Part shown: positions 1 to 64,000 of the stretch, one piece after another
Position numbering within the stretch: position 1 is the stretch's first letter
Layout of the letters: the number at the start of each line of letters is the position of its first letter
NCBI RefSeq assembly: GCF_001403635.1
Contig: NZ_LN879468.1
Span: forward strand, 1,628,501 to 1,692,500
DNA length: 64,000 nt
Reading direction: 5' to 3'
Source of the DNA: Clostridium massiliamazoniense
GTDB lineage: Bacteria; Bacillota; Clostridia; Clostridiales; Clostridiaceae
Translations under genes and position numbers: made by a program
Notes under the pieces: generated by a model
What the model was told of the DNA's origin: nothing
Seen by the model: the letters and a program-made list of their open reading frames with translations, nothing else
Databases searched by the model: none

Positions 1-626
1 TATTTACCAACATTGACCATAGGTTCTATAGCTAAAGCCATTCCTTCAACTAATCTAGGACCTCTGCCTGGTCTTCCGAAATTAGGCACATCTGGACTTT
101 CATGAACTTTGCGGCCAATTCCATGACCAACAAAATCTCTTACAACAGAAAATCCATTTTCTTCAACATACTGTTGTATTGCATGAGATACATCTGTTAA
201 TTTATTGCCAACTTTAGCATGTTCTATACCTTTGAAGAAAGAAGCTTCTGTAACTTCAATAAGTTTTTTAGCTTCCTCAGATACATTACCTACTGGGAAT
301 GTTCTTGCTGCATCTCCATGGAAACCATTAAGACATGCACCACAATCAAGAGAAACAATATCTCCTTCTTTTAGAGTATATCCTCCAGGTATACCATGAA
401 CTACCTCATTGTTAACAGATATACATACTGAAGCTGGAAAACCATACAATCCTTTAAAGGATGGTATTGCTCCTTGCTTAATTATAAACTCTTCAGCTAT
501 TCTATCTAATTCTGCAGTAGTAATACCTGGTCTTACATTCTGCTCTAGCAAGTTAAGTGTTTCTCCAACAACTCTTCCTGCTCGTCTCATAAGCTCGATT
601 TCTATTTCATTTTTAATAGTAATCAT
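1..626 (-). CDS. map: Methionine aminopeptidase type I (partial, C-terminus off the left edge)
   Basis: Removes the initiator methionine from nascent proteins in the cytosol. The translated reading frame carries the MetAP metal ligands: Asp in a SLDCGA segment, Asp in HGDAART, His in GHGIGRKVHE and Glu in ALAIEPMV, plus the catalytic His of VVHGIPG. The last metal-binding Glu lies beyond the window edge. The start ATG shares its first base with the adk stop (TAATG), preceded by an AGGGAG ribosome-binding site, so it is translationally coupled to adk. The adk-map order is the usual end of the spc operon in Firmicutes. Confidence 0.96.
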   Translation of the reverse strand, partial: MITIKNEIEIELMRRAGRVVGETLNLLEQNVRPGITTAELDRIAEEFIIKQGAIPSFKGLYGFPASVCISVNNEVVHGIPGGYTLKEGDIVSLDCGACLNGFHGDAARTFPVGNVSEEAKKLIEVTEASFFKGIEHAKVGNKLTDVSHAIQQYVEENGFSVVRDFVGHGIGRKVHESPDVPNFGRPGRGPRLVEGMALAIEPMVNVGK

Positions 627-1276
627 TATTTATCGCTCCCTAAGATATCACAGATACTTTCAAAGACCTCATTAATTGCTTTTGTTCCATCTACTACGGA
701 AAGTTGTTCTCTATTTTTATAAAAATCTATTAATGGTTGAGTTTGCTTTTGATATACATCAAGTCTTTCTGATACAGTTTCTTCTGTATCATCTTTTCTT
801 TGAATAACATCGCTTCCACAAACATCACATTTGCCTTCAGTGCTTGGTGGATTGAACTTTACATGATAGCTCGCACCACATGAAGGGCACACTCTTCTTC
901 CAGTCATTCTCTCAAGTATAAAACTCATAGGAACGTCTATTAAAAGAGCTGTATCTATTTTTTCACTTCTATTATGAAGGAATTCCTCTAAAGCTTCCGC
1001 TTGTTGAACAGTTCTTGGAAAACCATCTAATAAATATCCTTCTCTACAATCATCATGTGTTAATCTATCTTTAACCATATTAATTGTTACTTCATCAGGA
1101 ACTAACTGACCATTGTCGATATATTTTTTAGCTTCTATACCTAATGGTGTATTTTCTGAAATATTCTTTCTGAAAATATCTCCTGTTGATATATGTGGAA
1201 TAGAATATCTATTACTTATTGATTTTGCCTGTGTTCCCTTACCTGCACCAGGAGGACCCAATAATACTATCTTCAC
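626..1276 (-). CDS. adk: Adenylate kinase
   Basis: Interconverts ATP plus AMP and 2 ADP. The protein opens with the P-loop [10 protein letters not shown] and has the LID-type four-Cys zinc motif (CPSC about 128-131, CDVC about 148-151) typical of Gram-positive long-form kinases, and the DGFPRT motif. I place the start at a GTG, 216 residues, because GGAG lies nine bases upstream. The ATG codons further upstream overlap or abut that site. It follows secY in the spc operon. Confidence 0.95.
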
Positions 1277-1299
1277 GGGCATCATCTCCATACATTCTA

Positions 1300-2577
1300 T
1301 TATTTAAGAAATCCTTTGTAGTGTCTCATTGTTAATTGTGTTTCAAGTTGTCTCATTATTTCTAATGATACTGAAACAAGAATTAATAATGATGTTCCAC
1401 CAAATTGTACTCCTTTAAATGGAGTATAATTATTTATCACAACTGGCATAACTGCTAGTATTGCAGCAAATATTCCACCTATAAATGAAACCCTATTTAA
1501 AAGTTTCTCAAGATAGATTGCTGTTTCTTGACCTGGTCTTATACCTGGTATAAATCCTGAAGACTTATGCATATTTTCAGCCATTTCATCTGGCTTAAAA
1601 GTTATTTGAGTATAGAACCATGTAAAGAAAATAGTCAATACTGCATAACAAATTGGATAAAGTATCCCACTCTCATTGAATGGGCTCCATTGAGCTGCTG
1701 TTATCCATTGAGATACTGAGTTATTTGGGAAAAATCTTGCTACCGCACTAGGGAAACTCATTACTGACATTGCAAATATAATTGCTATTACTGTTGTTCC
1801 GATAATACTTAAAGGAATGTGAGTATTTTGCCCTTTATAAACTTTATTCCCAACTGATTTACCAGCATAGTGTACTGGTACTCTTCTCTCTGCTAATGAT
1901 AAGTATATTACTGCACATAATAGAGCTAGTGTAAATACTATGAATAATACAATCTCAATTATATTTATGCTACCTGCTGATGTTAATCCAGCTAGTTGAT
2001 AAGCTGTCATTGGTAATCCTGCTATTATGTTTGCGAAGATAATGATTGAAACACCATTACCAACACCTTTAACTGTTATTTGATCACCTAACCACATCAA
2101 GAATGTTGAACCAACTACCAATGAAATTATAATCAACATAACGGTCATTGGTGAATTAGTCTTTATGGCACCATATCTATTAATCAATAAATAACTACCA
2201 TAAGCTGTTATAATTCCAATAACAAGTGAGAGGTATCTAGTAATATTTTGTATTTTCTTTCTACCTTCTTCTCCCTCTTTTGATAATTGCTCTAATTGAG
2301 GAATTGCTATTGTCAATAATTGCATAATTATTGATGAGTTAATATATGGAACAACCCCTAAGGCAAAGACACTAAATCTACTTAAGGATCCTCCAGATAT
2401 CATATTATAAAAGCCAAACAACCCATCTGATTGTGTTAATTGCTTCAAACTCTGAGCGTCAATTCCAGGAACAGGAATATAGCTTCCCATCCTGAAAATA
2501 ACTATTAAGAATACAGTCCATAATATTTTTTTTCTTAGGTCAGAAACTTTCCAGGCATTACTTAGGGTTGATAGCAT
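1300..2577 (-). CDS. secY: Protein translocase subunit SecY
   Basis: Central channel of the Sec translocase in the membrane. The protein is 425 residues with about ten hydrophobic segments, an N-terminal PVPGID segment after the first membrane helix, the GVGNGVS loop and the FIPGIRPG loop. Its ATG begins one base after the rplO stop, so the two are tightly coupled. SecE is encoded at the far end of the same superoperon region. Confidence 0.98.
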
Positions 2578-2578
2578 A

Positions 2579-3019
2579 CTACTTCACCTCTACTTTTCCT
2601 CCAGCTGCAACTATTTTATCAGCCGCTTGCTTTGAGAACTTGCAACCTTTAACTACTAATTTTTTTTCTATAGTTCCGTTACCTAATATCTTAACTCCGT
2701 CTAAAACTTTACTTACTACTCTTCTTTCAAGTAATAATTCTGGAGTTACTTCTGTTCCATCTTCAAAGATATTTAATCTATCTAAGTTGATAGCAACAAA
2801 ATGCTTAGTGAAAGGATTAGTGAATCCTCTCTTAGGAAGTCTTCTGTATAAAGGCATTTGACCACCTTCGAATCCTGGTCTTACTCCGCCACCTGATCTA
2901 GCGTTTTGACCCTTCTCCCCTTTACCAGCATTTCTACCTAGTCCTGAACCAGTACCTCTACCGATTCTTTTCTTAGAATGTCTGCTACCAGCAACTGGTT
3001 TTAATTCATGAAGTTTCAT
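2579..3019 (-). CDS. rplO: 50S ribosomal protein L15
   Basis: Large-subunit protein. It has the Gly/Arg-rich N-terminus typical of L15 ([16 protein letters not shown]), which threads into 23S rRNA, and a 146-residue length normal for the family. AGGAGGTG-type ribosome-binding site precedes the ATG. It lies between rpmD and secY as in nearly all Firmicute spc operons. Confidence 0.98.
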
Positions 3020-3042
3020 ACTTTATTACACCTCCTCTTTAA

Positions 3043-3216
3043 TTATGCTTCTTCTACTTTTAATAAATAACTGATTTTAGTTATCATACCTTTTATTTGA
3101 GGAGTTTCCTCTTTTTCTACTGTTTTACCTATCTTCTTAAGTCCAAGGGCATGCGCAGTAGCTATATGGTCTTTTTTTCTACCAATTAAGCTTTTAACTA
3201 AAGTTACTTTTATCAT
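3043..3216 (-). CDS. rpmD: 50S ribosomal protein L30
   Basis: Small gene found by translating the rpsE-rplO gap. The minus-strand frame from ATG at 3216 gives 57 residues starting [13 protein letters not shown] and containing the [13 protein letters not shown] core of bacterial L30. An AGGAGGT ribosome-binding site precedes it. Position between rpsE and rplO is canonical. Confidence 0.97.
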
Positions 3217-3227
3217 CGCTATACCTC

Positions 3228-3725
3228 CTAACCTAATATTTCCTCAACAGATTTACCTCTTAATCTAGCTATATCTTCAGCTGTTCTTAAGTTTGTTAAT
3301 CCATTGATTGTTGCTTTAACCATATTTCTTGGGTTGTTTGAACCTAATGACTTAGCTCTAACGTTCTTAAGTCCTGCAAGTTCAATTACCGCTCTAGCTG
3401 GACCACCAGCTATAACTCCTGTACCTTCTTTAGCTGGCATTATTAAAACATTACCAGTTCCAAATTTTCCGTGTATTTCATGAGGTACTGTGCCATCAAC
3501 GATAGCAACTGATACTAAGTTTTTCTTAGCGTCCTCAATTCCTTTTCTGATTGCTTCTGGGATCTCGATTGACTTACCAGTTCCAACGCCTATGTGTCCG
3601 TTCTCGTCACCAACAACTACTAATGCGCTGAATCTAAAGTTTCTACCACCTTTAACAACCTTAGTAACTCTGCTTATATTAACAACTTTTTCTTTAAGCT
3701 CTAATGTACTAGGATCGATTCTCAT
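3228..3725 (-). CDS. rpsE: 30S ribosomal protein S5
   Basis: Small-subunit protein involved in decoding fidelity. The 165-residue protein has the double-stranded-RNA-binding S5 N-domain (residues about 10-75, with [16 protein letters not shown]) and the C-domain with [13 protein letters not shown]. Standard spc-operon position after rplR. Confidence 0.98.
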
Positions 3726-3748
3726 TGCGTACTTTCCCTCCTTATTTA

Positions 3749-4108
3749 TTAGAATTTTAAGCCTGCTTCTCTTGCTGCAGTAGCTAAAGCTTCTATTCTT
3801 CCGTGATATATGTATCCGCCTCTATCGAATACAACTTCAGTAATTCCTTTATCTATAGCCTTCTTAGCAACCATTTCGCCAACTAATTTAGCAGCTTCTT
3901 TATTGCTTCCAGCTTTGTCAAACCCTTTTTCTAAGCTTGATGCAGCTACTAATGTAACAGCATTTACGTCATCTATGATTTGAGCATATATATTTTTCTC
4001 ACTTCTATATACTGCAAGTCTTGGTCTTGAAGGAGTTCCTGAAACTTTTTTACGAACTCTTAAGTGACGCTTTGCTCTAGATTGTTGCTTGTTTGCTTTT
4101 TTAAACAT
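3749..4108 (-). CDS. rplR: 50S ribosomal protein L18
   Basis: 5S rRNA-binding large-subunit protein, 119 residues. I start at the ATG giving [15 protein letters not shown]. An in-frame GTG nine bases upstream is part of the GGAGTG ribosome-binding site itself and is rejected. The C-terminal [16 protein letters not shown] segment is the L18 hallmark. Confidence 0.98.
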
Positions 4109-4130
4109 AGGGTTCACTCCTTTCTATTTA

Positions 4131-4670
4131 TTACTTACCAGTTTTACCTTCTTTTCTTCTGATCACTTCGCCAGCATACTTGATACCTTTACCTTTATAT
4201 GGTTCTGGTTTTCTCCATGATCTAATGTTAGCAGCTACAGCTCCAACTTTTTGCTTATCTATACCTTCAACAATGACTTTAGTTGTTCCATCTAATTTGA
4301 ATGAAACTCCTTCCATTGCTTCAACTTCTACTGGATGTGAAAATCCTAAGTTCATAACAAGTTTATTTCCTTGTAATTGTGCTCTATAACCAACACCGTT
4401 TAATTCTAAAGTCTTAGAAAAACCTTGACTTACACCAATTATCATGTTGTTTATTAAAGCTCTTGTTAAACCATGTAAAGCTCTGTGAGTTTTATGGTCA
4501 CTTGGTCTAGTAACAACTACTTCGTTGTTCTCAACAGCTATGTTTATGTCTGCATTCATAGCTTCCTTAAGCTCGCCTTTAGCACCTTTTACTATAACAA
4601 CGTTCTCTGGTGTTACAGTAACAGTTACGCCAGCAGGTATAGCTATAGGTAATCTACCTACTCTTGACAT
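4131..4670 (-). CDS. rplF: 50S ribosomal protein L6
   Basis: Large-subunit protein near the factor-binding centre, 179 residues in two homologous domains. The C-terminal [15 protein letters not shown] signature is present at about 154-168. Sits between rpsH and rplR in the spc operon. Confidence 0.98.
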
Positions 4671-4769
4671 AATCGCACCTCCTGTAATTTTTTGATCCGT
4701 GAAAAATCTATATTCTTATTATTTTCAATGCTTCAATCAATTTATATAAATTCAGTAACTAAATTCTTA

Positions 4770-5168
4770 TTACCAAACGTAGCAGATAACTTCTCCGCCT
4801 AATCCTAATTTTCTAGCTTCTCTATCTACAACTAAACCTTTTGATGTTGATATTAAAGCGATACCTAATCCGTTTAATACTCTAGGTACTTCATCTTTCT
4901 TGCAGTATACTCTTAATCCTGGCTTTGATATTCTCTTAAGACCAGTGATTACTCTAGTACTGTCTGCACCATATTTAAGAGTTAATCTTAACATTGGAAC
5001 TACACCGTCGTTGTACTCCTCTATTCCTTTAAGATATCCCTCTTGTAATAATATATTAACGATTGCCTTCTTAACTGTTGAAGAAGGAACCTCAACTACT
5101 TCATGTCTAACAGAATTTGCGTTTCTGATACGTGTTAGCAAATCTGCGATAGGATCTGTCATAACCAT
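4770..5168 (-). CDS. rpsH: 30S ribosomal protein S8
   Basis: 16S rRNA-binding assembly protein, 132 residues, with the C-terminal [10 protein letters not shown]-like segment ([18 protein letters not shown]). AGGAGG lies ten bases before the first ATG. The 99-nt spacer to rplF is longer than neighbours but holds no recognisable gene. Confidence 0.98.
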
Positions 5169-5198
5169 TATATTGTGCCTCCTTTCATTCTTTAAATA

Positions 5199-5384
5199 TT
5201 ACCAACTTGCTTTCTTACAACCAGGAATTTCGCCTTTGTAAGCTAATTCTCTAAAGCAAATACGGCAAATTCCGAATTTCTTTAATACAGAATGTGGTCT
5301 TCCACATAATCTGCATCTAGTATAAGCTCTTGTTTTGTATTTTGGTTCTTGTTTCCATTTTTCGATCATTGCCTTACGAGCCAT
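5199..5384 (-). CDS. rpsN: 30S ribosomal protein S14, zinc-binding type (type Z)
   Basis: Short 61-residue form of S14. It keeps both zinc Cys pairs (CRLC at 24-27 and CRIC at 39-42), so this is the zinc-dependent C+ type rather than the longer zinc-independent form. Lies between rplE and rpsH. Confidence 0.98.
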
Positions 5385-5399
5385 AATATACCCTCCTTA

Positions 5400-5942
5400 T
5401 TATTGAGCAAATGGCATTCCAAGGAATCTTAATAATTCTCTTGCTTCTTCGTCAGTTTTAGCTGTTGTTACGAAGATGATATCCATTCCTCTAACTTTAT
5501 CTATTTTATCATATTCTATTTCTGGGAATATTAATTGTTCTTTAATTCCTAATGAGTAGTTTCCTCTTCCATCGAAAGCTTTGCTTGAAACTCCTCTAAA
5601 GTCTCTAACTCTAGGTAAAGCGATTGACATTAGCTTATCAGCAAATTCATACATTTTTACCTTTCTTAAAGTTACTTTACATCCTAAAGGCATGTTTTCT
5701 CTTATTTTAAAGTTAGCAACTGATTTCTTTGCTCTTGTTAAGATAGGCTTTTGACCTGATATTAAAGTTAAATCTGCAACAGCTGATTCTAAAACTTTAG
5801 CATTGTCCTTTGCTTCTCCTACACCCATGTTAATAACTATTTTCTCAAGCTTTGGAACTTCCATAACGTTCTTGTATCCAAACTTATCGATCATTGCTTG
5901 AACTACTTCTTTTTCATATATTTCTTGAAGTCTTGGCATCAT
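5400..5942 (-). CDS. rplE: 50S ribosomal protein L5
   Basis: 5S rRNA-binding protein of the central protuberance, 180 residues, with [13 protein letters not shown] at about 32-44 and the C-terminal [16 protein letters not shown]. Two adjacent ATG codons follow AGGAGGT at 7 and 10 bases, so the true protein may be one residue shorter. Confidence 0.98.
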
Positions 5943-5964
5943 GTAAAGTACCTCCTTTCAAATC

Positions 5965-6279
5965 TTATAGTGTTTCTCCACACTTCTTGCATACTCTTAC
6001 TTTAGCGCCATCTTCTAATAGCTTATGGCTGATTCTTGTAGCTTTTTTACACTTTCCACAGTAAAGCATAACTTTTGCGCTGTTTATAGCAGCTTCTCTT
6101 TCTACAATACCACCTTGCATGTTTTCTCTATTAGGTTTTTGATGTTTCTTAACTACGTTAACATCTTTAACAACTACTGTTCCTTTTTTAGGGTTAACTT
6201 TAAGAACTTCACCGATTTTTCCTTTATCTTTTCCAGATATAACTACAACTTTGTCATTCTTTCTAACATGTACCTTCAT
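5965..6279 (-). CDS. rplX: 50S ribosomal protein L24
   Basis: Assembly-initiating large-subunit protein, 104 residues, with an N-terminal KOW motif ([15 protein letters not shown]) and a C-terminal zinc-ribbon-like pair of CxxC motifs (CGKCKK and CKKCGE), seen in many Clostridia. Follows rplN. Confidence 0.98.
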
Positions 6280-6303
6280 CTTCGCACCTCCTAATCCTTC
6301 GAA

Positions 6304-6672
6304 TTATAGAACTTCTGGTGCTAATGATAAGATCTTATTAAATTCTTTATCTCTTAGCTCCCTAGCAACTGGTCCAAATATACGAGTTCCTCTTGGTTGC
6401 TTATCATCTTTTATTATTACTGCAGCATTTTCATCAAATTTGATGTATGATCCGTCATTTCTTCTTAATCCTCTAACTGATCTAACTATAACTGCTTTTA
6501 CAACGTCGCCTTTTTTAACAACTCCACCTGGTGTTGCACTTTTTACGCTAGCAACGATTATATCTCCAACATTTCCAAATTTTCTTTTAGATCCGCCTAA
6601 TACTCTTATACACATAATTTCTTTTGCTCCTGAGTTATCAGCGACCTTTAATAGGGTTTGTTGTTGTATCAT
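6304..6672 (-). CDS. rplN: 50S ribosomal protein L14
   Basis: Large-subunit protein at the subunit interface, 122 residues, beginning [18 protein letters not shown], the highly conserved L14 N-terminus. First gene of the classical spc segment after rpsQ. Confidence 0.99.
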
Positions 6673-6700
6673 GAAATTAACCTCCTTTCAGACTTAAAGA

Positions 6701-6955
6701 CTACTTAGCCTTTTCTGTAATCTCAACTAGTCTCCATCTCTTATCCTTTGATAGTGGTCTAGTTTCCATTATTAAAACTTTATCGCCCATTCTAGCTTCA
6801 TTATTTTCATCATGAGCTTTGAACTTAGTTGTTCTGTTAACAGTTTTACCGTAAAGTGGATGTCTTACCTTTGTTTCTACAGCAACAACGATTGTTTTAT
6901 CCATTTTATCAGAAACAACTTTACCTATTCTTTTTCTTCTTAAATTTCTTTCCAC
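6701..6955 (-). CDS. rpsQ: 30S ribosomal protein S17
   Basis: 16S rRNA-binding primary assembly protein, 84 residues, OB-fold. Shows [17 protein letters not shown] and the [17 protein letters not shown]-terminal block. Last gene of the S10 segment. Confidence 0.98.
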
Positions 6956-6976
6956 AGGTGTTACCTCCTTTCAGGA

Positions 6977-7186
6977 TTACTGCTCAACCTTTAACTCATC
7001 TTCTCTTATGATAGTCTTGATTTGAGCTATTGATTTCTTTACTTCTTTGATTCTCATTGGGTTCTCTAGTTGACCTGTTGCCAATTGGAATCTTAAATTG
7101 AATAATTCAGCTTTAAGATCTTTTAATTTAACTCTTAAATCTTGAGGATTGCTTGTTCTTAATTCTTTTAATTCTCTAGCCTTCAT
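6977..7186 (-). CDS. rpmC: 50S ribosomal protein L29
   Basis: Protein near the nascent-chain exit, 69 residues, two-helix hairpin with [13 protein letters not shown] at the start. The ATG overlaps the rplP stop by one base (TAATG), indicating translational coupling. Confidence 0.98.
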
Positions 7187-7620
7187 TATTCTTCACCACC
7201 CATTTCCTCAAAATCTCTTCTTGTAACAAACTTAGTTCTTACAGGAAGTTTGTGTGAAGCAAGTCTCATAGCTTCTCTAGCTACTTCTTCAGCTACACCT
7301 GATAATTCAAATAATACTCTACCTGGCTTAACAACTGCTACCCAGTATTCTACTGAACCTTTACCTTTACCCATTCTTGTTTCAGCTGGTGTTGCAGTAA
7401 CAGGTTTATCTGGGAATATTTTAATCCAAAGCTTACCGCCTCTTCTTATATGTCTGTTTATTGCTATTCTGGCAGATTCTATTTGATTACTTCTAATCCA
7501 TCCACAACTAGTTGCTTGTATTCCGAAATCTCCATATGCTAAGAAGTTTCCTCTAGTTGCTTTACCTTTCATTCTACCACGTTGTACCTTACGGTGTTTT
7601 ACTCTTTTAGGCATTAACAT
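7186..7620 (-). CDS. rplP: 50S ribosomal protein L16
   Basis: Binds near the A site, 144 residues. Starts [16 protein letters not shown], the near-invariant L16 N-terminus, and keeps the [17 protein letters not shown] segment. Overlaps rpmC by one base. Confidence 0.98.
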
Positions 7621-7647
7621 GACCTGATTCCTCCTTTCCTATGCTTC

Positions 7648-8313
7648 CTATGCGTCAGCTTCTTCTTTCTCTACTTTTTTAGTTGGAAGAACTTCTCCAT
7701 TGTAAACCCAAACTTTAACTCCGATTTTTCCGTAAGTTGTATCAGCTTCTGCGAATCCGTATTGGATATCAGCTCTTAAAGTTTGTAGTGGAATAGTTCC
7801 TTCGTGATATTGCTCAGTTCTAGCTATTTCAGCTCCACCTAATCTACCTGAACATGCAGTCTTAACACCTTGTGCTCCTGACTTCATAGCTCTTTGGATT
7901 GATTGTTTCATAGCTCTTCTGAATGAGATTCTCTTCTCTAATTGTAATGCTATGTTTTCAGCCATTAATTGAGCATCAGCTTCAGCATTTTTAACTTCAA
8001 CGATGTTTATTAATATATTTTTTTGGCTTGATAAGTTAGCTACTTTTTTCTTTAAGCTTTCTATACCAGCTCCACCTTTTCCTATAACAACACCAGGTTT
8101 AGCAGTATATATATTTAACTTAAGTCTTTTAGCTGCTCTTTCGATCTCTATTTTAGAAATCCCAGCAGTGTAAAGTTCTTTTTTAACAAATTTTCTTATT
8201 GCTTGGTCTTCAACTAAATTGTCAGCAAAATTCTTTTTATCAGCGTACCATTTTGCATCCCATCCTTTGATGACACCTACTCTTAGTCCATGAGGATTTA
8301 CCTTTTGACCCAC
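7648..8313 (-). CDS. rpsC: 30S ribosomal protein S3
   Basis: Small-subunit protein at the mRNA entry, 221 residues. The KH domain signature [15 protein letters not shown] is visible at about 76-90, with the S3 C-terminal domain following. Canonical place between rplV and rplP. Confidence 0.98.
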
Positions 8314-8330
8314 TCTGTTTCCCTCCTTAC

Positions 8331-8666
8331 TTAAGCTCTTTCTTTAACTACAAGAGTTATGTGGCTTGTTTTTTTGTTTATTCTAAACGCTCTACCTTGA
8401 GCATGTGGTCTGAATCTCTTTAATGTTGGACCTTGACCTACAAATGCTTCTGAAACGAATAACTTAGCAGCATCTAATTCATTGTTATTTTCAGCATTTG
8501 CAACAGCTGATTTTAAAACTTTCTCAATAACTCCTGCTGCATCTTTTGGAGTGTATTTTAATATAGCAAAAGCTTCATTAACATTCTTTCCTCTTATTAA
8601 ATCAAGAACAACTCCTACTTTCATTGGAGACATTCTAACATACTTAGCTATAGCTCTAGCTTCCAT
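8331..8666 (-). CDS. rplV: 50S ribosomal protein L22
   Basis: Lines the peptide exit tunnel, 111 residues. [20 protein letters not shown] near the C-terminus is the family signature and forms the tunnel loop region. The sequence shows no insertion or duplication of the kind linked to macrolide resistance. Confidence 0.98.
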
Positions 8667-8692
8667 TTAAAGTTCCTCCTTTCCAGGCTGTA

Positions 8693-8974
8693 TTATTTTC
8701 TCTTTGATGATTTTTCTGTATCAACGTGACCTTTATAAGTTCTAGTTAATACGAATTCACCTAATTTATGTCCAACCATATCTTCACTTACATATACTGG
8801 AACGTGTTTTCTTCCATCATGTACTGCGATAGTATGACCTATCATTTGTGGGAATATAGTTGAGCTTCTTGACCAAGTTTTGATAACTTTCTTATCTCCA
8901 TTTTGGTTCATTTCTTCTATTTTCTTTAAAAGACCTGCATGCACGAAAGGTCCTTTCTTAATTGATCTACTCAC
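8693..8974 (-). CDS. rpsS: 30S ribosomal protein S19
   Basis: Small-subunit head protein, 93 residues, starting [16 protein letters not shown] and ending in the basic [16 protein letters not shown] region. Lies between rplB and rplV. Confidence 0.98.
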
Positions 8975-9056
8975 TGGAATTGCCTCCCTTCATAACCTTT
9001 AATGTTATTTACTCTAAGCGACTAAGCACTGAAGAGAACTAACTATTCTCTCCAAA

Positions 9057-9890
9057 TTACTTATCGTTTCTTCTCTTGATGATAAATCTGTTAGAGTATT
9101 TTTTAGTATTTCTAGTTTTGTATCCAAGTGCTGGTTTACCCCATGGAGTAACTGGACTTGGTCTACCGATAGGTGATCTACCTTCTCCACCACCGTGTGG
9201 GTGATCGTTAGGGTTCATTACAGAACCTCTTACTGTAGGTCTCCATCCCATATGTCTCTTTCTTCCAGCTTTACCGATGTTAACTATTTCATGAGTTGTA
9301 TTTGAAACTGTACCAACAGTTGCTCTACACTCTATTCTAACATATCTCATTTCACCTGATGGTAATCTTAATGTTGCATAGTTACCTTCTTTAGCCATTA
9401 ATTGAGCTGATGTACCAGCTGATCTTACTAATTGACCACCTTTACCAGCTTGTAATTCTATGTTGTGTACAAATGTACCAACTGGCATATGCTTTAATTG
9501 TAAAGCGTTACCTGGTTTGATATCCGCTTCTGGTCCTGATACTACTGTATCTCCAACTTTTAATCCAACTGGAGCTAGTATGTATCTCTTTTCTCCATCT
9601 GCATAAACAACTAATGCTATATATGCTGATCTGTTTGGATCATACTCTATTGTTGCAACCTTTGCAGGTACTCCGTCTTTATTTCTCTTGAAATCTATTA
9701 ATCTGTATTTTCTCTTAGCTCCGCCGCCACGATGTCTTACAGTTATTTTACCTTGAGCATTTCTTCCTGCTTTCTTTTTTAATGAAACAAGAAGTGATTT
9801 CTCAGGAACATTTGTTGTTATTTCATCAAATGTTGCAACTGTCATTTGTCTTCTTGATGGCGTAATTGGGTTAAACTTTTTAACTGCCAT
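9057..9890 (-). CDS. rplB: 50S ribosomal protein L2
   Basis: Core 23S rRNA-binding protein needed for peptidyl transferase assembly, 277 residues. The [20 protein letters not shown] region with the functional His is present at about 222-241. Confidence 0.99.
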
Positions 9891-9946
9891 TTGAAATTTC
9901 CCTCCTTATTAATCCTTCTCTGGCCTTCAGCCACTACCGGTTAATA

Positions 9947-10240
9947 TTATTGCATTCCTTCAAAGAATTCAATAGTGCTTCCTTCAGCTAATGTTACGAT
10001 AGCTTTCTTGTAGTCAGCTCTTTTTCCGATGTGAACGCCAACTCTTTTAGTTTTACCTTCAAGTCTGATTGTTTTTACATCAGCAACTTTAACATTGAAT
10101 ACTTCTTCAACAGCTCTTCTGATTTGAACTTTGTTAGCAGAAACATGAACTCTGAAAGTGTATTTTCCTTCAGCCATACCTGCCATGCTCTTTTCAGTTA
10201 TAACTGGCTTACTGATTATATCATAGCTTGTAAGTTTCAT
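9947..10240 (-). CDS. rplW: 50S ribosomal protein L23
   Basis: Exit-tunnel protein that docks trigger factor and SRP, 97 residues. Shows [13 protein letters not shown] at the N-terminus. Its start overlaps the rplD stop by one base. Confidence 0.98.
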
Positions 10241-10860
10241 TATGCGTACACCTCCTCGATTTTTTCTATAGCTTCCTTAGTTATTATTAGCTTTTCAAAT
10301 TTAAGTAAGTCATAAACGTTTATGTTGTTTAATGGACATACTTCAACACCTGGAACGTTTCTTACTGATTTGTAAACATTCTCGTTTGATTCAGCTGTAA
10401 CAACTAATGCTTTTTTAGCTTCTAATGCATTTAACATTTTTATAGCTTCTTTAGTTTTTGGAGCTTCAAATTCTAAGCTTTCTAAAACTAACATGTTATT
10501 GTCAGCAACCTTGCTTGATAAAGCTGATTTCATAGCAACAGCTCTCATGCTTTTTGGTATTGACATTCTGTAATCTCTTGGTTTTGGTGCAAATACGATA
10601 CCACCTTTGATCCATTGTGGTGCTCTTATTGAACCTTGTCTTGCTCTACCAGTTCCTTTTTGTCTCCAAGGCTTGATTCCGCCTCCTCTAACTTCAGATC
10701 TAGTTTTAGCTGATTGAGTTCCTTGTCTCTTGTTAGCTAATTGAGCAACTACTACTTGATGTAATACTGCTTCGTTTATTTCAGCAGCAAATACTGATTC
10801 GTTTAATTGGATATCTCCAACTTTTTGTCCTTCTTTATTTAATAATCCTAATGTAGGCAT
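10240..10860 (-). CDS. rplD: 50S ribosomal protein L4
   Basis: Tunnel-lining protein, 206 residues, with the tunnel loop region [20 protein letters not shown] at about 60-79 intact. In Gammaproteobacteria L4 autoregulates the S10 operon. Whether that happens here is unknown. Confidence 0.98.
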
Positions 10861-10884
10861 TTTATTTCCTCCTTTCTAGAAAAA

Positions 10885-11514
10885 TTATGCTTTAACGCTG
10901 TTTCTGATTACAACTGTACTTTTGTTAGCTCCTGGAATTCCACCTTTAACTAAAATGATATTCTTGTCAGCCATAACCTTAACTACTTCAAGGTTTAATA
11001 CAGTAACATTTTCAGAACCCATGTGTCCTGGCATTCTTTTGTTTTTGAAAGTTCTTGATGGATCTGATGCAGCTCCCATTGAACCTGGTGCTCTATGGAA
11101 TTTTGAACCGTGACTCATAGGTCCTCTGCTTTGATTCCATCTCTTGATAACGCCTTGGAATCCTTTTCCTTTAGAAACTCCAGAAACGTCAACTTTATCT
11201 CCAACTTCAAAAGTATCAACCTTTATTTCGTCACCAACATTGTAAGCTGATATATCATCTAATCTGAATTCTTTAAGAGTTCTTCTAGCTGATACTCCTG
11301 CTTTAGCAAAGTGACCTTTCTTTGGGCTGTTTACTAATTTCTCTCTGATTTCACCGAATCCTACTTGTATTGCATCGTAACCGTCGTTTTCAACAGTTTT
11401 CTTTTGAACAACAACACATGGACCAGCTTCTACAACTGTTACAGGAACAACTTTTCCATTTTGATCGAATATTTGAGTCATTCCGATTTTTTTACCTATT
11501 ATAGCTTTTTTCAT
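10885..11514 (-). CDS. rplC: 50S ribosomal protein L3
   Basis: Protein reaching the peptidyl transferase centre, 209 residues. I start at [14 protein letters not shown], which has AGGAGGT nine bases upstream. An upstream in-frame extension of 15 residues covers the ribosome-binding site and is rejected. The [19 protein letters not shown] segment is diagnostic. Confidence 0.98.
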
Positions 11515-11603
11515 GTGGTTACACCTCCTAAACTTATTAGCGGATTGATTTACAATCATAATAGTTTTTCTATTATTACTTCAATATCAATTAAATCTAA
11601 AAA

Positions 11604-11912
11604 TTATAGTTTAATTTCGATATCTACGCCAGCTGGTAAATTTAATCTCATTAATGCATCAACAGTTTTTGGTGATGGATTAACTATATCGATTAATCTT
11701 TTATGAGTTCTTATTTCGAACTGCTCTCTTGAATCTTTGTACTTGTGCACAGCTCTTAAGATAGTGATTACATCTTTTTCTGTTGGTAGAGGTATTGGAC
11801 CTGCAACCTTAGCACCAGTTGATTTCGCAGTTTCTACGATTTTTTCAGCTGATTGATCTAATATTGTGTGATCAAATGCTTTTAATCTTATTCTTATTTT
11901 TTGTTTTGACAT
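11604..11912 (-). CDS. rpsJ: 30S ribosomal protein S10
   Basis: Small-subunit protein and NusB partner in antitermination, 102 residues, with [15 protein letters not shown] at the start. It is the first gene of the S10 cluster here. A consensus promoter and a 180-nt structured leader lie upstream. Confidence 0.98.
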
Positions 11913-11930
11913 TTGGTTTCCCTCCTTTTC

Positions 11931-12107
11931 ATGTACGTTTTACTTCTTAACGCACAACAGTTTCATTCTGTAAACTGTCCCTGGTGTTTCACATTTCGAT
12001 AGAAACAGTAAGAATGTCTGTCGCTGGATTCTAGATCCACGCTAGCTCATCAAGAATATCCCGGAAGTTCGGCAACCTCTCGAATCAACGCTTTTTTGCT
12101 TTGCAAC
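11931..12107 (-). ncRNA. Structured 5' leader of the S10 operon (candidate)
   Basis: Between the S10 promoter and rpsJ there are about 180 nt that are markedly less AT-rich than the flanks. Several stems are visible: ACAGTTT/AAACTGT at 11957-11978 and GGATCTAGAATCC at 12026-12038, plus a GC-rich block at 12060-12085. No ORF is present. I do not recognise the class. A role as ribosomal-protein-binding leader is inference. Confidence 0.5.
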
Positions 12108-12113
12108 TTCTTA

Positions 12114-12142
12114 ATTATACTATGTATATTTTATTTTTTCAA
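12114..12142 (-). promoter_or_regulatory. SigA-type promoter of the S10-spc operon
   Basis: On the minus strand TTGAAA (12137-12142), 17-bp spacer, TATAAT (12114-12119). Followed by the structured leader and rpsJ. Confidence 0.85.
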
Positions 12143-12253
12143 GCTTTTTAATTAGCTTTTTTCAAAATTAATTTTTTGATTTTTTTCTTCTCAAAACACT
12201 CTATTTAATATAATATACTATTTTAAAAATTTTTCAAGAGTATATTATTAACA

Positions 12254-12320
12254 TAAAAAAAGGCCTTTAAAAAAGAGATGAATGATTAATCATCCATCTC
12301 TTTTTTAAAGGCCTTTTTTT
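12254..12320. terminator. Strong bidirectional intrinsic terminator
   Basis: A 26-bp perfect stem with an AAGGCCTTTAAAAAAGAGATG arm, short loop and T-runs on both sides. It separates the tuf transcript from the S10 operon promoter. Confidence 0.93.
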
Positions 12321-12582
12321 GAACAACTTAAGAGTTTAAATATTTTAGTTTTTTGCGCTTAAACTTAAATATGAAATTCTTAAGCTTCATTGTATATACT
12401 TTGAACTTTTTTCTAATTGAATTAAATTAAAATATCTTGCGCTAAATATTTTAAAATAATTCTTAGAACATACACCCGAGTTCATTGGGCAATTTAATTC
12501 ACTAAAAACAAATTAATGTTTATAAATGATATATTAATGCTTAGGTGAGATAAACTCACCTAAACAAGATAAATTTTAAGGA
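12321..12582. other. Intergenic stretch between tuf and its terminator
   Basis: About 260 nt of AT-rich DNA. It contains a TTAGGTGAG/CTCACCTAA hairpin without a T-run at 12540-12562, just after the tuf stop, and a minus-strand 20-codon frame without a ribosome-binding site. No supported gene. Confidence 0.6.
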
Positions 12583-13776
12583 TTATTCTGCTACCTTAGT
12601 AACAACTCCTGATCCTACAGTTCTTCCACCTTCTCTGATCGCGAATCTTAATCCTTCATCCATAGCTACTGGGTGAATTAATTCAACGTCCATATCGATG
12701 TGATCTCCTGGCATTACCATTTCCATTCCTTCTGGTAATTTTATTGATCCTGTTACGTCAGTTGTTCTGAAGTAGAATTGTGGTCTATATCCATCGAAGA
12801 ATGGAGTATGTCTTCCACCTTCTTCTTTTTTAAGTACGTATACTTGACCTACGAATTTTGTATGTGGTTTGATTGATCCAACTTTTGCTAAAACTTGACC
12901 TCTTTCGATCTCGTCTCTTTGAACACCTCTTAATAATGCTCCTATGTTGTCTCCAGCTTGTGCTTCATCTAGTAATTTTCTGAACATTTCTATTCCTGTG
13001 ATTACTACTTTTCTGCTTTCTTCTTTTAATCCAACGATTTCTACTTCGTCTGATACGTGAAGAACTCCGCTTTCAACTCTTCCTGTTGCAACTGTTCCTC
13101 TACCAGTGATTGTAAATACATCTTCTACAGGCATTAAGAATGCTTTATCTGTAGCTCTTTCTGGTGTTGGGATGTAGCTATCTACTGCTTCCATTAACTC
13201 ATTGATACAAGCTGTTGCTTCTGCATCTGCTGGGTTTTCTAAAGCTCTTAAAGCTGATCCTTTTATTACTGGGATATCGTCTCCTGGGAAGTTGTACTCG
13301 TTTAATAACTCTCTTACTTCCATTTCAACTAATTCTAATAATTCTTCGTCGTCAACCATATCAGCTTTGTTTAAGAATACTACGATGTAGTCAACTCCAA
13401 CTCTTGATGCTAATAGGATGTGCTCTCTTGTTTGAGGCATTGGGCCGTCTGCAGCTGAACATACTAATATAGCTCCGTCCATTTGAGCAGCTCCTGTGAT
13501 CATGTTCTTAACGTAGTCAGCGTGTCCTGGACAGTCTACGTGAGCGTAGTGTCTGTTTGCTGTTTCGTATTCAACGTGAGCACTGTTGATTGTGATTCCT
13601 CTTTCTTTTTCTTCTGGTGCTTTATCTATTTCATCATATTTGAAAGCTTCAGCTCCACCTTGAGTTGCTAATACACTTGTTATAGCAGCTGTTAATGTAG
13701 TTTTACCGTGGTCTACGTGACCGATTGTTCCAATATTTACGTGTGGTTTACTTCTTTCGAATTTTGCCTTTGACAT
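12583..13776 (-). CDS. tuf: Elongation factor Tu, copy 1
   Basis: GTPase that delivers aminoacyl-tRNA to the ribosome. The 397-residue protein has G1 GHVDHGKT (19-26), G3 DCPGHADY and G4 NKAD motifs, then the two beta-barrel domains ending in [11 protein letters not shown]. Last gene of the str operon after fusA, with AGGAGG upstream. The protein is identical to the copy at 28718-29911. Confidence 0.98.
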
Positions 13777-13807
13777 CGTTATTCCTCCTAAAACTATATA
13801 AATCTAT

Positions 13808-13830
13808 AAAAAAGCATTTTGCTTTTTAAA
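13808..13830 (-). other. Small terminator-like hairpin before tuf copy 1
   Basis: On the minus strand AAAAAGC, short A-rich loop, GCTTTTTT, 30 nt before the tuf ribosome-binding site. A second imperfect stem lies at 13858-13881 next to the fusA stop. They may act as a weak attenuator or processing site in the fusA-tuf spacer. Confidence 0.4.
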
Positions 13831-13898
13831 CTATTTTAAATAATTTATTTAATTACCTAGAAGGGAATTTAATCCCCTCTAAGTATTTTTAACTTTAA

Positions 13899-15968
13899 TT
13901 ATTTACCTTTTCTTTCTCCAACAACTTTTTCTTGGATACTCTTAGGTACTTCTTCATAGTGATCAAATTCCATTGAGTAGTTTCCTCTACCCTGAGTTCT
14001 TGATCTTAAAGCAGTTGCATAACCGAACATTTCTGAAAGTGCTACGAATGCTCTTATAACTTGAGCACCATTTCTAGCTTCCATACCTTCGATTCTACCT
14101 CTTCTTGAGTTGATGTCACCTATAACATCTCCCATATACTCTTCTGGTACTACTACTTCAACTTTCATCATTGGCTCAAGTAATACTGGGTTAGCTTTAG
14201 CCATAGCATTTTTGAATGCCATTGATCCAGCAATTTTGAATGCCATTTCAGATGAGTCAACTTCATGGTATGATCCATCATATAATTTGATTTTAAAGTT
14301 TATAACTGGGTATCCAGCTATTATACCACTTTGTGAAGCTTCTTGAATACCGTTATCTACAGCTGGTATGTATTCTTTTGGAATAGCTCCTCCAACTATA
14401 GCATTTTCGAATTCATATTCACCTTCGTGAGGTATCATTTCTATCTTACAGTGACCGTATTGTCCTCTACCACCTGATTGTCTAGCGAATTTAGCTTCAG
14501 CTTCAACAGCAGTTCTGATAGTTTCTTTGTAAGCAACTTGAGGAGCACCTACGTTACACTCAACTTTAAATTCTCTTTGTAATCTATCAGCGATGATATC
14601 TAAGTGTAATTCACCCATACCAGCGATGATTGTTTGACCAGTTTCTTGGTTAGTCCAAGTCTTGAATGTTGGGTCTTCTTCAGCTAACTTAGCTAAAGCT
14701 AATCCCATCTTTTCTTGACCAGCTTTTGTCTTTGGCTCTATAGCAACAGAGATAACTGGTTCTGGGAATTCCATACTTTCAAGTATGATTGGAGCTGATT
14801 CAGCACATAAAGTATCACCAGTAGTAGTGTTCTTTAATCCTATTATTGCTCCTAATTCACCTGCTTCTAATGATGTAACTTCTTCTCTTGAGTTAGCATG
14901 CATTTTAACAAGTCTTCCTATTCTTTCTTTTTTACCCTTAGTTGAGTTTAGAACGTATGAACCACTTTCCATAACTCCTGAATAAATTCTTGTGAATGCT
15001 AATTTACCAACGAATGGGTCAGTAGCAATTTTGAATGCTAATGCTGATAATGGAGCTGCATCTGAAGCTTCTCTTGTATCTTCATTACCTTCTAAATCAG
15101 TACCTTCAACAGCTTTTATATCTAATGGAGATGGTAAGAAATCAACAACTCCATCGATCATGTGTTGAACACCTTTATTTTTGTATGATGAACCACAGAT
15201 TACTGGTACTATTTCATTAGCTATAGTAGCTTTTCTTAAAGCTGCTTTTAACTCTTCGATAGTTAACTCTTCACCTTCTAAGTATTTCATCATTAATTCT
15301 TCATCAGTTTCAGCGATAGCTTCGATCATCATTGATCTATACTCTTCAGCTTGATCTTTTAATTCAGCTGGTATTTCAATTTCTTTTTCAGTTTGACCTA
15401 GGTCATCTTCGTAAACTACAGCAACGTTCTTCATTAAGTCGATCATTCCTGCAAATTCAGCTTCTTTTCCTATTGGAATTTGAATAGCAATAGCATTAGC
15501 TCTTAATCTTTCTCTAACTGATCCTAAGCAGTTGAAGAAGTCAGCTCCTGTTGCATCCATTTTGTTTACATATATCATTCTAGGAACTTGATATTTATCT
15601 GCCTGTCTCCAAACAGTTTCAGTTTGTGGTTCAACCCCACTCTTTGCATCTAGAACTGTAACAGCTCCATCAAGTACTCTTAATGATCTTTCAACCTCAA
15701 CAGTGAAATCTACGTGACCTGGAGTATCTATTATGTTTAATTCGTGACCTTTCCAGAAACAAGTTGTAGCAGCAGAAGTAATTGTTATACCTCTTTCTTG
15801 CTCTTGAACCATCCAGTCCATAGTTGAAGCTCCATCGTGAGTTTCACCTATTTTATGATTTTTACCTGTGTAGAAAAGTATACGCTCAGTAGTTGTTGTT
15901 TTACCCGCATCTATATGAGCCATTATTCCAAAGTTACGGAATTTTTCTAATGGATATTGTCTTGCCAT
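13899..15968 (-). CDS. fusA: Elongation factor G
   Basis: Ribosomal translocase GTPase, 689 residues. G1 AHIDAGKTT at about 17-25, [11 protein letters not shown] switch [10 protein letters not shown]3 and NKMD G4 are intact, with domains II-V following. The canonical sequence suggests the housekeeping EF-G, not a tetracycline-protection paralogue. Follows rpsG. Confidence 0.98.
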
Positions 15969-16010
15969 TGTATCAATGTCCTCCTCTCAATTTATGGTAA
16001 CTTAAATTCA

Positions 16011-16043
16011 ACAAAACTGTTTTGGGAAACCAAAACAGCTTTG
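16011..16043 (-). other. Hairpin in the rpsG-fusA spacer
   Basis: On the minus strand GCTGTTTTGG, four-base loop, CCAAAACAGT, followed by TTTGTTG. A strong stem with a poor T-tract, so partial termination or mRNA processing is possible. Confidence 0.5.
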
Positions 16044-16051
16044 TATTAATA

Positions 16052-16603
<552 letters not shown>

Positions 16604-16688
16604 CTAATCTATATAAACTATATTAAAATCTATCTAAACTTTGAAGTCACAGCACTTAAACTAAGTTCAAGCTTTAAAATAACTTAAA

Positions 16689-17066
16689 TTATTTTTGCTT
16701 TGGTCTCTTAGCACCGTACTTAGATCTTCCTTGCATTCTGTTAGCTACTCCAGCTGAGTCTAAAGCTCCTCTTACTATGTGGTATCTAACACCAGGAAGG
16801 TCCTTTACTCTTCCACCTCTTATAAGAACAACACTGTGCTCTTGTAAGTTATGGCCTACACCTGGAATGTAAGCAGTTACTTCGTATCCGTTAGTTAATC
16901 TAACTCTGGCAACTTTTCTTAAAGCTGAGTTAGGTTTCTTAGGAGTACTAGTTTTAACAACAGTACAAACTCCTCTTTTTTGTGGACACTCTTTAAGTGC
17001 TGGTGCAGTTGACTTAGAAACTAATGTTTTTCTGCCTTTTCTTACTAATTGACTTATAGTTGGCAT
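16689..17066 (-). CDS. rpsL: 30S ribosomal protein S12
   Basis: Decoding-centre protein, 125 residues. The [20 protein letters not shown] loop and [18 protein letters not shown] loop have the wild-type lysines at the positions that mutate to streptomycin resistance. Second gene of the str operon. Confidence 0.98.
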
Positions 17067-17120
17067 ACTTTCACCTCCTGATCATTATTATAACTATCTA
17101 TATAAATATAAGATGTTAAC

Positions 17121-17360
17121 TTATTTAAGTAATAATGCTGCAGCTGCTTTTACTTCTATGCCGCAGATTTTACCAAGTTCTTTCATAGTATCGACATATT
17201 CTATATCGATTTTTTGATTTTTTGCTAAAGATTTTAAAGGATTTATTATCTCTTCTTTCGCATCTTTTGCTAAATATAGAGATTTTCCTTTTCCTTCTTT
17301 CAAAAATTTTATTGATTGTTTAACACCAATAACCTTTTTCTCAAAAAGTCTGTCTACCAT
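17121..17360 (-). CDS. L7Ae-family ribosomal protein-like protein
   Basis: 79-residue member of the L7Ae/L30e/S12e kink-turn-binding family, related to Bacillus YbxF (RplGB). The LYLAKDAKEEIINPLKSLAKN and CGIEVKAAAALLL segments match the family core. It is the first gene of the str operon, directly behind a consensus promoter. In Bacillus the homologue binds k-turn RNA, and its ribosomal role is minor or unclear. Confidence 0.85.
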   Translation of the reverse strand: MVDRLFEKKVIGVKQSIKFLKEGKGKSLYLAKDAKEEIINPLKSLAKNQKIDIEYVDTMKELGKICGIEVKAAAALLLK

Positions 17361-17459
17361 CTTTACCTCCTCTATAAAAACTGCTGAGATAAATCGAATT
17401 CTTCCGAATTACGTAGACAAGTTAATCCTTTATGACTTTTTGCTATACATACAAAATGT

Positions 17460-17488
17460 ATTTTATCATTTTAAAATAACCATGTCAA
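17460..17488 (-). promoter_or_regulatory. SigA-type promoter of the str operon
   Basis: Minus strand TTGACA (17483-17488), 17-bp spacer, TAAAAT (17460-17465), immediately after the rpoC stop. It leaves a leader of about 95 nt before the L7Ae-like gene. I see no terminator between rpoC and this promoter, so read-through is likely. Confidence 0.88.
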
Positions 17489-17498
17489 TAAATTAATC

Positions 17499-20400
17499 TT
17501 ATTCTTCAATGGTATTTGCTAATTCATTTTCTATAATGTTGCTATCTGTGTTAAGTTTAACAGATCTATACTTCATCATTCCTGTTCCAGCAGGTATTAA
17601 CTTACCGATTATTACATTTTCTTTTAATCCTATTAATGGATCTATTTTTCCTTTAATAGCTGCATCAGTAAGAACTCTTGTTGTTTCTTGGAATGAAGCT
17701 GCTGATAAGAAACTGTCTGTTGCTAAGGCAGCTTTTGTTATACCTAATAGTACTTGCTCTCCTTTAGCTTTTTCTCCACCTAGAGCTTCAACTCTAGCAT
17801 TTTCTTCGTGGAAATCAAACATATCTATCATTACACCTGGTAATAAATCAGTATCCCCTGACTCACTAACCTTTATCTTTCTAGTCATTTGTCTTACAAC
17901 TACTTCTAAGTGTTTATCATTGATATCAACCCCTTGAAGTCTGTAAACTTTTTGAACTTCTGAAAGTAAGTATTGTCTTGCTCCATCAACACCTTTGATT
18001 GCCATTATATCATGTGGATTAACTGATCCTTCTGTAATTTCATCTCCAGCTTCTATTGAATCACCATCATGTACTTTTATTCTTGAACCGAATGGTATGT
18101 CATAAGTGTATTCTTCACCGTTGTCTGCAATTACATATACTGTTTTCTTCTTCTTAGTTTCTTCAACTTTTACGCTTCCTGAAACTTCACTTACTATTGC
18201 TAATCCTTTTGGTTTTCTTGCCTCGAATAACTCTTCAACCCTTGGAAGACCTTGAGTTATATCTGCTCCAGCAACTCCACCTGTATGGAATGTTCTCATT
18301 GTAAGCTGTGTTCCTGGCTCACCGATTGATTGAGCAGCAACTATACCAACAGCTTCTCCGATATTTATCTTATCTGCTGTTGCCATGTTCATACCATAAC
18401 ACTTAGAACAAACTCCAACTTTAGCGTTACATGTAAATACTGATCTAATTTTTACTTTTTTAATTCCTGTATTAGCTATTTTAGCAGCTAATTCTGAGTT
18501 CATGTAAGTATCTCTTTCAGCTAGAAGTTCACCTGTTTCTGGATGTAAAACATCTTCTGCAGTGTATCTACCTGTTAATCTTTCTTCAAGACCTTCTATA
18601 CTTTCATTTCCTTCTTTTATTTCTGCAACATAAATACCTTCTGTTGTTCCACAATCTTCAGTTCTAACAATAACATCTTGGCTTACGTCAACAAGTCTTC
18701 TTGTTAAGTATCCTGAGTCTGCAGTTTTAAGAGCTGTATCGGCATTACCTTTTCTAGCTCCGTGAGTTGATATGAAGTATTCAGATACATCAAGACCCTC
18801 TCTGAATGAAGCTCTGATTGGAAGTTCTAGAATTTTACCTGATGGACTAGCCATAAGTCCTCTCATCCCTGCAAGCTGTTTGATCTGTGACTTAGATCCT
18901 CTGGCTCCAGAGTCAGCCATCATGAATATTGGGTTAAATTTATCCAAGCTATCCATTAAGGCATTAGCAACTTCTTCAGTTGTATTAGTCCATTTTTCTA
19001 TAACTCTTTCATATCTTTCATCTTCTGATATAAGACCTCTTCTATACATCTTTTCTATCTTTTCAACTGTTTGATCAGCTTCTTCTAGTAATTCGTATTT
19101 TCTCTTAGGTACTATCATATCAGATGCTGCAACTGTTACAGCTCCTATTGATGAATAATGATATCCTGTTGCTTTTATATTATCTAGCATTATAGATGTT
19201 TCTGTTGGTCCATATTTTTGGTAACATTTATCTATAAGTTTTCCTAATGACTTTTTAGTAATTAAGAAATCAATTTCTAAATTAAACATTTCATCTGGAT
19301 TAGTTCTATCAACAAATCCTAAGTTTTGAGGTACGCATTCATTAAATATAACCTTACCAGGAGTAGTCTTTATTATTCCTGACTTTAATTCTCCGTCGAT
19401 CATTTTAGTTATTTTAACATTTATTTTTGCATGAATTGCAACTTCTTTAAGTTGATAAGCCATTATAACTTCATCTAAACTTGAGAAGTATTTACCTTCA
19501 CCTTTTACATTATCCTTATCCATAGTTAAGTAGTATGATCCAAGTACCATATCCTGAGTAGGTACACATACAGGCTTACCATCTGAAGGTTTCATTATAT
19601 TCCCTGCTGCTAACATTAAGAATCTAGCTTCAGCTTGTGCTTCAACTGATAATGGTACGTGAACAGCCATTTGGTCTCCATCAAAGTCAGCATTATAAGC
19701 TGTACATACTAATGGATGAAGTTTTATTGCTCTTCCTTCAACTAAAACAGGTTGGAATGCTTGAATACCAAGTCTGTGTAGAGTAGGAGCACGGTTAAGT
19801 AAAACTGGATGATCTGCAATTACTTCTTCTAATACATCCCATACTTGAGGCATTACTCTCTCAACTAATCTTTTAGCATTCTTAATGTTGTGAGATATTC
19901 CGTCTTCAACTAATTTCTTCATAACAAATGGCTTAAATAATTCTAATGCCATTTCTTTAGGAAGACCACATTGATACATTTTTAATTCAGGTCCAACAAC
20001 GATAACTGATCTTCCTGAATAGTCAACCCTCTTACCAAGAAGGTTTTGTCTGAATCTTCCTTGCTTACCTTTAAGCATATCTGATAATGATTTAAGAGGT
20101 CTGTTTCCTGGACCTGTTACTGGTCTTCCTCTTCTACCATTATCTATAAGAGCATCAACAGCTTCTTGAAGCATTCTTTTTTCATTTCTTACGATTATAT
20201 CAGGAGCTCCAAGATCTAATAACTTTTTAAGTCTGTTATTTCTGTTTATAACTCTTCTATATAAGTCATTTAAGTCTGAAGTCGCAAATCTTCCACCATC
20301 TAATTGAACCATTGGTCTTAAATCTGGTGGTATTACAGGTATTACATCTACTATCATCCATTCTGGTTTATTACCAGACTTTCTGAATGATTCTACAACT

Positions 20401-21035
20401 TCAAGTCTTCTAACTATTCTTACTTTCTTTTGGCCAGTACTTTGCTTTAATTCTTCTTTTAATTCAACTGATAATCTTTCTAATTCAATTTCAGCTAAAA
20501 GAGATTTAACAGCTTCAGCACCCATAGCTGCTTCAAAGCTTTCTTCACCGTATTTATCACAAGCTTCTCTATACTCTTTTTCATTTAATAGTTGTTTCTT
20601 TAATAATCCAGTTTCTCTAGGATCTATTACAACATAAGAAGCAAAGTATAAAACTTTTTCCAATGATCTTGGTGACATATCAAGGATTAATCCCATTCTT
20701 GATGGGATACCTTTAAAGTACCATATATGAGATACAGGAGCTGCTAATTCTATATGTCCCATTCTCTCTCTTCTTACTTTAGATTTTGTGACTTCAACTC
20801 CACATCTATCACAAACTACACCTTTATATCTTACTCTTTTATACTTTCCACAGTGACATTCCCAGTCCTTCATTGGTCCAAATATTCTTTCACAGAAAAG
20901 ACCATCTCTTTCTGGTTTTAATGTTCTATAGTTAATTGTTTCAGGTTTTTTTACCTCACCTCTAGACCATTCTCTAATTTGCCCTGGAGATGCTAGCCCT
21001 ATTTGTAAAGCATCAAAATTATTTAATTCAAACAA
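17499..21035 (-). CDS. rpoC: RNA polymerase beta' subunit
   Basis: Catalytic large subunit, 1178 residues. The N-terminal zinc motif ([19 protein letters not shown]) is at about 60-78, the Mg-binding NADFDGDQM loop at about 450, and the second zinc site with CSKCYG in the C-terminal third, followed by the bridge/trigger region [21 protein letters not shown]. Encoded 126 nt after rpoB. Confidence 0.99.
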
Positions 21036-21073
21036 GGGTGTATCCTCCCTTCATATTAATGTATTAATAGATT

Positions 21074-21115
21074 AATATTCCTCTACTAAATTTAGTAGAG
21101 GAATATTTTTTTTTT
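21074..21115 (+). terminator. Intrinsic terminator facing the antisense strand, between rpoB and rpoC
   Basis: A perfect 17-bp stem (AATATTCCTCTACTAAA arm) followed on the plus strand by nine T. No plus-strand gene precedes it. For the rpoBC transcript it is a hairpin preceded by A's, so it should stop antisense rather than sense transcription. Confidence 0.7.
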
Positions 21116-21118
21116 AGC

Positions 21119-21150
21119 TCCTACTAGGTTTGGGTTAGTAGGATTAACCC
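21119..21150 (-). other. Overlapping alternative hairpins in the rpoB-rpoC spacer
   Basis: TCCTACTA (21119-21126) can pair with TAGTAGGA (21136-21143), while GGGTTA (21132-21137) can pair with TAACCC (21145-21150). The two pairings exclude each other. Confidence 0.45.
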
Positions 21151-21161
21151 AATATATATAA

Positions 21162-24100
21162 TTACTCTTCGAAATCATCTAATTCTAAATCAGTATTGAA
21201 GTCTTCTAGGTCTAAATTTTCATAATCTACATCTTCTTCTTCAGCTTCAACTTCTACATTATCAATGTATCCATCTTCATTAGCTGTTTCTACTGGTAAA
21301 GAATCTTCTGTTCCTTCCATATTTACTTCTAAGTCATCTAATATTTCTTCAGAAATTTCTTTTAAAGTAACTTCTTCGTGTGAGTCATTTAAGACTTTAA
21401 CATCTAAGCATAAAGCTTGAAGTTCTTTAATAAGAACCTTAAATGATTCTGGAACACCTGGTTCAGGTATATTTTCACCCTTTACAATAGCTTCGTAAGT
21501 CTTAACTCTTCCTACAACGTCATCTGATTTTACTGTTAAGATTTCTTGAAGTGTATGAGCAGCACCGTATGCTTCTAATGCCCAAACCTCCATCTCACCA
21601 AATCTTTGACCACCGAATTGAGCTTTACCTCCAAGTGGTTGTTGAGTAACTAATGAGTAAGGACCTGTTGATCTAGCATGTATCTTATCATCTACTAAGT
21701 GAGCAAGTTTTAAGATATACATTATACCAACTGTTACACGGCTATCGAACTCTTCACCAGTTCTTCCGTCTCTTAATACTGTTTTACCATCTGCATTATA
21801 TCCAGCTTCTTCTAAGTGCTTTTCGATATCTTCTTCAGTAGCACCATCAAATACTGGAGTAGCAATATGCCATCCTAATGCACTTGCAGCCCAACCTAAA
21901 TGGACTTCAAGAACCTGACCGATGTTCATACGTGATGGAACCCCTAGTGGGTTTAAGCAGATTTGAAGTGGTCTACCATCTGGTAAGAATGGCATATCTT
22001 CTTCTGGTAATACTCTTGAGATAACCCCTTTATTACCGTGACGTCCTGCCATCTTATCTCCAACAGAGATTTTTCTCTTTTGAGCTATATAACATCTTAC
22101 AAGCTCATTAACTCCTGGTGGAAGTTCATCTCCATTTTCTCTAGTAAATACTTTTACATCTACTATAATACCAGCTTCTCCGTGAGGAACTCTTAATGAA
22201 GTATCTCTAACTTCTCTAGCTTTCTCTCCGAATATAGCTCTAAGTAATCTTTCTTCAGCAGTAAGTTCAGTTTCTCCTTTTGGTGTTACTTTACCAACTA
22301 AGATATCTCCTGATCTTACTTCGGCACCAATTCTTATGATACCTCTTTCATCTATATCTTTAAGAGTATCTTCACTTACGTTTGGAATATCTCTTGTTAT
22401 TTCTTCTGGTCCTAATTTAGTATCTCTAGCTTCACATTCATACTCTTCTATATGGATTGATGTAAATACGTCTTCTCTAACTAATTCTTCTGAAATTAGC
22501 ATAGCATCCTCGTAGTTATATCCTTCCCAAGTAATGAATCCCATTCTGATGTTTTTACCTAAAGCTATTTCTCCTAAATCAGTTGATGGTCCATCAGATA
22601 AAACTTGACCTTTAACTACTTTTTCACCTTTATCAACTATTGGTCTTTGGTTTATACATGTACCTTGGTTACTTCTCTTGAATTTAAGAAGTCTGTATAC
22701 ATCTGTACCACCATCTGAATCTCTAGTTATTCTAACTTCGTTAGCACTTACATAACTAACTACACCAGCATTTTTAGCTTTTGGTAAAACTCCTGAGTCA
22801 ACAGCTGCTCTGTACTCTATTCCAGTACCAACTATTGGAGCTTGTGGTTTTAATAATGGAACTGCTTGACGTTGCATGTTTGATCCCATAAGTGCTCTTG
22901 ATGCGTCGTCGTTCTCTAAGAATGGTATCATAGCTGTTGCTACTGATACTAATTGTCTTGGAGATACATCCATTAAATCAACATCTTCTTTAGGTACTAT
23001 TAAAACTTCATCTTGAGCTCTTACAGTTACCTTAGAGTCAATAAATCTACCTTCTTCATCTATAGGCTCATTAGCCTTAGCTACAAGGTATTGATCTTCT
23101 TCATCTGCTGTAAAGTATCTAATTTCTTTAGTTACAATACCTGTTTCTTTATCTACAATTCTATATGGTGTTTCTATGAATCCATATTCATTTACTCTAG
23201 CATAAGTTGCTAATGAGTTTATAAGCCCTATGTTTGGTCCCTCTGGTGTTTCTATAGGACACATTCTTCCATAGTGAGAATGGTGAACGTCTCTTACTTC
23301 GAAACCAGCTCTTTCTCTTGAAAGACCTCCTGGTCCTAAGGCTGATAATCTTCTCTTATGAGTTAATTCTGAAAGTGGATTAGTTTGATCCATGAATTGT
23401 GATAATTGTGAACTTCCGAAGAATTCTTTAATAGCTGCGGCTACTGGTCTTATGTTAATTAATTGTTGTGGTGTAATTGCTTCTTGGTCTTGAATAGTCA
23501 TTCTTTCTTTAACTACTCTTTCCATTCTTGATAAACCAATTCTAAATTGATTTTGAAGAAGCTCACCAACACTTCTTAGTCTTCTATTTCCTAAGTGGTC
23601 TATATCATCAACAACACCAATACCATAAGCTAAGCCCATTTCGTAACTTATTGTTGCAAATATATCATCTTTGATTATATGCTTTGGTATAAGTTTGTTT
23701 ATGTTCTTTTTAATTTCTTCTTTAATCTCTTCATCTGATGAACAGCTATCTAAGATTTCTTTTAATGTAGGGTAGTGAACTGCTTCTTTTATACTAAGCT
23801 CTTCTACATCAAAGTTTACATGTTTAGCAAGGTCAACAAAATGGTTACCAATTACTCTGATAACTCTGTCTTCTACTAAAACATCTACTGAATTTATTCC
23901 TAGATTTTGTATTTCTTCAGCTTTTACTCTTGATATTTTTTCACCTTTAGCTACTAAGATTTCTCCTGTAGATGGGTCAACTATATCTTCAGCTGAAATT
24001 TTGTTAGCTATTCTTAAATTTATAGCTAATTTTTTGTTAAATTTATATCTACCAACTTTTGATAAATCATATCTTTTTGCATCGAAGAATAAAGAATCTA

Positions 24101-24863
24101 TTAATGAAATCGCACTTTCAACTGTAGGTGGTTCACCTGGTCTTAGTCTTTTATAGATTTCAAGTAAAGCTTCTTCTCTTGTCTTCGTATTGTCTTTTTC
24201 TATACTAGCTTTTAATCTTTCTTCTTCTCCAAAGTAATCTAATAATTCTTGATCACTTCCAAAGCCCATAGCTCTAGCTAAAATACTTATAGGAAGTTTT
24301 CTTGTCTTATCGATTCTTACATATATTATATCGTTAGAATCTGTTTCATATTCTAACCATGCACCTCTGTTAGGAATAACAGTTGAGGAGAATAATTTTT
24401 TACCTGTTTTATCAACTGAATAGTTGTAATAAACACCAGGTGATCTTACTAACTGAGAAACAATAACTCTTTCGGCTCCATTTATTATGAACGTTCCTTG
24501 TTCAGTCATTAATGGGAAGTCTCCCATAAATACCTCTTGTTCTTTTATTTCTCCTGTTTCTTCGTTCTGTAATCTTACAGTCACTTTTAATGGTGCTGCA
24601 TAAGTAGAATCTCTTTCTTTACACTCTTCTACTGTATACTTGATATTTTCCATATCAAGATTATAACCGACAAACTCTAAAACTAGGTTTCCAGTAAAGT
24701 TTGCAATAGGATTAATATCATTAAAAACCTCTTGTAAACCAGCTTCTAAAAACCATTTGTAAGAGTCTAGCTGAACTTCTATTAAATTTGGCATTTCAGC
24801 TACATCTTTAACTTTAGCAAAGCTCATTCTCGTTCTTTTTCCAACTTGGACAGGATGTACCAT
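21162..24863 (-). CDS. rpoB: RNA polymerase beta subunit
   Basis: Second-largest RNA polymerase subunit, 1233 residues. I start at ATG GTA CAT with GGGGTG seven bases upstream. The rifampicin pocket (about 484-510, [10 protein letters not shown] and [10 protein letters not shown]) has wild-type Asp, His and Ser at the common resistance positions. The C-terminus extends into an acidic Glu/Asp-rich tail of about 60 residues beyond the conserved core. Confidence 0.99.
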
Positions 24864-25034
24864 CAATATTCACCCCTCGTATAAACTAAAATAACCAAAA
24901 GCGCACTTTCCCTAAGGACTTTTTCACTTTCGGACTGCATACAATATCATCTTTTTAGTATATCCATATTTTCTTATTTTATTCAAAAATTTTCTATAGA
25001 ATATACTTATTCATAATGAATAATACATTAAATT
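24864..25034 (-). other. rpoB leader
   Basis: About 165 nt of untranslated leader between the rpoB promoter and its start. It ends in a mixed-composition stretch near 24890-24950. I see no strong terminator or known riboswitch. Confidence 0.5.
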
Positions 25035-25063
25035 ATAGTACCATAGGTATAGCTTCCTGTCAA
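25035..25063 (-). promoter_or_regulatory. SigA-type promoter of rpoBC
   Basis: Minus strand TTGACA (25058-25063), 17-bp spacer, TACTAT (25035-25040). It lies just downstream of the rplL terminator and gives RNA polymerase genes their own start. Confidence 0.85.
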
Positions 25064-25098
25064 CTAACCTATTTAAATTTATTTTAAGAATATTTTAG

Positions 25099-25130
25099 AA
25101 AAAAAAGAGGCACTTTAAAGTACCTCTTTT
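25099..25130 (-). terminator. Terminator/attenuator after rplL
   Basis: AAAAGAGGTACTTTAAAGTGCCTC-type stem-loop followed on the minus strand by eight T. It separates the rplJL transcript from rpoBC, probably with partial read-through. Confidence 0.88.
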
Positions 25131-25163
25131 ATTTTTAATTTCAAAGATTAAAATAATTTTAAA

Positions 25164-25529
25164 TTATTTTAATTCTATTTCAGCTCCAACTTCAGCTAAT
25201 TTAGCTTTCATGTCTTCAGCTTCTTCTTTAGCTACGCCTTCTTTAATAGTTTTTGGAGCTCCATCAACTATTTCTTTAGCTTCTTTTAATCCTAATCCAG
25301 TTATTTCTCTAACAACTTTGATTACTTTGATTTTGTTAGCTCCAGCGTTAGTTAATACTACGTCGAACTCTGATTTTTCTTCAGCAGCTCCACCTGCAAC
25401 AGCAGCACCTGCAACAGCTACAGGAGCAGCAGCGCTTACTCCAAACTCTTCTTCACAAGCAGTTACTAATTCGTTTAATTCTAAAACAGTCATACCTTTG
25501 ATAGCTTCTATGATTTGTTCTTTTGTCAT
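25164..25529 (-). CDS. rplL: 50S ribosomal protein L7/L12
   Basis: Stalk protein that recruits translation GTPases, 121 residues. N-terminal dimerisation domain, Ala-rich hinge at about 35-52, C-terminal factor-binding domain with [20 protein letters not shown]. Follows rplJ, its stalk partner. Confidence 0.99.
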
Positions 25530-25582
25530 TTTTTCGCACCTCCGAAAATATTTCTCATATTTTTATTATTTTTATTTACTAA

Positions 25583-26086
25583 TTATTCAGCAGTTTCTGC
25601 CTCTTTTTTATCTTTAATTGCATTTAATAAGTATGCAAGGTTTGATAATGGAGACTTGATGCTTCCAAGAAGTTTTGCGATAAGAACCTCTTTTGAAGGG
25701 ATATCTGCAATTTTCTTGATCATGTCTTGATCGTAAACTATTCCGTCTACTATACCAGCTTTTAATTCTAAAGCTTTGTGGTCTTTAGCGAAGTTATTAA
25801 GTACTCTAGCTGGAGCAGTAGCATCTTCGTAACCGAATGCTATTGAAACTGGTCCTTCTAAGTATTCTATGATTCCTTCGTGTCCTAATTCTTTAGCTGC
25901 TAATGTTACTAAAGTATTTTTGTATACTTTGTATTCTATACCAGCTTCTCTTAGGTTCTTTCTTAATTCTGTATCTTGTTCTACAGTTAAACCTTGATAG
26001 TTTGTAAGTACAACAGCTTGTGCTTTTTCCATTTTTTCTTTGATTTCAGCAACTTTAGCTTCTTTTAGTTGTCTATTCTTGTTCAC
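25583..26086 (-). CDS. rplJ: 50S ribosomal protein L10
   Basis: Stalk base protein and expected ligand of its own leader, 167 residues. I start at GTG AAC AAG, nine bases after GAGGAGGT. The earlier in-frame GTG overlaps the ribosome-binding site. [14 protein letters not shown] and YKVYKNTL are family blocks. Confidence 0.97.
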
Positions 26087-26130
26087 TGTGTCCACCTCCT
26101 CACAGTTAAAAACTGCTTTATATATTAAGA

Positions 26131-26230
26131 AAAGTCTTCCCGTAGACAGAGGAAGACTTCATAGATATATATCTCAAAATCCCTCGGTAGGTTGTTTACG
26201 TTATGCTTGAGCACCTACTGTCTACGGAAA
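26131..26230 (-). ncRNA. Ribosomal protein L10 leader
   Basis: Matches the known Firmicute L10 leader: a closing stem CCGTAGACAG/CTGTCTACGG, an internal AGGTGCTCAAGCATAACG segment and ACAACCTACC, and an alternative stem (AAGTCTTCC/GGAAGACTT) that overlaps the closing stem. L10(L12)4 binding is expected to repress rplJL. Confidence 0.9.
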
Positions 26231-26257
26231 CTTTTATTCACTTTTTCAACAAGATTT

Positions 26258-26286
26258 ATTATAATAACATAATTCTCTTGTGTCAA
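26258..26286 (-). promoter_or_regulatory. SigA-type promoter of rplJ-rplL
   Basis: Minus strand TTGACA (26281-26286), 17-bp spacer, TATAAT (26258-26263): full consensus in both boxes, directly after the rplA stop and feeding the L10 leader. Confidence 0.92.
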
Positions 26287-26301
26287 GCTTTTTTATAAAA
26301 A

Positions 26302-26991
26302 TTAATCTAAAACTTTTGTTGGGTTGATTCTAGCTCCAGGTCCCATTGTAGCAGAAACTGAAACTGACTTAATGTATTGTCCTTTAGCAGCAGCTGGTTT
26401 AGCTTTTACTATAGCATCCATTAATGTTTTGAAGTTTTCAACTAATTTTTCTTCTCCAAATGATTTTTTACCAATTGGGCAGTGAACTATAGCAGTTTTA
26501 TCAACTCTATATTCAACTTTACCTGCTTTTATTTCTGATATAGCATTAGCTACATCAAATGTTACTGTACCTGATTTTGGGTTTGGCATTAATCCTTTAG
26601 GTCCTAAAACTCTACCTAATCTACCAACGATACCCATCATATCTGGTGTTGCAACTACTACATCAAAATCAAACCAGTTTTCACCTTGGATTTTTTGTAG
26701 TAAATCTTCTGCTCCAACGTAATCAGCTCCAGCTTCTTTAGCTTCGTTAGCTTTATCACCTTTAGCGAACACTAAAACTCTTACAGTTTTACCTGTTCCG
26801 TGTGGAAGTACTACTGCACCTCTTACTTGTTGGTCAGCATGTCTTGGGTCTACTCCTAATCTTACATGTAATTCGATAGTTTCATCGAATTTAGCTTTTG
26901 CAGTTTTTACAGCAAGTTCTAATGCTTCTGCTGGAGTATATAATGCATTTTTATCAACTAATTTTGCACTTTCAACATATTTTTTTCCCAT
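26302..26991 (-). CDS. rplA: 50S ribosomal protein L1
   Basis: L1-stalk protein and likely translational repressor of rplKA, 229 residues. [21 protein letters not shown] at about 127-147 is the L1 signature. Its own leader carries an L1-site mimic. Confidence 0.98.
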
Positions 26992-27005
26992 TATTAATCC
27001 TCCTT

Positions 27006-27034
27006 TGTGGTATTAACGGCCTTGACCTCCCACC
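27006..27034 (-). promoter_or_regulatory. L1-binding-site mimic before rplA
   Basis: On the minus strand GGTGGGAGG, spacer, TAATACCACA just before the ribosome-binding site. The GGTGGGAG...ATACCAC arrangement copies the L1 site of 23S rRNA helix 76. Autoregulation by L1 is known in other bacteria and inferred here. Confidence 0.7.
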
Positions 27035-27051
27035 GATTCTGTAAATTATTA

Positions 27052-27477
27052 TTACTCTGTTATAGTAACTCCCATACTTCTTGCAGTACCTTCGATCATT
27101 TTCATTGCTGATTCGATGCTTGCTGCATTTAAGTCTGGCATTTTTGTTTCAGCTATTTTCTTAACTTGTTCTTTAGTTAAGCTTCCTACTTTAGTTCTGT
27201 TTGGAACACCTGATCCGCTTTGAAGTCCTAATTCTTTCTTAATTAAAACAGCAGCTGGTGGTGTTTTTAGTATAAAACTAAATGATCTGTCTTGATATAC
27301 AGTTATTACAACTGGTATTATTAATCCAGCTTGATTTGAAGTTTTTGCATTAAATTCTTTACAGAATCCCATGATGTTTACACCATGTTGACCTAAAGCT
27401 GGTCCTACTGGTGGTGCTGGTGTCGCTTTCCCTGCAGGAAGTTGAAGTTTTATCATTCCTGTTACTTTCTTAGCCAT
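27052..27477 (-). CDS. rplK: 50S ribosomal protein L11
   Basis: GTPase-centre protein, 141 residues, with the thiopeptide-contact Pro-rich N-domain ([19 protein letters not shown]) and the RNA-binding C-domain. Upstream of rplA. Confidence 0.99.
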
Positions 27478-27496
27478 GAGTATTTTCCTCCTATAC

Positions 27497-27527
27497 TGTG
27501 GTAATTTCGGACTTACGCCCTCCCACT
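27497..27527 (-). promoter_or_regulatory. L1-binding-site mimic before rplK
   Basis: Minus strand AGTGGGAGG, spacer, AATTACCACA, the same pattern as before rplA. Two copies in one dicistron suggest L1 controls both start sites. Confidence 0.65.
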
Positions 27528-27551
27528 TGATTAAGACGTTAGTCTGATTTT

Positions 27552-28073
27552 TTAATCTATTTTTTCTACTTGATTAAAATCAAGCTCGGCAAGAGTTTCT
27601 CTTCCGAACATATCAACTAAGGCTTTCACCTTATTTTTTTCAGGGTATATTTCTTGGATAGTTGCCATAAATCCGCTTATTGCTCCAGAAATAACCTTAA
27701 CTGATTCTCCTACCTCCAAGTCTACCTCTACAAGAGCATCTTGAACTCCCATAGTTTCAATCTCTTCATCGGTAAGAGGAACTGGTTTTGATCCAGGTCC
27801 TACGAACCCAGTAACTCCTCTTGTGTTTCTTACAACATACCAAGAGTCATCTGTCATAACCATTTTAATTAATACATATCCTGGGAATTTCTTTTTGTAG
27901 GTAACCTTCATCTTACCATCTTTTTCCTCCATGCATTCTTCCATAGGAATTTGCATATTAGGAATTAAATGTTGTAAGTTTCTGTTTTCTATTGTTTTCT
28001 CAATAGTTGCTTTCACCTTATTTTCATAACCAGAATAAGTGTGTACTACGTACCATTTTGCTTCTTCACTCAT
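27552..28073 (-). CDS. nusG: Transcription elongation/antitermination factor NusG
   Basis: Binds RNA polymerase and modulates pausing, 173 residues from [20 protein letters not shown] domain then KOW motif ([21 protein letters not shown]). The start is uncertain. The best ribosome-binding site (GGGAGGT) lies about 30 nt upstream, and an in-frame GTG at 28091 would add six residues. Confidence 0.95.
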
Positions 28074-28118
28074 ATTAATTTTCAGGCGCACTAAGGCCTT
28101 CAAACCTCCCTTTTTTTC

Positions 28119-28340
28119 TTAAAGTTTGAATATAAATTCAAAGAGGTTTTTAAACACAAAATCTACAACACCTACTAAAACCGAAACCGCAATAGCTATG
28201 GCTATAACTGCAGCTATGGATTTTTTAGTTTCTTCTTTAGAAGGCCAAGTTATTTTTTTAACTTCTGCCTTAACCTCTCTAAGAAATCTAATAGGACCTA
28301 CTGCTTTTGTAGAATCCTTTGATCTATCATTTGCAGCCAT
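28119..28340 (-). CDS. secE: Protein translocase subunit SecE
   Basis: Small Sec channel subunit, 73 residues. One membrane helix at about 44-64, preceded by the cytoplasmic FLREVKAEVKKITWPSKEE amphipathic motif. Canonical partner of the downstream nusG. Confidence 0.97.
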   Translation of the reverse strand: MAANDRSKDSTKAVGPIRFLREVKAEVKKITWPSKEETKKSIAAVIAIAIAVSVLVGVVDFVFKNLFEFIFKL

Positions 28341-28378
28341 TTATTTCACATCCTTAACACCCTATGAGTAATGTTTTA

Positions 28379-28528
28379 CTACTTAGTTTCTCTATGAAGA
28401 GTATGTTTCTTACAGAATTTGCAATATTTGTTCATTTCGATTCTGTTAGGATCATTTTTCTTATTCTTCATTGAGTTGTAATTTCTTTGCTTGCATTCAG
28501 TACATGCTAAAGTTACTTTTACTCTCAC
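28379..28528 (-). CDS. rpmG: 50S ribosomal protein L33
   Basis: Found by translating the secE-tuf gap: GTG start at 28528 with GGAGGT eight to nine bases upstream, 49 residues [17 protein letters not shown]... It has two zinc CxxC pairs (CTEC, CKFC), so it is the zinc-binding C+ form. Confidence 0.96.
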
Positions 28529-28593
28529 GTTCAGCACCTCCAGTTTTCCTATATATAAAGCTTAAAAAGCTTTATTAACTTTGATTTTATTGC

Positions 28594-28628
28594 ATTATAA
28601 CACTATCATAAAACTGTAATCATGTCAA
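28594..28628 (-). promoter_or_regulatory. Promoter of rpmG-secE-nusG
   Basis: Extended -10 TGTTATAAT (core 28594-28599) on the minus strand. A TTGACA at 28623-28628 is 23 bp away, too far for a classical pair, so the extended -10 probably carries the activity. Confidence 0.55.
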
Positions 28629-28645
28629 CAAATCTTGACTATGTA

Positions 28646-28672
28646 AAGGACTAGGTTATGAACCCAGTCCTT
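28646..28672 (-). other. Hairpin after tuf copy 2
   Basis: AAGGACTgGGTT/AACCTAGTCCTT imperfect stem 46 nt after the tuf stop. The following minus-strand bases are TTACATAG, so it is at best a weak terminator or a 3'-end stabiliser. Confidence 0.45.
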
Positions 28673-28717
28673 CATTCATTTTATGCAATAGTCATTACCT
28701 GTAATTAATCAGATATA

Positions 28718-29911
28718 TTATTCTGCTACCTTAGTAACAACTCCTGATCCTACAGTTCTTCCACCTTCTCTGATCGCGAATCTTAATCCTTCATCCATAG
28801 CTACTGGGTGAATTAATTCAACGTCCATATCGATGTGATCTCCTGGCATTACCATTTCCATTCCTTCTGGTAATTTTATTGATCCTGTTACGTCAGTTGT
28901 TCTGAAGTAGAATTGTGGTCTATATCCATCGAAGAATGGAGTATGTCTTCCACCTTCTTCTTTTTTAAGTACGTATACTTGACCTACGAATTTTGTATGT
29001 GGTTTGATTGATCCAACTTTTGCTAAAACTTGACCTCTTTCGATCTCGTCTCTTTGAACACCTCTTAATAATGCTCCTATGTTGTCTCCAGCTTGTGCTT
29101 CATCTAGTAATTTTCTGAACATTTCTATTCCTGTGATTACTACTTTTCTGCTTTCTTCTTTTAATCCAACGATTTCTACTTCGTCTGATACGTGAAGAAC
29201 TCCGCTTTCAACTCTTCCTGTTGCAACTGTTCCTCTACCAGTGATTGTAAATACATCTTCTACAGGCATTAAGAATGCTTTATCTGTAGCTCTTTCTGGT
29301 GTTGGGATGTAGCTATCTACTGCTTCCATTAACTCATTGATACAAGCTGTTGCTTCTGCATCTGCTGGGTTTTCTAAAGCTCTTAAAGCTGATCCTTTTA
29401 TTACTGGGATATCGTCTCCTGGGAAGTTGTACTCGTTTAATAACTCTCTTACTTCCATTTCAACTAATTCTAATAATTCTTCGTCGTCAACCATATCAGC
29501 TTTGTTTAAGAATACTACGATGTAGTCAACTCCAACTCTTGATGCTAATAGGATGTGCTCTCTTGTTTGAGGCATTGGGCCGTCTGCAGCTGAACATACT
29601 AATATAGCTCCGTCCATTTGAGCAGCTCCTGTGATCATGTTCTTAACGTAGTCAGCGTGTCCTGGACAGTCTACGTGAGCGTAGTGTCTGTTTGCTGTTT
29701 CGTATTCAACGTGAGCACTGTTGATTGTGATTCCTCTTTCTTTTTCTTCTGGTGCTTTATCTATTTCATCATATTTGAAAGCTTCAGCTCCACCTTGAGT
29801 TGCTAATACACTTGTTATAGCAGCTGTTAATGTAGTTTTACCGTGGTCTACGTGACCGATTGTTCCAATATTTACGTGTGGTTTACTTCTTTCGAATTTT
29901 GCCTTTGACAT
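28718..29911 (-). CDS. tuf: Elongation factor Tu, copy 2
   Basis: Protein identical to copy 1 over all 397 residues. Reading the two genes side by side I saw no nucleotide difference. Flanks diverge within about 16 bases on the start side. It lies downstream of tRNA-Thr and upstream of rpmG, so expression is separate from the str operon copy. Confidence 0.98.
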
Positions 29912-29968
29912 CGTAATTCCTCCTTTAATTAAATAAACTTTGCCTAGCGTTTTATATTTTACATTTTT

Positions 29969-30044
29969 TGGAGCTCACGATCGGACTTGAACCGACGGCC
30001 TCCGCCTTACCAAGGCGACGCTCTACCGACTGAGCCACGTGAGC
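29969..30044 (-). tRNA. tRNA-Thr (GGT anticodon)
   Basis: 76-nt cloverleaf with encoded CCA. Acceptor GCTCACG/CGTGAGC, anticodon stem TCGCC/GGCGG with loop TTGGTAA, so the anticodon is GGT. Placed just before tuf, an arrangement common in bacteria. Confidence 0.97.
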
Positions 30045-30081
30045 AACTTAATAGCTTAAAATCTATTTATATACCATAAAA

Positions 30082-30110
30082 AGTTTACTACTAATAAAAC
30101 TTTTTGTCAA
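30082..30110 (-). promoter_or_regulatory. Promoter of tRNA-Thr-tuf
   Basis: Minus strand TTGACA (30105-30110), 17-bp spacer, TAAACT (30082-30087), about 38 nt before the tRNA 5' end. Confidence 0.75.
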
Positions 30111-30124
30111 TGATTTTAAATAAA

Positions 30125-30778
30125 CTATTTGCTATTTTTTTTACTTAAAGATTTTTCTAATTTTCTTTTTACTCTTTGCAGAGCATTATCTATAGATTTC
30201 GCCTCTCTATCTAAGTCTACAGCTATTTCTTGATAGCTTTTACCGTCTAAATAAGAGTTCAAAACCTCTAGTTCAAGTCCTGACAAAACCTTACTCATTT
30301 TGAGCTCAATATTTGCTACTTCTTCTTTACTTATAACAACATCCTCAGGATTTGTAATCTTTAATCCTACTATAACGTCTAACAGGGTTCTTTCTGACTC
30401 ATCTTCATATATAGGTTTATTTAAAGACACATATGTATTTAAAGGGATATGTTTTTGTCTAGTAGCAGTTTTTATAGCTGTAATTATCTGTCTTGTTATG
30501 CATAATTCCGCAAAGGCTTTAAATGAAGTTTCTTTTTCATTTTTGAAATCTCGTATTGCTTTATAAAGACCTATCATACCCTCTTGATATATATCTTCTT
30601 TATCTGCTCCTATTAAAAAATAAGATCTCGATTTTCCTCTTATGAAAGCTTCATATTTATTTATTATAATTTCCTGAGCTAAAGAATTTCCTTCTTTTGC
30701 TTCTGCAACAATTTCTTCTTCAGTTTTATTTGCAAAATCTTTTTCTTCTAAAATAATTGCATTACTGTTACTCAACAT
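30125..30778 (-). CDS. sigH: RNA polymerase sigma-H factor
   Basis: Sigma-70-family factor for the transition to sporulation, 217 residues. Region 2 with GADKEDIYQEGMIGLYKAIRDF at about 57-78 and region 4 helix-turn-helix with SYQEIAVDLDREAKSIDNALQRVKRKL. RBS GGGGGG precedes the ATG. The neighbourhood yacP-sigH-(tRNA)-rpmG-secE-nusG matches Bacillus. Confidence 0.95.
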   Translation of the reverse strand: MLSNSNAIILEEKDFANKTEEEIVAEAKEGNSLAQEIIINKYEAFIRGKSRSYFLIGADKEDIYQEGMIGLYKAIRDFKNEKETSFKAFAELCITRQIITAIKTATRQKHIPLNTYVSLNKPIYEDESERTLLDVIVGLKITNPEDVVISKEEVANIELKMSKVLSGLELEVLNSYLDGKSYQEIAVDLDREAKSIDNALQRVKRKLEKSLSKKNSK

Positions 30779-30865
30779 ACATCCCCCCTTTTAACCTTAT
30801 TAATTATGAAAGATAAACATTATATATTTATATACGTAATATTTATTGAAATCTTTAATATAAAC

Positions 30866-31390
30866 TTATATATTGCCTTTTCTCAAATTATCTAAAACTT
30901 CTGCTACCCTGTCATCTATGTTATCTCCAAGCAAAAGTTTTTTTCCCTGTGAACTTTTTCTTGTTTTTTCTTTTATCTGCTTTTCTATATTTAATACTTC
31001 ATGATAAAATTCCAACGAATTCATTCGAGTGGCACCTCTTTGAAAAATAGTTTGTTGCTCTAAATTGTCTGATGTAACTACCATTACATCGAATCTTTTC
31101 CCAAATTCATTTACCATTCGTTCAATATAAGAATCAGCTGTTTCACCACTTTTGGTGTAAATAACACTTATTTGTTTATTTTTCCCTAAAATCTCTTCTT
31201 TTTCAATTGTTCCATGGACCTTATGAGCATCAAAAACAATAAATACTCTACAATGATTGAAAGATGAATAATTCTCTATTATTTCTATTAACTTATTTCT
31301 ACCTAACTCTAATTGATTACTTTTAGCAGTTTCTTTAAGATTAGGCCAACTATTAATAACATTATAACCATCTATAAAAACAATTTTCAT
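30866..31390 (-). CDS. yacP: NYN-domain ribosome-associated mRNA endonuclease (YacP/Rae1 family)
   Basis: 174 residues, PIN-like NYN fold with acidic residues in FIDGYNVIN, VFDAHK and VTSDN. The Bacillus homologue Rae1 enters the ribosomal A site and cleaves mRNA. Follows rlmB as in Bacillus. The function is by homology only. Confidence 0.85.
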   Translation of the reverse strand: MKIVFIDGYNVINSWPNLKETAKSNQLELGRNKLIEIIENYSSFNHCRVFIVFDAHKVHGTIEKEEILGKNKQISVIYTKSGETADSYIERMVNEFGKRFDVMVVTSDNLEQQTIFQRGATRMNSLEFYHEVLNIEKQIKEKTRKSSQGKKLLLGDNIDDRVAEVLDNLRKGNI

Positions 31391-31407
31391 TGTTAATCAC
31401 TCTTTTT

Positions 31408-32304
31408 CTACTTTATTATCCTTGACTTCAATATTTCATACATCATTATACCACCTGCTACTGATGCATTTAAAGAGTTTATTTTTCCAACCATAGGAAT
31501 CTTTACTAGTTTGTCACATTTTTTCTTTGTTAATGGTGACATTCCTTTGCCTTCATTACCAATAATTAAAGCACATGCTCCTGAGAAGTCTGTGTTGTAA
31601 CTATAATCTTCACCGTTTATATCTGCTCCATATATCCATATGCCTTCTTCTTTTAATCTATCTAATTCAGCATTTATGTTTGTTACCTTAGCTATTTTCA
31701 TATATTCAATAGCTCCAACAGATGCTTTATAGACAGTTCCTGTTACTCCAACATTTCTTCTTTTTGGTATTATAATTCCATGAACACCTGATAATTCTGC
31801 TGTTCTAACAATTGAACCTAAGTTATGTGGATCTTCTAACTCATCTAATATAACTATAAATGGTTTTTCTCCCTTTTCTTGAGCATAATTTAATATATCA
31901 TCAACACTACTATATTTAAATGGAGTTATCTGTGCTATTACACCTTGATGCGCACCTGTTTCACTCATAAAGTCTAACTTTTTTCTATCTACTTCTTTTA
32001 ACACTACATCTTTTTCTTTGGCTAAAGCTATAATTTTCTTTATTGATCCTTCTATTTTACCTGATGCAATAAATATTTGTTCAACAGTTCTATCTGATTT
32101 AAGTAATTCTATTACAGCATTTCTTCCTTCAACTAAATCTTCTCTGTTTGATACTTTTTCTACTGCTCCATCATTTTTATACTGATGTTGCATAGCTTCT
32201 TCTCTAGCTTGCTTTCTAGCCTCATATCTAGCTCTTCTTTCATAAGCCTCTTGTTCCTTTTGGAATTTTCTCATTTGTCTCATTTTATTTTCTGACTTAG
32301 TCAT
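31408..32304 (-). CDS. rlmB: 23S rRNA (guanosine-2'-O-)-methyltransferase RlmB-like
   Basis: SPOUT/TrmH-family methyltransferase, 298 residues. The knotted C-domain has LDELEDPHNLGSIVRTAE, IIGNEGKGMSPL and IPMVGKINSLNASVAGGI. A charged N-terminal extension of about 55 residues, rich in Arg/Lys/Gln, precedes the substrate-binding domain and is unusual in length. Exact methylation site not proven. Confidence 0.85.
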   Translation of the reverse strand: MTKSENKMRQMRKFQKEQEAYERRARYEARKQAREEAMQHQYKNDGAVEKVSNREDLVEGRNAVIELLKSDRTVEQIFIASGKIEGSIKKIIALAKEKDVVLKEVDRKKLDFMSETGAHQGVIAQITPFKYSSVDDILNYAQEKGEKPFIVILDELEDPHNLGSIVRTAELSGVHGIIIPKRRNVGVTGTVYKASVGAIEYMKIAKVTNINAELDRLKEEGIWIYGADINGEDYSYNTDFSGACALIIGNEGKGMSPLTKKKCDKLVKIPMVGKINSLNASVAGGIMMYEILKSRIIK

Positions 32305-32322
32305 TTTTATCCTCTTTTCTTT

Positions 32323-33069
32323 TTATAATTTATTTTTTAAATATAACTCTCTCATCTCTTGTACTTTTCCACAGCACATAGCTCCCTCTGGACATGGTCC
32401 TGCTACACAACTAGGTCCAGCAGCTTTGAATAAAATTGGAGCAACTTCTTTAACTTGCTTAACCATTTCGTTAGCCATTTCTCTTATTTCCCACTGTGCT
32501 CTATCACAACATCTATGATGGAAAAAGTTTAAAAGAGTTCTAGCATTCATTGTGAATACTATTTTAGTCTCACAAGCATTTGGAAAGACATATCTAGCAT
32601 CTTCAATGGCTTTCTTTTCAGCTGCTTTTTCTTTCATTCCATTTTCTATATATTTCAATTTTAATCTATGAACTATTTCATCATAGCTCTTTTGAGATTC
32701 TTCCATTGACTTTATAAATAATTCCTTTGCAACTTCATCATTCTCTATAGCTGGTGGTATTATATATTCAAACTGCTCTAGCTTAACATATCTTTGGGAT
32801 TGTTGTGAATAACTTGCTAATCTATGTCTAACTAATTGATGTGTTAAACTTCTTGAAACACCTTCTACACCGAAAGTAAAGCTAACATGCTCTATTGGTG
32901 ATTGATGTCCAAATGACATAAGCATATTTAAGAATTTTTCCACCCCCTCTTCTGTTAGATTCTCCATTATATCATCTACTCCAGATGAACTATAACATAA
33001 TTTTGCAGCAGCTGATATTAATTTTTCAGGTTCTGGTGTATATTGCAATAATTTAACTTTTAATGCCAT
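32323..33069 (-). CDS. thyX: FAD-dependent thymidylate synthase
   Basis: Makes dTMP from dUMP using FAD, NADPH and methylenetetrahydrofolate. The ThyX signature [11 protein letters not shown] is at 81-91. Length 248 residues. Located four bases after mrnC, part of the mrnC-thyX-rlmB-yacP string. Confidence 0.95.
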
Positions 33070-33072
33070 CTT

Positions 33073-33489
33073 TTACTCCTCTCCATCTATTATTCCTATT
33101 TTAAATAATTCTTTTAATCTTTCTATTTGATTAGTTAAGTATAGATAACCAACTAAAGCTTCAAATCCAGTAGCAGATCTATAGTCTCTTACATTTGCAT
33201 TTTTAGGGACTGTTGCTGATTTTGTATTTCTTCCTCTTTTAAAAATATACATTTCTTCTTCTGTTAGCTTCTCTTCTATTTTTTTAATTATGTCACTTTG
33301 TCCCTGTGCTTTTACATAAGTTACTGTTTTTACATGAAGCTTATGTGCTGACAGCTCCTTATTATTATCTAAAATATAAGTTCTAACAAAAATCTCATAA
33401 ATAGCATCACCTATAAATGCTAATTGTAATGGATTAAGCATCCTTGCTTCTTCCTTGGTATATTCTTTAAGTAATATTTTATCTATCAT
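33073..33489 (-). CDS. mrnC: Mini-ribonuclease III
   Basis: Matures 23S rRNA ends. Catalytic RNase III domain alone, 138 residues, with LAFIGDAIYEIFVR (active-site Asp) and no double-stranded-RNA-binding domain. cysS-mrnC-rlmB-yacP order is conserved in Firmicutes. Confidence 0.93.
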   Translation of the reverse strand: MIDKILLKEYTKEEARMLNPLQLAFIGDAIYEIFVRTYILDNNKELSAHKLHVKTVTYVKAQGQSDIIKKIEEKLTEEEMYIFKRGRNTKSATVPKNANVRDYRSATGFEALVGYLYLTNQIERLKELFKIGIIDGEE

Positions 33490-33527
33490 AACCTTCTCCT
33501 AAACATAAAGAATAACTTATCTCATTT

Positions 33528-33568
33528 TTATCACTACATAAATAGCTTACATCTAAATATAGTGATAA
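33528..33568. repeat. Inverted repeat upstream of mrnC
   Basis: Perfect 9-bp arms TTATCACTA and TAGTGATAA 23 bp apart in the cysS-mrnC gap, 39 bp before the mrnC start. No T-run follows. Could be a hairpin in the mrnC leader or a spaced operator. Confidence 0.5.
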
Positions 33569-33651
33569 GCATAAATTAAGTTAATTTAAATTTATATATT
33601 TTTCTTAATGATTAACTATTATTTTACTATATATGCAACAATAAATCATTC

Positions 33652-33693
33652 TAAAAAATAAGATGTAACAATAAAATTTTATAATGTTACATC
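33652..33693 (-). terminator. Terminator of cysS
   Basis: GATGTAACA / TGTTACATC-type stem with A/T-rich inner part, followed on the minus strand by TTATTTTTTAG. Confidence 0.85.
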
Positions 33694-33756
33694 CTAAATC
33701 TATTTTTTCTTTCAATTTGCTTTATTACATCTTAACTTAAGCCTTAATATTTTTTA

Positions 33757-35154
33757 TTAAAGCTTTTTCCATCTTACTCCTTGTGGAGTATCTTCAAGAA
33801 CGATGCCTCTTGCTTTTAAATCATCTCTTATTTTATCCGCCATAGCAAAATCTCTATTTTTTCTAGCTTCTTGTCTTTGTCTAATAAGCTCTTCTATTTC
33901 ATCTTCTAAACTAACTTTGGTTGATTTTTGAATTATACCGAGTGGAGCTCCAAGTTCTCTTATTAAACTCAAAGCACCATTTAGTACTTCTTTTGATGAC
34001 TCTGCATTTAAGTTTGAATTTATATCTTTAGCTAAATCAAACATAGCTGTTATAGCGTCAGCTGTATTAAAGTCATCATCCATTTTTTCTATATACTTTT
34101 CTTTATGTTTATTTAAACTCTTTAAGAATTCTGCTTCTGCTTCAGTCATAGTCTCTACAGTTGTTTCATCTAATAGATTTTCTATATTACTTACGCAGTT
34201 ATATAATCTTTCTACTGAAGCTTTAGCTGAATCTAATAATTCCATACTAAAGTTAACAGGCTGTCTGTAATGGGCTGAAAGCATTAAAAATCTTATAACA
34301 TCAACATCATACTTTTCTAATATTTCTCTTGCTGTAAAGAAGTTGCTTAATGATTTGGACATTTTTTGATTATTAACATTTACAAAAGCTGAATGCATCC
34401 AATAGTTAGCGAATTGTTTTCCTGTTAAAGCCTCACTTTGAGCCACTTCATTTTCATGATGTGGGAAAGCTAAATCAGCTCCACCAGCATGAATGTCTAT
34501 TGTTTCACCAAGTAACTTTTTAGCCATGCATGAGCATTCAATATGCCATCCAGGTCTTCCCATTCCCCATGGACTTTTCCAAGCAGGTTCTCCTGGCTTT
34601 TGAGATTTCCAAATTGCAAAATCAAGAGGGTCATTTTTTCTCTCATCAACCTTAATTCTTGCGCCTGATTGTAAATCTTCTATGTTTTGGCCTGAAAGTT
34701 TTCCATAATTTTCGAACTTTTTAGTAGAGAAATACACATCCCCATTAACTTCATAGGCATATCCCTTATCTACAAGCCCATTAACGAAATCAATAATTTC
34801 TTCTATATATTCTGTAGCTCTTGGATTAGTTGATGCTCTTTCTATATTTAAAGCATCTGCATCTTTATAATATTCACTAATATATCTATCACCAAGTTCT
34901 TTTACAGTGCAACCTTCTTCATTAGCCTTATTTATCATTTTATCATCTATGTCAGTAAAGTTTTGAATGAATGTTACTTTGTATCCTCTGTATTCTAAAT
35001 ATCTTCTTATTGTATCAAAAGCAATAAAAGTTCTTCCATTCCCTATATGAAAGTAATTGTATACTGTTGGTCCACAAACATACATTTTAACTTCTCCTGG
35101 AGTTATAGGTTTGAACTCCTCCTTTTGTCTTGTAAGAGTATTATATATTTTCAT
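33757..35154 (-). CDS. cysS: Cysteinyl-tRNA synthetase
   Basis: Class I synthetase, 465 residues. HIGH-type motif FHIGNGRT near residue 35, KMSKS motif ([10 protein letters not shown]) and zinc ligands (CGPTVY, CSCMAKK, HHENE). Shorter N-terminus than some, but standard for Clostridia. Confidence 0.97.
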
Positions 35155-35188
35155 ATTTAAACCTCCTTATATTTTTATAACTTTAACT

Positions 35189-35210
35189 AGGAGGATTAAA
35201 AAATCCTCCT
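35189..35210 (-). other. Hairpin between proS and cysS
   Basis: AGGAGGATT/AATCCTCCT stem. The arm contains an AGGAGG but no start codon follows. No T-run on the minus strand, so not a clear terminator. Confidence 0.45.
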
Positions 35211-35266
35211 AATTCTATACTGTTTTGTTATTATACATCATTTAAATTAATAACTAAATAACTTTT

Positions 35267-36967
35267 TTATTTTCTATATTCTGATTCTACTTTATTATAA
35301 ACATCTTCTATTGAAAGTGTTTCCACTTCTGAGTTACTTCTTAATTTAAATTCAACTTCGCCCTCTGATACTTTTTTACCAACAGTTATTCTCATTGGAA
35401 CTCCCATTAAGTCAGCATCTTTAAATTTAACTCCAGCTCTTTCATTTCTATCATCTAATAGTACATCAAGTTTCATAGCTTTTAATTTATTGTATATTTC
35501 TTCAGCTACTTTCATTTGTTCCTCATTTTTTGAGTTTGCTGGTATTACAACAACATGATATGGAGCTACTTCCATTGGCCATATTATACCATTTTCATCA
35601 TTATGTTGTTCTATTATTGATGCTAAAGTTCTTGTTACTCCTATTCCATAACAACCCATTAAGAATGGCTTTGATTTTCCATCTTCATCTATAAATGTTG
35701 CTCCCATTGATTCTGAGTACTTAGTTCCTAATTTAAATATATGACCAACTTCTGTTCCTCTTGATATAGTAACTGTTCCTCCACAATGTGGACATTTTTC
35801 TCCTTCAGTTATGTTTCTATAATCCCCTACTGTACCTTCAAAGTCTCTTCCAAAGTTAACATTTTTATAGTGGAATCCATCTTCATTAGCACCTACAACT
35901 ATATTAAATGCTTTAGCTACTTCTTCATCAATTAATAAAGTACATTCTTTCATTCCTACAGGACCTAATGAACCGAATCCAGCATTGAAAATTGCTCTAA
36001 CTTCTGCTTCACTAGCCATTTCTAAATCTGTAGTTGCATTAACAGCATTACTTACCTTTACTTCATTTATTTCTCTATCTCCTCTTACTACTACAACTAC
36101 AAGTTTATCATCATCATATCTGAAGACTATAGTTTTAGCAGTTTTCTTTGGAGAAACTCCAAGTAATTTAACAACATCTTCTATAGTTTTTTCATTTGGT
36201 GTTTCTATTTTTTCAAGAGGTAATAATTCTTCTTTCTCAGCTATTTCTGCTGTTGATTCTGCCTTTTCTATATTAGCTGCATAATCACAAGATGTACAGA
36301 ATACTATATCATCTTCTCCAACTTCTGATTTAACCATAAATTCAGCAGAATTTGATCCTCCTATAGCACCAGAGTCAGCTTCTACACATTTAGCATCTAA
36401 ACCACATCTATTAAATATGTTTACATAAGCATCATGCATTTTATCATAAGCTACATCTAAACCTTCTTGATTAGTATCAAAGCTGTATGCATCTTTCATT
36501 ATAAATTCTCTTGATCTCATTACTCCAAATCTTGGTCTTCTCTCATCTCTGTACTTAGTTTGAATTTGGTATAAGTTTAATGGAACTTGTTTATATGACT
36601 TTATAGTTGTTCTTACTATATCAGTGAACACCTCTTCATGTGTTGGTCCTAAACAGAATTCTCTGCTATTTCTATCAGTTACTCTGAACATTTCTTGTCC
36701 GTAAGCATCCCATCTTCCTGATTCTTTCCAAAGTTCTGATGGTATAACAGCTGAACATAAAAGTTCTTGTGCTCCTGCATTATCCATTTCTTCTCTTATT
36801 ATATCTTCAACCTTTTTAAGAGCTTTAAGTCCCATTGGCATATAGTTATATACTCCTGCTGCCATTTTCTTCATAAGACCTGCTCTTAACATTAACTTAT
36901 GACTTTCTATTTCGGCTTCAGCTGGAACTTCTCTTAAAGTTGCTATAATCATATTAGACATTTTCAT
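35267..36967 (-). CDS. proS: Prolyl-tRNA synthetase (bacterial type)
   Basis: Class II synthetase, 566 residues, starting [19 protein letters not shown] with AGGAGG nine bases upstream. An earlier in-frame ATG overlaps that site. Class II motif 2 [16 protein letters not shown] and motif 3 GIGVTRTL are present, and the YbaK-like editing insertion lies at about 225-400. Controlled by the T-box upstream. Confidence 0.96.
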
Positions 36968-37020
36968 ATTAGTTTTCCTCCTCATCATTTAAAATGAAAT
37001 TAATTCTTAATTCAAATAAT

Positions 37021-37236
37021 AAAATAAAAAACTCGCCCTAAATATATTAGGGCGAGTGTATATCGCGGTACCACCTAAATTTGTACTCTAATTCATGATA
37101 ACGGTATAAAACCGATAGTTTTCTATAGCTCCGAAGTAGGTTCAAAACTTGTAAAAAATCTCTCAACCTAGGATTTTATCTCTGTATATGGCGTTTCTAC
37201 TAATCTTCATCATTGCTTATTATTTACTTTTAACTT
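37021..37236 (-). ncRNA. T-box riboswitch (tRNA-Pro) of proS
   Basis: Conserved T-box motif AGGTGGTACCGCG at 37064-37076, followed by an intrinsic terminator (ACTCGCCCTAA/TTAGGGCGAGT plus T-run, 37021-37057). The likely specifier is CCT (proline) at 37138-37140 inside GAACCTAC. Uncharged tRNA-Pro should stabilise the antiterminator and turn proS on. Confidence 0.95.
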
Positions 37237-37242
37237 TTTTAT

Positions 37243-37271
37243 ATTATATATGTTTACATTGTTCATGTCAA
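37243..37271 (-). promoter_or_regulatory. SigA-type promoter of the proS T-box transcript
   Basis: Minus strand TTGACA (37266-37271), 17-bp spacer, TATAAT (37243-37248): full consensus. Confidence 0.92.
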
Positions 37272-37292
37272 TAATTCAATGTCAATCTAATT

Positions 37293-37964
37293 TTATAATA
37301 ACGCTTTAACTAAAATTAAATCTTCCTTTGTTGTAACTTTTATATTTTCATAGGATCCTTCATAAATATAAACCTCATTACCATATGTTTCAACTACCAT
37401 AGTATCATCTGTTACTTCTATGTTATTCTCTTTTATTTTGTTATGACATTCCTTTATTAGAGAATATTTAAAACATTGTGGTGTTTGAACTGCAACAAGA
37501 TTACTTCTTACTAAAGTTTCCTTTGATATTCTTTCACTATTAATTACTTTTATAGTATCCTTAGGCATTACCCCAGGTGCTGCTGCTGAATATAGTTTAG
37601 CATAAGAAATACCCTTTTCTATAATTTCTTTACTTACTAACGGTCTAGCTCCATCATGTATTAAAACAATATTACAATTTTCAATAGATTGTAAGGCATT
37701 ATATACAGAATCTTGTCTTTCTTTTCCACCTTCAACTATCATTGAAATATTTAAATCATACTTACCTAAAATTTCTTTATTGAAATAATCAATTTCATCT
37801 TTAGGCAATACTACTATTATTTCATCTATTAGTTCTGATTTTTGAAAAGCTTCTATAGTATAACAAATTATAGGTTTGCCATTTACAGTAAGAAATTGCT
37901 TACTTATATCAGCTCCCATTCTTTTGCCCTTACCTCCAGCTAATATAATTGCTATATTTTTCAT
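37293..37964 (-). CDS. ispD: 2-C-methyl-D-erythritol 4-phosphate cytidylyltransferase
   Basis: MEP isoprenoid pathway enzyme, 223 residues. N-terminal nucleotide-binding AGGKGKRMGADISKQF and the HDGARPLV segment are diagnostic. Starts three bases after the upstream PIN/TRAM gene. Confidence 0.93.
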   Translation of the reverse strand: MKNIAIILAGGKGKRMGADISKQFLTVNGKPIICYTIEAFQKSELIDEIIVVLPKDEIDYFNKEILGKYDLNISMIVEGGKERQDSVYNALQSIENCNIVLIHDGARPLVSKEIIEKGISYAKLYSAAAPGVMPKDTIKVINSERISKETLVRSNLVAVQTPQCFKYSLIKECHNKIKENNIEVTDDTMVVETYGNEVYIYEGSYENIKVTTKEDLILVKALL

Positions 37965-37967
37965 CTA

Positions 37968-39080
37968 TTAATCCTTCTTTTTCGCAAATATCATTCTTCC
38001 AGCAGCAGTTTGTAAAACTGATGTTACATCTACTACTATGGTTTCACCCATGTATTTTTTTCCGCCTTCTACTACTATCATAGTTCCATCATCTAAATAT
38101 GCAACCCCTTGACCTGATTCTTTACCATCTTTAACTATTGTTATAGTCATTTCTTCTCCTGGTAAAACTACAGGCTTAATAGCATTGGCTAATTCATTTA
38201 TATTTAATACAGGTACACCTTGAACTTCTGCTACCTTATTTAAATTGTAATCATTAGTAAGTACCTTTCCACCTAACTTTTGTGCAAGTTTTAATAACTT
38301 ACTATCAACTTCATTTATTTCTGGGAAATCTCCTTCCCATATTTCAACTTCCATATCTAATTCTTTTTGAATTTTATTAAGTATATCTAATCCTCTTCTC
38401 CCTCTTATTCTTTTAAGAGAATCTGAACAATCTGAAACATGTCTTAATTCATCTAGTACAAAACTAGGTATTACAAGAGTTCCTTCTATAAATCCAGTTT
38501 TACAAAGATCAAATATTCTTCCATCTATTATTACTGATGTATCTAAAACTTTAGATAGCTTTCCTTTTGTTGTTTTTGTCTTTTTCTCTTTTGATGTAGT
38601 CTTTTTAAAGTTTTGAAAAAATGTTATTATTTCATCTTTTCTTTTAACTGATATATCTACACCTATTATAACAGCAACTAAGTTAGCTACTAAATAAATA
38701 ATTGGCGCTATTATTGAACCTATTGTTTGACTTAATCCATTTAACAAACTAGTTATCGGTAATACTATTATTGTAGCTATTATTAGTCCTATAAATGCTC
38801 CTGCTGCCCCGAATATAATTTCACTTCCACTTAATCGCCCTATACTTTTTTCTATTGAGTCAATTAACTTTTTTAAAGCTCTATAACAAAATGGGGATAT
38901 AATAAAAAATATGATTCCAAAAATTAAAGAAAGTATGATATAAGAAATTACCTTTATAAAACTATTGTTTGTATAATCATTATGAACAAAATAACTACTT
39001 CTTAACATTAGCTCTGACATCGCTGCTCCTAGTAGCAACCCTACTAACGTAAGAATTCCTCTAAAAATTTTCTTTGTCAA
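37968..39080 (-). CDS. Membrane-anchored PIN/TRAM-domain protein (YacL family)
   Basis: Four N-terminal membrane segments (about 8-150), a PIN nuclease-like domain (VLDTSVIIDGRIFD and VLTNDYNLNKVA) and a C-terminal TRAM domain. 370 residues from a TTG start, chosen because GGAGGTG lies seven bases upstream and the earlier GTG overlaps it. PIN acidic residues are retained, suggesting RNase activity. Target unknown. Adjacent to ispD as in Bacillus. Confidence 0.85.
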   Translation of the reverse strand: MTKKIFRGILTLVGLLLGAAMSELMLRSSYFVHNDYTNNSFIKVISYIILSLIFGIIFFIISPFCYRALKKLIDSIEKSIGRLSGSEIIFGAAGAFIGLIIATIIVLPITSLLNGLSQTIGSIIAPIIYLVANLVAVIIGVDISVKRKDEIITFFQNFKKTTSKEKKTKTTKGKLSKVLDTSVIIDGRIFDLCKTGFIEGTLVIPSFVLDELRHVSDCSDSLKRIRGRRGLDILNKIQKELDMEVEIWEGDFPEINEVDSKLLKLAQKLGGKVLTNDYNLNKVAEVQGVPVLNINELANAIKPVVLPGEEMTITIVKDGKESGQGVAYLDDGTMIVVEGGKKYMGETIVVDVTSVLQTAAGRMIFAKKKD

Positions 39081-39359
39081 ATTTACCACCTCCTACTTAT
39101 TTAATTATTTTCATGAACTATATATAATAAAAAATTGTTTAAGGATATTTCTTAAAATCAATTATATCATAACAAAACTGTTAAAAGATATATATTTAAT
39201 TACGCTTTTATTAAATTTATCAAATTATATTAAGAAATTTTAATAAATACCCCCTATTAATTACGAAAAAATTGTTTTATATTATATTAAAACTATATTA
39301 GTAAATTTACTACAGAAGAATTTGTACATATTCTATATTGATAAGGAGTGAATATTATA

Positions 39360-39755
39360 ATGAAAGATATTATTTTTGATGATTTTCAAAATTCTGTTAA
39401 CAATTCTCTTTTAAGACATAAAAGCATATTAGATATTTTAAGTAAATATCAAGATTCTCAATCAAGGACAACTAGGGCAATTTGCAAAGCTGTTACCAAT
39501 TGTGGTTGTATTGAAATTAATGCTTTTAAACAAAACATTGATGGTTTAGAAGATCTAGAATCACTAAATAGTTCTCTTAACTCTCATATTAATGGTTCCC
39601 TTTGTCACAATTGCAGAGAAATAATAGAACAAGAGATAGGCAATAATATTTTTTATTTAACTTCTCTTTGTAATAGTCTCGATATAAATATTTTTGACAT
39701 AATGCTTAAAGAATATGAAAAAATGCAGACCTTAGGTAAATTTAGTTTCAGATAA
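39360..39755 (+). CDS. Small Cys-containing protein of unknown function, converging on disA
   Basis: 131 residues from an ATG with AAGGAG eleven bases upstream. A GTG twelve bases earlier overlaps the ribosome-binding site. Mostly helical by eye, with KAVTNCGCIEINAF and LCHNC Cys pairs that could bind metal or Fe-S. It faces disA across a shared terminator. I recall similar proteins near disA in other clostridia but cannot name a function. Confidence 0.75.
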   Translation: MKDIIFDDFQNSVNNSLLRHKSILDILSKYQDSQSRTTRAICKAVTNCGCIEINAFKQNIDGLEDLESLNSSLNSHINGSLCHNCREIIEQEIGNNIFYLTSLCNSLDINIFDIMLKEYEKMQTLGKFSFR

Positions 39756-39773
39756 ATTTCAAATAAAAAAAAT

Positions 39774-39823
39774 AAAAGGTGCCTTAATGTGTCAACTTAG
39801 TTTTTCACTTTAAAACACCTTTT
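39774..39823. terminator. Bidirectional terminator shared by the Cys protein gene and disA
   Basis: AAAAGGTG/CACCTTTT outer stem with an imperfect inner stem, T-rich on both strands. Confidence 0.85.
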
Positions 39824-39832
39824 ATTCTTATT

Positions 39833-40897
39833 TTACAAGTTTTTATTTAATGAAACTTGTTCTTGTATTCTTCTTAACCCATTTCTTATCGCTCTAGCTC
39901 TAGCCTCACCAATTCCTTCTACCTTATCTAACTCTTCAGTTGAAGCTTCCAATATATCTTTAAAACTCTTAAAATGCATCACTAAATTTTCTATTACTGT
40001 AGAAGGGATTCTTGGTACCTTATTAGTTATTCTATATCCTCTAGGGGATATAAGTGTATCAATAAGTGATTTACCTACATATCCTAAACTTTTAGCAATT
40101 TGTTCTAAATCTATTAATTCCTCTGAAGTATATTTTTGAATTTCTTTATATATACTTTCATAATTTAAATTTTCTGCACAGTAATCTCTTATTAAGAGAA
40201 TTCCATCTTGTTCTACACACTTAACTAACTCATTAAGCTGCATTGAAATAAGTCTTCCCTCATTACCTAGTTCTATTATATATCCCTCTATTTCTTCTAC
40301 TATTCTCATAACCATCTCTGTTCTTTGAATAGCTGTACACACATCAAATAATGTAGCTAAATCTTGAAATTCCAATATATTCAAATTATTTATCACTCTA
40401 TCAAGAACTGCTATATATCTTTCAAGGGTTTGAACTGCTTGATTGGCTTTCCCTAAAACTATACTACTTTCTCTTAAAACATATTTTATATCGCCTTTAT
40501 ATATTGAAATTATATTTCTTCTCTGAGATATAGCTATAGCTACTGAAGATGTTTGTTTTGCAACTCTTTGAGCTGTTCTATGCCTGGTTCCAGTTTCATA
40601 AGTTGGAATATTGGAATCAGGCATAAGTTGGGTATTCGCATATAATATTCTTTTTAAATCTGAACTTATTACTATAGCTCCATCCATTTTAGCTAATTCA
40701 TATATATATGCTGGAGAATAATCAGAGTTTATTGCAAATCCTCCATCAACAAGCTTCAACACTTCATCTTTATCACTTAACACTATTAATCCACCAGTTT
40801 TAGCCCTTAATATGTTATCAACCCCCTCTCTTAAGGGAGTTCCTGGACTTAAAACTCTCAACATGCTCCTAAGTTCATTATTGTTCTCTATTCTCAT
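39833..40897 (-). CDS. disA: DNA integrity scanning protein DisA, diadenylate cyclase
   Basis: Makes c-di-AMP and scans DNA for branched structures. 354 residues. DAC domain with DGA (72-74) and GTRHRTA (103-109), long helical spine, C-terminal helix-hairpin-helix DNA-binding domain ([19 protein letters not shown]). Sixteen bases after radA. Confidence 0.97.
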
Positions 40898-40912
40898 ACA
40901 CTCACCTATCCA

Positions 40913-42283
40913 TTAAAATATCTTTCCTATCGCTTCTTTTAAAGTACTAACTCCAATAATTTTTAATTTACTATCCTTTAATTTATCAATATTTCTATAA
41001 GGCACTACTGCATACATAAATCCCATTTTTTCTGCTTCGTTTATTATCCTATCACAATTTGAAACTGGTCTTATTTCTCCAGTTAATCCAACCTCTCCTA
41101 CTACTATTAATTTTTCTAATTTAGAAATTTTACCTCTATTAGATGAAAATAAGGATAAGGCAATACCTAAATCCCCAGTAGTTCCCTTTATGTCTAATCC
41201 ACCTACTGCATTTAGATATACATCTGAACTATAAAAATGTACTTTTATCTTTTTTTCTAACACAGCTAAAATTAAACTCATCCTAGAATTATCTACTCCT
41301 ATAGCTGTTCTTCTCGGCATTGGAGATTTTGTTTCACTGACTAAGGACTGTATTTCAACCAATATAGGTCTAGTCCCTTCCATTATTCCTATGACAACAG
41401 ATCCTTCTTGCCCAAAAGTTGTATCTTCTAAAAACATTCTTGATGGATCATATATAGGCTTTAATCCATCTTCCGCCATTTCAAAAACACCTATTTCAGA
41501 TGTAGTTCCAAATCTATTTTTCATTGTTCTTAATATTCTAAAATCTTCGGTTCTTTCTCCTTCAAAGGATAAAACCGTATCTACCATATGTTCAAGAACT
41601 CTTGGCCCAGCTAATTCACCTTGTTTAGTAACATGAGCTACTATAAATAGAGGAATATTTTTTCCCTTTGCTATTCTCATAAGTGTATTAGAACATTCTT
41701 TAACTTGAGAAACACTACCTGGGGCTGAACTTATACTTTCCCTATATATAGTTTGAATAGAATCTATTATTACAAATTTAGGTTCTAACTCATCTATGTA
41801 AGCCTCTACCACATCTAAATTTGTTTCTGATACTATGTATAATTCTTCTGCTTTTACACCTAATCTATCGCCTCTAATTTTTATCTGTTCTTCTGATTCT
41901 TCACCTGATATATATAAAACCTTCCCATAATTTTTACAAATATTATTAGCTGCCTGAAGCAATAAAGTTGATTTTCCTATACCCGGTGCACCTGAAATAA
42001 GAGTTAAAGATCCTCTTACGAGCCCTCCTCCAAGAACTCTATTAAGTTCACTTATATCTGTATTATATCTTTCCTTCTCTCCTGACTTTATTTCCCCTAG
42101 CTTCTTTATGGAACTTATTTTTTTATCTATATCAACTAATGCCTTCACTTTACTTGCAGGCACTTCTTCTTTTACTTCTTCAACCATAGTATTCCATTTA
42201 CCGCATCCTGGACATCTTCCCATCCACTTAGGTGATGAATATCCACATTCCTGACAATAAAACATACTCTTTATCTTTGCCAT
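40913..42283 (-). CDS. radA: DNA repair protein RadA
   Basis: RecA-like branch-migration helicase, 456 residues. N-terminal four-Cys zinc finger (CQECG, CPGCG), Walker A GAPGIGKST at about 94-102, the RadA KNRFG motif and a C-terminal Lon-protease-like domain. Upstream partner of disA. Confidence 0.96.
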   Translation of the reverse strand: MAKIKSMFYCQECGYSSPKWMGRCPGCGKWNTMVEEVKEEVPASKVKALVDIDKKISSIKKLGEIKSGEKERYNTDISELNRVLGGGLVRGSLTLISGAPGIGKSTLLLQAANNICKNYGKVLYISGEESEEQIKIRGDRLGVKAEELYIVSETNLDVVEAYIDELEPKFVIIDSIQTIYRESISSAPGSVSQVKECSNTLMRIAKGKNIPLFIVAHVTKQGELAGPRVLEHMVDTVLSFEGERTEDFRILRTMKNRFGTTSEIGVFEMAEDGLKPIYDPSRMFLEDTTFGQEGSVVIGIMEGTRPILVEIQSLVSETKSPMPRRTAIGVDNSRMSLILAVLEKKIKVHFYSSDVYLNAVGGLDIKGTTGDLGIALSLFSSNRGKISKLEKLIVVGEVGLTGEIRPVSNCDRIINEAEKMGFMYAVVPYRNIDKLKDSKLKIIGVSTLKEAIGKIF

Positions 42284-42309
42284 TAAATCAACTCCAAAAT
42301 TATTTTCTC

Positions 42310-42430
42310 TAATAACTAGTTCTTGTATTACTCCAATATTCTATAAACTAGAGCCAAACACAACTCTCTACATAACTTCCACTAAAATTCAAATGAAGTT
42401 TTAACTCTATCTGAATTAAGTTTCAATTTA
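42310..42430 (+). repeat. Dispersed intergenic repeat, copy A
   Basis: Runs from ATAACTAGTTCTTGTATTAC through TTCTATAAACTAGAG and ATAACTTCCACTAAAATTC to CTCTATCTGAATTAAGT. Closely alignable with copy B and recognisably with copies C-F. Confidence 0.8.
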
Positions 42431-42609
42431 TCTGGTAACAAACTATTTAATAAGAATTGCACTTATTTATATATTATTTCAAATTTATAAAAACTTATCA
42501 TTATAATATTCAATGAAGTTTCTACTTTTTTTTACATAAATCAAATTATCATCTATAAGTAACTATAATTAAAATACAAAATAAATATTCATTTAGCTTA
42601 TTTATCCCA

Positions 42610-42730
42610 TATTAGTATCTATAAGATTTCAATCTTCTATAAACTGAAGGCAAAGAAATACACCCTCTAGATAACTTCCAATAAAATTCAAATAAAGTTC
42701 TGACTCTAACTGAATTAAACTTTAGTTTAT
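42610..42730 (+). repeat. Dispersed intergenic repeat, copy B
   Basis: TTAGTATCTATAAGATT, TTCTATAAACTGAAGG, AGATAACTTCCAATAAAATTC, GACTCTAACTGAATTAAAC in the same order and spacing as copy A. Confidence 0.8.
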
Positions 42731-42848
42731 GGAACATATTTATATATTTATTATATAATATTTTATTACATTAAAAACAGTAATTTCTATATTATAAAAA
42801 TAAAAATATATCTTTTCTTATAACTTAAGAGAAAATATATCTTTACAT

Positions 42849-42899
42849 AAAAAAATCAAATTGTATAAACATAAATTTGATGCCTATAACAATTTGATT
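42849..42899 (-). terminator. Terminator of nagB
   Basis: AATCAAATTGT/ACAATTTGATT stem with about 23-nt loop, followed on the minus strand by TTTTTAT. Confidence 0.88.
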
Positions 42900-42907
42900 C
42901 TCTTCTA

Positions 42908-43639
42908 TTACTTATTTAATTTTGAGGCAGCTGCCTCATCTACTATTATTGTTACATCTCTATGCATTTGAAGCATTGATGCTGGTACTTCTGTAGTTAT
43001 TTTTCCATTCATTAATTTTTCAACTACATCAGCTTTTCCTTCGCCATTTGCTATAACTAATATTTTCTTAGCTTGCATTATTCCACCAAGTCCCATTGTT
43101 ATAGCTGTCTTTGGTACTTCATCCATTGAATCAAAAAATCTTGCATTAGCTTCTATTGTACTTTGAGTTAATTTAGTTTCATGACTTCCAACTGTTAAGA
43201 AAGTATCTGGTTCGTTGAATGCAACATGTCCATTACTTCCTAAACCTAATAATTGAAGGTCTATTCCACCTAATTCCCTAATTCTTGCATCATAAGACTT
43301 ACACTCTGCTTCTACATCCAATGCTTGTCCATTTGGTACAAAAGTTTTAGCTTTATCAATATTTATATGATTAAATAAATTACTATTCATAAAATATCTA
43401 TAGCTTTGATTATGCTCACCTGATAATCCAATATATTCATCTAAATTTACTGTTGTAGCTTTTGAGAAATCTACTTCTTTATTATCACACATTCTTATTA
43501 ATTCTTTATACATTCCAACTGGAGTTCCACCTGTAGCTAATCCTAAAATAATTTCTGGCTTTTTCTTAACCTCTTCAGCCATGAATTCAGCTGCTAATTT
43601 ACTCATTTCTTCGTAATTTTTTGCTACTATTAATTTCAT
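42908..43639 (-). CDS. nagB: Glucosamine-6-phosphate deaminase
   Basis: Converts glucosamine-6-P to fructose-6-P and ammonia. 243 residues with GLATGGTPVGMY, NLDEYIGL and GLGSNGHVAFNEP active-site blocks. Its ATG overlaps the nagR stop by four bases (ATGA). Amino-sugar use fits a mucin-degrading clostridium. Confidence 0.95.
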   Translation of the reverse strand: MKLIVAKNYEEMSKLAAEFMAEEVKKKPEIILGLATGGTPVGMYKELIRMCDNKEVDFSKATTVNLDEYIGLSGEHNQSYRYFMNSNLFNHINIDKAKTFVPNGQALDVEAECKSYDARIRELGGIDLQLLGLGSNGHVAFNEPDTFLTVGSHETKLTQSTIEANARFFDSMDEVPKTAITMGLGGIMQAKKILVIANGEGKADVVEKLMNGKITTEVPASMLQMHRDVTIIVDEAAASKLNK

Positions 43640-44358
43640 TTTATTTTCCCCTCTCTTTTTGAAATATTTACTTCTAACACATATTTATCTGACCTGTATA
43701 TTGCTTTTTCAACAAATATTAATACTCCTTCATTACTATAAACTCTATTATCACTTTGTAATAAAGGAATTTCTGAATTAACTTTAAATATTTTTCTTAA
43801 ATTCTCATCCATTAAAACTGACTTAATACTTGATTCTGAATAATCAACTTTATAATTAAGACTTTCTAATAATGTAAATAAAGATCCCTCAACTTGTGAT
43901 TTAGTAATATCCCCACAATATTCATAAGGTATATAAACCTCTTCATTAGCTATTACCACACCATCAACAACTCTATTTCTATTAATTCTATAGAGCTTTG
44001 ATTGAGGAAATACACCATCTAATTCTTCAGGCGTATCAACAATACCAAATTCAATAACTTCATTTTTTAAAGACTTACCTGACTTTGATATTATTTCAGA
44101 GAAGCTCATCATATCCTTTTGAGTTACTTTTGGTTCACAAACAAAGGTTCCCTTTCCTTTTTCTCTAAGTAGAATTCCTTCTTGTACTAATTCTCCTAAA
44201 GCTTGCCTTACAGTCATTCTACTAACACCATAAGCTTCAGACAATTCTCTTTCACTCGCTATACATTGCCCAACCTTCCATTCACTATTATTTATTTTTT
44301 CTAAAATTATTTGTTTAATTTGATAATACGCTGGAATAGGACTATTTTTATCTATCAT
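43636..44358 (-). CDS. nagR: GntR/HutC-family regulator, NagR-like
   Basis: 240 residues: winged helix-turn-helix (about 1-75, with SERELSEAYGVSRMTVRQALGELV) and UTRA effector domain. Overlaps nagB, so it most likely senses an amino-sugar phosphate and represses this operon through the palindrome over its promoter. Confidence 0.88.
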   Translation of the reverse strand: MIDKNSPIPAYYQIKQIILEKINNSEWKVGQCIASERELSEAYGVSRMTVRQALGELVQEGILLREKGKGTFVCEPKVTQKDMMSFSEIISKSGKSLKNEVIEFGIVDTPEELDGVFPQSKLYRINRNRVVDGVVIANEEVYIPYEYCGDITKSQVEGSLFTLLESLNYKVDYSESSIKSVLMDENLRKIFKVNSEIPLLQSDNRVYSNEGVLIFVEKAIYRSDKYVLEVNISKREGKIK

Positions 44359-44377
44359 GAACTTTCCTCCTAATAAA

Positions 44378-44411
44378 ATTATACTTTATTTATCTATACA
44401 TGTCTAGACCA
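44378..44411 (-). promoter_or_regulatory. nagR-nagB promoter with NagR-type operator
   Basis: Minus strand TAGACA (44401-44406), 17-bp spacer, TATAAT (44378-44383). The -35 box lies inside TGGTCTAGACA (44401-44411), a close match to the GntR/NagR site pattern TGGTnTAGACCA. Confidence 0.78.
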
Positions 44412-44828
44412 CTATACCTCTATTAACATTTTGTTAAATTTTTCTTTCTATTAACTTTATAATATTCTCTCTTCCCTCAACACTTAGTATTGTTTTATTA
44501 TACTCCTAAATAAGCCAATCTAATTAAAAATAAAAATAAATCTTATTCTCTTTGAATCAATATATGTTATTTTATCCATAGATAGCTTTTATATTCTTAA
44601 TAAATTTTTTTAATCCTACTAAAAATATAATTACTTCATATTATTATAATCTTTTCTCTATAATATTTATTTTTTATTGATTATATTTTATATTCATTAC
44701 TTACTATCATCAAGTACTCCCCCATCTACTTTTTAAATGGATATATAATAAAAACAATTACTATAAAAATTCATTAATTTTAGTGAATCTTCAAAAGTCT
44801 TTTAAATGAACTTCTACTAAAATTTAGA
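44412..44828. other. AT-rich gene-free stretch upstream of nagR
   Basis: No ORF with a ribosome-binding site. The segment 44808-44836 (ACTTCTACTAAAATTTAGAT) resembles the middle of the dispersed repeat and may be a decayed fragment. Confidence 0.5.
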
Positions 44829-44880
44829 TAAAAAGGACTATTACTAAAGTTGCAATCCAATTTCAACCTAGTATAGTCCT
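44829..44880 (-). terminator. Terminator of the polysaccharide deacetylase gene
   Basis: GGACTAT/ATAGTCC stem with a long loop, followed on the minus strand by TTTTTATC. Confidence 0.8.
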
Positions 44881-44895
44881 ATATATTTTTTCTTA

Positions 44896-46044
44896 TTAAC
44901 TTATAACTTTAAAATTATACCCCTGTGATTTAAAATATTCTATTACTTGAGGTAAAGCTTCAACAGTAAGCCCTTTAGCAGCTGCATCATGCATAAGAAC
45001 TACAACATGCTTTTGACCTGCTGAACTTCTTTTAACATAATCAACCATTTGTGATACAGTATATCTTTTTCCTTCTGCATCTCCATTTAGAGCATTCCAA
45101 TCAATACTTGCTATACCTTCATTTGAAAATTTATTTCTTAGCTCTGGCAAATTAGGATCCTTATAGTATTGTCTACTATTCTCACCACCAGGCATTCTAA
45201 CCACTTTAGTATTAAAATTGTTACCTAAAACACTTTTTAAAGCATTTTCAGTTTTATAATATTCATTCATATACGTAGAAACATTTATTTTATTCTTTGG
45301 ATATAATGTAGCAAAATCATGTGTATATGAATGATTTCCTATAGCATTTCCTTCATTATATATTCTTTTTATGTAGTTTGCTCCACCTTTTACTTGTCCA
45401 CCTAAAACAAAAAATGTACCATGAACACCATATTTATTAAGTATATCTAATACTTTTGGTGTATTTTTACTTGGCCCATCATCAAATGTTAAGAATACAG
45501 TTTTTTCATCACTTAATGGACCTGAATAAGTTCCCTTTAACATTTTTGCAACATCAAATCTACTCACAGCATAGCTTTTAGCTGAATCTATTATATTACT
45601 TCCATTAGTAGGAGCAACAACTATATTTTCTTGAGTGGATGATGCATCATTACCCTTTTCTAAACTAGTTTCGGTATTTTCTACTTTTTTTATTTCACTA
45701 TTTTCTTTTTGATCCTTTACCTCACCTGAAGTATTTGCAAGGCTTTTTGTAGTGTCATTATTTGCACTTATATTACTACTATTATCCTTATTATCTGTTT
45801 TAATAATATTTCCCTTATCTACATTATTACTTTCGTTTATTGCTGTTGTTTTCTCTTCAATATTTTTATTCTTTTTATCATCACTATTTTTATCATCAAT
45901 TTTATTAATAATACTATTTGTATCCAATTTATTATTAGCAATTGTAACTGTTGCAGTAGCTACTGTTCCAAATAGCACTGTTGTTAACCCTAATCCCATA
46001 AGTATATTTTTCTTTTTTTTATTCATTCGTTCAATTCTTTTCAC
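44896..46044 (-). CDS. Secreted or anchored polysaccharide deacetylase (NodB domain)
   Basis: 382 residues. Basic N-terminus and one hydrophobic segment (about 12-36), then a Asn/Asp/Ser-rich linker to about 165, then a NodB domain with TFDDGPS, HSYTH zinc triad, RMPGG, DWNALNGDA and LMHD motifs, all intact. Likely a peptidoglycan N-acetylglucosamine deacetylase of PgdA type, which gives lysozyme resistance. The start may be GTG at 46044 or ATG 18 bases later. Confidence 0.88.
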   Translation of the reverse strand: MKRIERMNKKKKNILMGLGLTTVLFGTVATATVTIANNKLDTNSIINKIDDKNSDDKKNKNIEEKTTAINESNNVDKGNIIKTDNKDNSSNISANNDTTKSLANTSGEVKDQKENSEIKKVENTETSLEKGNDASSTQENIVVAPTNGSNIIDSAKSYAVSRFDVAKMLKGTYSGPLSDEKTVFLTFDDGPSKNTPKVLDILNKYGVHGTFFVLGGQVKGGANYIKRIYNEGNAIGNHSYTHDFATLYPKNKINVSTYMNEYYKTENALKSVLGNNFNTKVVRMPGGENSRQYYKDPNLPELRNKFSNEGIASIDWNALNGDAEGKRYTVSQMVDYVKRSSAGQKHVVVLMHDAAAKGLTVEALPQVIEYFKSQGYNFKVIS

Positions 46045-46189
46045 TGCTCTTCCCCCACTGTTGTTTTTCTTAATTAAATCTTATCAAGTAATGATTACAT
46101 ATTAATTACTAAAGGTTTTAAATTTGATTGTTTTATTTAGAACTTTTTGTTAATAAACTATTAAGTAATTTTTAAAATGTTTTCTCTAC

Positions 46190-46229
46190 AAAAAAAAACA
46201 GATATTTAAAACTCTGTTTAAATATCTGC
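46190..46229 (-). terminator. Terminator of the redox operon
   Basis: CAGATATTTAAA/TTTAAATATCTG stem followed on the minus strand by nine T. Confidence 0.92.
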
Positions 46230-46250
46230 TTTTATATTATTTTAACATCA

Positions 46251-46481
46251 TTATAGTGTTTTTATAGCTTCATCTATAGCTTTTTTATCAAATCCAACTA
46301 TTATTGTTCCATTAATATCTAATACTGGAACACTCATTTGATTACTTTTTTTAATCATTTCATCTCTTGCTTCCATGTCTTCTCTTACGTTTAAGTCAGT
46401 GTATTCTAAACCTTTTGACTTTAAATAATCTTTAGCTTTTACACACCATGGGCAAGTTTCTGTACTAAATACTTTTATCAT
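46251..46481 (-). CDS. Glutaredoxin-like protein (CPWC)
   Basis: 76-residue thioredoxin-fold protein with active site TCPWCVKAK near residue 10 and the cis-Pro SVPVL. The start is the ATG with AGAGGTG eight bases upstream. The earlier GTG is part of that site. Last gene of the trxB-grx-gapN-grx operon. Confidence 0.88.
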   Translation of the reverse strand: MIKVFSTETCPWCVKAKDYLKSKGLEYTDLNVREDMEARDEMIKKSNQMSVPVLDINGTIIVGFDKKAIDEAIKTL

Positions 46482-46536
46482 ACGTATCACCTCTGATTTA
46501 TTTTATTTCTCTTTATATATTATAATACTTTTTTTC

Positions 46537-47982
46537 TTAATAATGTAGATTTACCACTACAGCTTTAGGTCTTGACATTGATTCTATTGAGTATTTTATT
46601 CCTTGAGTTCCCATACCTGATGATTTAACTCCTAAGAATGGGAAGTGGTCTGGTCCTCTTTCAGTTTTGTTATTCACTTGAACTGTACCAACTTCTAATC
46701 TGTTACCTATATAGAATGCTTTTTCTATATCTTGAGTGAATACTGAAGATTGTAGACCGTATTCTGACTCATTTGCAATCTCTATTGCTTCTTCCATGTT
46801 AGAAACTCTGATTATAGGTAATACTGGACCGAAAGGTTCTTCCCAAGCTAATCTCATATCTTTAGTTACATTATCAAATAATGTTGGTTGAATTAATTTT
46901 CCTTCTCTTTGACCACCTGTTAATAAAGTAGCTCCTTTAGCTTTAGCATCCTCCATTAATTCTTCTACGTAGTCTGCTGCTTTTTCATCTATTAGAGGTA
47001 CTACTACAACATCATCTTTATCTAATGGGCTTCCCACTGATAATTTTTCTACTTCATTTTTTATTTTTTCAACTAATACATCAGCAATTTCATTTTCAAC
47101 TAAAACTCTTTTTACTGCTGTACATCTTTGTCCTGAATAAGAATATGCACCTGCAACTATATTTTTTACTGCTAAATCTAAATCAGCATCTTTTAATACG
47201 ATAGCTGCATCTTTTCCACCTAATTCCATAAGAAGTGGTTTCATTTCTGTTAATCTAGAAATTCTCTTACCAACTTCTGTACTTCCTGTGAAGTTAACAA
47301 AATTAACTATTGGATGTGTAACACAGTAATCTCCTATTACGCTTCCTTTACCTGTAACTGTATTTAAAACTCCATCTGGAAGACCTGCATCTTTAAATAT
47401 TTTTGCTAAGTATAATCCACTTAAAGCTCCTTGTGTAGCAGGTTTAAATACCACTGTATTTCCAGCCATTAAAGCAGGTCCTATTTTTGAAGCTGCTAAG
47501 TTTACAGGATAGTTAAATGGTGATATAGCTAAAACTACCCCTAAAGGTTCTCTTGTTACAACAGATACTTTCTTTCTGTTAAATCCTGGGAAACTATCTG
47601 ATGGAATACTTTCTCCTTCTAAAGATTTAGCTGTATCAGCTGTAAACTTTAAGAAATCAGCTGTTCTAACTATCTCTGATAATGAACTTTTCTTATCTTT
47701 ACATATTTCTCTCATTAAAAGGTCTGCAAATTCATCTTTTCTTTCTAAGATTAAATCTGCTGCCTTATAAAGAATTTCTGCTTTCTCATGTACATTTACT
47801 GTAGCCCAATATTTTTGTGTCTTTTTAGTTGATTCCATTACAAAGTCAACATCAGCTTGGCTCATTGCTGTTACTTTTCCTAAAACACTTTCATCTATTG
47901 GTGATTTTATTTCAATAAATTCTTCATTTTCTGGCTTGTATTCTACGCCATTGACAATATTTCTGTATACTATACTACTCAT
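46537..47982 (-). CDS. gapN: NADP-dependent non-phosphorylating glyceraldehyde-3-phosphate dehydrogenase
   Basis: Oxidises glyceraldehyde-3-P directly to 3-phosphoglycerate and yields NADPH. 481 residues, ALDH fold with catalytic Glu253 (LMELGGKD) and Cys287 (GQRCTAVKR). The Arg/Lys pattern around the Cys and the SPFNYPVN block match GapN. Bypasses one ATP-forming step in exchange for NADPH, which fits its place among redox proteins. Confidence 0.9.
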   Translation of the reverse strand: MSSIVYRNIVNGVEYKPENEEFIEIKSPIDESVLGKVTAMSQADVDFVMESTKKTQKYWATVNVHEKAEILYKAADLILERKDEFADLLMREICKDKKSSLSEIVRTADFLKFTADTAKSLEGESIPSDSFPGFNRKKVSVVTREPLGVVLAISPFNYPVNLAASKIGPALMAGNTVVFKPATQGALSGLYLAKIFKDAGLPDGVLNTVTGKGSVIGDYCVTHPIVNFVNFTGSTEVGKRISRLTEMKPLLMELGGKDAAIVLKDADLDLAVKNIVAGAYSYSGQRCTAVKRVLVENEIADVLVEKIKNEVEKLSVGSPLDKDDVVVVPLIDEKAADYVEELMEDAKAKGATLLTGGQREGKLIQPTLFDNVTKDMRLAWEEPFGPVLPIIRVSNMEEAIEIANESEYGLQSSVFTQDIEKAFYIGNRLEVGTVQVNNKTERGPDHFPFLGVKSSGMGTQGIKYSIESMSRPKAVVVNLHY

Positions 47983-47998
47983 TTGTTTTCTCCTTTGT

Positions 47999-48235
47999 TT
48001 ATAAATTGTACTTTTCTATTAATCTATCTACTTCTTCTTTCTCAAAACCTACTAATACTTCATCATTGACCTTTAGTACAGGTACTGATCTTTGTCCTGA
48101 GATTTTTAGAACTTCTTCTCTTTCTTCTTTACTGTCAGCAACAGTTACTACTTCATAGTTCACACCTTTTTTATCCAAATATTTTTTTAATTTGTTACAT
48201 GGTGGGCACCATTCTACTGAATAAACTTTTACCAT
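47999..48235 (-). CDS. Glutaredoxin-like protein (CPPC), Cp9 type
   Basis: 78 residues with EWCPPCNKLKKYLDKKG and cis-Pro RSVPVL. It starts three bases after trxB stops. In C. pasteurianum a 9-kDa glutaredoxin-like protein (Cp9) encoded with a TrxR-like flavoprotein (Cp34) carries electrons to peroxiredoxin. This pair has the same layout. Confidence 0.85.
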   Translation of the reverse strand: MVKVYSVEWCPPCNKLKKYLDKKGVNYEVVTVADSKEEREEVLKISGQRSVPVLKVNDEVLVGFEKEEVDRLIEKYNL

Positions 48236-48237
48236 AA

Positions 48238-49173
48238 TTATTTCCCCATTTCCTCTATATATTTAGCTACTTCAAGTGCTGCTATTGTTCCATCTGATAC
48301 AGCTGTTGTTATTTGTCTGTATTTTTTATCAGTTACATCACCTATAGCATATACTCCATCTATATTTGTTTTCATATCTCTATTTACTTTTATATATCCA
48401 TAATCATCTGTTTCTACTTTATCTTTTATTAGTTCTATTTTAGGCTCTGTACCTATATAACCAAAAACAGCTTCTAATTCTATTTCTTTTACTTCTAATG
48501 TTTTGGTATTTTTAATTATAGCTTTTTTTACTAAATTATCACCTTCAACATTCACTAAATCAAAATTATATAATATTTCTATCTTAGGATTATTTTCAAC
48601 TTTCTCTAAAGAAGTTTTTTCTCCTGTAAAATAATCTTTTCTTCTTATTATATAAACTTTTTTAGCTATATTACTTAAAAACAATGCTTCCTCTAATGCT
48701 GAATTTCCTCCTCCAACAACTCCGATAACACTATCTTTATACATAGCTCCATCACAAACTGCGCAATAATGAATACCTTTACCAGCAAATTTTTCTTCAT
48801 TTTCTATAGGAAGTTTTTTAGGACTTGCTCCTGTAGCAATTATAATAGCTTTAGGTTTATAAATATAATCCTCTGTTTCAACTATTTTTTCATTATTTTC
48901 AAATGTAACACTTTTAATAGTATCAAACTCTTCTATTTCAACACCTACTGATAATGCATGTTCCTCAAATTTTTTAGCAAGTTCTTCTCCAGATATTGAA
49001 TTGAATCCTGGATAATTTTCTATCATATAACTTGTTTTAACTTGTCCACCTATATATTGATTTTCTAAAACTAATGTACTAAGATTAGCTCTCCCTGCAT
49101 AAATAGCTGCTGCTAACCCTGATGGTCCTGAACCTATTATTATTAAATCTATTTCTTTCATTTCCTTAGCCAT
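48238..49173 (-). CDS. trxB: Thioredoxin-reductase-like flavoprotein (Cp34 type)
   Basis: 311-residue low-Mr TrxR fold: FAD motif GSGPSGLAAAIYAGR (14-28), redox CAVCDG (137-142), second Rossmann motif GGGNSA (154-159), C-terminal FAD motif GVYAIGDV. The usual HRRxxxR that holds the NADPH 2'-phosphate reads RRKDYFTG (177-184) and lacks the second Arg. NADH preference is therefore plausible. First gene of the redox operon. Confidence 0.9.
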   Translation of the reverse strand: MAKEMKEIDLIIIGSGPSGLAAAIYAGRANLSTLVLENQYIGGQVKTSYMIENYPGFNSISGEELAKKFEEHALSVGVEIEEFDTIKSVTFENNEKIVETEDYIYKPKAIIIATGASPKKLPIENEEKFAGKGIHYCAVCDGAMYKDSVIGVVGGGNSALEEALFLSNIAKKVYIIRRKDYFTGEKTSLEKVENNPKIEILYNFDLVNVEGDNLVKKAIIKNTKTLEVKEIELEAVFGYIGTEPKIELIKDKVETDDYGYIKVNRDMKTNIDGVYAIGDVTDKKYRQITTAVSDGTIAALEVAKYIEEMGK

Positions 49174-49235
49174 TAAAATTCACTCCCTTTTTGCTGATAT
49201 TATTATCATATCCAACATTATAAAAAAAATTCACC

Positions 49236-49252
49236 ATACCCCTTGGGGGTAT
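49236..49252. promoter_or_regulatory. CsoR/CstR-family-like operator
   Basis: Near-perfect palindrome ATACCCC-TTG-GGGGTAT, just downstream of the -10 box of the trxB operon. It matches the G-tract inverted repeats bound by Cu(I)-sensing CsoR and persulfide-sensing CstR regulators. The regulator is not in this window. Confidence 0.65.
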
Positions 49253-49262
49253 CTTTAAATAA

Positions 49263-49290
49263 ATTATAACATTTATTTTTTTAAAATCAA
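49263..49290 (-). promoter_or_regulatory. Promoter of the trxB-grx-gapN-grx operon
   Basis: Minus strand TTGATT (49285-49290), 16-bp spacer, extended -10 TGTTATAAT (core 49263-49268), 90 nt before trxB. Confidence 0.7.
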
Positions 49291-49328
49291 CTGTTTTTTT
49301 GATAATTAATTCTAATTGTCAGAAAATT

Positions 49329-49371
49329 AAAAATAAAATGACATATCTAATCTCTTAGAATATGCCATTTT
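49329..49371 (-). terminator. Terminator of the clpC operon
   Basis: AAAATGgCATAT/ATATGtCATTTT stem followed on the minus strand by ATTTTTAATTTT. Confidence 0.85.
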
Positions 49372-49374
49372 GCT

Positions 49375-49737
49375 TTATTTATTATTTAATTTTCTTTTTT
49401 TATTTTTTTGTTTTTTATATCTAAATAAACTTCTAGCAATTTTATTTTCCAATGCATATACACATAAAGTAATAAATCCTAACAATAGTACAGATAATAT
49501 TTTAAACTTTGCAAATAAAATACCAAAAGTTAAGAAAATAATCCCCTTTACTAATATTGGTACAGCTATATCTCTTCCTAATTCTTCTTTAAGATCTATA
49601 CCTTCAAGTTCCTCTTCACTCACAAATGTTATATTAAGTTTTTTTCTTTTTGCTACTAGATAAGAGTAAACTATTAGTGCAAATCCAATAATTGATGATA
49701 TTACTTCTACAAATCTAACCAATAAATTGTCCCTCAC
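49375..49737 (-). CDS. Small membrane protein of unknown function after clpC
   Basis: 120 residues from a GTG with AGGTGAT eight bases upstream. Three hydrophobic segments (about 9-28, 58-77, 80-96) and a very basic tail (KKQKNKKRKLNNK). No motif I recognise. It is 37 nt after clpC and before the shared terminator, so co-transcribed with clpC. Confidence 0.7.
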   Translation of the reverse strand: MRDNLLVRFVEVISSIIGFALIVYSYLVAKRKKLNITFVSEEELEGIDLKEELGRDIAVPILVKGIIFLTFGILFAKFKILSVLLLGFITLCVYALENKIARSLFRYKKQKNKKRKLNNK

Positions 49738-49774
49738 TTTATAATCACCTATATTATAACATTTATCCTTATAT

Positions 49775-52237
49775 TTACTTAGCGACTAAAGAAAAATTTA
49801 TACTTCTTTCATCATTTACAGCTTCTAAAGTATCTCCATTATTTATTTTTCCTAGCAATATATCCTCACTTAATTTATCTTCTATATATTTTGTTATAAC
49901 TCTTTTTAGTGGTCTTGCACCATATTGTAACTCATTTCCTTGTCTAACTAAAAACCTCTTACTTTCATCAGTGAAATTTATTGTTATATTATTATTTTTA
50001 AGTCTATCCACAGTATCCTTCAATAAAATATCTATTATTTTAATTAAATCATCTTCAGTCAACTGATGGAAAACTATAATTTCATCTAATCTATTAATAA
50101 ATTCTGGTTTAAATCCCTTCTTGAACTCTGCTAACATATGCTCTTTCATTTCTTCATATTTTTCTTTATTTATATCCTCTTTATATGAAAATCCTAATTT
50201 ATTTTGCTTTTTTAAAGTATCTGCTCCTATATTAGATGTCATTATTATTATGGTATTCTTAAAATCAACGACTTTTCCTTTTCCATCTGTTAATCTTCCA
50301 TCTTCTAATATTTGCAATAATATGTTAAACACATCTTTATGAGCTTTTTCTATTTCATCTAACAGTATAACTGAATATGGATTTCTTCTAACTTTTTCTG
50401 TTAATTGCCCACCTTCGTCATATCCAACATACCCTGGAGGGGCACCTATAAGCTTTGACACATCATGTTTTTCCATATATTCTGACATATCCACTCTTAA
50501 CATATGTTCTTCACTTCCAAATAACGCACTTGCAAGAGCTTTACATATTTCAGTTTTTCCAACTCCTGTTGGTCCTAATAATACAAAAGATCCCATAGGT
50601 TTCTTTGGATCCTTTAATCCAACTCTTGATCTTCTTATTGCTTTTGCTAAAGCCTTTATAGCTTCTTTTTGTCCAATTACTCTTTCTCCTAATGTTTTTT
50701 CTAAATTTAATAATTTTTCACTTTCTCCTTCTGTTAATTTCTCAACAGGAATTTTAGTCCATCTAGCTACAATAGCAGCAACATCATTTTCATCTAATGT
50801 TTGTTGTTTATTATTTTTTTCTAAAACCCAATTATTTTTTAATTTATTTAATTCAGATTTCAATGTTTTTTCCTTATCTCTTAATCTAGCTGCTTTTTCA
50901 AAATCTTGCATTGATATAGCATCTCTTTTTTCCATAGTAGTTTTTTCTATTATTTTTTCTAACTCTAGTATATTTTCTGGCATCTTAAATCCTTCTATTT
51001 TAATTCTTGCTGCCCCTTCATCAATTAAATCTATGGCTTTATCTGGTAAAAATCTATCATTAATATATTTAACTGATAATTCCACAGATGCATTTATAGC
51101 TTCATCAGTTATAATAACTCCATGATGATTTTCATAATTACTTCTTAGTCCCTTCAAGATACTTAAGGCATCTTCTTTTGTAGGTTCACCAATAGTAACT
51201 GGTTGAAATCTTCTTTCTAAAGCTGTATCTTTTTCAATGTGTTTTCTATACTCATCTATAGTTGTAGCTCCTATGCATTGAATTTCTCCTCTTGCTAGAG
51301 CCGGTTTTAAAATATTTGATGCATCTATAGCCCCTTCTGCTCCTCCAGCCCCTACTATAGTATGAATTTCATCTATAAATAAAATTACATCCTTATTTCT
51401 TTTTAACTCATTAATAGCATTCTTTAATCTATCTTCAAACTCACCTCTGTATTTTGCACCAGCAACCATAGATGTCAAATCTAAAGTTATAATAGTTTTA
51501 TCTTTAAGTATATCTGGAATGTCACCAGAAACTATTCTTTGAGCTAAACCTTCTACAATTGCAGTTTTTCCAACTCCTGGTTCTCCTATTAAACATGGAT
51601 TATTTTTATTCCTTCTACATAGGATTTCTAATACTCTTTGTGTTTCATCATCTCTTCCTATTACCGGATCTAATTTTCCATCTTCGGCTAATGAGGTTAA
51701 ATCTACTCCATGTTTTAATAACACATTTATATCTTTTTTATCCTTACTTCTTTTCTTATTTTCTATTTTATCTTTATCCACTATTCCTTCATTTTCATAA
51801 CCTAAGTAATCTCTTAATTGCTTTCTTATCTTACTAAAATTAACTTCTAAATTACTTAATATTATATATGCAACGCTATCTTTATCCTTTATTAAACTTA
51901 ATAAAATATGCTCTGGTAAAACATAGGTTACATTAGCTGATCTTGCTTCAGAGATACTTTCTTCTAAAATTCTTTTTGTTCTAGGGGTTATAGGAATTTC
52001 TAGTAAAGGATAACTCATATCTATATCACCAATTCCTATATATTCCTTTATTAAAGCTTTAACTCCATCTAAAGTTACATTCATTGATTTCAAAATTTTT
52101 TTTGCTTCACCATCATCATTTAATATACCAACTAAGATATGTTCTGTTCCTACGTATCCATGATTAAATTCATTTGAAATAATTTTTGCATTATCTAAAA
52201 CCATCTTAGCTCTATCAGTAAATTTATCAAATATCAT
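49775..52237 (-). CDS. clpC: ATP-dependent Clp protease ATPase subunit ClpC
   Basis: AAA+ unfoldase that feeds ClpP, 820 residues. Double Clp-N domain (1-145), D1 Walker A GEPGVGKTA (218-226), UVR/M-domain coiled coil in the middle (ISMQDFEKAARLRDKEK), D2 with GPTGVGKTE. Glu32 (GTEHIL), which binds phosphoarginine in Bacillus, is kept. The second pocket reads LPEHIL (Glu109) instead of GTEHIL. Confidence 0.96.
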   Translation of the reverse strand: MIFDKFTDRAKMVLDNAKIISNEFNHGYVGTEHILVGILNDDGEAKKILKSMNVTLDGVKALIKEYIGIGDIDMSYPLLEIPITPRTKRILEESISEARSANVTYVLPEHILLSLIKDKDSVAYIILSNLEVNFSKIRKQLRDYLGYENEGIVDKDKIENKKRSKDKKDINVLLKHGVDLTSLAEDGKLDPVIGRDDETQRVLEILCRRNKNNPCLIGEPGVGKTAIVEGLAQRIVSGDIPDILKDKTIITLDLTSMVAGAKYRGEFEDRLKNAINELKRNKDVILFIDEIHTIVGAGGAEGAIDASNILKPALARGEIQCIGATTIDEYRKHIEKDTALERRFQPVTIGEPTKEDALSILKGLRSNYENHHGVIITDEAINASVELSVKYINDRFLPDKAIDLIDEGAARIKIEGFKMPENILELEKIIEKTTMEKRDAISMQDFEKAARLRDKEKTLKSELNKLKNNWVLEKNNKQQTLDENDVAAIVARWTKIPVEKLTEGESEKLLNLEKTLGERVIGQKEAIKALAKAIRRSRVGLKDPKKPMGSFVLLGPTGVGKTEICKALASALFGSEEHMLRVDMSEYMEKHDVSKLIGAPPGYVGYDEGGQLTEKVRRNPYSVILLDEIEKAHKDVFNILLQILEDGRLTDGKGKVVDFKNTIIIMTSNIGADTLKKQNKLGFSYKEDINKEKYEEMKEHMLAEFKKGFKPEFINRLDEIIVFHQLTEDDLIKIIDILLKDTVDRLKNNNITINFTDESKRFLVRQGNELQYGARPLKRVITKYIEDKLSEDILLGKINNGDTLEAVNDERSINFSLVAK

Positions 52238-52261
52238 AAATTAAAATACCCTCCTAAATTA

Positions 52262-53275
52262 TCAACCAATTAATCTCTCTCTTATTATCTTAGCCCTTAA
52301 AATTTTTTCTTCTTCTTCATTCTTGTTATTTTTTGACATTACTTTTAAATTATAATATTGTATATCTTCTATTAGCTTATCTACTGTTGCTAACTTTATA
52401 GAATCTATTAAATAAAACTCTATACCTAATCTTAATTTAGATAGTAAATCTATGGCTTCTTCAAAAGTTATTATCCTTGCATTTGTTAATACTCCATAAG
52501 CTCTGAAGACCTCATCTTCTACAGCATTTATAAATGCATCGTTATTCATCAACTCATCCCTAAACCTTTTTTCTTTTAATATTATTTCATTTGCCACTGC
52601 TTCTAAGCAGCCTATAATTTCTTCCTCAGTATCCCCTAAAGACTTGATGTTACTTATTTCATAAAAAGCTCCATTACCTTCTCCAAAAACACTACTTAGA
52701 CCTACATCTATATTTTTTAAGTTTAATTTTAAATCTTCCACTTCTCCCTTATAACTTAATATTGGTATATGCAAGACTAAATAAATCTTCATAGCAGTGC
52801 CTAAATCATTTTTATCCATAGTTAAATAACCTAGCTTTTCATCAAAAGCAAATTCAAATTCATCGTCTAGATAATCATCTAAATCTTTCACCATCTTATA
52901 ATTTTCGCTTAAAGATAAACCTATTGTCGTTTTTACTATGGTTATATGATTACCTTCATTTAACATTACAGCTACGCCACTTAAATCATCATAAAGAAAT
53001 TCACCACTTTCTTTATTGTTAAATAAGTGTTCATTAATTAAACCTCTTTCTAAAAATTGGCCACTTGTCTCTCTTGATTCTTCCCTTATTTTAAAAACTT
53101 TAAACTTATATTTCTCTAAATTTAATATTTTATTTTTTATTTCTCTAGCAATCTCTATTGCGTCCATATTATCTAAAAAAGAGGAATATATTTTATCATC
53201 TAAATTTCGAATTAAAGAAACTTTTGACTTTAACACTATATTTTTATTGCACCTATTTTGTAACTTTCTATTCAT
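52262..53275 (-). CDS. mcsB: McsB-family protein, probable pseudokinase
   Basis: 337 residues, alignable end to end with protein-arginine kinase McsB (FDEKLGYLT, FGEG, RAYGVLTNAR, LRLGI, RAKIIRERL). Key residues of the active enzyme are changed: SSRIRLARN reads KSKVSLIRN (16-24), NEEDHIRI reads NEGNHITI (106-113), and TSCPTNxGTGLR reads TMDKNDLGTAMK (152-163), losing catalytic Cys, Asn and Arg. The phosphoarginine-sensing RDxxRA reads EKILRA. Frame intact, so not a pseudogene. Sits between mcsA and clpC. Confidence 0.88.
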   Translation of the reverse strand: MNRKLQNRCNKNIVLKSKVSLIRNLDDKIYSSFLDNMDAIEIAREIKNKILNLEKYKFKVFKIREESRETSGQFLERGLINEHLFNNKESGEFLYDDLSGVAVMLNEGNHITIVKTTIGLSLSENYKMVKDLDDYLDDEFEFAFDEKLGYLTMDKNDLGTAMKIYLVLHIPILSYKGEVEDLKLNLKNIDVGLSSVFGEGNGAFYEISNIKSLGDTEEEIIGCLEAVANEIILKEKRFRDELMNNDAFINAVEDEVFRAYGVLTNARIITFEEAIDLLSKLRLGIEFYLIDSIKLATVDKLIEDIQYYNLKVMSKNNKNEEEEKILRAKIIRERLIG

Positions 53276-53276
53276 T

Positions 53277-53783
53277 CTATTCCTCCTCTCTTTTAAATTC
53301 TTTTTCTAAGTCCTTTAATTTATCTCTTACAGTCGCTGCTTTTTCAAATTCTTCGTTTTTTATTAATTCTTTTAACTCTATTCTTAAATTATCTATACTT
53401 CTTTTATTCTTTATTTCTTCTCTTTTTCCTCTAGGAACTTTTCCAATATGCTCTTTTCCCTCTAAAAAGTCATACTTCTGAGAAAAAACTTTATAACATT
53501 CACTACAACCACAAATTCCACTTTCCTTAAAATCCTTGTAAGTTCTACCACATTTTTTGCAAAATAATTCACTTTTTTCATCTTCTTTATAGTTGTCCAT
53601 ATAATCCAATAAGCCATTTAATATTTTATTAAAATTCAATTCCTCTTTTACTTCCTCTTCAACTGATATATTATTTATTTTTAGAGCACACTCTTCACAA
53701 AGCATTTTATGCTTCTTTTTTCCATTTACTATATTTATAAAATGAACAACAGCCTTATTTTTTTTACAAATTTCACATATCAT
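53277..53783 (-). CDS. mcsA: McsA-like zinc-finger/UVR protein
   Basis: 168 residues from ATG with GAGAGG seven bases upstream (an earlier TTG is rejected). Cys pairs CEICKK, CEECAL, CKKCGR and CGCSEC form two zinc modules. C-terminal UVR motif (ELIKNEEFEKAATVRDKLKDLEKE). In Bacillus McsA activates McsB and tethers it. First gene of this operon, where ctsR would be expected before it. Confidence 0.92.
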   Translation of the reverse strand: MICEICKKNKAVVHFINIVNGKKKHKMLCEECALKINNISVEEEVKEELNFNKILNGLLDYMDNYKEDEKSELFCKKCGRTYKDFKESGICGCSECYKVFSQKYDFLEGKEHIGKVPRGKREEIKNKRSIDNLRIELKELIKNEEFEKAATVRDKLKDLEKEFKREEE

Positions 53784-54139
53784 AATATAACCTCTCAAAT
53801 TTAAATATTTATTTAAATAATCAATATATATTTATCTAATGACTAGTATCTGTTTCCTCATAACTAATATCTGTACTACTAAAATCTCTATAAGTTTAAT
53901 ATAAAAGACACTCATCCCTAGATAAGGACCTATAAAATTCATTTAGAGTCAAAACTCTATCTAAATTAAGTCTTAATATCCTCAATTATCTAACCTAGTC
54001 TCTTATCTTATTTTTAACAAAAAACCTCTTAATTTATTCTTATTATAAAATATATTCGTAATTTCATTATTTTCTCTCTATTTGTTTAAAAATATATTTA
54101 TTGCAAATAATTATTAATATGTATTAGGAGGTGCATATT
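53784..54139. other. Gene-free stretch between mcsA and the MBL-like gene
   Basis: Divergent promoter region. It holds dispersed repeat copy C (53838-53985) and AT-rich DNA. No ctsR, no CtsR heptad tandem repeat and no CIRCE element seen. Confidence 0.75.
53838..53985 (+). repeat. Dispersed intergenic repeat, copy C
   Basis: ATGACTAGTATCTG, then a second AACTAATATCTGTACTAC, CTCTATAAGTTT, CTAGATAAGGACCTATAAAATTC and ACTCTATCTAAATTAAGTC. The left end appears duplicated. Confidence 0.75.
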
Positions 54140-54802
54140 ATGAATATTTACTTCAATGGTAATTCTTCATTTTTATTAGAAACTCGCAAAGGAAGAAGAA
54201 TACTACTTGATCCCATGGAACTTATAGAATTAAAAGAAAATATAAATCCTAATATAAACTTAGTAACTATAAGCCATAACCATAAAGGACAAAATTTAAA
54301 TTCTTATTTTTATGACGATACAGAAATACTCTACACATCAACTGATTTTACTAATGATTTTTGTAGTATTAAAGCAATAACCTCCTTTCATGACAATCAT
54401 AATGGTCAGAAAAGAGGCCCTAACATAATCTTTAAAATAAATTGTGATGGCTACTATCTATGTCATCTTGGTCATCTTGGTCATAAATTAAATGACAATA
54501 TAATAAATTCCCTAAAAGAAATTGACATATTATTTGTTCCAGTTGGAGCATATTTTACAATAGGACTAAAAGATTTAAAAAATCTTATAGAAGAAATTAA
54601 TCCTAAGTATGTTATTCCAATGAGCTATAAAATAGATAAGTATTCCTCTTACTTAAAAGGTTTAGATTCCTTCCTTTTAAAGTTTAAAAATTATAACTAT
54701 AAAAAATTAGATTACTTACCACTAGATAAGCAACCTAAATACTCTACACCTTTAATAATAATTTTAGATATTAATAAGAAAAAAACCTTAAACTCTAATT
54801 AA
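54140..54802 (+). CDS. Metallo-beta-lactamase-fold-like protein with altered metal motif
   Basis: 220 residues from the ATG with AGGAGGTG upstream (a GTG nine bases earlier is rejected). The N-terminus INYF-like fold, LLDPMELIEL, LVTISHNHKGQN and GYYLCHLGHLGH resemble UPF0173-type MBL hydrolases. The metal motif HxHxDH reads HNHKGQ, so one site is likely impaired. Lone plus-strand gene with its own terminator. Confidence 0.75.
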   Translation: MNIYFNGNSSFLLETRKGRRILLDPMELIELKENINPNINLVTISHNHKGQNLNSYFYDDTEILYTSTDFTNDFCSIKAITSFHDNHNGQKRGPNIIFKINCDGYYLCHLGHLGHKLNDNIINSLKEIDILFVPVGAYFTIGLKDLKNLIEEINPKYVIPMSYKIDKYSSYLKGLDSFLLKFKNYNYKKLDYLPLDKQPKYSTPLIIILDINKKKTLNSN

Positions 54803-54807
54803 AATAA

Positions 54808-54846
54808 AAAAAAGGAAGTAATCTCTAAATATGATTACTTCCTTTT
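54808..54846. terminator. Bidirectional terminator
   Basis: AAAAGGAAGTAATC/GATTACTTCCTTTT perfect stem between the convergent MBL-like and ferredoxin genes. Confidence 0.9.
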
Positions 54847-54854
54847 AAATTCAA

Positions 54855-55025
54855 TTACTCTTGAACTGGTGCTCCAACTGGGCATACATTAGCACAGTTT
54901 CCACAATCGATACAAGTATCAGCGTCAATTACGAATTGAGTATCTCCTTGTGATATTGCACTTACTGGACATTCTGCAGCACATGATCCGCAGTTTACAC
55001 ATGAATCTTCTATTTTATAAGCCAT
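54855..55025 (-). CDS. 2[4Fe-4S] clostridial-type ferredoxin
   Basis: Found by translation of the gap: 56 residues starting MAYKIEDSCVNCGSC. Two CxxCxxCxxxCP motifs (CVNCGSCAAECP and CIDCGNCANVCP) bind two 4Fe-4S clusters. Low-potential electron carrier of pyruvate oxidation and hydrogenase. AGGAGGTG precedes the ATG. Confidence 0.96.
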   Translation of the reverse strand: MAYKIEDSCVNCGSCAAECPVSAISQGDTQFVIDADTCIDCGNCANVCPVGAPVQE

Positions 55026-55126
55026 TATAAAACACCTCCTAAAATTGTGGTATTAATTTACCAAGTTTATTTTATCATAATTTTTTTTATTTTAAAAGCA
55101 TATTAAATACATATTTTTTTTAGAAA

Positions 55127-55330
55127 TTAAATTGTACTATATCCTAAATTTTCAATAGTATCGAAAATTTCTTCTTCTTTTATATAATGCTCATCGTAAA
55201 TAACATCTATAATTCCTTGAGTAGCCTTAATTTCACAGGCAATAATACCATTCTTATTTGCTAAAGCTGTTCTTATATCATTGATAATATTTTTATTATT
55301 TAAATTGATAACTCTTATTGAAGATTTCAT
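55127..55330 (-). CDS. Small HMA/ferredoxin-fold-like protein without CxxC
   Basis: 67 residues, beta-alpha-beta pattern like heavy-metal-associated domains (EIKATQGIIDVIYDEHYIKEEEIFDTIENLGY) but no metal-binding Cys pair. 13 nt after ricT and likely in the same operon. Function unknown. Confidence 0.75.
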   Translation of the reverse strand: MKSSIRVINLNNKNIINDIRTALANKNGIIACEIKATQGIIDVIYDEHYIKEEEIFDTIENLGYSTI

Positions 55331-55343
55331 TGTAATTCCTCCG

Positions 55344-56255
55344 TTAATCGTTCTTAAATAACTCTTTTATTAATTTTTTATCCATTTCGTCTGTTACTTC
55401 TAATCTTATATCATTATCTTCAACTTCACCTTCATAGTGTCCTTCTATTAATTCTATATCTTTAATTTTAAATATATCTATGAAGTCTTCATCTTTTTTG
55501 CCTCTTTTAATTCTTACTTTAACTTGTTCTTTAACAACACTATTGTCAATTACTTCTCCCTTACCACATTCTGTTGATACTATAGAACCAACCTTAGGGA
55601 GTCTCTTTCTTATTTCTTCATAAGTACTTTGCTCGTAATTTAAACAACACATAAGTCTTCCACAAATTCCAGATATCTTAGTTGGATTAAGTGATAAATT
55701 TTGCTCTTTAGCCATTTTTATTGACACTGAAGCAAAATCACCAAGAAAAGTAGAACAACATAAAGGTCGTCCACATGGTCCTAGACCTCCAATCATTTTA
55801 GCTTCATCCCTAACCCCTATTTGTCTAAGCTCTATTCTTGTTTTAAATATAGTTGCTAAGTCCTTAACCAATTCTCTAAAGTCTACTCTTCCATCTGCAG
55901 TAAAGTAAAATATAACTTTATTATTATCAAAAGTATATTCTACATCTATTAACTTCATACTCAATCCGTGTTCTACTATTTTCTTTTCACATATCTGAAA
56001 AGCATCTTTTTCCTTAGCTTTATTTTCCTTATGTTTAGCTTCATCTTCTACTGTTGCAACTCTTAAGACAGCTTTTAAAGGTGCTATAATTTCATCTTCA
56101 CTTATATACCTTTTCCCTATTACACATTCTCCAAACTCTATTCCTCTAGCAGTTTCAACTATTATGTAATCATCTTTTTTAACATCTTGACCATTTGGAT
56201 CAAAGTAATAAATCTTACCAGCTTTTTTAAACCTGATTCCGACAACTTCTATCAT
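55344..56255 (-). CDS. ricT: PSP1-domain protein RicT (YaaT)
   Basis: 303 residues. PSP1 core with Cys residues in LGPCGRPLCCSTFL and KISGICGRLMCCLNYE. In Bacillus RicT with RicA and RicF forms the Y-complex that carries Fe-S clusters and controls RNase Y. Directly after holB, as in Bacillus. Confidence 0.92.
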   Translation of the reverse strand: MIEVVGIRFKKAGKIYYFDPNGQDVKKDDYIIVETARGIEFGECVIGKRYISEDEIIAPLKAVLRVATVEDEAKHKENKAKEKDAFQICEKKIVEHGLSMKLIDVEYTFDNNKVIFYFTADGRVDFRELVKDLATIFKTRIELRQIGVRDEAKMIGGLGPCGRPLCCSTFLGDFASVSIKMAKEQNLSLNPTKISGICGRLMCCLNYEQSTYEEIRKRLPKVGSIVSTECGKGEVIDNSVVKEQVKVRIKRGKKDEDFIDIFKIKDIELIEGHYEGEVEDNDIRLEVTDEMDKKLIKELFKND

Positions 56256-56258
56256 TAT

Positions 56259-57236
56259 TTAGTCCTCCAACATTTTTCTAATCATTGTATTGAATGTTAG
56301 CCAGCTATTTGTATTACTAACTAAATTCATTCTTGTTTCATCTATAATATCTATTATTTTATTCATTTTCTTATAAGATAAAGAAACAGCTAAATCTTCT
56401 AGCCTGTTTATTTTATCTATATTTATTATTAATTCCTTGTTACTTACTTCTTTATAAACTATTATATCCCTTATTATAGATACAAAGCTTTCTAGAAAAA
56501 CATCTTCTTTACCTTTTATATCAACCCTTATTTCATTACTTATATTTGATATTTCTATATTTCTTTTAGAATTTAAAGTTATCATGTTAATAGCTTTAAA
56601 TTCATCCCTCTGAGAAATAACATCTAAAATATCTATAACTACATCCCTTATATTATCAAAGCTTACATCCTCTAAAAAGCTACTTACTCGTCCAGGAACA
56701 CCTGCACTAAATGATATTAATGAATTTAACATACTATCTTGAACATCTTTAAAATCTCGTTTTATAAACTCTAACATTTCACCTTTACTAAGTGGTGAAA
56801 GTTTATGAATTTGACACCTTGATTTTATAGTATCTAACATAGAATCCAGACTAGTTGATAATATAAATATATAAACACCTTTTGGAGGAGATTCTATTGT
56901 TTTTAATAAGGCATTTTGCCCTTGCATAGTAATTTTTTCTCCTCCATAAAGTATTACCACCTTCTTATTAAGTTCATAGGGCTTTTTATTAATTTCCTCT
57001 ATGACCTTTCTTACATCATCGACACCAAAAGAATTTTTGTTTAATTTATAATTAACAATATCAACATGATTTTCTTTATAGTCTATATTTAAAATGTCAC
57101 ACGCAAATTTTTGTGCTATAACGCTTTTCCCTATACCGTTATCACCTACAATTAAATGAGCATGTGCAACAGAATTTCTTTCTATAGTTCTTTCAAAGCT
57201 TTCTATTATTTTTTGATGTCCTATTATATTCACCAA
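56259..57236 (-). CDS. holB: DNA polymerase III delta-prime subunit
   Basis: Clamp-loader subunit, 325 residues, AAA+ fold with GDNGIGKSV near residue 32 and the SRC motif (TIKSRCQIHKLSPL). Start is TTG at 57236 or the next codon GTG. Both follow GGAGG at 7-10 bases. Confidence 0.9.
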   Translation of the reverse strand: MVNIIGHQKIIESFERTIERNSVAHAHLIVGDNGIGKSVIAQKFACDILNIDYKENHVDIVNYKLNKNSFGVDDVRKVIEEINKKPYELNKKVVILYGGEKITMQGQNALLKTIESPPKGVYIFILSTSLDSMLDTIKSRCQIHKLSPLSKGEMLEFIKRDFKDVQDSMLNSLISFSAGVPGRVSSFLEDVSFDNIRDVVIDILDVISQRDEFKAINMITLNSKRNIEISNISNEIRVDIKGKEDVFLESFVSIIRDIIVYKEVSNKELIINIDKINRLEDLAVSLSYKKMNKIIDIIDETRMNLVSNTNSWLTFNTMIRKMLED

Positions 57237-57258
57237 TAGATTGCCTCCTTAAAGTAAA

Positions 57259-57585
57259 TTAAAATTTGAAATATTGGTCTATATCAAGGACAAAAACAGT
57301 AGCTCCTCCTGTTTGAACTTCTAATGGATAAGGCATATATATTCCTGTTGGATCTGGTACAATTTCAGGTTCAACTATAGCCTCTCTAGTTTTGCAACTT
57401 TCTTTAACTATATCAATTACAGAACTTACTTTTTCCTTTTCAACACCAGTTAAAATAGTAGTATTTCCTTGTTTTAGAAAGCCACCTGTTGTTGCTAATT
57501 TAGTTACAGAAAAACCAGCTTCTGTTAAATTATCTACTAAATCTATAGCATCTTCATCTTGAACTATACTAATAACCAATTTCAT
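57259..57585 (-). CDS. darA: Cyclic-di-AMP receptor DarA (YaaQ/PstA family)
   Basis: 108 residues, PII-like fold with GGFLKQGNTTILTGVE and the ATVFVLDIDQYFKF C-terminus. Family members bind c-di-AMP. Start is the ATG after GGAGG. An earlier ATG overlaps that site. Lies before holB without yaaR between. Confidence 0.93.
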   Translation of the reverse strand: MKLVISIVQDEDAIDLVDNLTEAGFSVTKLATTGGFLKQGNTTILTGVEKEKVSSVIDIVKESCKTREAIVEPEIVPDPTGIYMPYPLEVQTGGATVFVLDIDQYFKF

Positions 57586-57894
57586 AAATAAAACCTCCAT
57601 AAAATCAGATAGGATCTATCAATGTTTATTTTCCTAAACTAAGACTTAATCATGTAAATATTTATCTCCAACCTATAGAAAATTGGAGTATTATAAATTC
57701 TAGTCATCAGATAATAATCCATTGATTAACTGTAAAATAAACTTAATTACTTTATATATTTACTTTTAATTTCCTTAACTAACCCAAATACCTAAATATT
57801 AATTTTTAAAATCTCTTACATAAAAATTATAACATTATTTTTAGTTATTAAACATTACAATCTAAATATCTCTTCAATATTTTCCAATTTTAAG
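57586..57894. other. Gene-free stretch between the kinase and darA
   Basis: AT-rich. Contains dispersed repeat copy F at about 57638-57715 on the minus strand. No ORF with a ribosome-binding site. Confidence 0.7.
57638..57715 (-). repeat. Dispersed intergenic repeat, copy F (short)
   Basis: On the minus strand ATGACTAGAATTTATAATAC, CTCCAATTTTCTATAGGTTGGAG hairpin split over the loop, ATAAATATTTACATGATTAAGTC. Confidence 0.65.
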
Positions 57895-58482
57895 TTAATT
57901 TATTAACTTATATATATGATCTTTTATTTCATTCACTGTTTTATCTAAATCATAGTTAAGAAATCTTTTTTCTATTCTAAGTTTCTCTAAATTTTCTTCT
58001 GAAAAGTCTTTATTATCAGCTAAGAATCTTCTACATACTTCATCATAATTAGGGTTTTCTTGGCGCTCTTCTCTTTCAATAGCTCTTTTTAGTCTTATAG
58101 CATCATCTAACTCTATATATATAGGTTCTATTTTTTCTTCTCCATAATACTTTTTATAACTACTATAAGCTTCTAAAGTTATTATAACCACATAATTATT
58201 ATTCAAGTCTATTTTTCCATCATCAACCGTGAAATAATACCAATCACCATGAACAGTGTGATAACATCTGTATTCGATTATCTTTCCTTCTTCTTTAAGT
58301 TTATGAAAGGTATTTTGATCTGTAAAATTATATTCAACGCCATTTGTTTCATTTTTTCTAATTGGCCTTGTAGTATAACTTACTATTTCCTTAAGATTCA
58401 ACTTTTCATCTTCTTTTATATATTTAAAAATAGTATCTTTACCTGAACTACTTTTCCCCATAATACAAAATATTTTCCCCAT
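57895..58482 (-). CDS. Guanylate-kinase-like nucleotide kinase
   Basis: 195 residues from ATG with GGAGG upstream. P-loop GKSSSGKDT replaces the usual GPSGxGKST, with YTTRPIRKNE, VEYNF and REERQENPNY blocks of the guanylate kinase fold. Substrate-side YGT reads YYF. Sits where Bacillus carries thymidylate kinase (tmk), so the substrate should not be assumed. Confidence 0.75.
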   Translation of the reverse strand: MGKIFCIMGKSSSGKDTIFKYIKEDEKLNLKEIVSYTTRPIRKNETNGVEYNFTDQNTFHKLKEEGKIIEYRCYHTVHGDWYYFTVDDGKIDLNNNYVVIITLEAYSSYKKYYGEEKIEPIYIELDDAIRLKRAIEREERQENPNYDEVCRRFLADNKDFSEENLEKLRIEKRFLNYDLDKTVNEIKDHIYKLIN

Positions 58483-58501
58483 GTATTCCTCCAAATTATC
58501 T

Positions 58502-59929
58502 TTAATTATTTATGACTTTAACTTTTTTATCTTCTACACCTAAAATTGTAACACCATCTTCTATATATTTATAAATTAAATTAATATGTTTTTCTTCCAT
58601 TAGTTCTCCCATAATTAAAATTGGAACCCCTGGTGGATAAGGAATAATATTTTCTGCTACAACTCTATTTTTAGCTTCAGTAATGTCTATTTTTTCTGTA
58701 GTTTTTTCAACTGCTTCAAAAGGTGCCATTACTATTTTCGGAATAGTAACTTCATAAAATCCTTTTTCTTCAGCTTTTATTGATGAATAATCACATTTTC
58801 TTAGAACTTCACTTAATCTTTGAAAATCTTCCTTAGAGTTAAATGGTGACGGAATTAAAACAACGTTCCTTTCATCACTCATTTCACTCTGAATTCTATT
58901 ATCTCTTAAATAATCTAATAATTTATGTCCTGAATATCCTTCTTTTAAATGAATTACTATTCTGCTTTCATCTATACTTAAATTCTTATACTCTTTAAGA
59001 TAAGCACTATCAATTATATTTATTTCCTCAATGTCAGAAACACTTTCCTTGAATTCATTAATATAATCTATAAGCTTATCATAAGCTTCTTTCCCATGTT
59101 GTTCTAAGAAGTATCTGCCATATTCTAAAGACATCATAAACATATAAGAAGGACTAGTACTTAAGAATATACCCTTATAAAATTTCACCTTATCTAATAA
59201 CGATTCATTATTTACATGGATATAAGCTGTTTGAGTTAAACTAGGTAATGTTTTATGAGCACTCATAATAACAATATCAGCTTTAAACTCTTGTGCTGAC
59301 TTTGGCAATTTTTCATTAAAACCAAAATGAGCCCCATGAGCTGAATCTACTAAAACAATTAATCCATTTTCCTTACAATAATCTATTATTTCTTCAGTAT
59401 TAACTCCAATACCATGGTAGTAAGGATAAGTAAGTACAATTCCTTTAATATCATGGTTTTCTTTAATAATATCCTTTAAATGCTCCTCATTAATTGCTAT
59501 AGGACATTTTAAATCTTTGTCTACTATATTATCCACATAAATAGGTTTTAATTTTCTCATTATTATCCCATTCATTATGCTTCTATGACAATTTCTTTCA
59601 ACAATTATTTTATCCCCTTCATTAAAAGCTGAAAATATCATAATTAAGTTACCTGATGTACTACCATTAACTAAGAAAAATGATTCCTCACTTTTATATA
59701 GTTTAGTTAACATTTCTTCTGATTCTTTTATAATGCCCTTTGGACTATGTAAATTATCTAGACCATCTACCTCAGTGATATCTCCTCTTAATAATATTTC
59801 TCCTATATGTTCCTGTAAAAAACTTTTACTATACTTATGACCTGGCATAGAGAAAGGAACTATATCTTCCTTTAAATAATTATCTATAGCCTTTATAATT
59901 GGTAATTTATTAAAATCTAATTTATTCAT
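58502..59929 (-). CDS. PLP-dependent Orn/Lys/Arg decarboxylase family protein (YaaO-like)
   Basis: 475 residues, fold-type I aminotransferase-like domain with PLP lysine in SAHKTLPSLTQ, DSAHGAHFG and NGSTSGN, and the family C-domain with YPPGVPIL. Related to Bacillus YaaO/SpeA. Likely arginine or lysine decarboxylase for polyamines. Substrate not determinable here. Next to csfB as in Bacillus. Confidence 0.85.
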   Translation of the reverse strand: MNKLDFNKLPIIKAIDNYLKEDIVPFSMPGHKYSKSFLQEHIGEILLRGDITEVDGLDNLHSPKGIIKESEEMLTKLYKSEESFFLVNGSTSGNLIMIFSAFNEGDKIIVERNCHRSIMNGIIMRKLKPIYVDNIVDKDLKCPIAINEEHLKDIIKENHDIKGIVLTYPYYHGIGVNTEEIIDYCKENGLIVLVDSAHGAHFGFNEKLPKSAQEFKADIVIMSAHKTLPSLTQTAYIHVNNESLLDKVKFYKGIFLSTSPSYMFMMSLEYGRYFLEQHGKEAYDKLIDYINEFKESVSDIEEINIIDSAYLKEYKNLSIDESRIVIHLKEGYSGHKLLDYLRDNRIQSEMSDERNVVLIPSPFNSKEDFQRLSEVLRKCDYSSIKAEEKGFYEVTIPKIVMAPFEAVEKTTEKIDITEAKNRVVAENIIPYPPGVPILIMGELMEEKHINLIYKYIEDGVTILGVEDKKVKVINN

Positions 59930-60041
59930 TAGAATTGCTCCTTAACTAGTTTCATTCAATGTTCAAAATATAATAATATTTTAACCATAATATTATTATA
60001 ACAAAACTCTAAAACCTTAATAGGCATTACTATGATATCCT

Positions 60042-60081
60042 AAAAAAAAGAAAAATGCTAATAGAATATTCTACTAGCATT
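60042..60081 (-). terminator. Terminator of csfB
   Basis: AATGCTAGTAGAAT stem-loop that includes the csfB stop codon, followed on the minus strand by TTTTTCTTTTTTTT. Confidence 0.88.
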
Positions 60082-60265
60082 CTTCCTTTATTTTTCCTGA
60101 TATATTTTCTTTTATTCTATTTTTATAGAATTCATAAAATTCTGAAGTTACTTCTGCTTCAATAGCTTTTTGCTCACAACTAGAACATATTTTTTTATTT
60201 CTTATAAGTATTCCATCTTCGCCTACCTTACCACAAATTATACAAATTTTATTTTTAATATCCAT
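60074..60265 (-). CDS. csfB: Anti-sigma-G factor Gin (CsfB)
   Basis: 63 residues with the zinc motif CIICG...CSSC. The Bacillus homologue inhibits sigma-G (and sigma-E) during sporulation. GGAGGG precedes the ATG. Position upstream of the YaaO-like gene matches Bacillus and marks a spore former. Confidence 0.85.
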   Translation of the reverse strand: MDIKNKICIICGKVGEDGILIRNKKICSSCEQKAIEAEVTSEFYEFYKNRIKENISGKIKEEC

Positions 60266-60285
60266 TTCATTCCCTCCAAGGCAAC

Positions 60286-60378
60286 TTAAGATTTAATTGA
60301 ACTGAATTTTAGTAAATGTTATCTAAAGTTATCTCCAGCTTATAGAAAGCTAGAATATTACATCTTCCAGTTATCATA
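60286..60378 (-). repeat. Dispersed intergenic repeat, copy E
   Basis: Minus strand ATAACTGGAAGATGTAATATTC, CTTTCTATAAGCTGGAG, TAGATAACATTTACTAAAATTC, TTCAATTAAATC, same order as copies A-D. Confidence 0.7.
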
Positions 60379-60434
60379 TAAAATTTCCATCTATAAGTAT
60401 CTCCAATAACTTCTTTTTATATACATACTTATAA

Positions 60435-60480
60435 AATAAAAAAGAGCTAATATACTTCTTCATTAAAGTATACTGCTCTT
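60435..60480 (-). terminator. Terminator after the membrane protein gene
   Basis: AAGAGCAGTATACTT/AAGTATATTAGCTCTT imperfect stem followed on the minus strand by TTTTATTTT. Confidence 0.85.
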
Positions 60481-60502
60481 ATATGCTAAAATTATCTTGG
60501 TA

Positions 60503-60991
60503 TTATTTAAAGCTTTTTATTTTAGTAATAAATTCATTACTTGGTTGGAAATAAAATTTATTATATTCGCCCCTATCATTTTCATATATACAAAAATACA
60601 TTGGCGCAAATAATAAACCACAACCATATTTTCCGCCATTTTTACATTTATACTTTTTAGCTTCTTTCTTATCATTTCCAAAATAAACAATCTTATTTAC
60701 TTTTACATTTTCAAGAACTTTATGTTCTTTACTTATAATCTTATGAATTAACAACTTATCTGAAACTATAGAATATCTATAGCTTGTCTTACATTTAAGA
60801 TAAACTAAATATAACATAATAATAGTTGTTAAAATAAATATTGGATCTGTTATGTTCTCAAGTGTAAAATTATAAATTCTTAAGCTTCCTACAAACTTAG
60901 CTAATCCAATCATAATACTAGCAAAGACAACACTAATTATTAATGCACTATCCCTTCTTTGCTCTTTAATTTCTTTATGCATAATTCCCAT
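60503..60991 (-). CDS. Membrane protein of unknown function
   Basis: 162 residues starting MGIMHKEIKEQRR, ten bases after GGGGG. Upstream in-frame extension rejected. Two membrane segments (about 17-34 and 52-69) and a C-terminal beta-rich domain with an odd Cys/Gly cluster (KCKNGGKYGCGLLFAP), possibly PH-like. Function unknown. Confidence 0.7.
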   Translation of the reverse strand: MGIMHKEIKEQRRDSALIISVVFASIMIGLAKFVGSLRIYNFTLENITDPIFILTTIIMLYLVYLKCKTSYRYSIVSDKLLIHKIISKEHKVLENVKVNKIVYFGNDKKEAKKYKCKNGGKYGCGLLFAPMYFCIYENDRGEYNKFYFQPSNEFITKIKSFK

Positions 60992-61035
60992 GTCTCTGTA
61001 TCCCCCATAAAAAATAAAATATATGCAACAGTGCA

Positions 61036-61064
61036 ATTATACTAAGTTTTTAACAGTAAATCTA
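61036..61064 (-). promoter_or_regulatory. Promoter of the membrane protein gene
   Basis: Minus strand TATAAT (61036-61041) with TAGATT (61059-61064) 17 bp upstream. The -35 box is weak. Confidence 0.45.
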
Positions 61065-61368
61065 CAGCTTTAAAGCTTTAATTTATCTAATATTCTTCTA
61101 AATCCATCAATAATCTTTGTTATAATCTACTTTGCATAAATTATCTCTGTATTATTTTAAATTACTCCGTAATCTACTCTTTCTTAAATGTTACATAAAA
61201 AATAATTTACTTTTGTAATAGTATATTATAAATATTTAGGTTAAAATATATAGAAGAAATACTTATCATAGTATATAATAAAAATTCACATCCTATATAA
61301 ATAATTATAAGGGTGCTAATTATCATGTTTTAAATAAATCACTAATATTTACTTTTAGGGGGATAGCT
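61065..61368. other. Divergent intergenic region before corA
   Basis: AT-rich, no ORF. Ends in GGGGG seven bases before the corA start. I could not assign the corA promoter with confidence. Confidence 0.5.
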
Positions 61369-62313
61369 ATGATTCAAATTTATAAATCTTCCACTGAAAA
61401 TGATGGCAAATTAATGAGTATACAAAATATAGAACCAGGTTGTTGGATTAACTTAATAGCTCCATCAAAAGAAGAACTCATTATAATATCAAAAAAAACT
61501 AACGTTCCTTTAACTTTATTACAAGCAGCTTTAGATAGTGAGGAAACTTCACGTATAGATATTGAAGATGATAACTTATTAATTCTTGTGGATATACCAT
61601 TTACAGAGGTTGAAGAGAATTCCTTAACCTATGATACTTATCCACTAGGTATTATACACACTAAAAATGAAATAATAACTATTTGCTCAAAAAATAGTAA
61701 ATTGATATCTGATTTTACTCAAAATAAAATAAAATCCTTTTACTCATTTAAGAGGTCACGTTTCATATTACAAGTATTAAATAGAGTTTCTACATACTAT
61801 CTTCTATATCTTAGACAAATAGATAAAAAAAGTGTTATGCTTGAAAAAAGACTTCATAAATCAATGAAAAATCGTGAACTTATTCATTTGCATTCTTTGC
61901 AAAAGTCTTTAGTTTATTTTTCAACATCCTTAAAAGCAAATGAAGCTACTTTAGAGAAAATGCTAAAATTAGATATAATCCAAAAATATGAACAGGATAA
62001 GGATATATTAGAAGATGTTATTATAGAAAATAAACAGGCAATAGAAATGACTCATATATATAGTAATATCCTTAATAATACTATGTCATTTTTCTCTTCT
62101 GTAATATCTAACAACTTCAATAGCGTTGCAAAAATACTTACTTCTGTTACGGTAATTTTATCACTATTCACTATAGTTTCAGGAATTTATGGTATGAACG
62201 TTCCATTACCTATGTCTAGCGATCCTAGAACATTTTATTTCTTAATGGGTGGTACAATATTCCTTAGTATAATACTTGCATATTATTTATATAAGAAAGA
62301 CATGTTTTTATAA
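61369..62313 (+). CDS. corA: CorA-family magnesium/divalent cation transporter
   Basis: 314 residues: cytoplasmic alpha/beta domain, long helix, then two C-terminal membrane helices with the selectivity motif GMN at 275-277 (SGIYGMNVPLP). Monocistronic, terminator overlaps its 3' end. Confidence 0.95.
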   Translation: MIQIYKSSTENDGKLMSIQNIEPGCWINLIAPSKEELIIISKKTNVPLTLLQAALDSEETSRIDIEDDNLLILVDIPFTEVEENSLTYDTYPLGIIHTKNEIITICSKNSKLISDFTQNKIKSFYSFKRSRFILQVLNRVSTYYLLYLRQIDKKSVMLEKRLHKSMKNRELIHLHSLQKSLVYFSTSLKANEATLEKMLKLDIIQKYEQDKDILEDVIIENKQAIEMTHIYSNILNNTMSFFSSVISNNFNSVAKILTSVTVILSLFTIVSGIYGMNVPLPMSSDPRTFYFLMGGTIFLSIILAYYLYKKDMFL

Positions 62314-62327
62314 AACATGTTTTTTTA
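62300..62327 (+). terminator. Terminator of corA
   Basis: ACATGTTTTATAAAACATGT stem containing the stop codon, followed by seven T. Confidence 0.85.
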
Positions 62328-62344
62328 TATAAATAATTATAAAT

Positions 62345-62535
62345 ATAGACTCAACTCCATCTAAATGCTTAGTCAACGTTATCTAGAAACGTGATGTTGC
62401 TTATTTCACACTTATAGAGTATTACTCCTCTAACTATCAGATAAATATCTTAATCTTATAGAGACTTTATGTATTACAGACACTAGTCATTAGATAATTT
62501 ACTATAATAAATTGAGACTTAATTCAATTTATTTA
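62345..62535 (-). repeat. Dispersed intergenic repeat, copy D with an adjoining fragment
   Basis: Minus strand ATGACTAGTGTCTGTAATAC, CTCTATAAGATTAAG, CTAGATAACGTTGACTAAGC, then GTTGAGTC. Immediately before it, GAATTAAGTCTCAATTTAT looks like the end of another copy in the same direction. Confidence 0.7.
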
Positions 62536-62553
62536 TTTAAAGGAGGAGTAATT

Positions 62554-63432
62554 ATGATTCCAAATATTCTAAATAAAGGTGATACTATAGGAATTATAGC
62601 ACCTGCTAGTGGAAGTGACGCTGAAACATTTAATACTTATATCGCTAACATGAAAAATCTAGGCTTTAATATTATAGAAGGAAAAAATATGAGAAACTCA
62701 GACTTTTACTTAAGTGCTAGTGACTTAGAAAGAGCTCATGACTTTAATGAAATGTTTCGTAATAAAGATGTTAAAGCAATTATTTGTTTTAGAGGAGGAT
62801 ATGGTTCTATGAGAATGATAGACCATATTGATTTATCATTAATAAAAAGAAATCCTAAATTCTTTTGTGGTTATAGTGACATCACACTATTATTAAATTA
62901 TATAAATGCAAAAACAAATTTAGTTACTTTTCATGGACCTGTAGTAAAATCAAACTTTTGTGATTCCTTAACTCGAGAATCTTTAATAGAAACTCTGACC
63001 ACTCCCTTAAAGGATAAAATAATAGATTTCTCAACATTTCCAGAAGTTATGTCATTCAATGAAGATATAGTGAATTCTCCAATAGTAGGAGGAAACCTTT
63101 CTATTATTTGTAGCTCTCTATGTACTCCTTATGAAATTGATACCCATAAAAAAATATTATTAATAGAAGAAGTTAATGAAGCTCCTTATTCCATAGATAG
63201 AATGCTTACTCAATTGAAATGTGCTAAAAAATTAAATAGCTGCTCTGGTTTTCTTATAGGTCATTTAACTCCTAAAAATCCTGAACTCTTACAAGTTGTT
63301 TTAAGTATATTACTCCCATTAAATAAACCCATATTAGTAGGACTACCAATTGGACATAGCTATCCTAATCTGACAATACCTATAGGTTTAAAATGTACTG
63401 TTGATTTTCATTGTAAAAAAATAATATTTTAA
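62554..63432 (+). CDS. LD-carboxypeptidase, peptidase family S66
   Basis: 292 residues from ATG with AAAGGAGG seven bases upstream. Catalytic Ser in FRGGYGS (85), Glu in LLIEEVNEAPY and His in GIGHSYPN-type GHSYPNLTIPIG complete the S66 triad. Members trim murein tetrapeptides or detoxify microcin C. With no immunity context a murein-recycling role is likelier. Confidence 0.88.
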   Translation: MIPNILNKGDTIGIIAPASGSDAETFNTYIANMKNLGFNIIEGKNMRNSDFYLSASDLERAHDFNEMFRNKDVKAIICFRGGYGSMRMIDHIDLSLIKRNPKFFCGYSDITLLLNYINAKTNLVTFHGPVVKSNFCDSLTRESLIETLTTPLKDKIIDFSTFPEVMSFNEDIVNSPIVGGNLSIICSSLCTPYEIDTHKKILLIEEVNEAPYSIDRMLTQLKCAKKLNSCSGFLIGHLTPKNPELLQVVLSILLPLNKPILVGLPIGHSYPNLTIPIGLKCTVDFHCKKIIF

Positions 63433-63436
63433 ATAG

Positions 63437-63468
63437 AAAAAAAGCTTCAGTATATACTGAAGCTTTTT
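63437..63468. terminator. Bidirectional terminator of the S66 gene and the rRNA-tRNA operon
   Basis: AAAAAGCTTCAGTA/TACTGAAGCTTTTT perfect stem, T-rich on both strands, between convergent units. Confidence 0.92.
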
Positions 63469-63542
63469 GGAGGCGCCACCCAGATTTGAACTGGGGAATA
63501 AAAGTTTTGCAGACTTCTGCCTTACCACTTGGCTATAGCGCC
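63468..63542 (-). tRNA. tRNA-Cys (GCA anticodon)
   Basis: 75-nt cloverleaf, acceptor GGCGCTA/TGGCGCC, anticodon loop CTGCAAA, encoded CCA. Last gene of the rRNA operon. Confidence 0.97.
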
Positions 63543-63546
63543 ATAA

Positions 63547-63622
<76 letters not shown>

Positions 63623-63629
63623 ACATTGA

Positions 63630-63746
63630 CCTGGCAACAACCTACTCTCCCACACGGTCACCCATGCAGTACCATTGGCTTTCTTAGGCTTAACCTTCGT
63701 GTTCGGAATGGAAACGGGTGTTACCCTAAGAAACATAATTACCAGA
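63630..63746 (-). rRNA. rrf: 5S ribosomal RNA
   Basis: About 117 nt. Ends pair (CTGGTAA with TTGCCAG). Contains CCGAACACGAAGGTTAAGCC and the ATGGTACTGCATGGGTGACC loop E/helix region of bacterial 5S rRNA. Confidence 0.96.
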
Positions 63747-63800
63747 TTAGAGAATTGTTCTCTGAAAATTATATATATATTAGTTGGAACTATATTTTAG

Positions 63801-64000
63801 ATCAAGCCCTCGACCTATTAGTATCGGTCAGCTGAACATGTTACCATGCTTACACCTCCGACCTATCAACCTTGTAGTCTTCAAGGGGTCTTACTAGATT
63901 GCTCTATGGGAAATCTTATCTTGAGGGGGGCTTCACGCTTAGATGCTTTCAGCGTTTATCCCTTCCCGACGTAGCTACCCAGCTGTGCTCCTGGCGGAAC
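63801..64000 (-). rRNA. rrl: 23S ribosomal RNA, 3' end (partial)
   Basis: Minus strand ends CTAATAGGTCGAGGGCTTGAT, the conserved 23S 3' terminus, with AAGCATGGTAACATGTTCAG before it. Continues beyond the right edge. Confidence 0.96.

Follow-up and report, generated by a model that had tools for sequence, protein, structure and literature searches.

An McsB homologue with a degenerate kinase active site in Clostridium massiliamazoniense, probably kept as a scaffold beside McsA

The window analysed here, 64,000 nucleotides of Clostridium massiliamazoniense DNA, encodes an McsB homologue with a degenerate kinase active site, a state shared across a clade of related clostridia. McsB is a stress protein that normally marks damaged proteins with phosphate. 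The window protein appears to be kinase-dead and probably survives as an McsA-binding dimeric scaffold that would act on ClpC. The loss of the kinase, the binding of McsA, the binding of ClpC and the action of the complex are what we infer from the residues, the gene neighbourhoods and the relatives described below. For the clade as a whole we lean narrowly towards the reading that a large group of clostridia dropped arginine phosphorylation altogether, with YwlE lost and the McsB active site eroded, and that selection maintains McsA and a catalytically dead McsB in its McsB-bearing lineages as a module that serves ClpC quality control without a kinase.

Gene and operon features

The window mcsB frame is open from ATG to stop, has AGGAGG just 5' of it and starts one base past the mcsA stop. 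The gene order is mcsA-mcsB-clpC and ctsR is absent (Table 1); GGTCA, the box looked for in the expected place of ctsR, is taken here to be the CtsR operator consensus. Residues 8-335 align with the McsB structure 6fh1 (E 1.7e-41), PF00217 (ATP:guanido phosphotransferase domain) scores 122 bits against a gathering score of 22.4, and both the phosphotransferase and the dimerization domain are found, in agreement with the original prediction of an intact, full-length homologue. The NCBIfam McsB models span nearly all of the protein but miss their cut-offs, the first scoring 257 bits where 385 are required and the second 201.5 where 500 are required; on the first, NF002194, three complete McsBs used as controls, two given from a start codon and one trimmed to its match, score 464-486. 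G022, a relative with none of the eight scored residues (see below) left, exceeds the cut-off of the NCBIfam 'protein arginine kinase' model, at 416 against 385 bits. Passing this cut-off is therefore no proof of activity, and automatic kinase labels can be wrong, as had been predicted for the window protein, which itself stays below the cut-off. A contig search with McsB peptide patterns gave 32 matches, none from a relative.

Table 1. Features of the mcsA-mcsB-clpC region, with positions in the window and residues of the window McsB; published roles are taken from the accessible parts of the papers named
Feature	Position	Strand	Remarks
clpC, 820 aa, equivalents of N-domain E32, K85 and E106 kept	49775..52237	-	
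intact 337-aa mcsB homologue with degenerate active site	52262..53275	-	
C-terminal dimerization domain, about residues 248-337, border approximate	52265..52534	-	interface, PMC12467219
EKILRA, residues 323-328, for the RDxxRA phosphoarginine receptor motif	52292..52309	-	not diagnostic
SSVFGE, residues 194-199, for RGIYGE: R207S, G208S; E212 kept	52679..52696	-	
TMDKNDLGTAMK, residues 152-163, for TSCPTNxGTGLR: C167D, P168K, T169N, R176K	52787..52822	-	
FDEKLGY, residues 144-150, equivalent to the S. aureus McsB Y147-Y153 loop, retained	52826..52846	-	loop role, PMC12467219
NEGNHITI, residues 106-113, for NEEDHIRI: E121G, D122N, R125T	52937..52960	-	
KSKVSLIRN, residues 16-24, for SSRIRLARN: R29K, R31S; R34 kept	53204..53230	-	essentiality, PMC7235348
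mcsA, four CxxC pairs, partner gene	53277..53783	-	NF053706 132.9 bits, cut-off of 210 not reached
region 5' of mcsA, expected place of ctsR	53784..54130	.	no ctsR, remnant or GGTCA box detected

Active site

Residue roles follow the accessible parts of PMC7235348, PMC12467219, PMC8370763, PMC5506225 and PMC12583610. In B. subtilis McsB, R-to-K changes marked each of R29, R31, R34, R125, R176, R207 and R337 as essential (Lilge et al. 2020, PMC7235348, available in part). Six of these seven arginines are replaced in the window protein (R29K, R31S, R125T, R176K, R207S and R337E) and only R34 is kept. The catalytic Cys167 corresponds to Asp154 of the window McsB (C167D); in B. subtilis work C167S serves as the kinase-inactive allele, according to the portion of PMC7235348 at hand. 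The motif readings of the original prediction (KSKVSLIRN, NEGNHITI, TMDKNDLGTAMK and EKILRA) are all exact, and its statement that the catalytic Cys and the ATP-binding Arg residues are gone stands with the exception of R34. E121 and E212 (B. subtilis numbering), which we take to be catalytic residues of McsB, are Gly and Glu, respectively. The change of RDxxRA to EKILRA, also listed there, is present but not diagnostic: R337 is also missing from 46 of 125 catalytically complete McsBs, so that this change is weak evidence of inactivity and was rejected as proof of it. A loss of kinase activity in the window McsB, as predicted from its residues, is well supported.

Distribution in the order

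A set of 225 genomes of the order, entered from a Caloramator locus, contains 175 with an McsB match, all of which were retrieved and scored at eight residues (R29, R31, E121, R125, C167, R176, R207 and E212). McsB is complete, with all scored residues canonical, in 125 genomes, three of them with incomplete frames judged on the part present (G011 without the N-terminal part, G018 split, G224 at a contig edge). In G018 the gene is split into two frames (L171 and L173), yet the YwlE P-loop motif and ctsR are present. Degenerate McsBs, with five to eight of the eight residues replaced, occur in 47 genomes (one incomplete, G081); two genomes are partial with two residues replaced (G086 and G200), and 51 have no McsB frame (50 without a match and G220 with fragments only). 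This split of 174 McsBs into 125 canonical and 47 with five to eight replacements, two lying between, argues against chance divergence of one protein. What had been read as a single odd gene is, by alignment with clostridial McsBs, a clade-wide state. A second intact mcsB, which was to be expected if the window gene were simply decaying, was not found in the 47 degenerate genomes, 46 of which have one match and G081 two, each at a contig end; decay of the gene in relatives, the other expectation, is seen in one, G220. The replacements vary by lineage, and of seven newly conserved columns only R176K lies within the active site.

In a FastTree phylogeny of 104 ClpC proteins, with outgroups and controls from at least 80 distant named ClpC loci, the window ClpC groups with those of G216, G219 and G220 (support 1.00), beside G217, G218, G221 and G222. 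This group is nested in a main clade (support 0.94) with 50 sampled tips. The tree includes 39 of the 47 degenerate genomes, 38 inside the main clade and G120 outside; G121, which is not in the tree, has an McsB 82% identical to that of G120. The partial genome G200 is a neighbour of the main clade with a weak support of 0.41, and neither McsB nor the YwlE motif occurs in a separate group, G091-G106 (11 sampled). The Fitch root is 'lost' for all eight residues, yet for each of them at least one member of the clade retains it; the active site may have disappeared in a single event at the base or by repeated erosion. Between the window and G216/G219 the identity is 33-36% in McsB and 66-68% in ClpC.

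The phosphoarginine eraser YwlE

The 225 genomes were searched with the YwlE P-loop pattern CTGNTCRS, the Thr of which we take to be the selectivity residue. A single-residue basis of YwlE selectivity is reported in the accessible part of PMC5506225. The pattern matches 119 of the 225 genomes, comprising 117 of the 125 with complete McsB, two of the 47 degenerate, neither of the two partial and none of the 51 McsB-less genomes; a stricter pattern matched only 24, because many clostridial P-loops differ after CRS. A protein search was run on 32 genomes (eight complete without the motif, two complete controls and 22 without complete McsB). YwlE orthologues (E 1.2e-33 or better) were detected in all eight motif-less complete genomes and in both controls, so that motif and homology combined detect YwlE in 125 of 125 complete-McsB genomes. 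Among the 22 without complete McsB, a close homologue was found in one, G040; the other 78 genomes of this kind were scored by motif only. The G040 homologue (L385) reads DKIKAPYGG, with Ala for the Asp of the DP[YF]GG motif, presumably the general acid, and is therefore probably a dead phosphatase too. The weak match in G051 (E 2.6e-9, P-loop GNICRS) lies on a different contig from the motif match of that genome, which homology thus does not back. Six other genomes gave weak matches (E 2e-5 to 6e-4) with a P-loop of the CVHNSCRSQ type, which we assign to arsenate reductases. YwlE was not found by motif or homology in G216, G219 and G220. A Fisher test of the association (p 1.4e-30) is inflated, as it ignores relatedness; weight is placed instead on the ClpC tree, where the McsB kinase and YwlE are co-lost at least three separate times (main clade, G120 and the G091-G106 group).

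McsA partner, contact surfaces and selection

McsA was looked for in 60 operon regions and three more of the window clade. Of 41 regions with a degenerate or partial McsB (37 degenerate, two partial, G216 and G219), 40 contain it, with at least four CxxC pairs in 39 and three in G078; the only miss, G081, is a contig end. It was found in none of the 20 McsB-less regions within the retrieved stretch, nor beside the complete McsB of G224 at a contig edge. In G220 (L146, 6035-6852) mcsA lacks the fourth CxxC pair and mcsB exists only as fragments, followed by an intact clpC. Among the sampled regions McsA and degenerate McsB are thus kept, damaged or lost together. The retention of a degenerate McsB beside mcsA suggests a second job without enzyme activity.

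The S. aureus McsA-McsB assembly is held together by the pairs R262-E277 and F261-R271, and McsB touches the McsA zinc finger through its Y147-Y153 loop (PMC12467219, accessible part). The window protein keeps the equivalents of F261, R262, R271 and E277 as F257, R258, R267 and E273. Across 46 degenerate McsBs, R262 is kept in 44 and E277 in 46 at the interface, and Gly152 in 46 and Tyr153 in 45 in the loop; R271 and the middle of the loop are variable, as they are in complete McsBs. The loop is partly conserved, five of its seven positions keeping the complete-McsB consensus in fewer than 95% of the degenerate proteins.

The degenerate McsBs of relatives are under purifying selection that is relaxed mainly in the catalytic core. 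The median dN/dS is 0.196 (range 0.10-0.33) in 15 disjoint degenerate sister pairs, none of them from the window's clade, and 0.106 (maximum 0.365) in 45 pairs of complete McsBs. Dividing dN of the catalytic core (111-235) by dN of the C-terminal part (236-345) gives a median of 0.97 for the degenerate McsBs (15 pairs) and 0.54 for the complete ones (57 pairs; Mann-Whitney p 2.6e-6). Mean pairwise identity, compared with one in three of the complete McsBs, is 0.671 in complete and 0.478 in degenerate proteins at 111-180, 0.645 and 0.430 at 181-235, 0.472 and 0.454 at 236-290, and 0.470 and 0.398 at 291-345, so that the end of the C-terminal domain is relaxed too. The window clade is too divergent for dS; between the window and G216 mcsB, the second codon position is the least changed (0.335, with 0.508 and 0.532 at the other two).

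These data bear on the main rival, that the window gene is a relic in slow decay, functionless since arginine phosphorylation and ctsR were lost and simply not broken yet. Such a relic would hardly be expected to retain 337 open codons behind a good ribosome site, or to change least at second codon positions between the window and G216/G219; the frame and a four-pair McsA are kept in all three of these divergent lineages, and dN/dS values from the other degenerate lineages tested lie well under 1. Decay is nevertheless what the fragments of mcsB and the damaged mcsA of G220 look like, and they establish that mcsB can be lost in the window's clade. The absence of ctsR from this clade and the complete disappearance of mcsA and mcsB from seven McsB-less regions with ctsR fit decay as well, as does the divergence of the McsBs of the window clade, which at equal ClpC distance matches or exceeds that of other degenerate McsBs. 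On balance, decay is regarded as unlikely.

CtsR, ClpC and the proposed role

CtsR is present in 176 of the 225 genomes. Outside the window's clade ctsR lies in 37 of 39 degenerate or partial regions (absent in G081 and G120), and it runs into clpC in 7 of the 20 McsB-less regions (ctsR then clpC in L332, L333, L336, L337, L339, L340 and L341), the retrieved stretches of which have no mcsA and no trace of mcsB (tblastn, E 0.01). The 176 CtsR genomes do not include G216, G219 or G220, and ctsR was also not found within the window. A role confined to CtsR, by which McsB would remove the repressor from DNA on McsA oxidation with no kinase step, has a precedent in B. subtilis, where McsB lifts CtsR off DNA in a kinase-free manner when McsA is oxidised (PMC5506225, in the text available), and agrees with the frequent ctsR of the other degenerate regions. 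In the window group CtsR is found neither in G216, G219 and G220 nor in the window, and three of the four members keep mcsA-mcsB. CtsR control is thus not the sole reason to keep McsB in G216 and G219, for which it was excluded as the only role, and probably not in the window lineage either; as a general explanation it is quite improbable.

All of the 39 degenerate and 21 McsB-less genomes sampled have the phosphoarginine-pocket residues E32, K85 and E106 of ClpC intact, so that no loss of the phosphoarginine reader is seen. Pocket loss was rejected: E32 and E106 are present in all groups, and K85 throughout the sampled genomes of the order. The same sites also hold the resting state of ClpC, as described in the accessible part of PMC12583610. 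Arg9 of the ClpC N-domain is Glu or Asp in G216, G219 and G220 and Arg in the window.

The preferred reading, an McsA-binding dimeric scaffold, would run as follows. Degenerate McsBs would have arisen as the phosphoarginine circuit, with McsB as writer and YwlE as eraser, was abandoned. The dimeric protein would still bind McsA and, via McsA or directly, may act on ClpC or present clients without phosphorylation. Where relatives have ctsR, McsA and McsB together may control CtsR too; in the window clade, since no ctsR was found, a ClpC-directed role is left. The scaffold of the original prediction is in this way upheld to different degrees: kinase loss is predicted from the residues, selection in relatives, retained contacts and common fate point indirectly to an McsA scaffold, and the contact with ClpC is presumed. 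In B. subtilis the stimulation of ClpC by McsB requires kinase activity (PMC5506225, accessible part), which disfavours a simple kinase-free ClpC adaptor. The intact ClpC pockets, the partly conserved McsA loop, the relaxed end of the C-terminal domain, the low McsB identity to G216 and G219 and the fragmented gene of G220 also weigh against the preferred reading. A kinase-independent adaptor effect is reported in the same species, where McsB C167S shortens the half-life of MgsR relative to a deletion; for this turnover the authors point to ClpX and not to ClpC (PMC7235348, in the part consulted).

Some pseudokinases bind nucleotide differently or transfer another group. That the window McsB is still an enzyme by such means is very improbable: the window protein retains the fold, E212, R34, H123 and the G-T of GTG, and Lys most often takes the place of R29, R176 and R207 (29, 34 and 23 of 47), but in B. 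subtilis McsB one R-to-K change is enough to abolish activity (PMC7235348, in part), the lineage-specific replacements form no new conserved catalytic-looking set, and the nearest relatives yielded no YwlE.

Comparison with known systems

The window McsB resembles the active McsBs of B. subtilis, Geobacillus and S. aureus in its full-length homology, the mcsA-mcsB-clpC operon, both domains, the dimer salt-bridge residues and an McsA partner with two zinc fingers. It differs from them in the replaced ATP-binding arginines and catalytic Cys, an operon without ctsR, and nearest relatives without detectable YwlE. As a putatively kinase-dead McsB it is comparable to the B. subtilis laboratory allele C167S, which still lowers MgsR half-life relative to a deletion (PMC7235348, partly accessible); unlike that allele it is natural, has most of the active site changed and is kept over deep divergence. 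Bacterial pseudoenzymes such as Ser/Thr pseudokinases and the CspC pseudoprotease, as their abstracts describe them, likewise have lost catalytic residues in a protein that is kept; unlike the Ser/Thr pseudokinases, the window McsB has a guanidino-kinase fold. In the accessible part of PMC12599244, on bacterial pseudokinases, McsB appears only in the reference list. The McsB-less ctsR-clpC operons of related clostridia share the absence of a kinase-competent McsB and are without the YwlE motif, but those clostridia, unlike the window lineage, dropped mcsA and mcsB together. No report of an inactive clostridial McsB was found in the literature at title and abstract level, subscription papers being largely outside this search.

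Kinase and adaptor roles of McsB are hard to separate in B. subtilis, according to the available portion of PMC5506225. The degenerate-McsB genomes look like a natural separation of the two, with the kinase chemistry gone and McsB and its activator McsA kept. If this is true, a kinase-independent McsA-McsB function becomes directly testable, the conserved core function of the pair would be other than phosphorylation, and the window lineage, where ctsR is also missing, would represent the simplest surviving form of a kinase-free McsA-McsB module. A clostridial clade would then be able to live without the phosphoarginine circuit, which steers spore germination in B. subtilis (PMC10117790 and PMC11841064, accessible parts), and databases in which such proteins are labelled arginine kinases would need correction.

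Other McsBs with replaced residues

The McsB of Clostridium sp. 1001270J_160509_D11 (L030, 2966-3952) is degenerate and lies outside the main clade; Cys167 is kept, most arginines are lost, and the protein is possibly of separate origin. In Lachnoanaerobaculum, Lacrimispora and Coprococcus catus (L019, L040 and L049) the catalytic Cys of McsB is replaced by Tyr, Phe or Ser, and most arginines are kept in the first two (L019 and L040).
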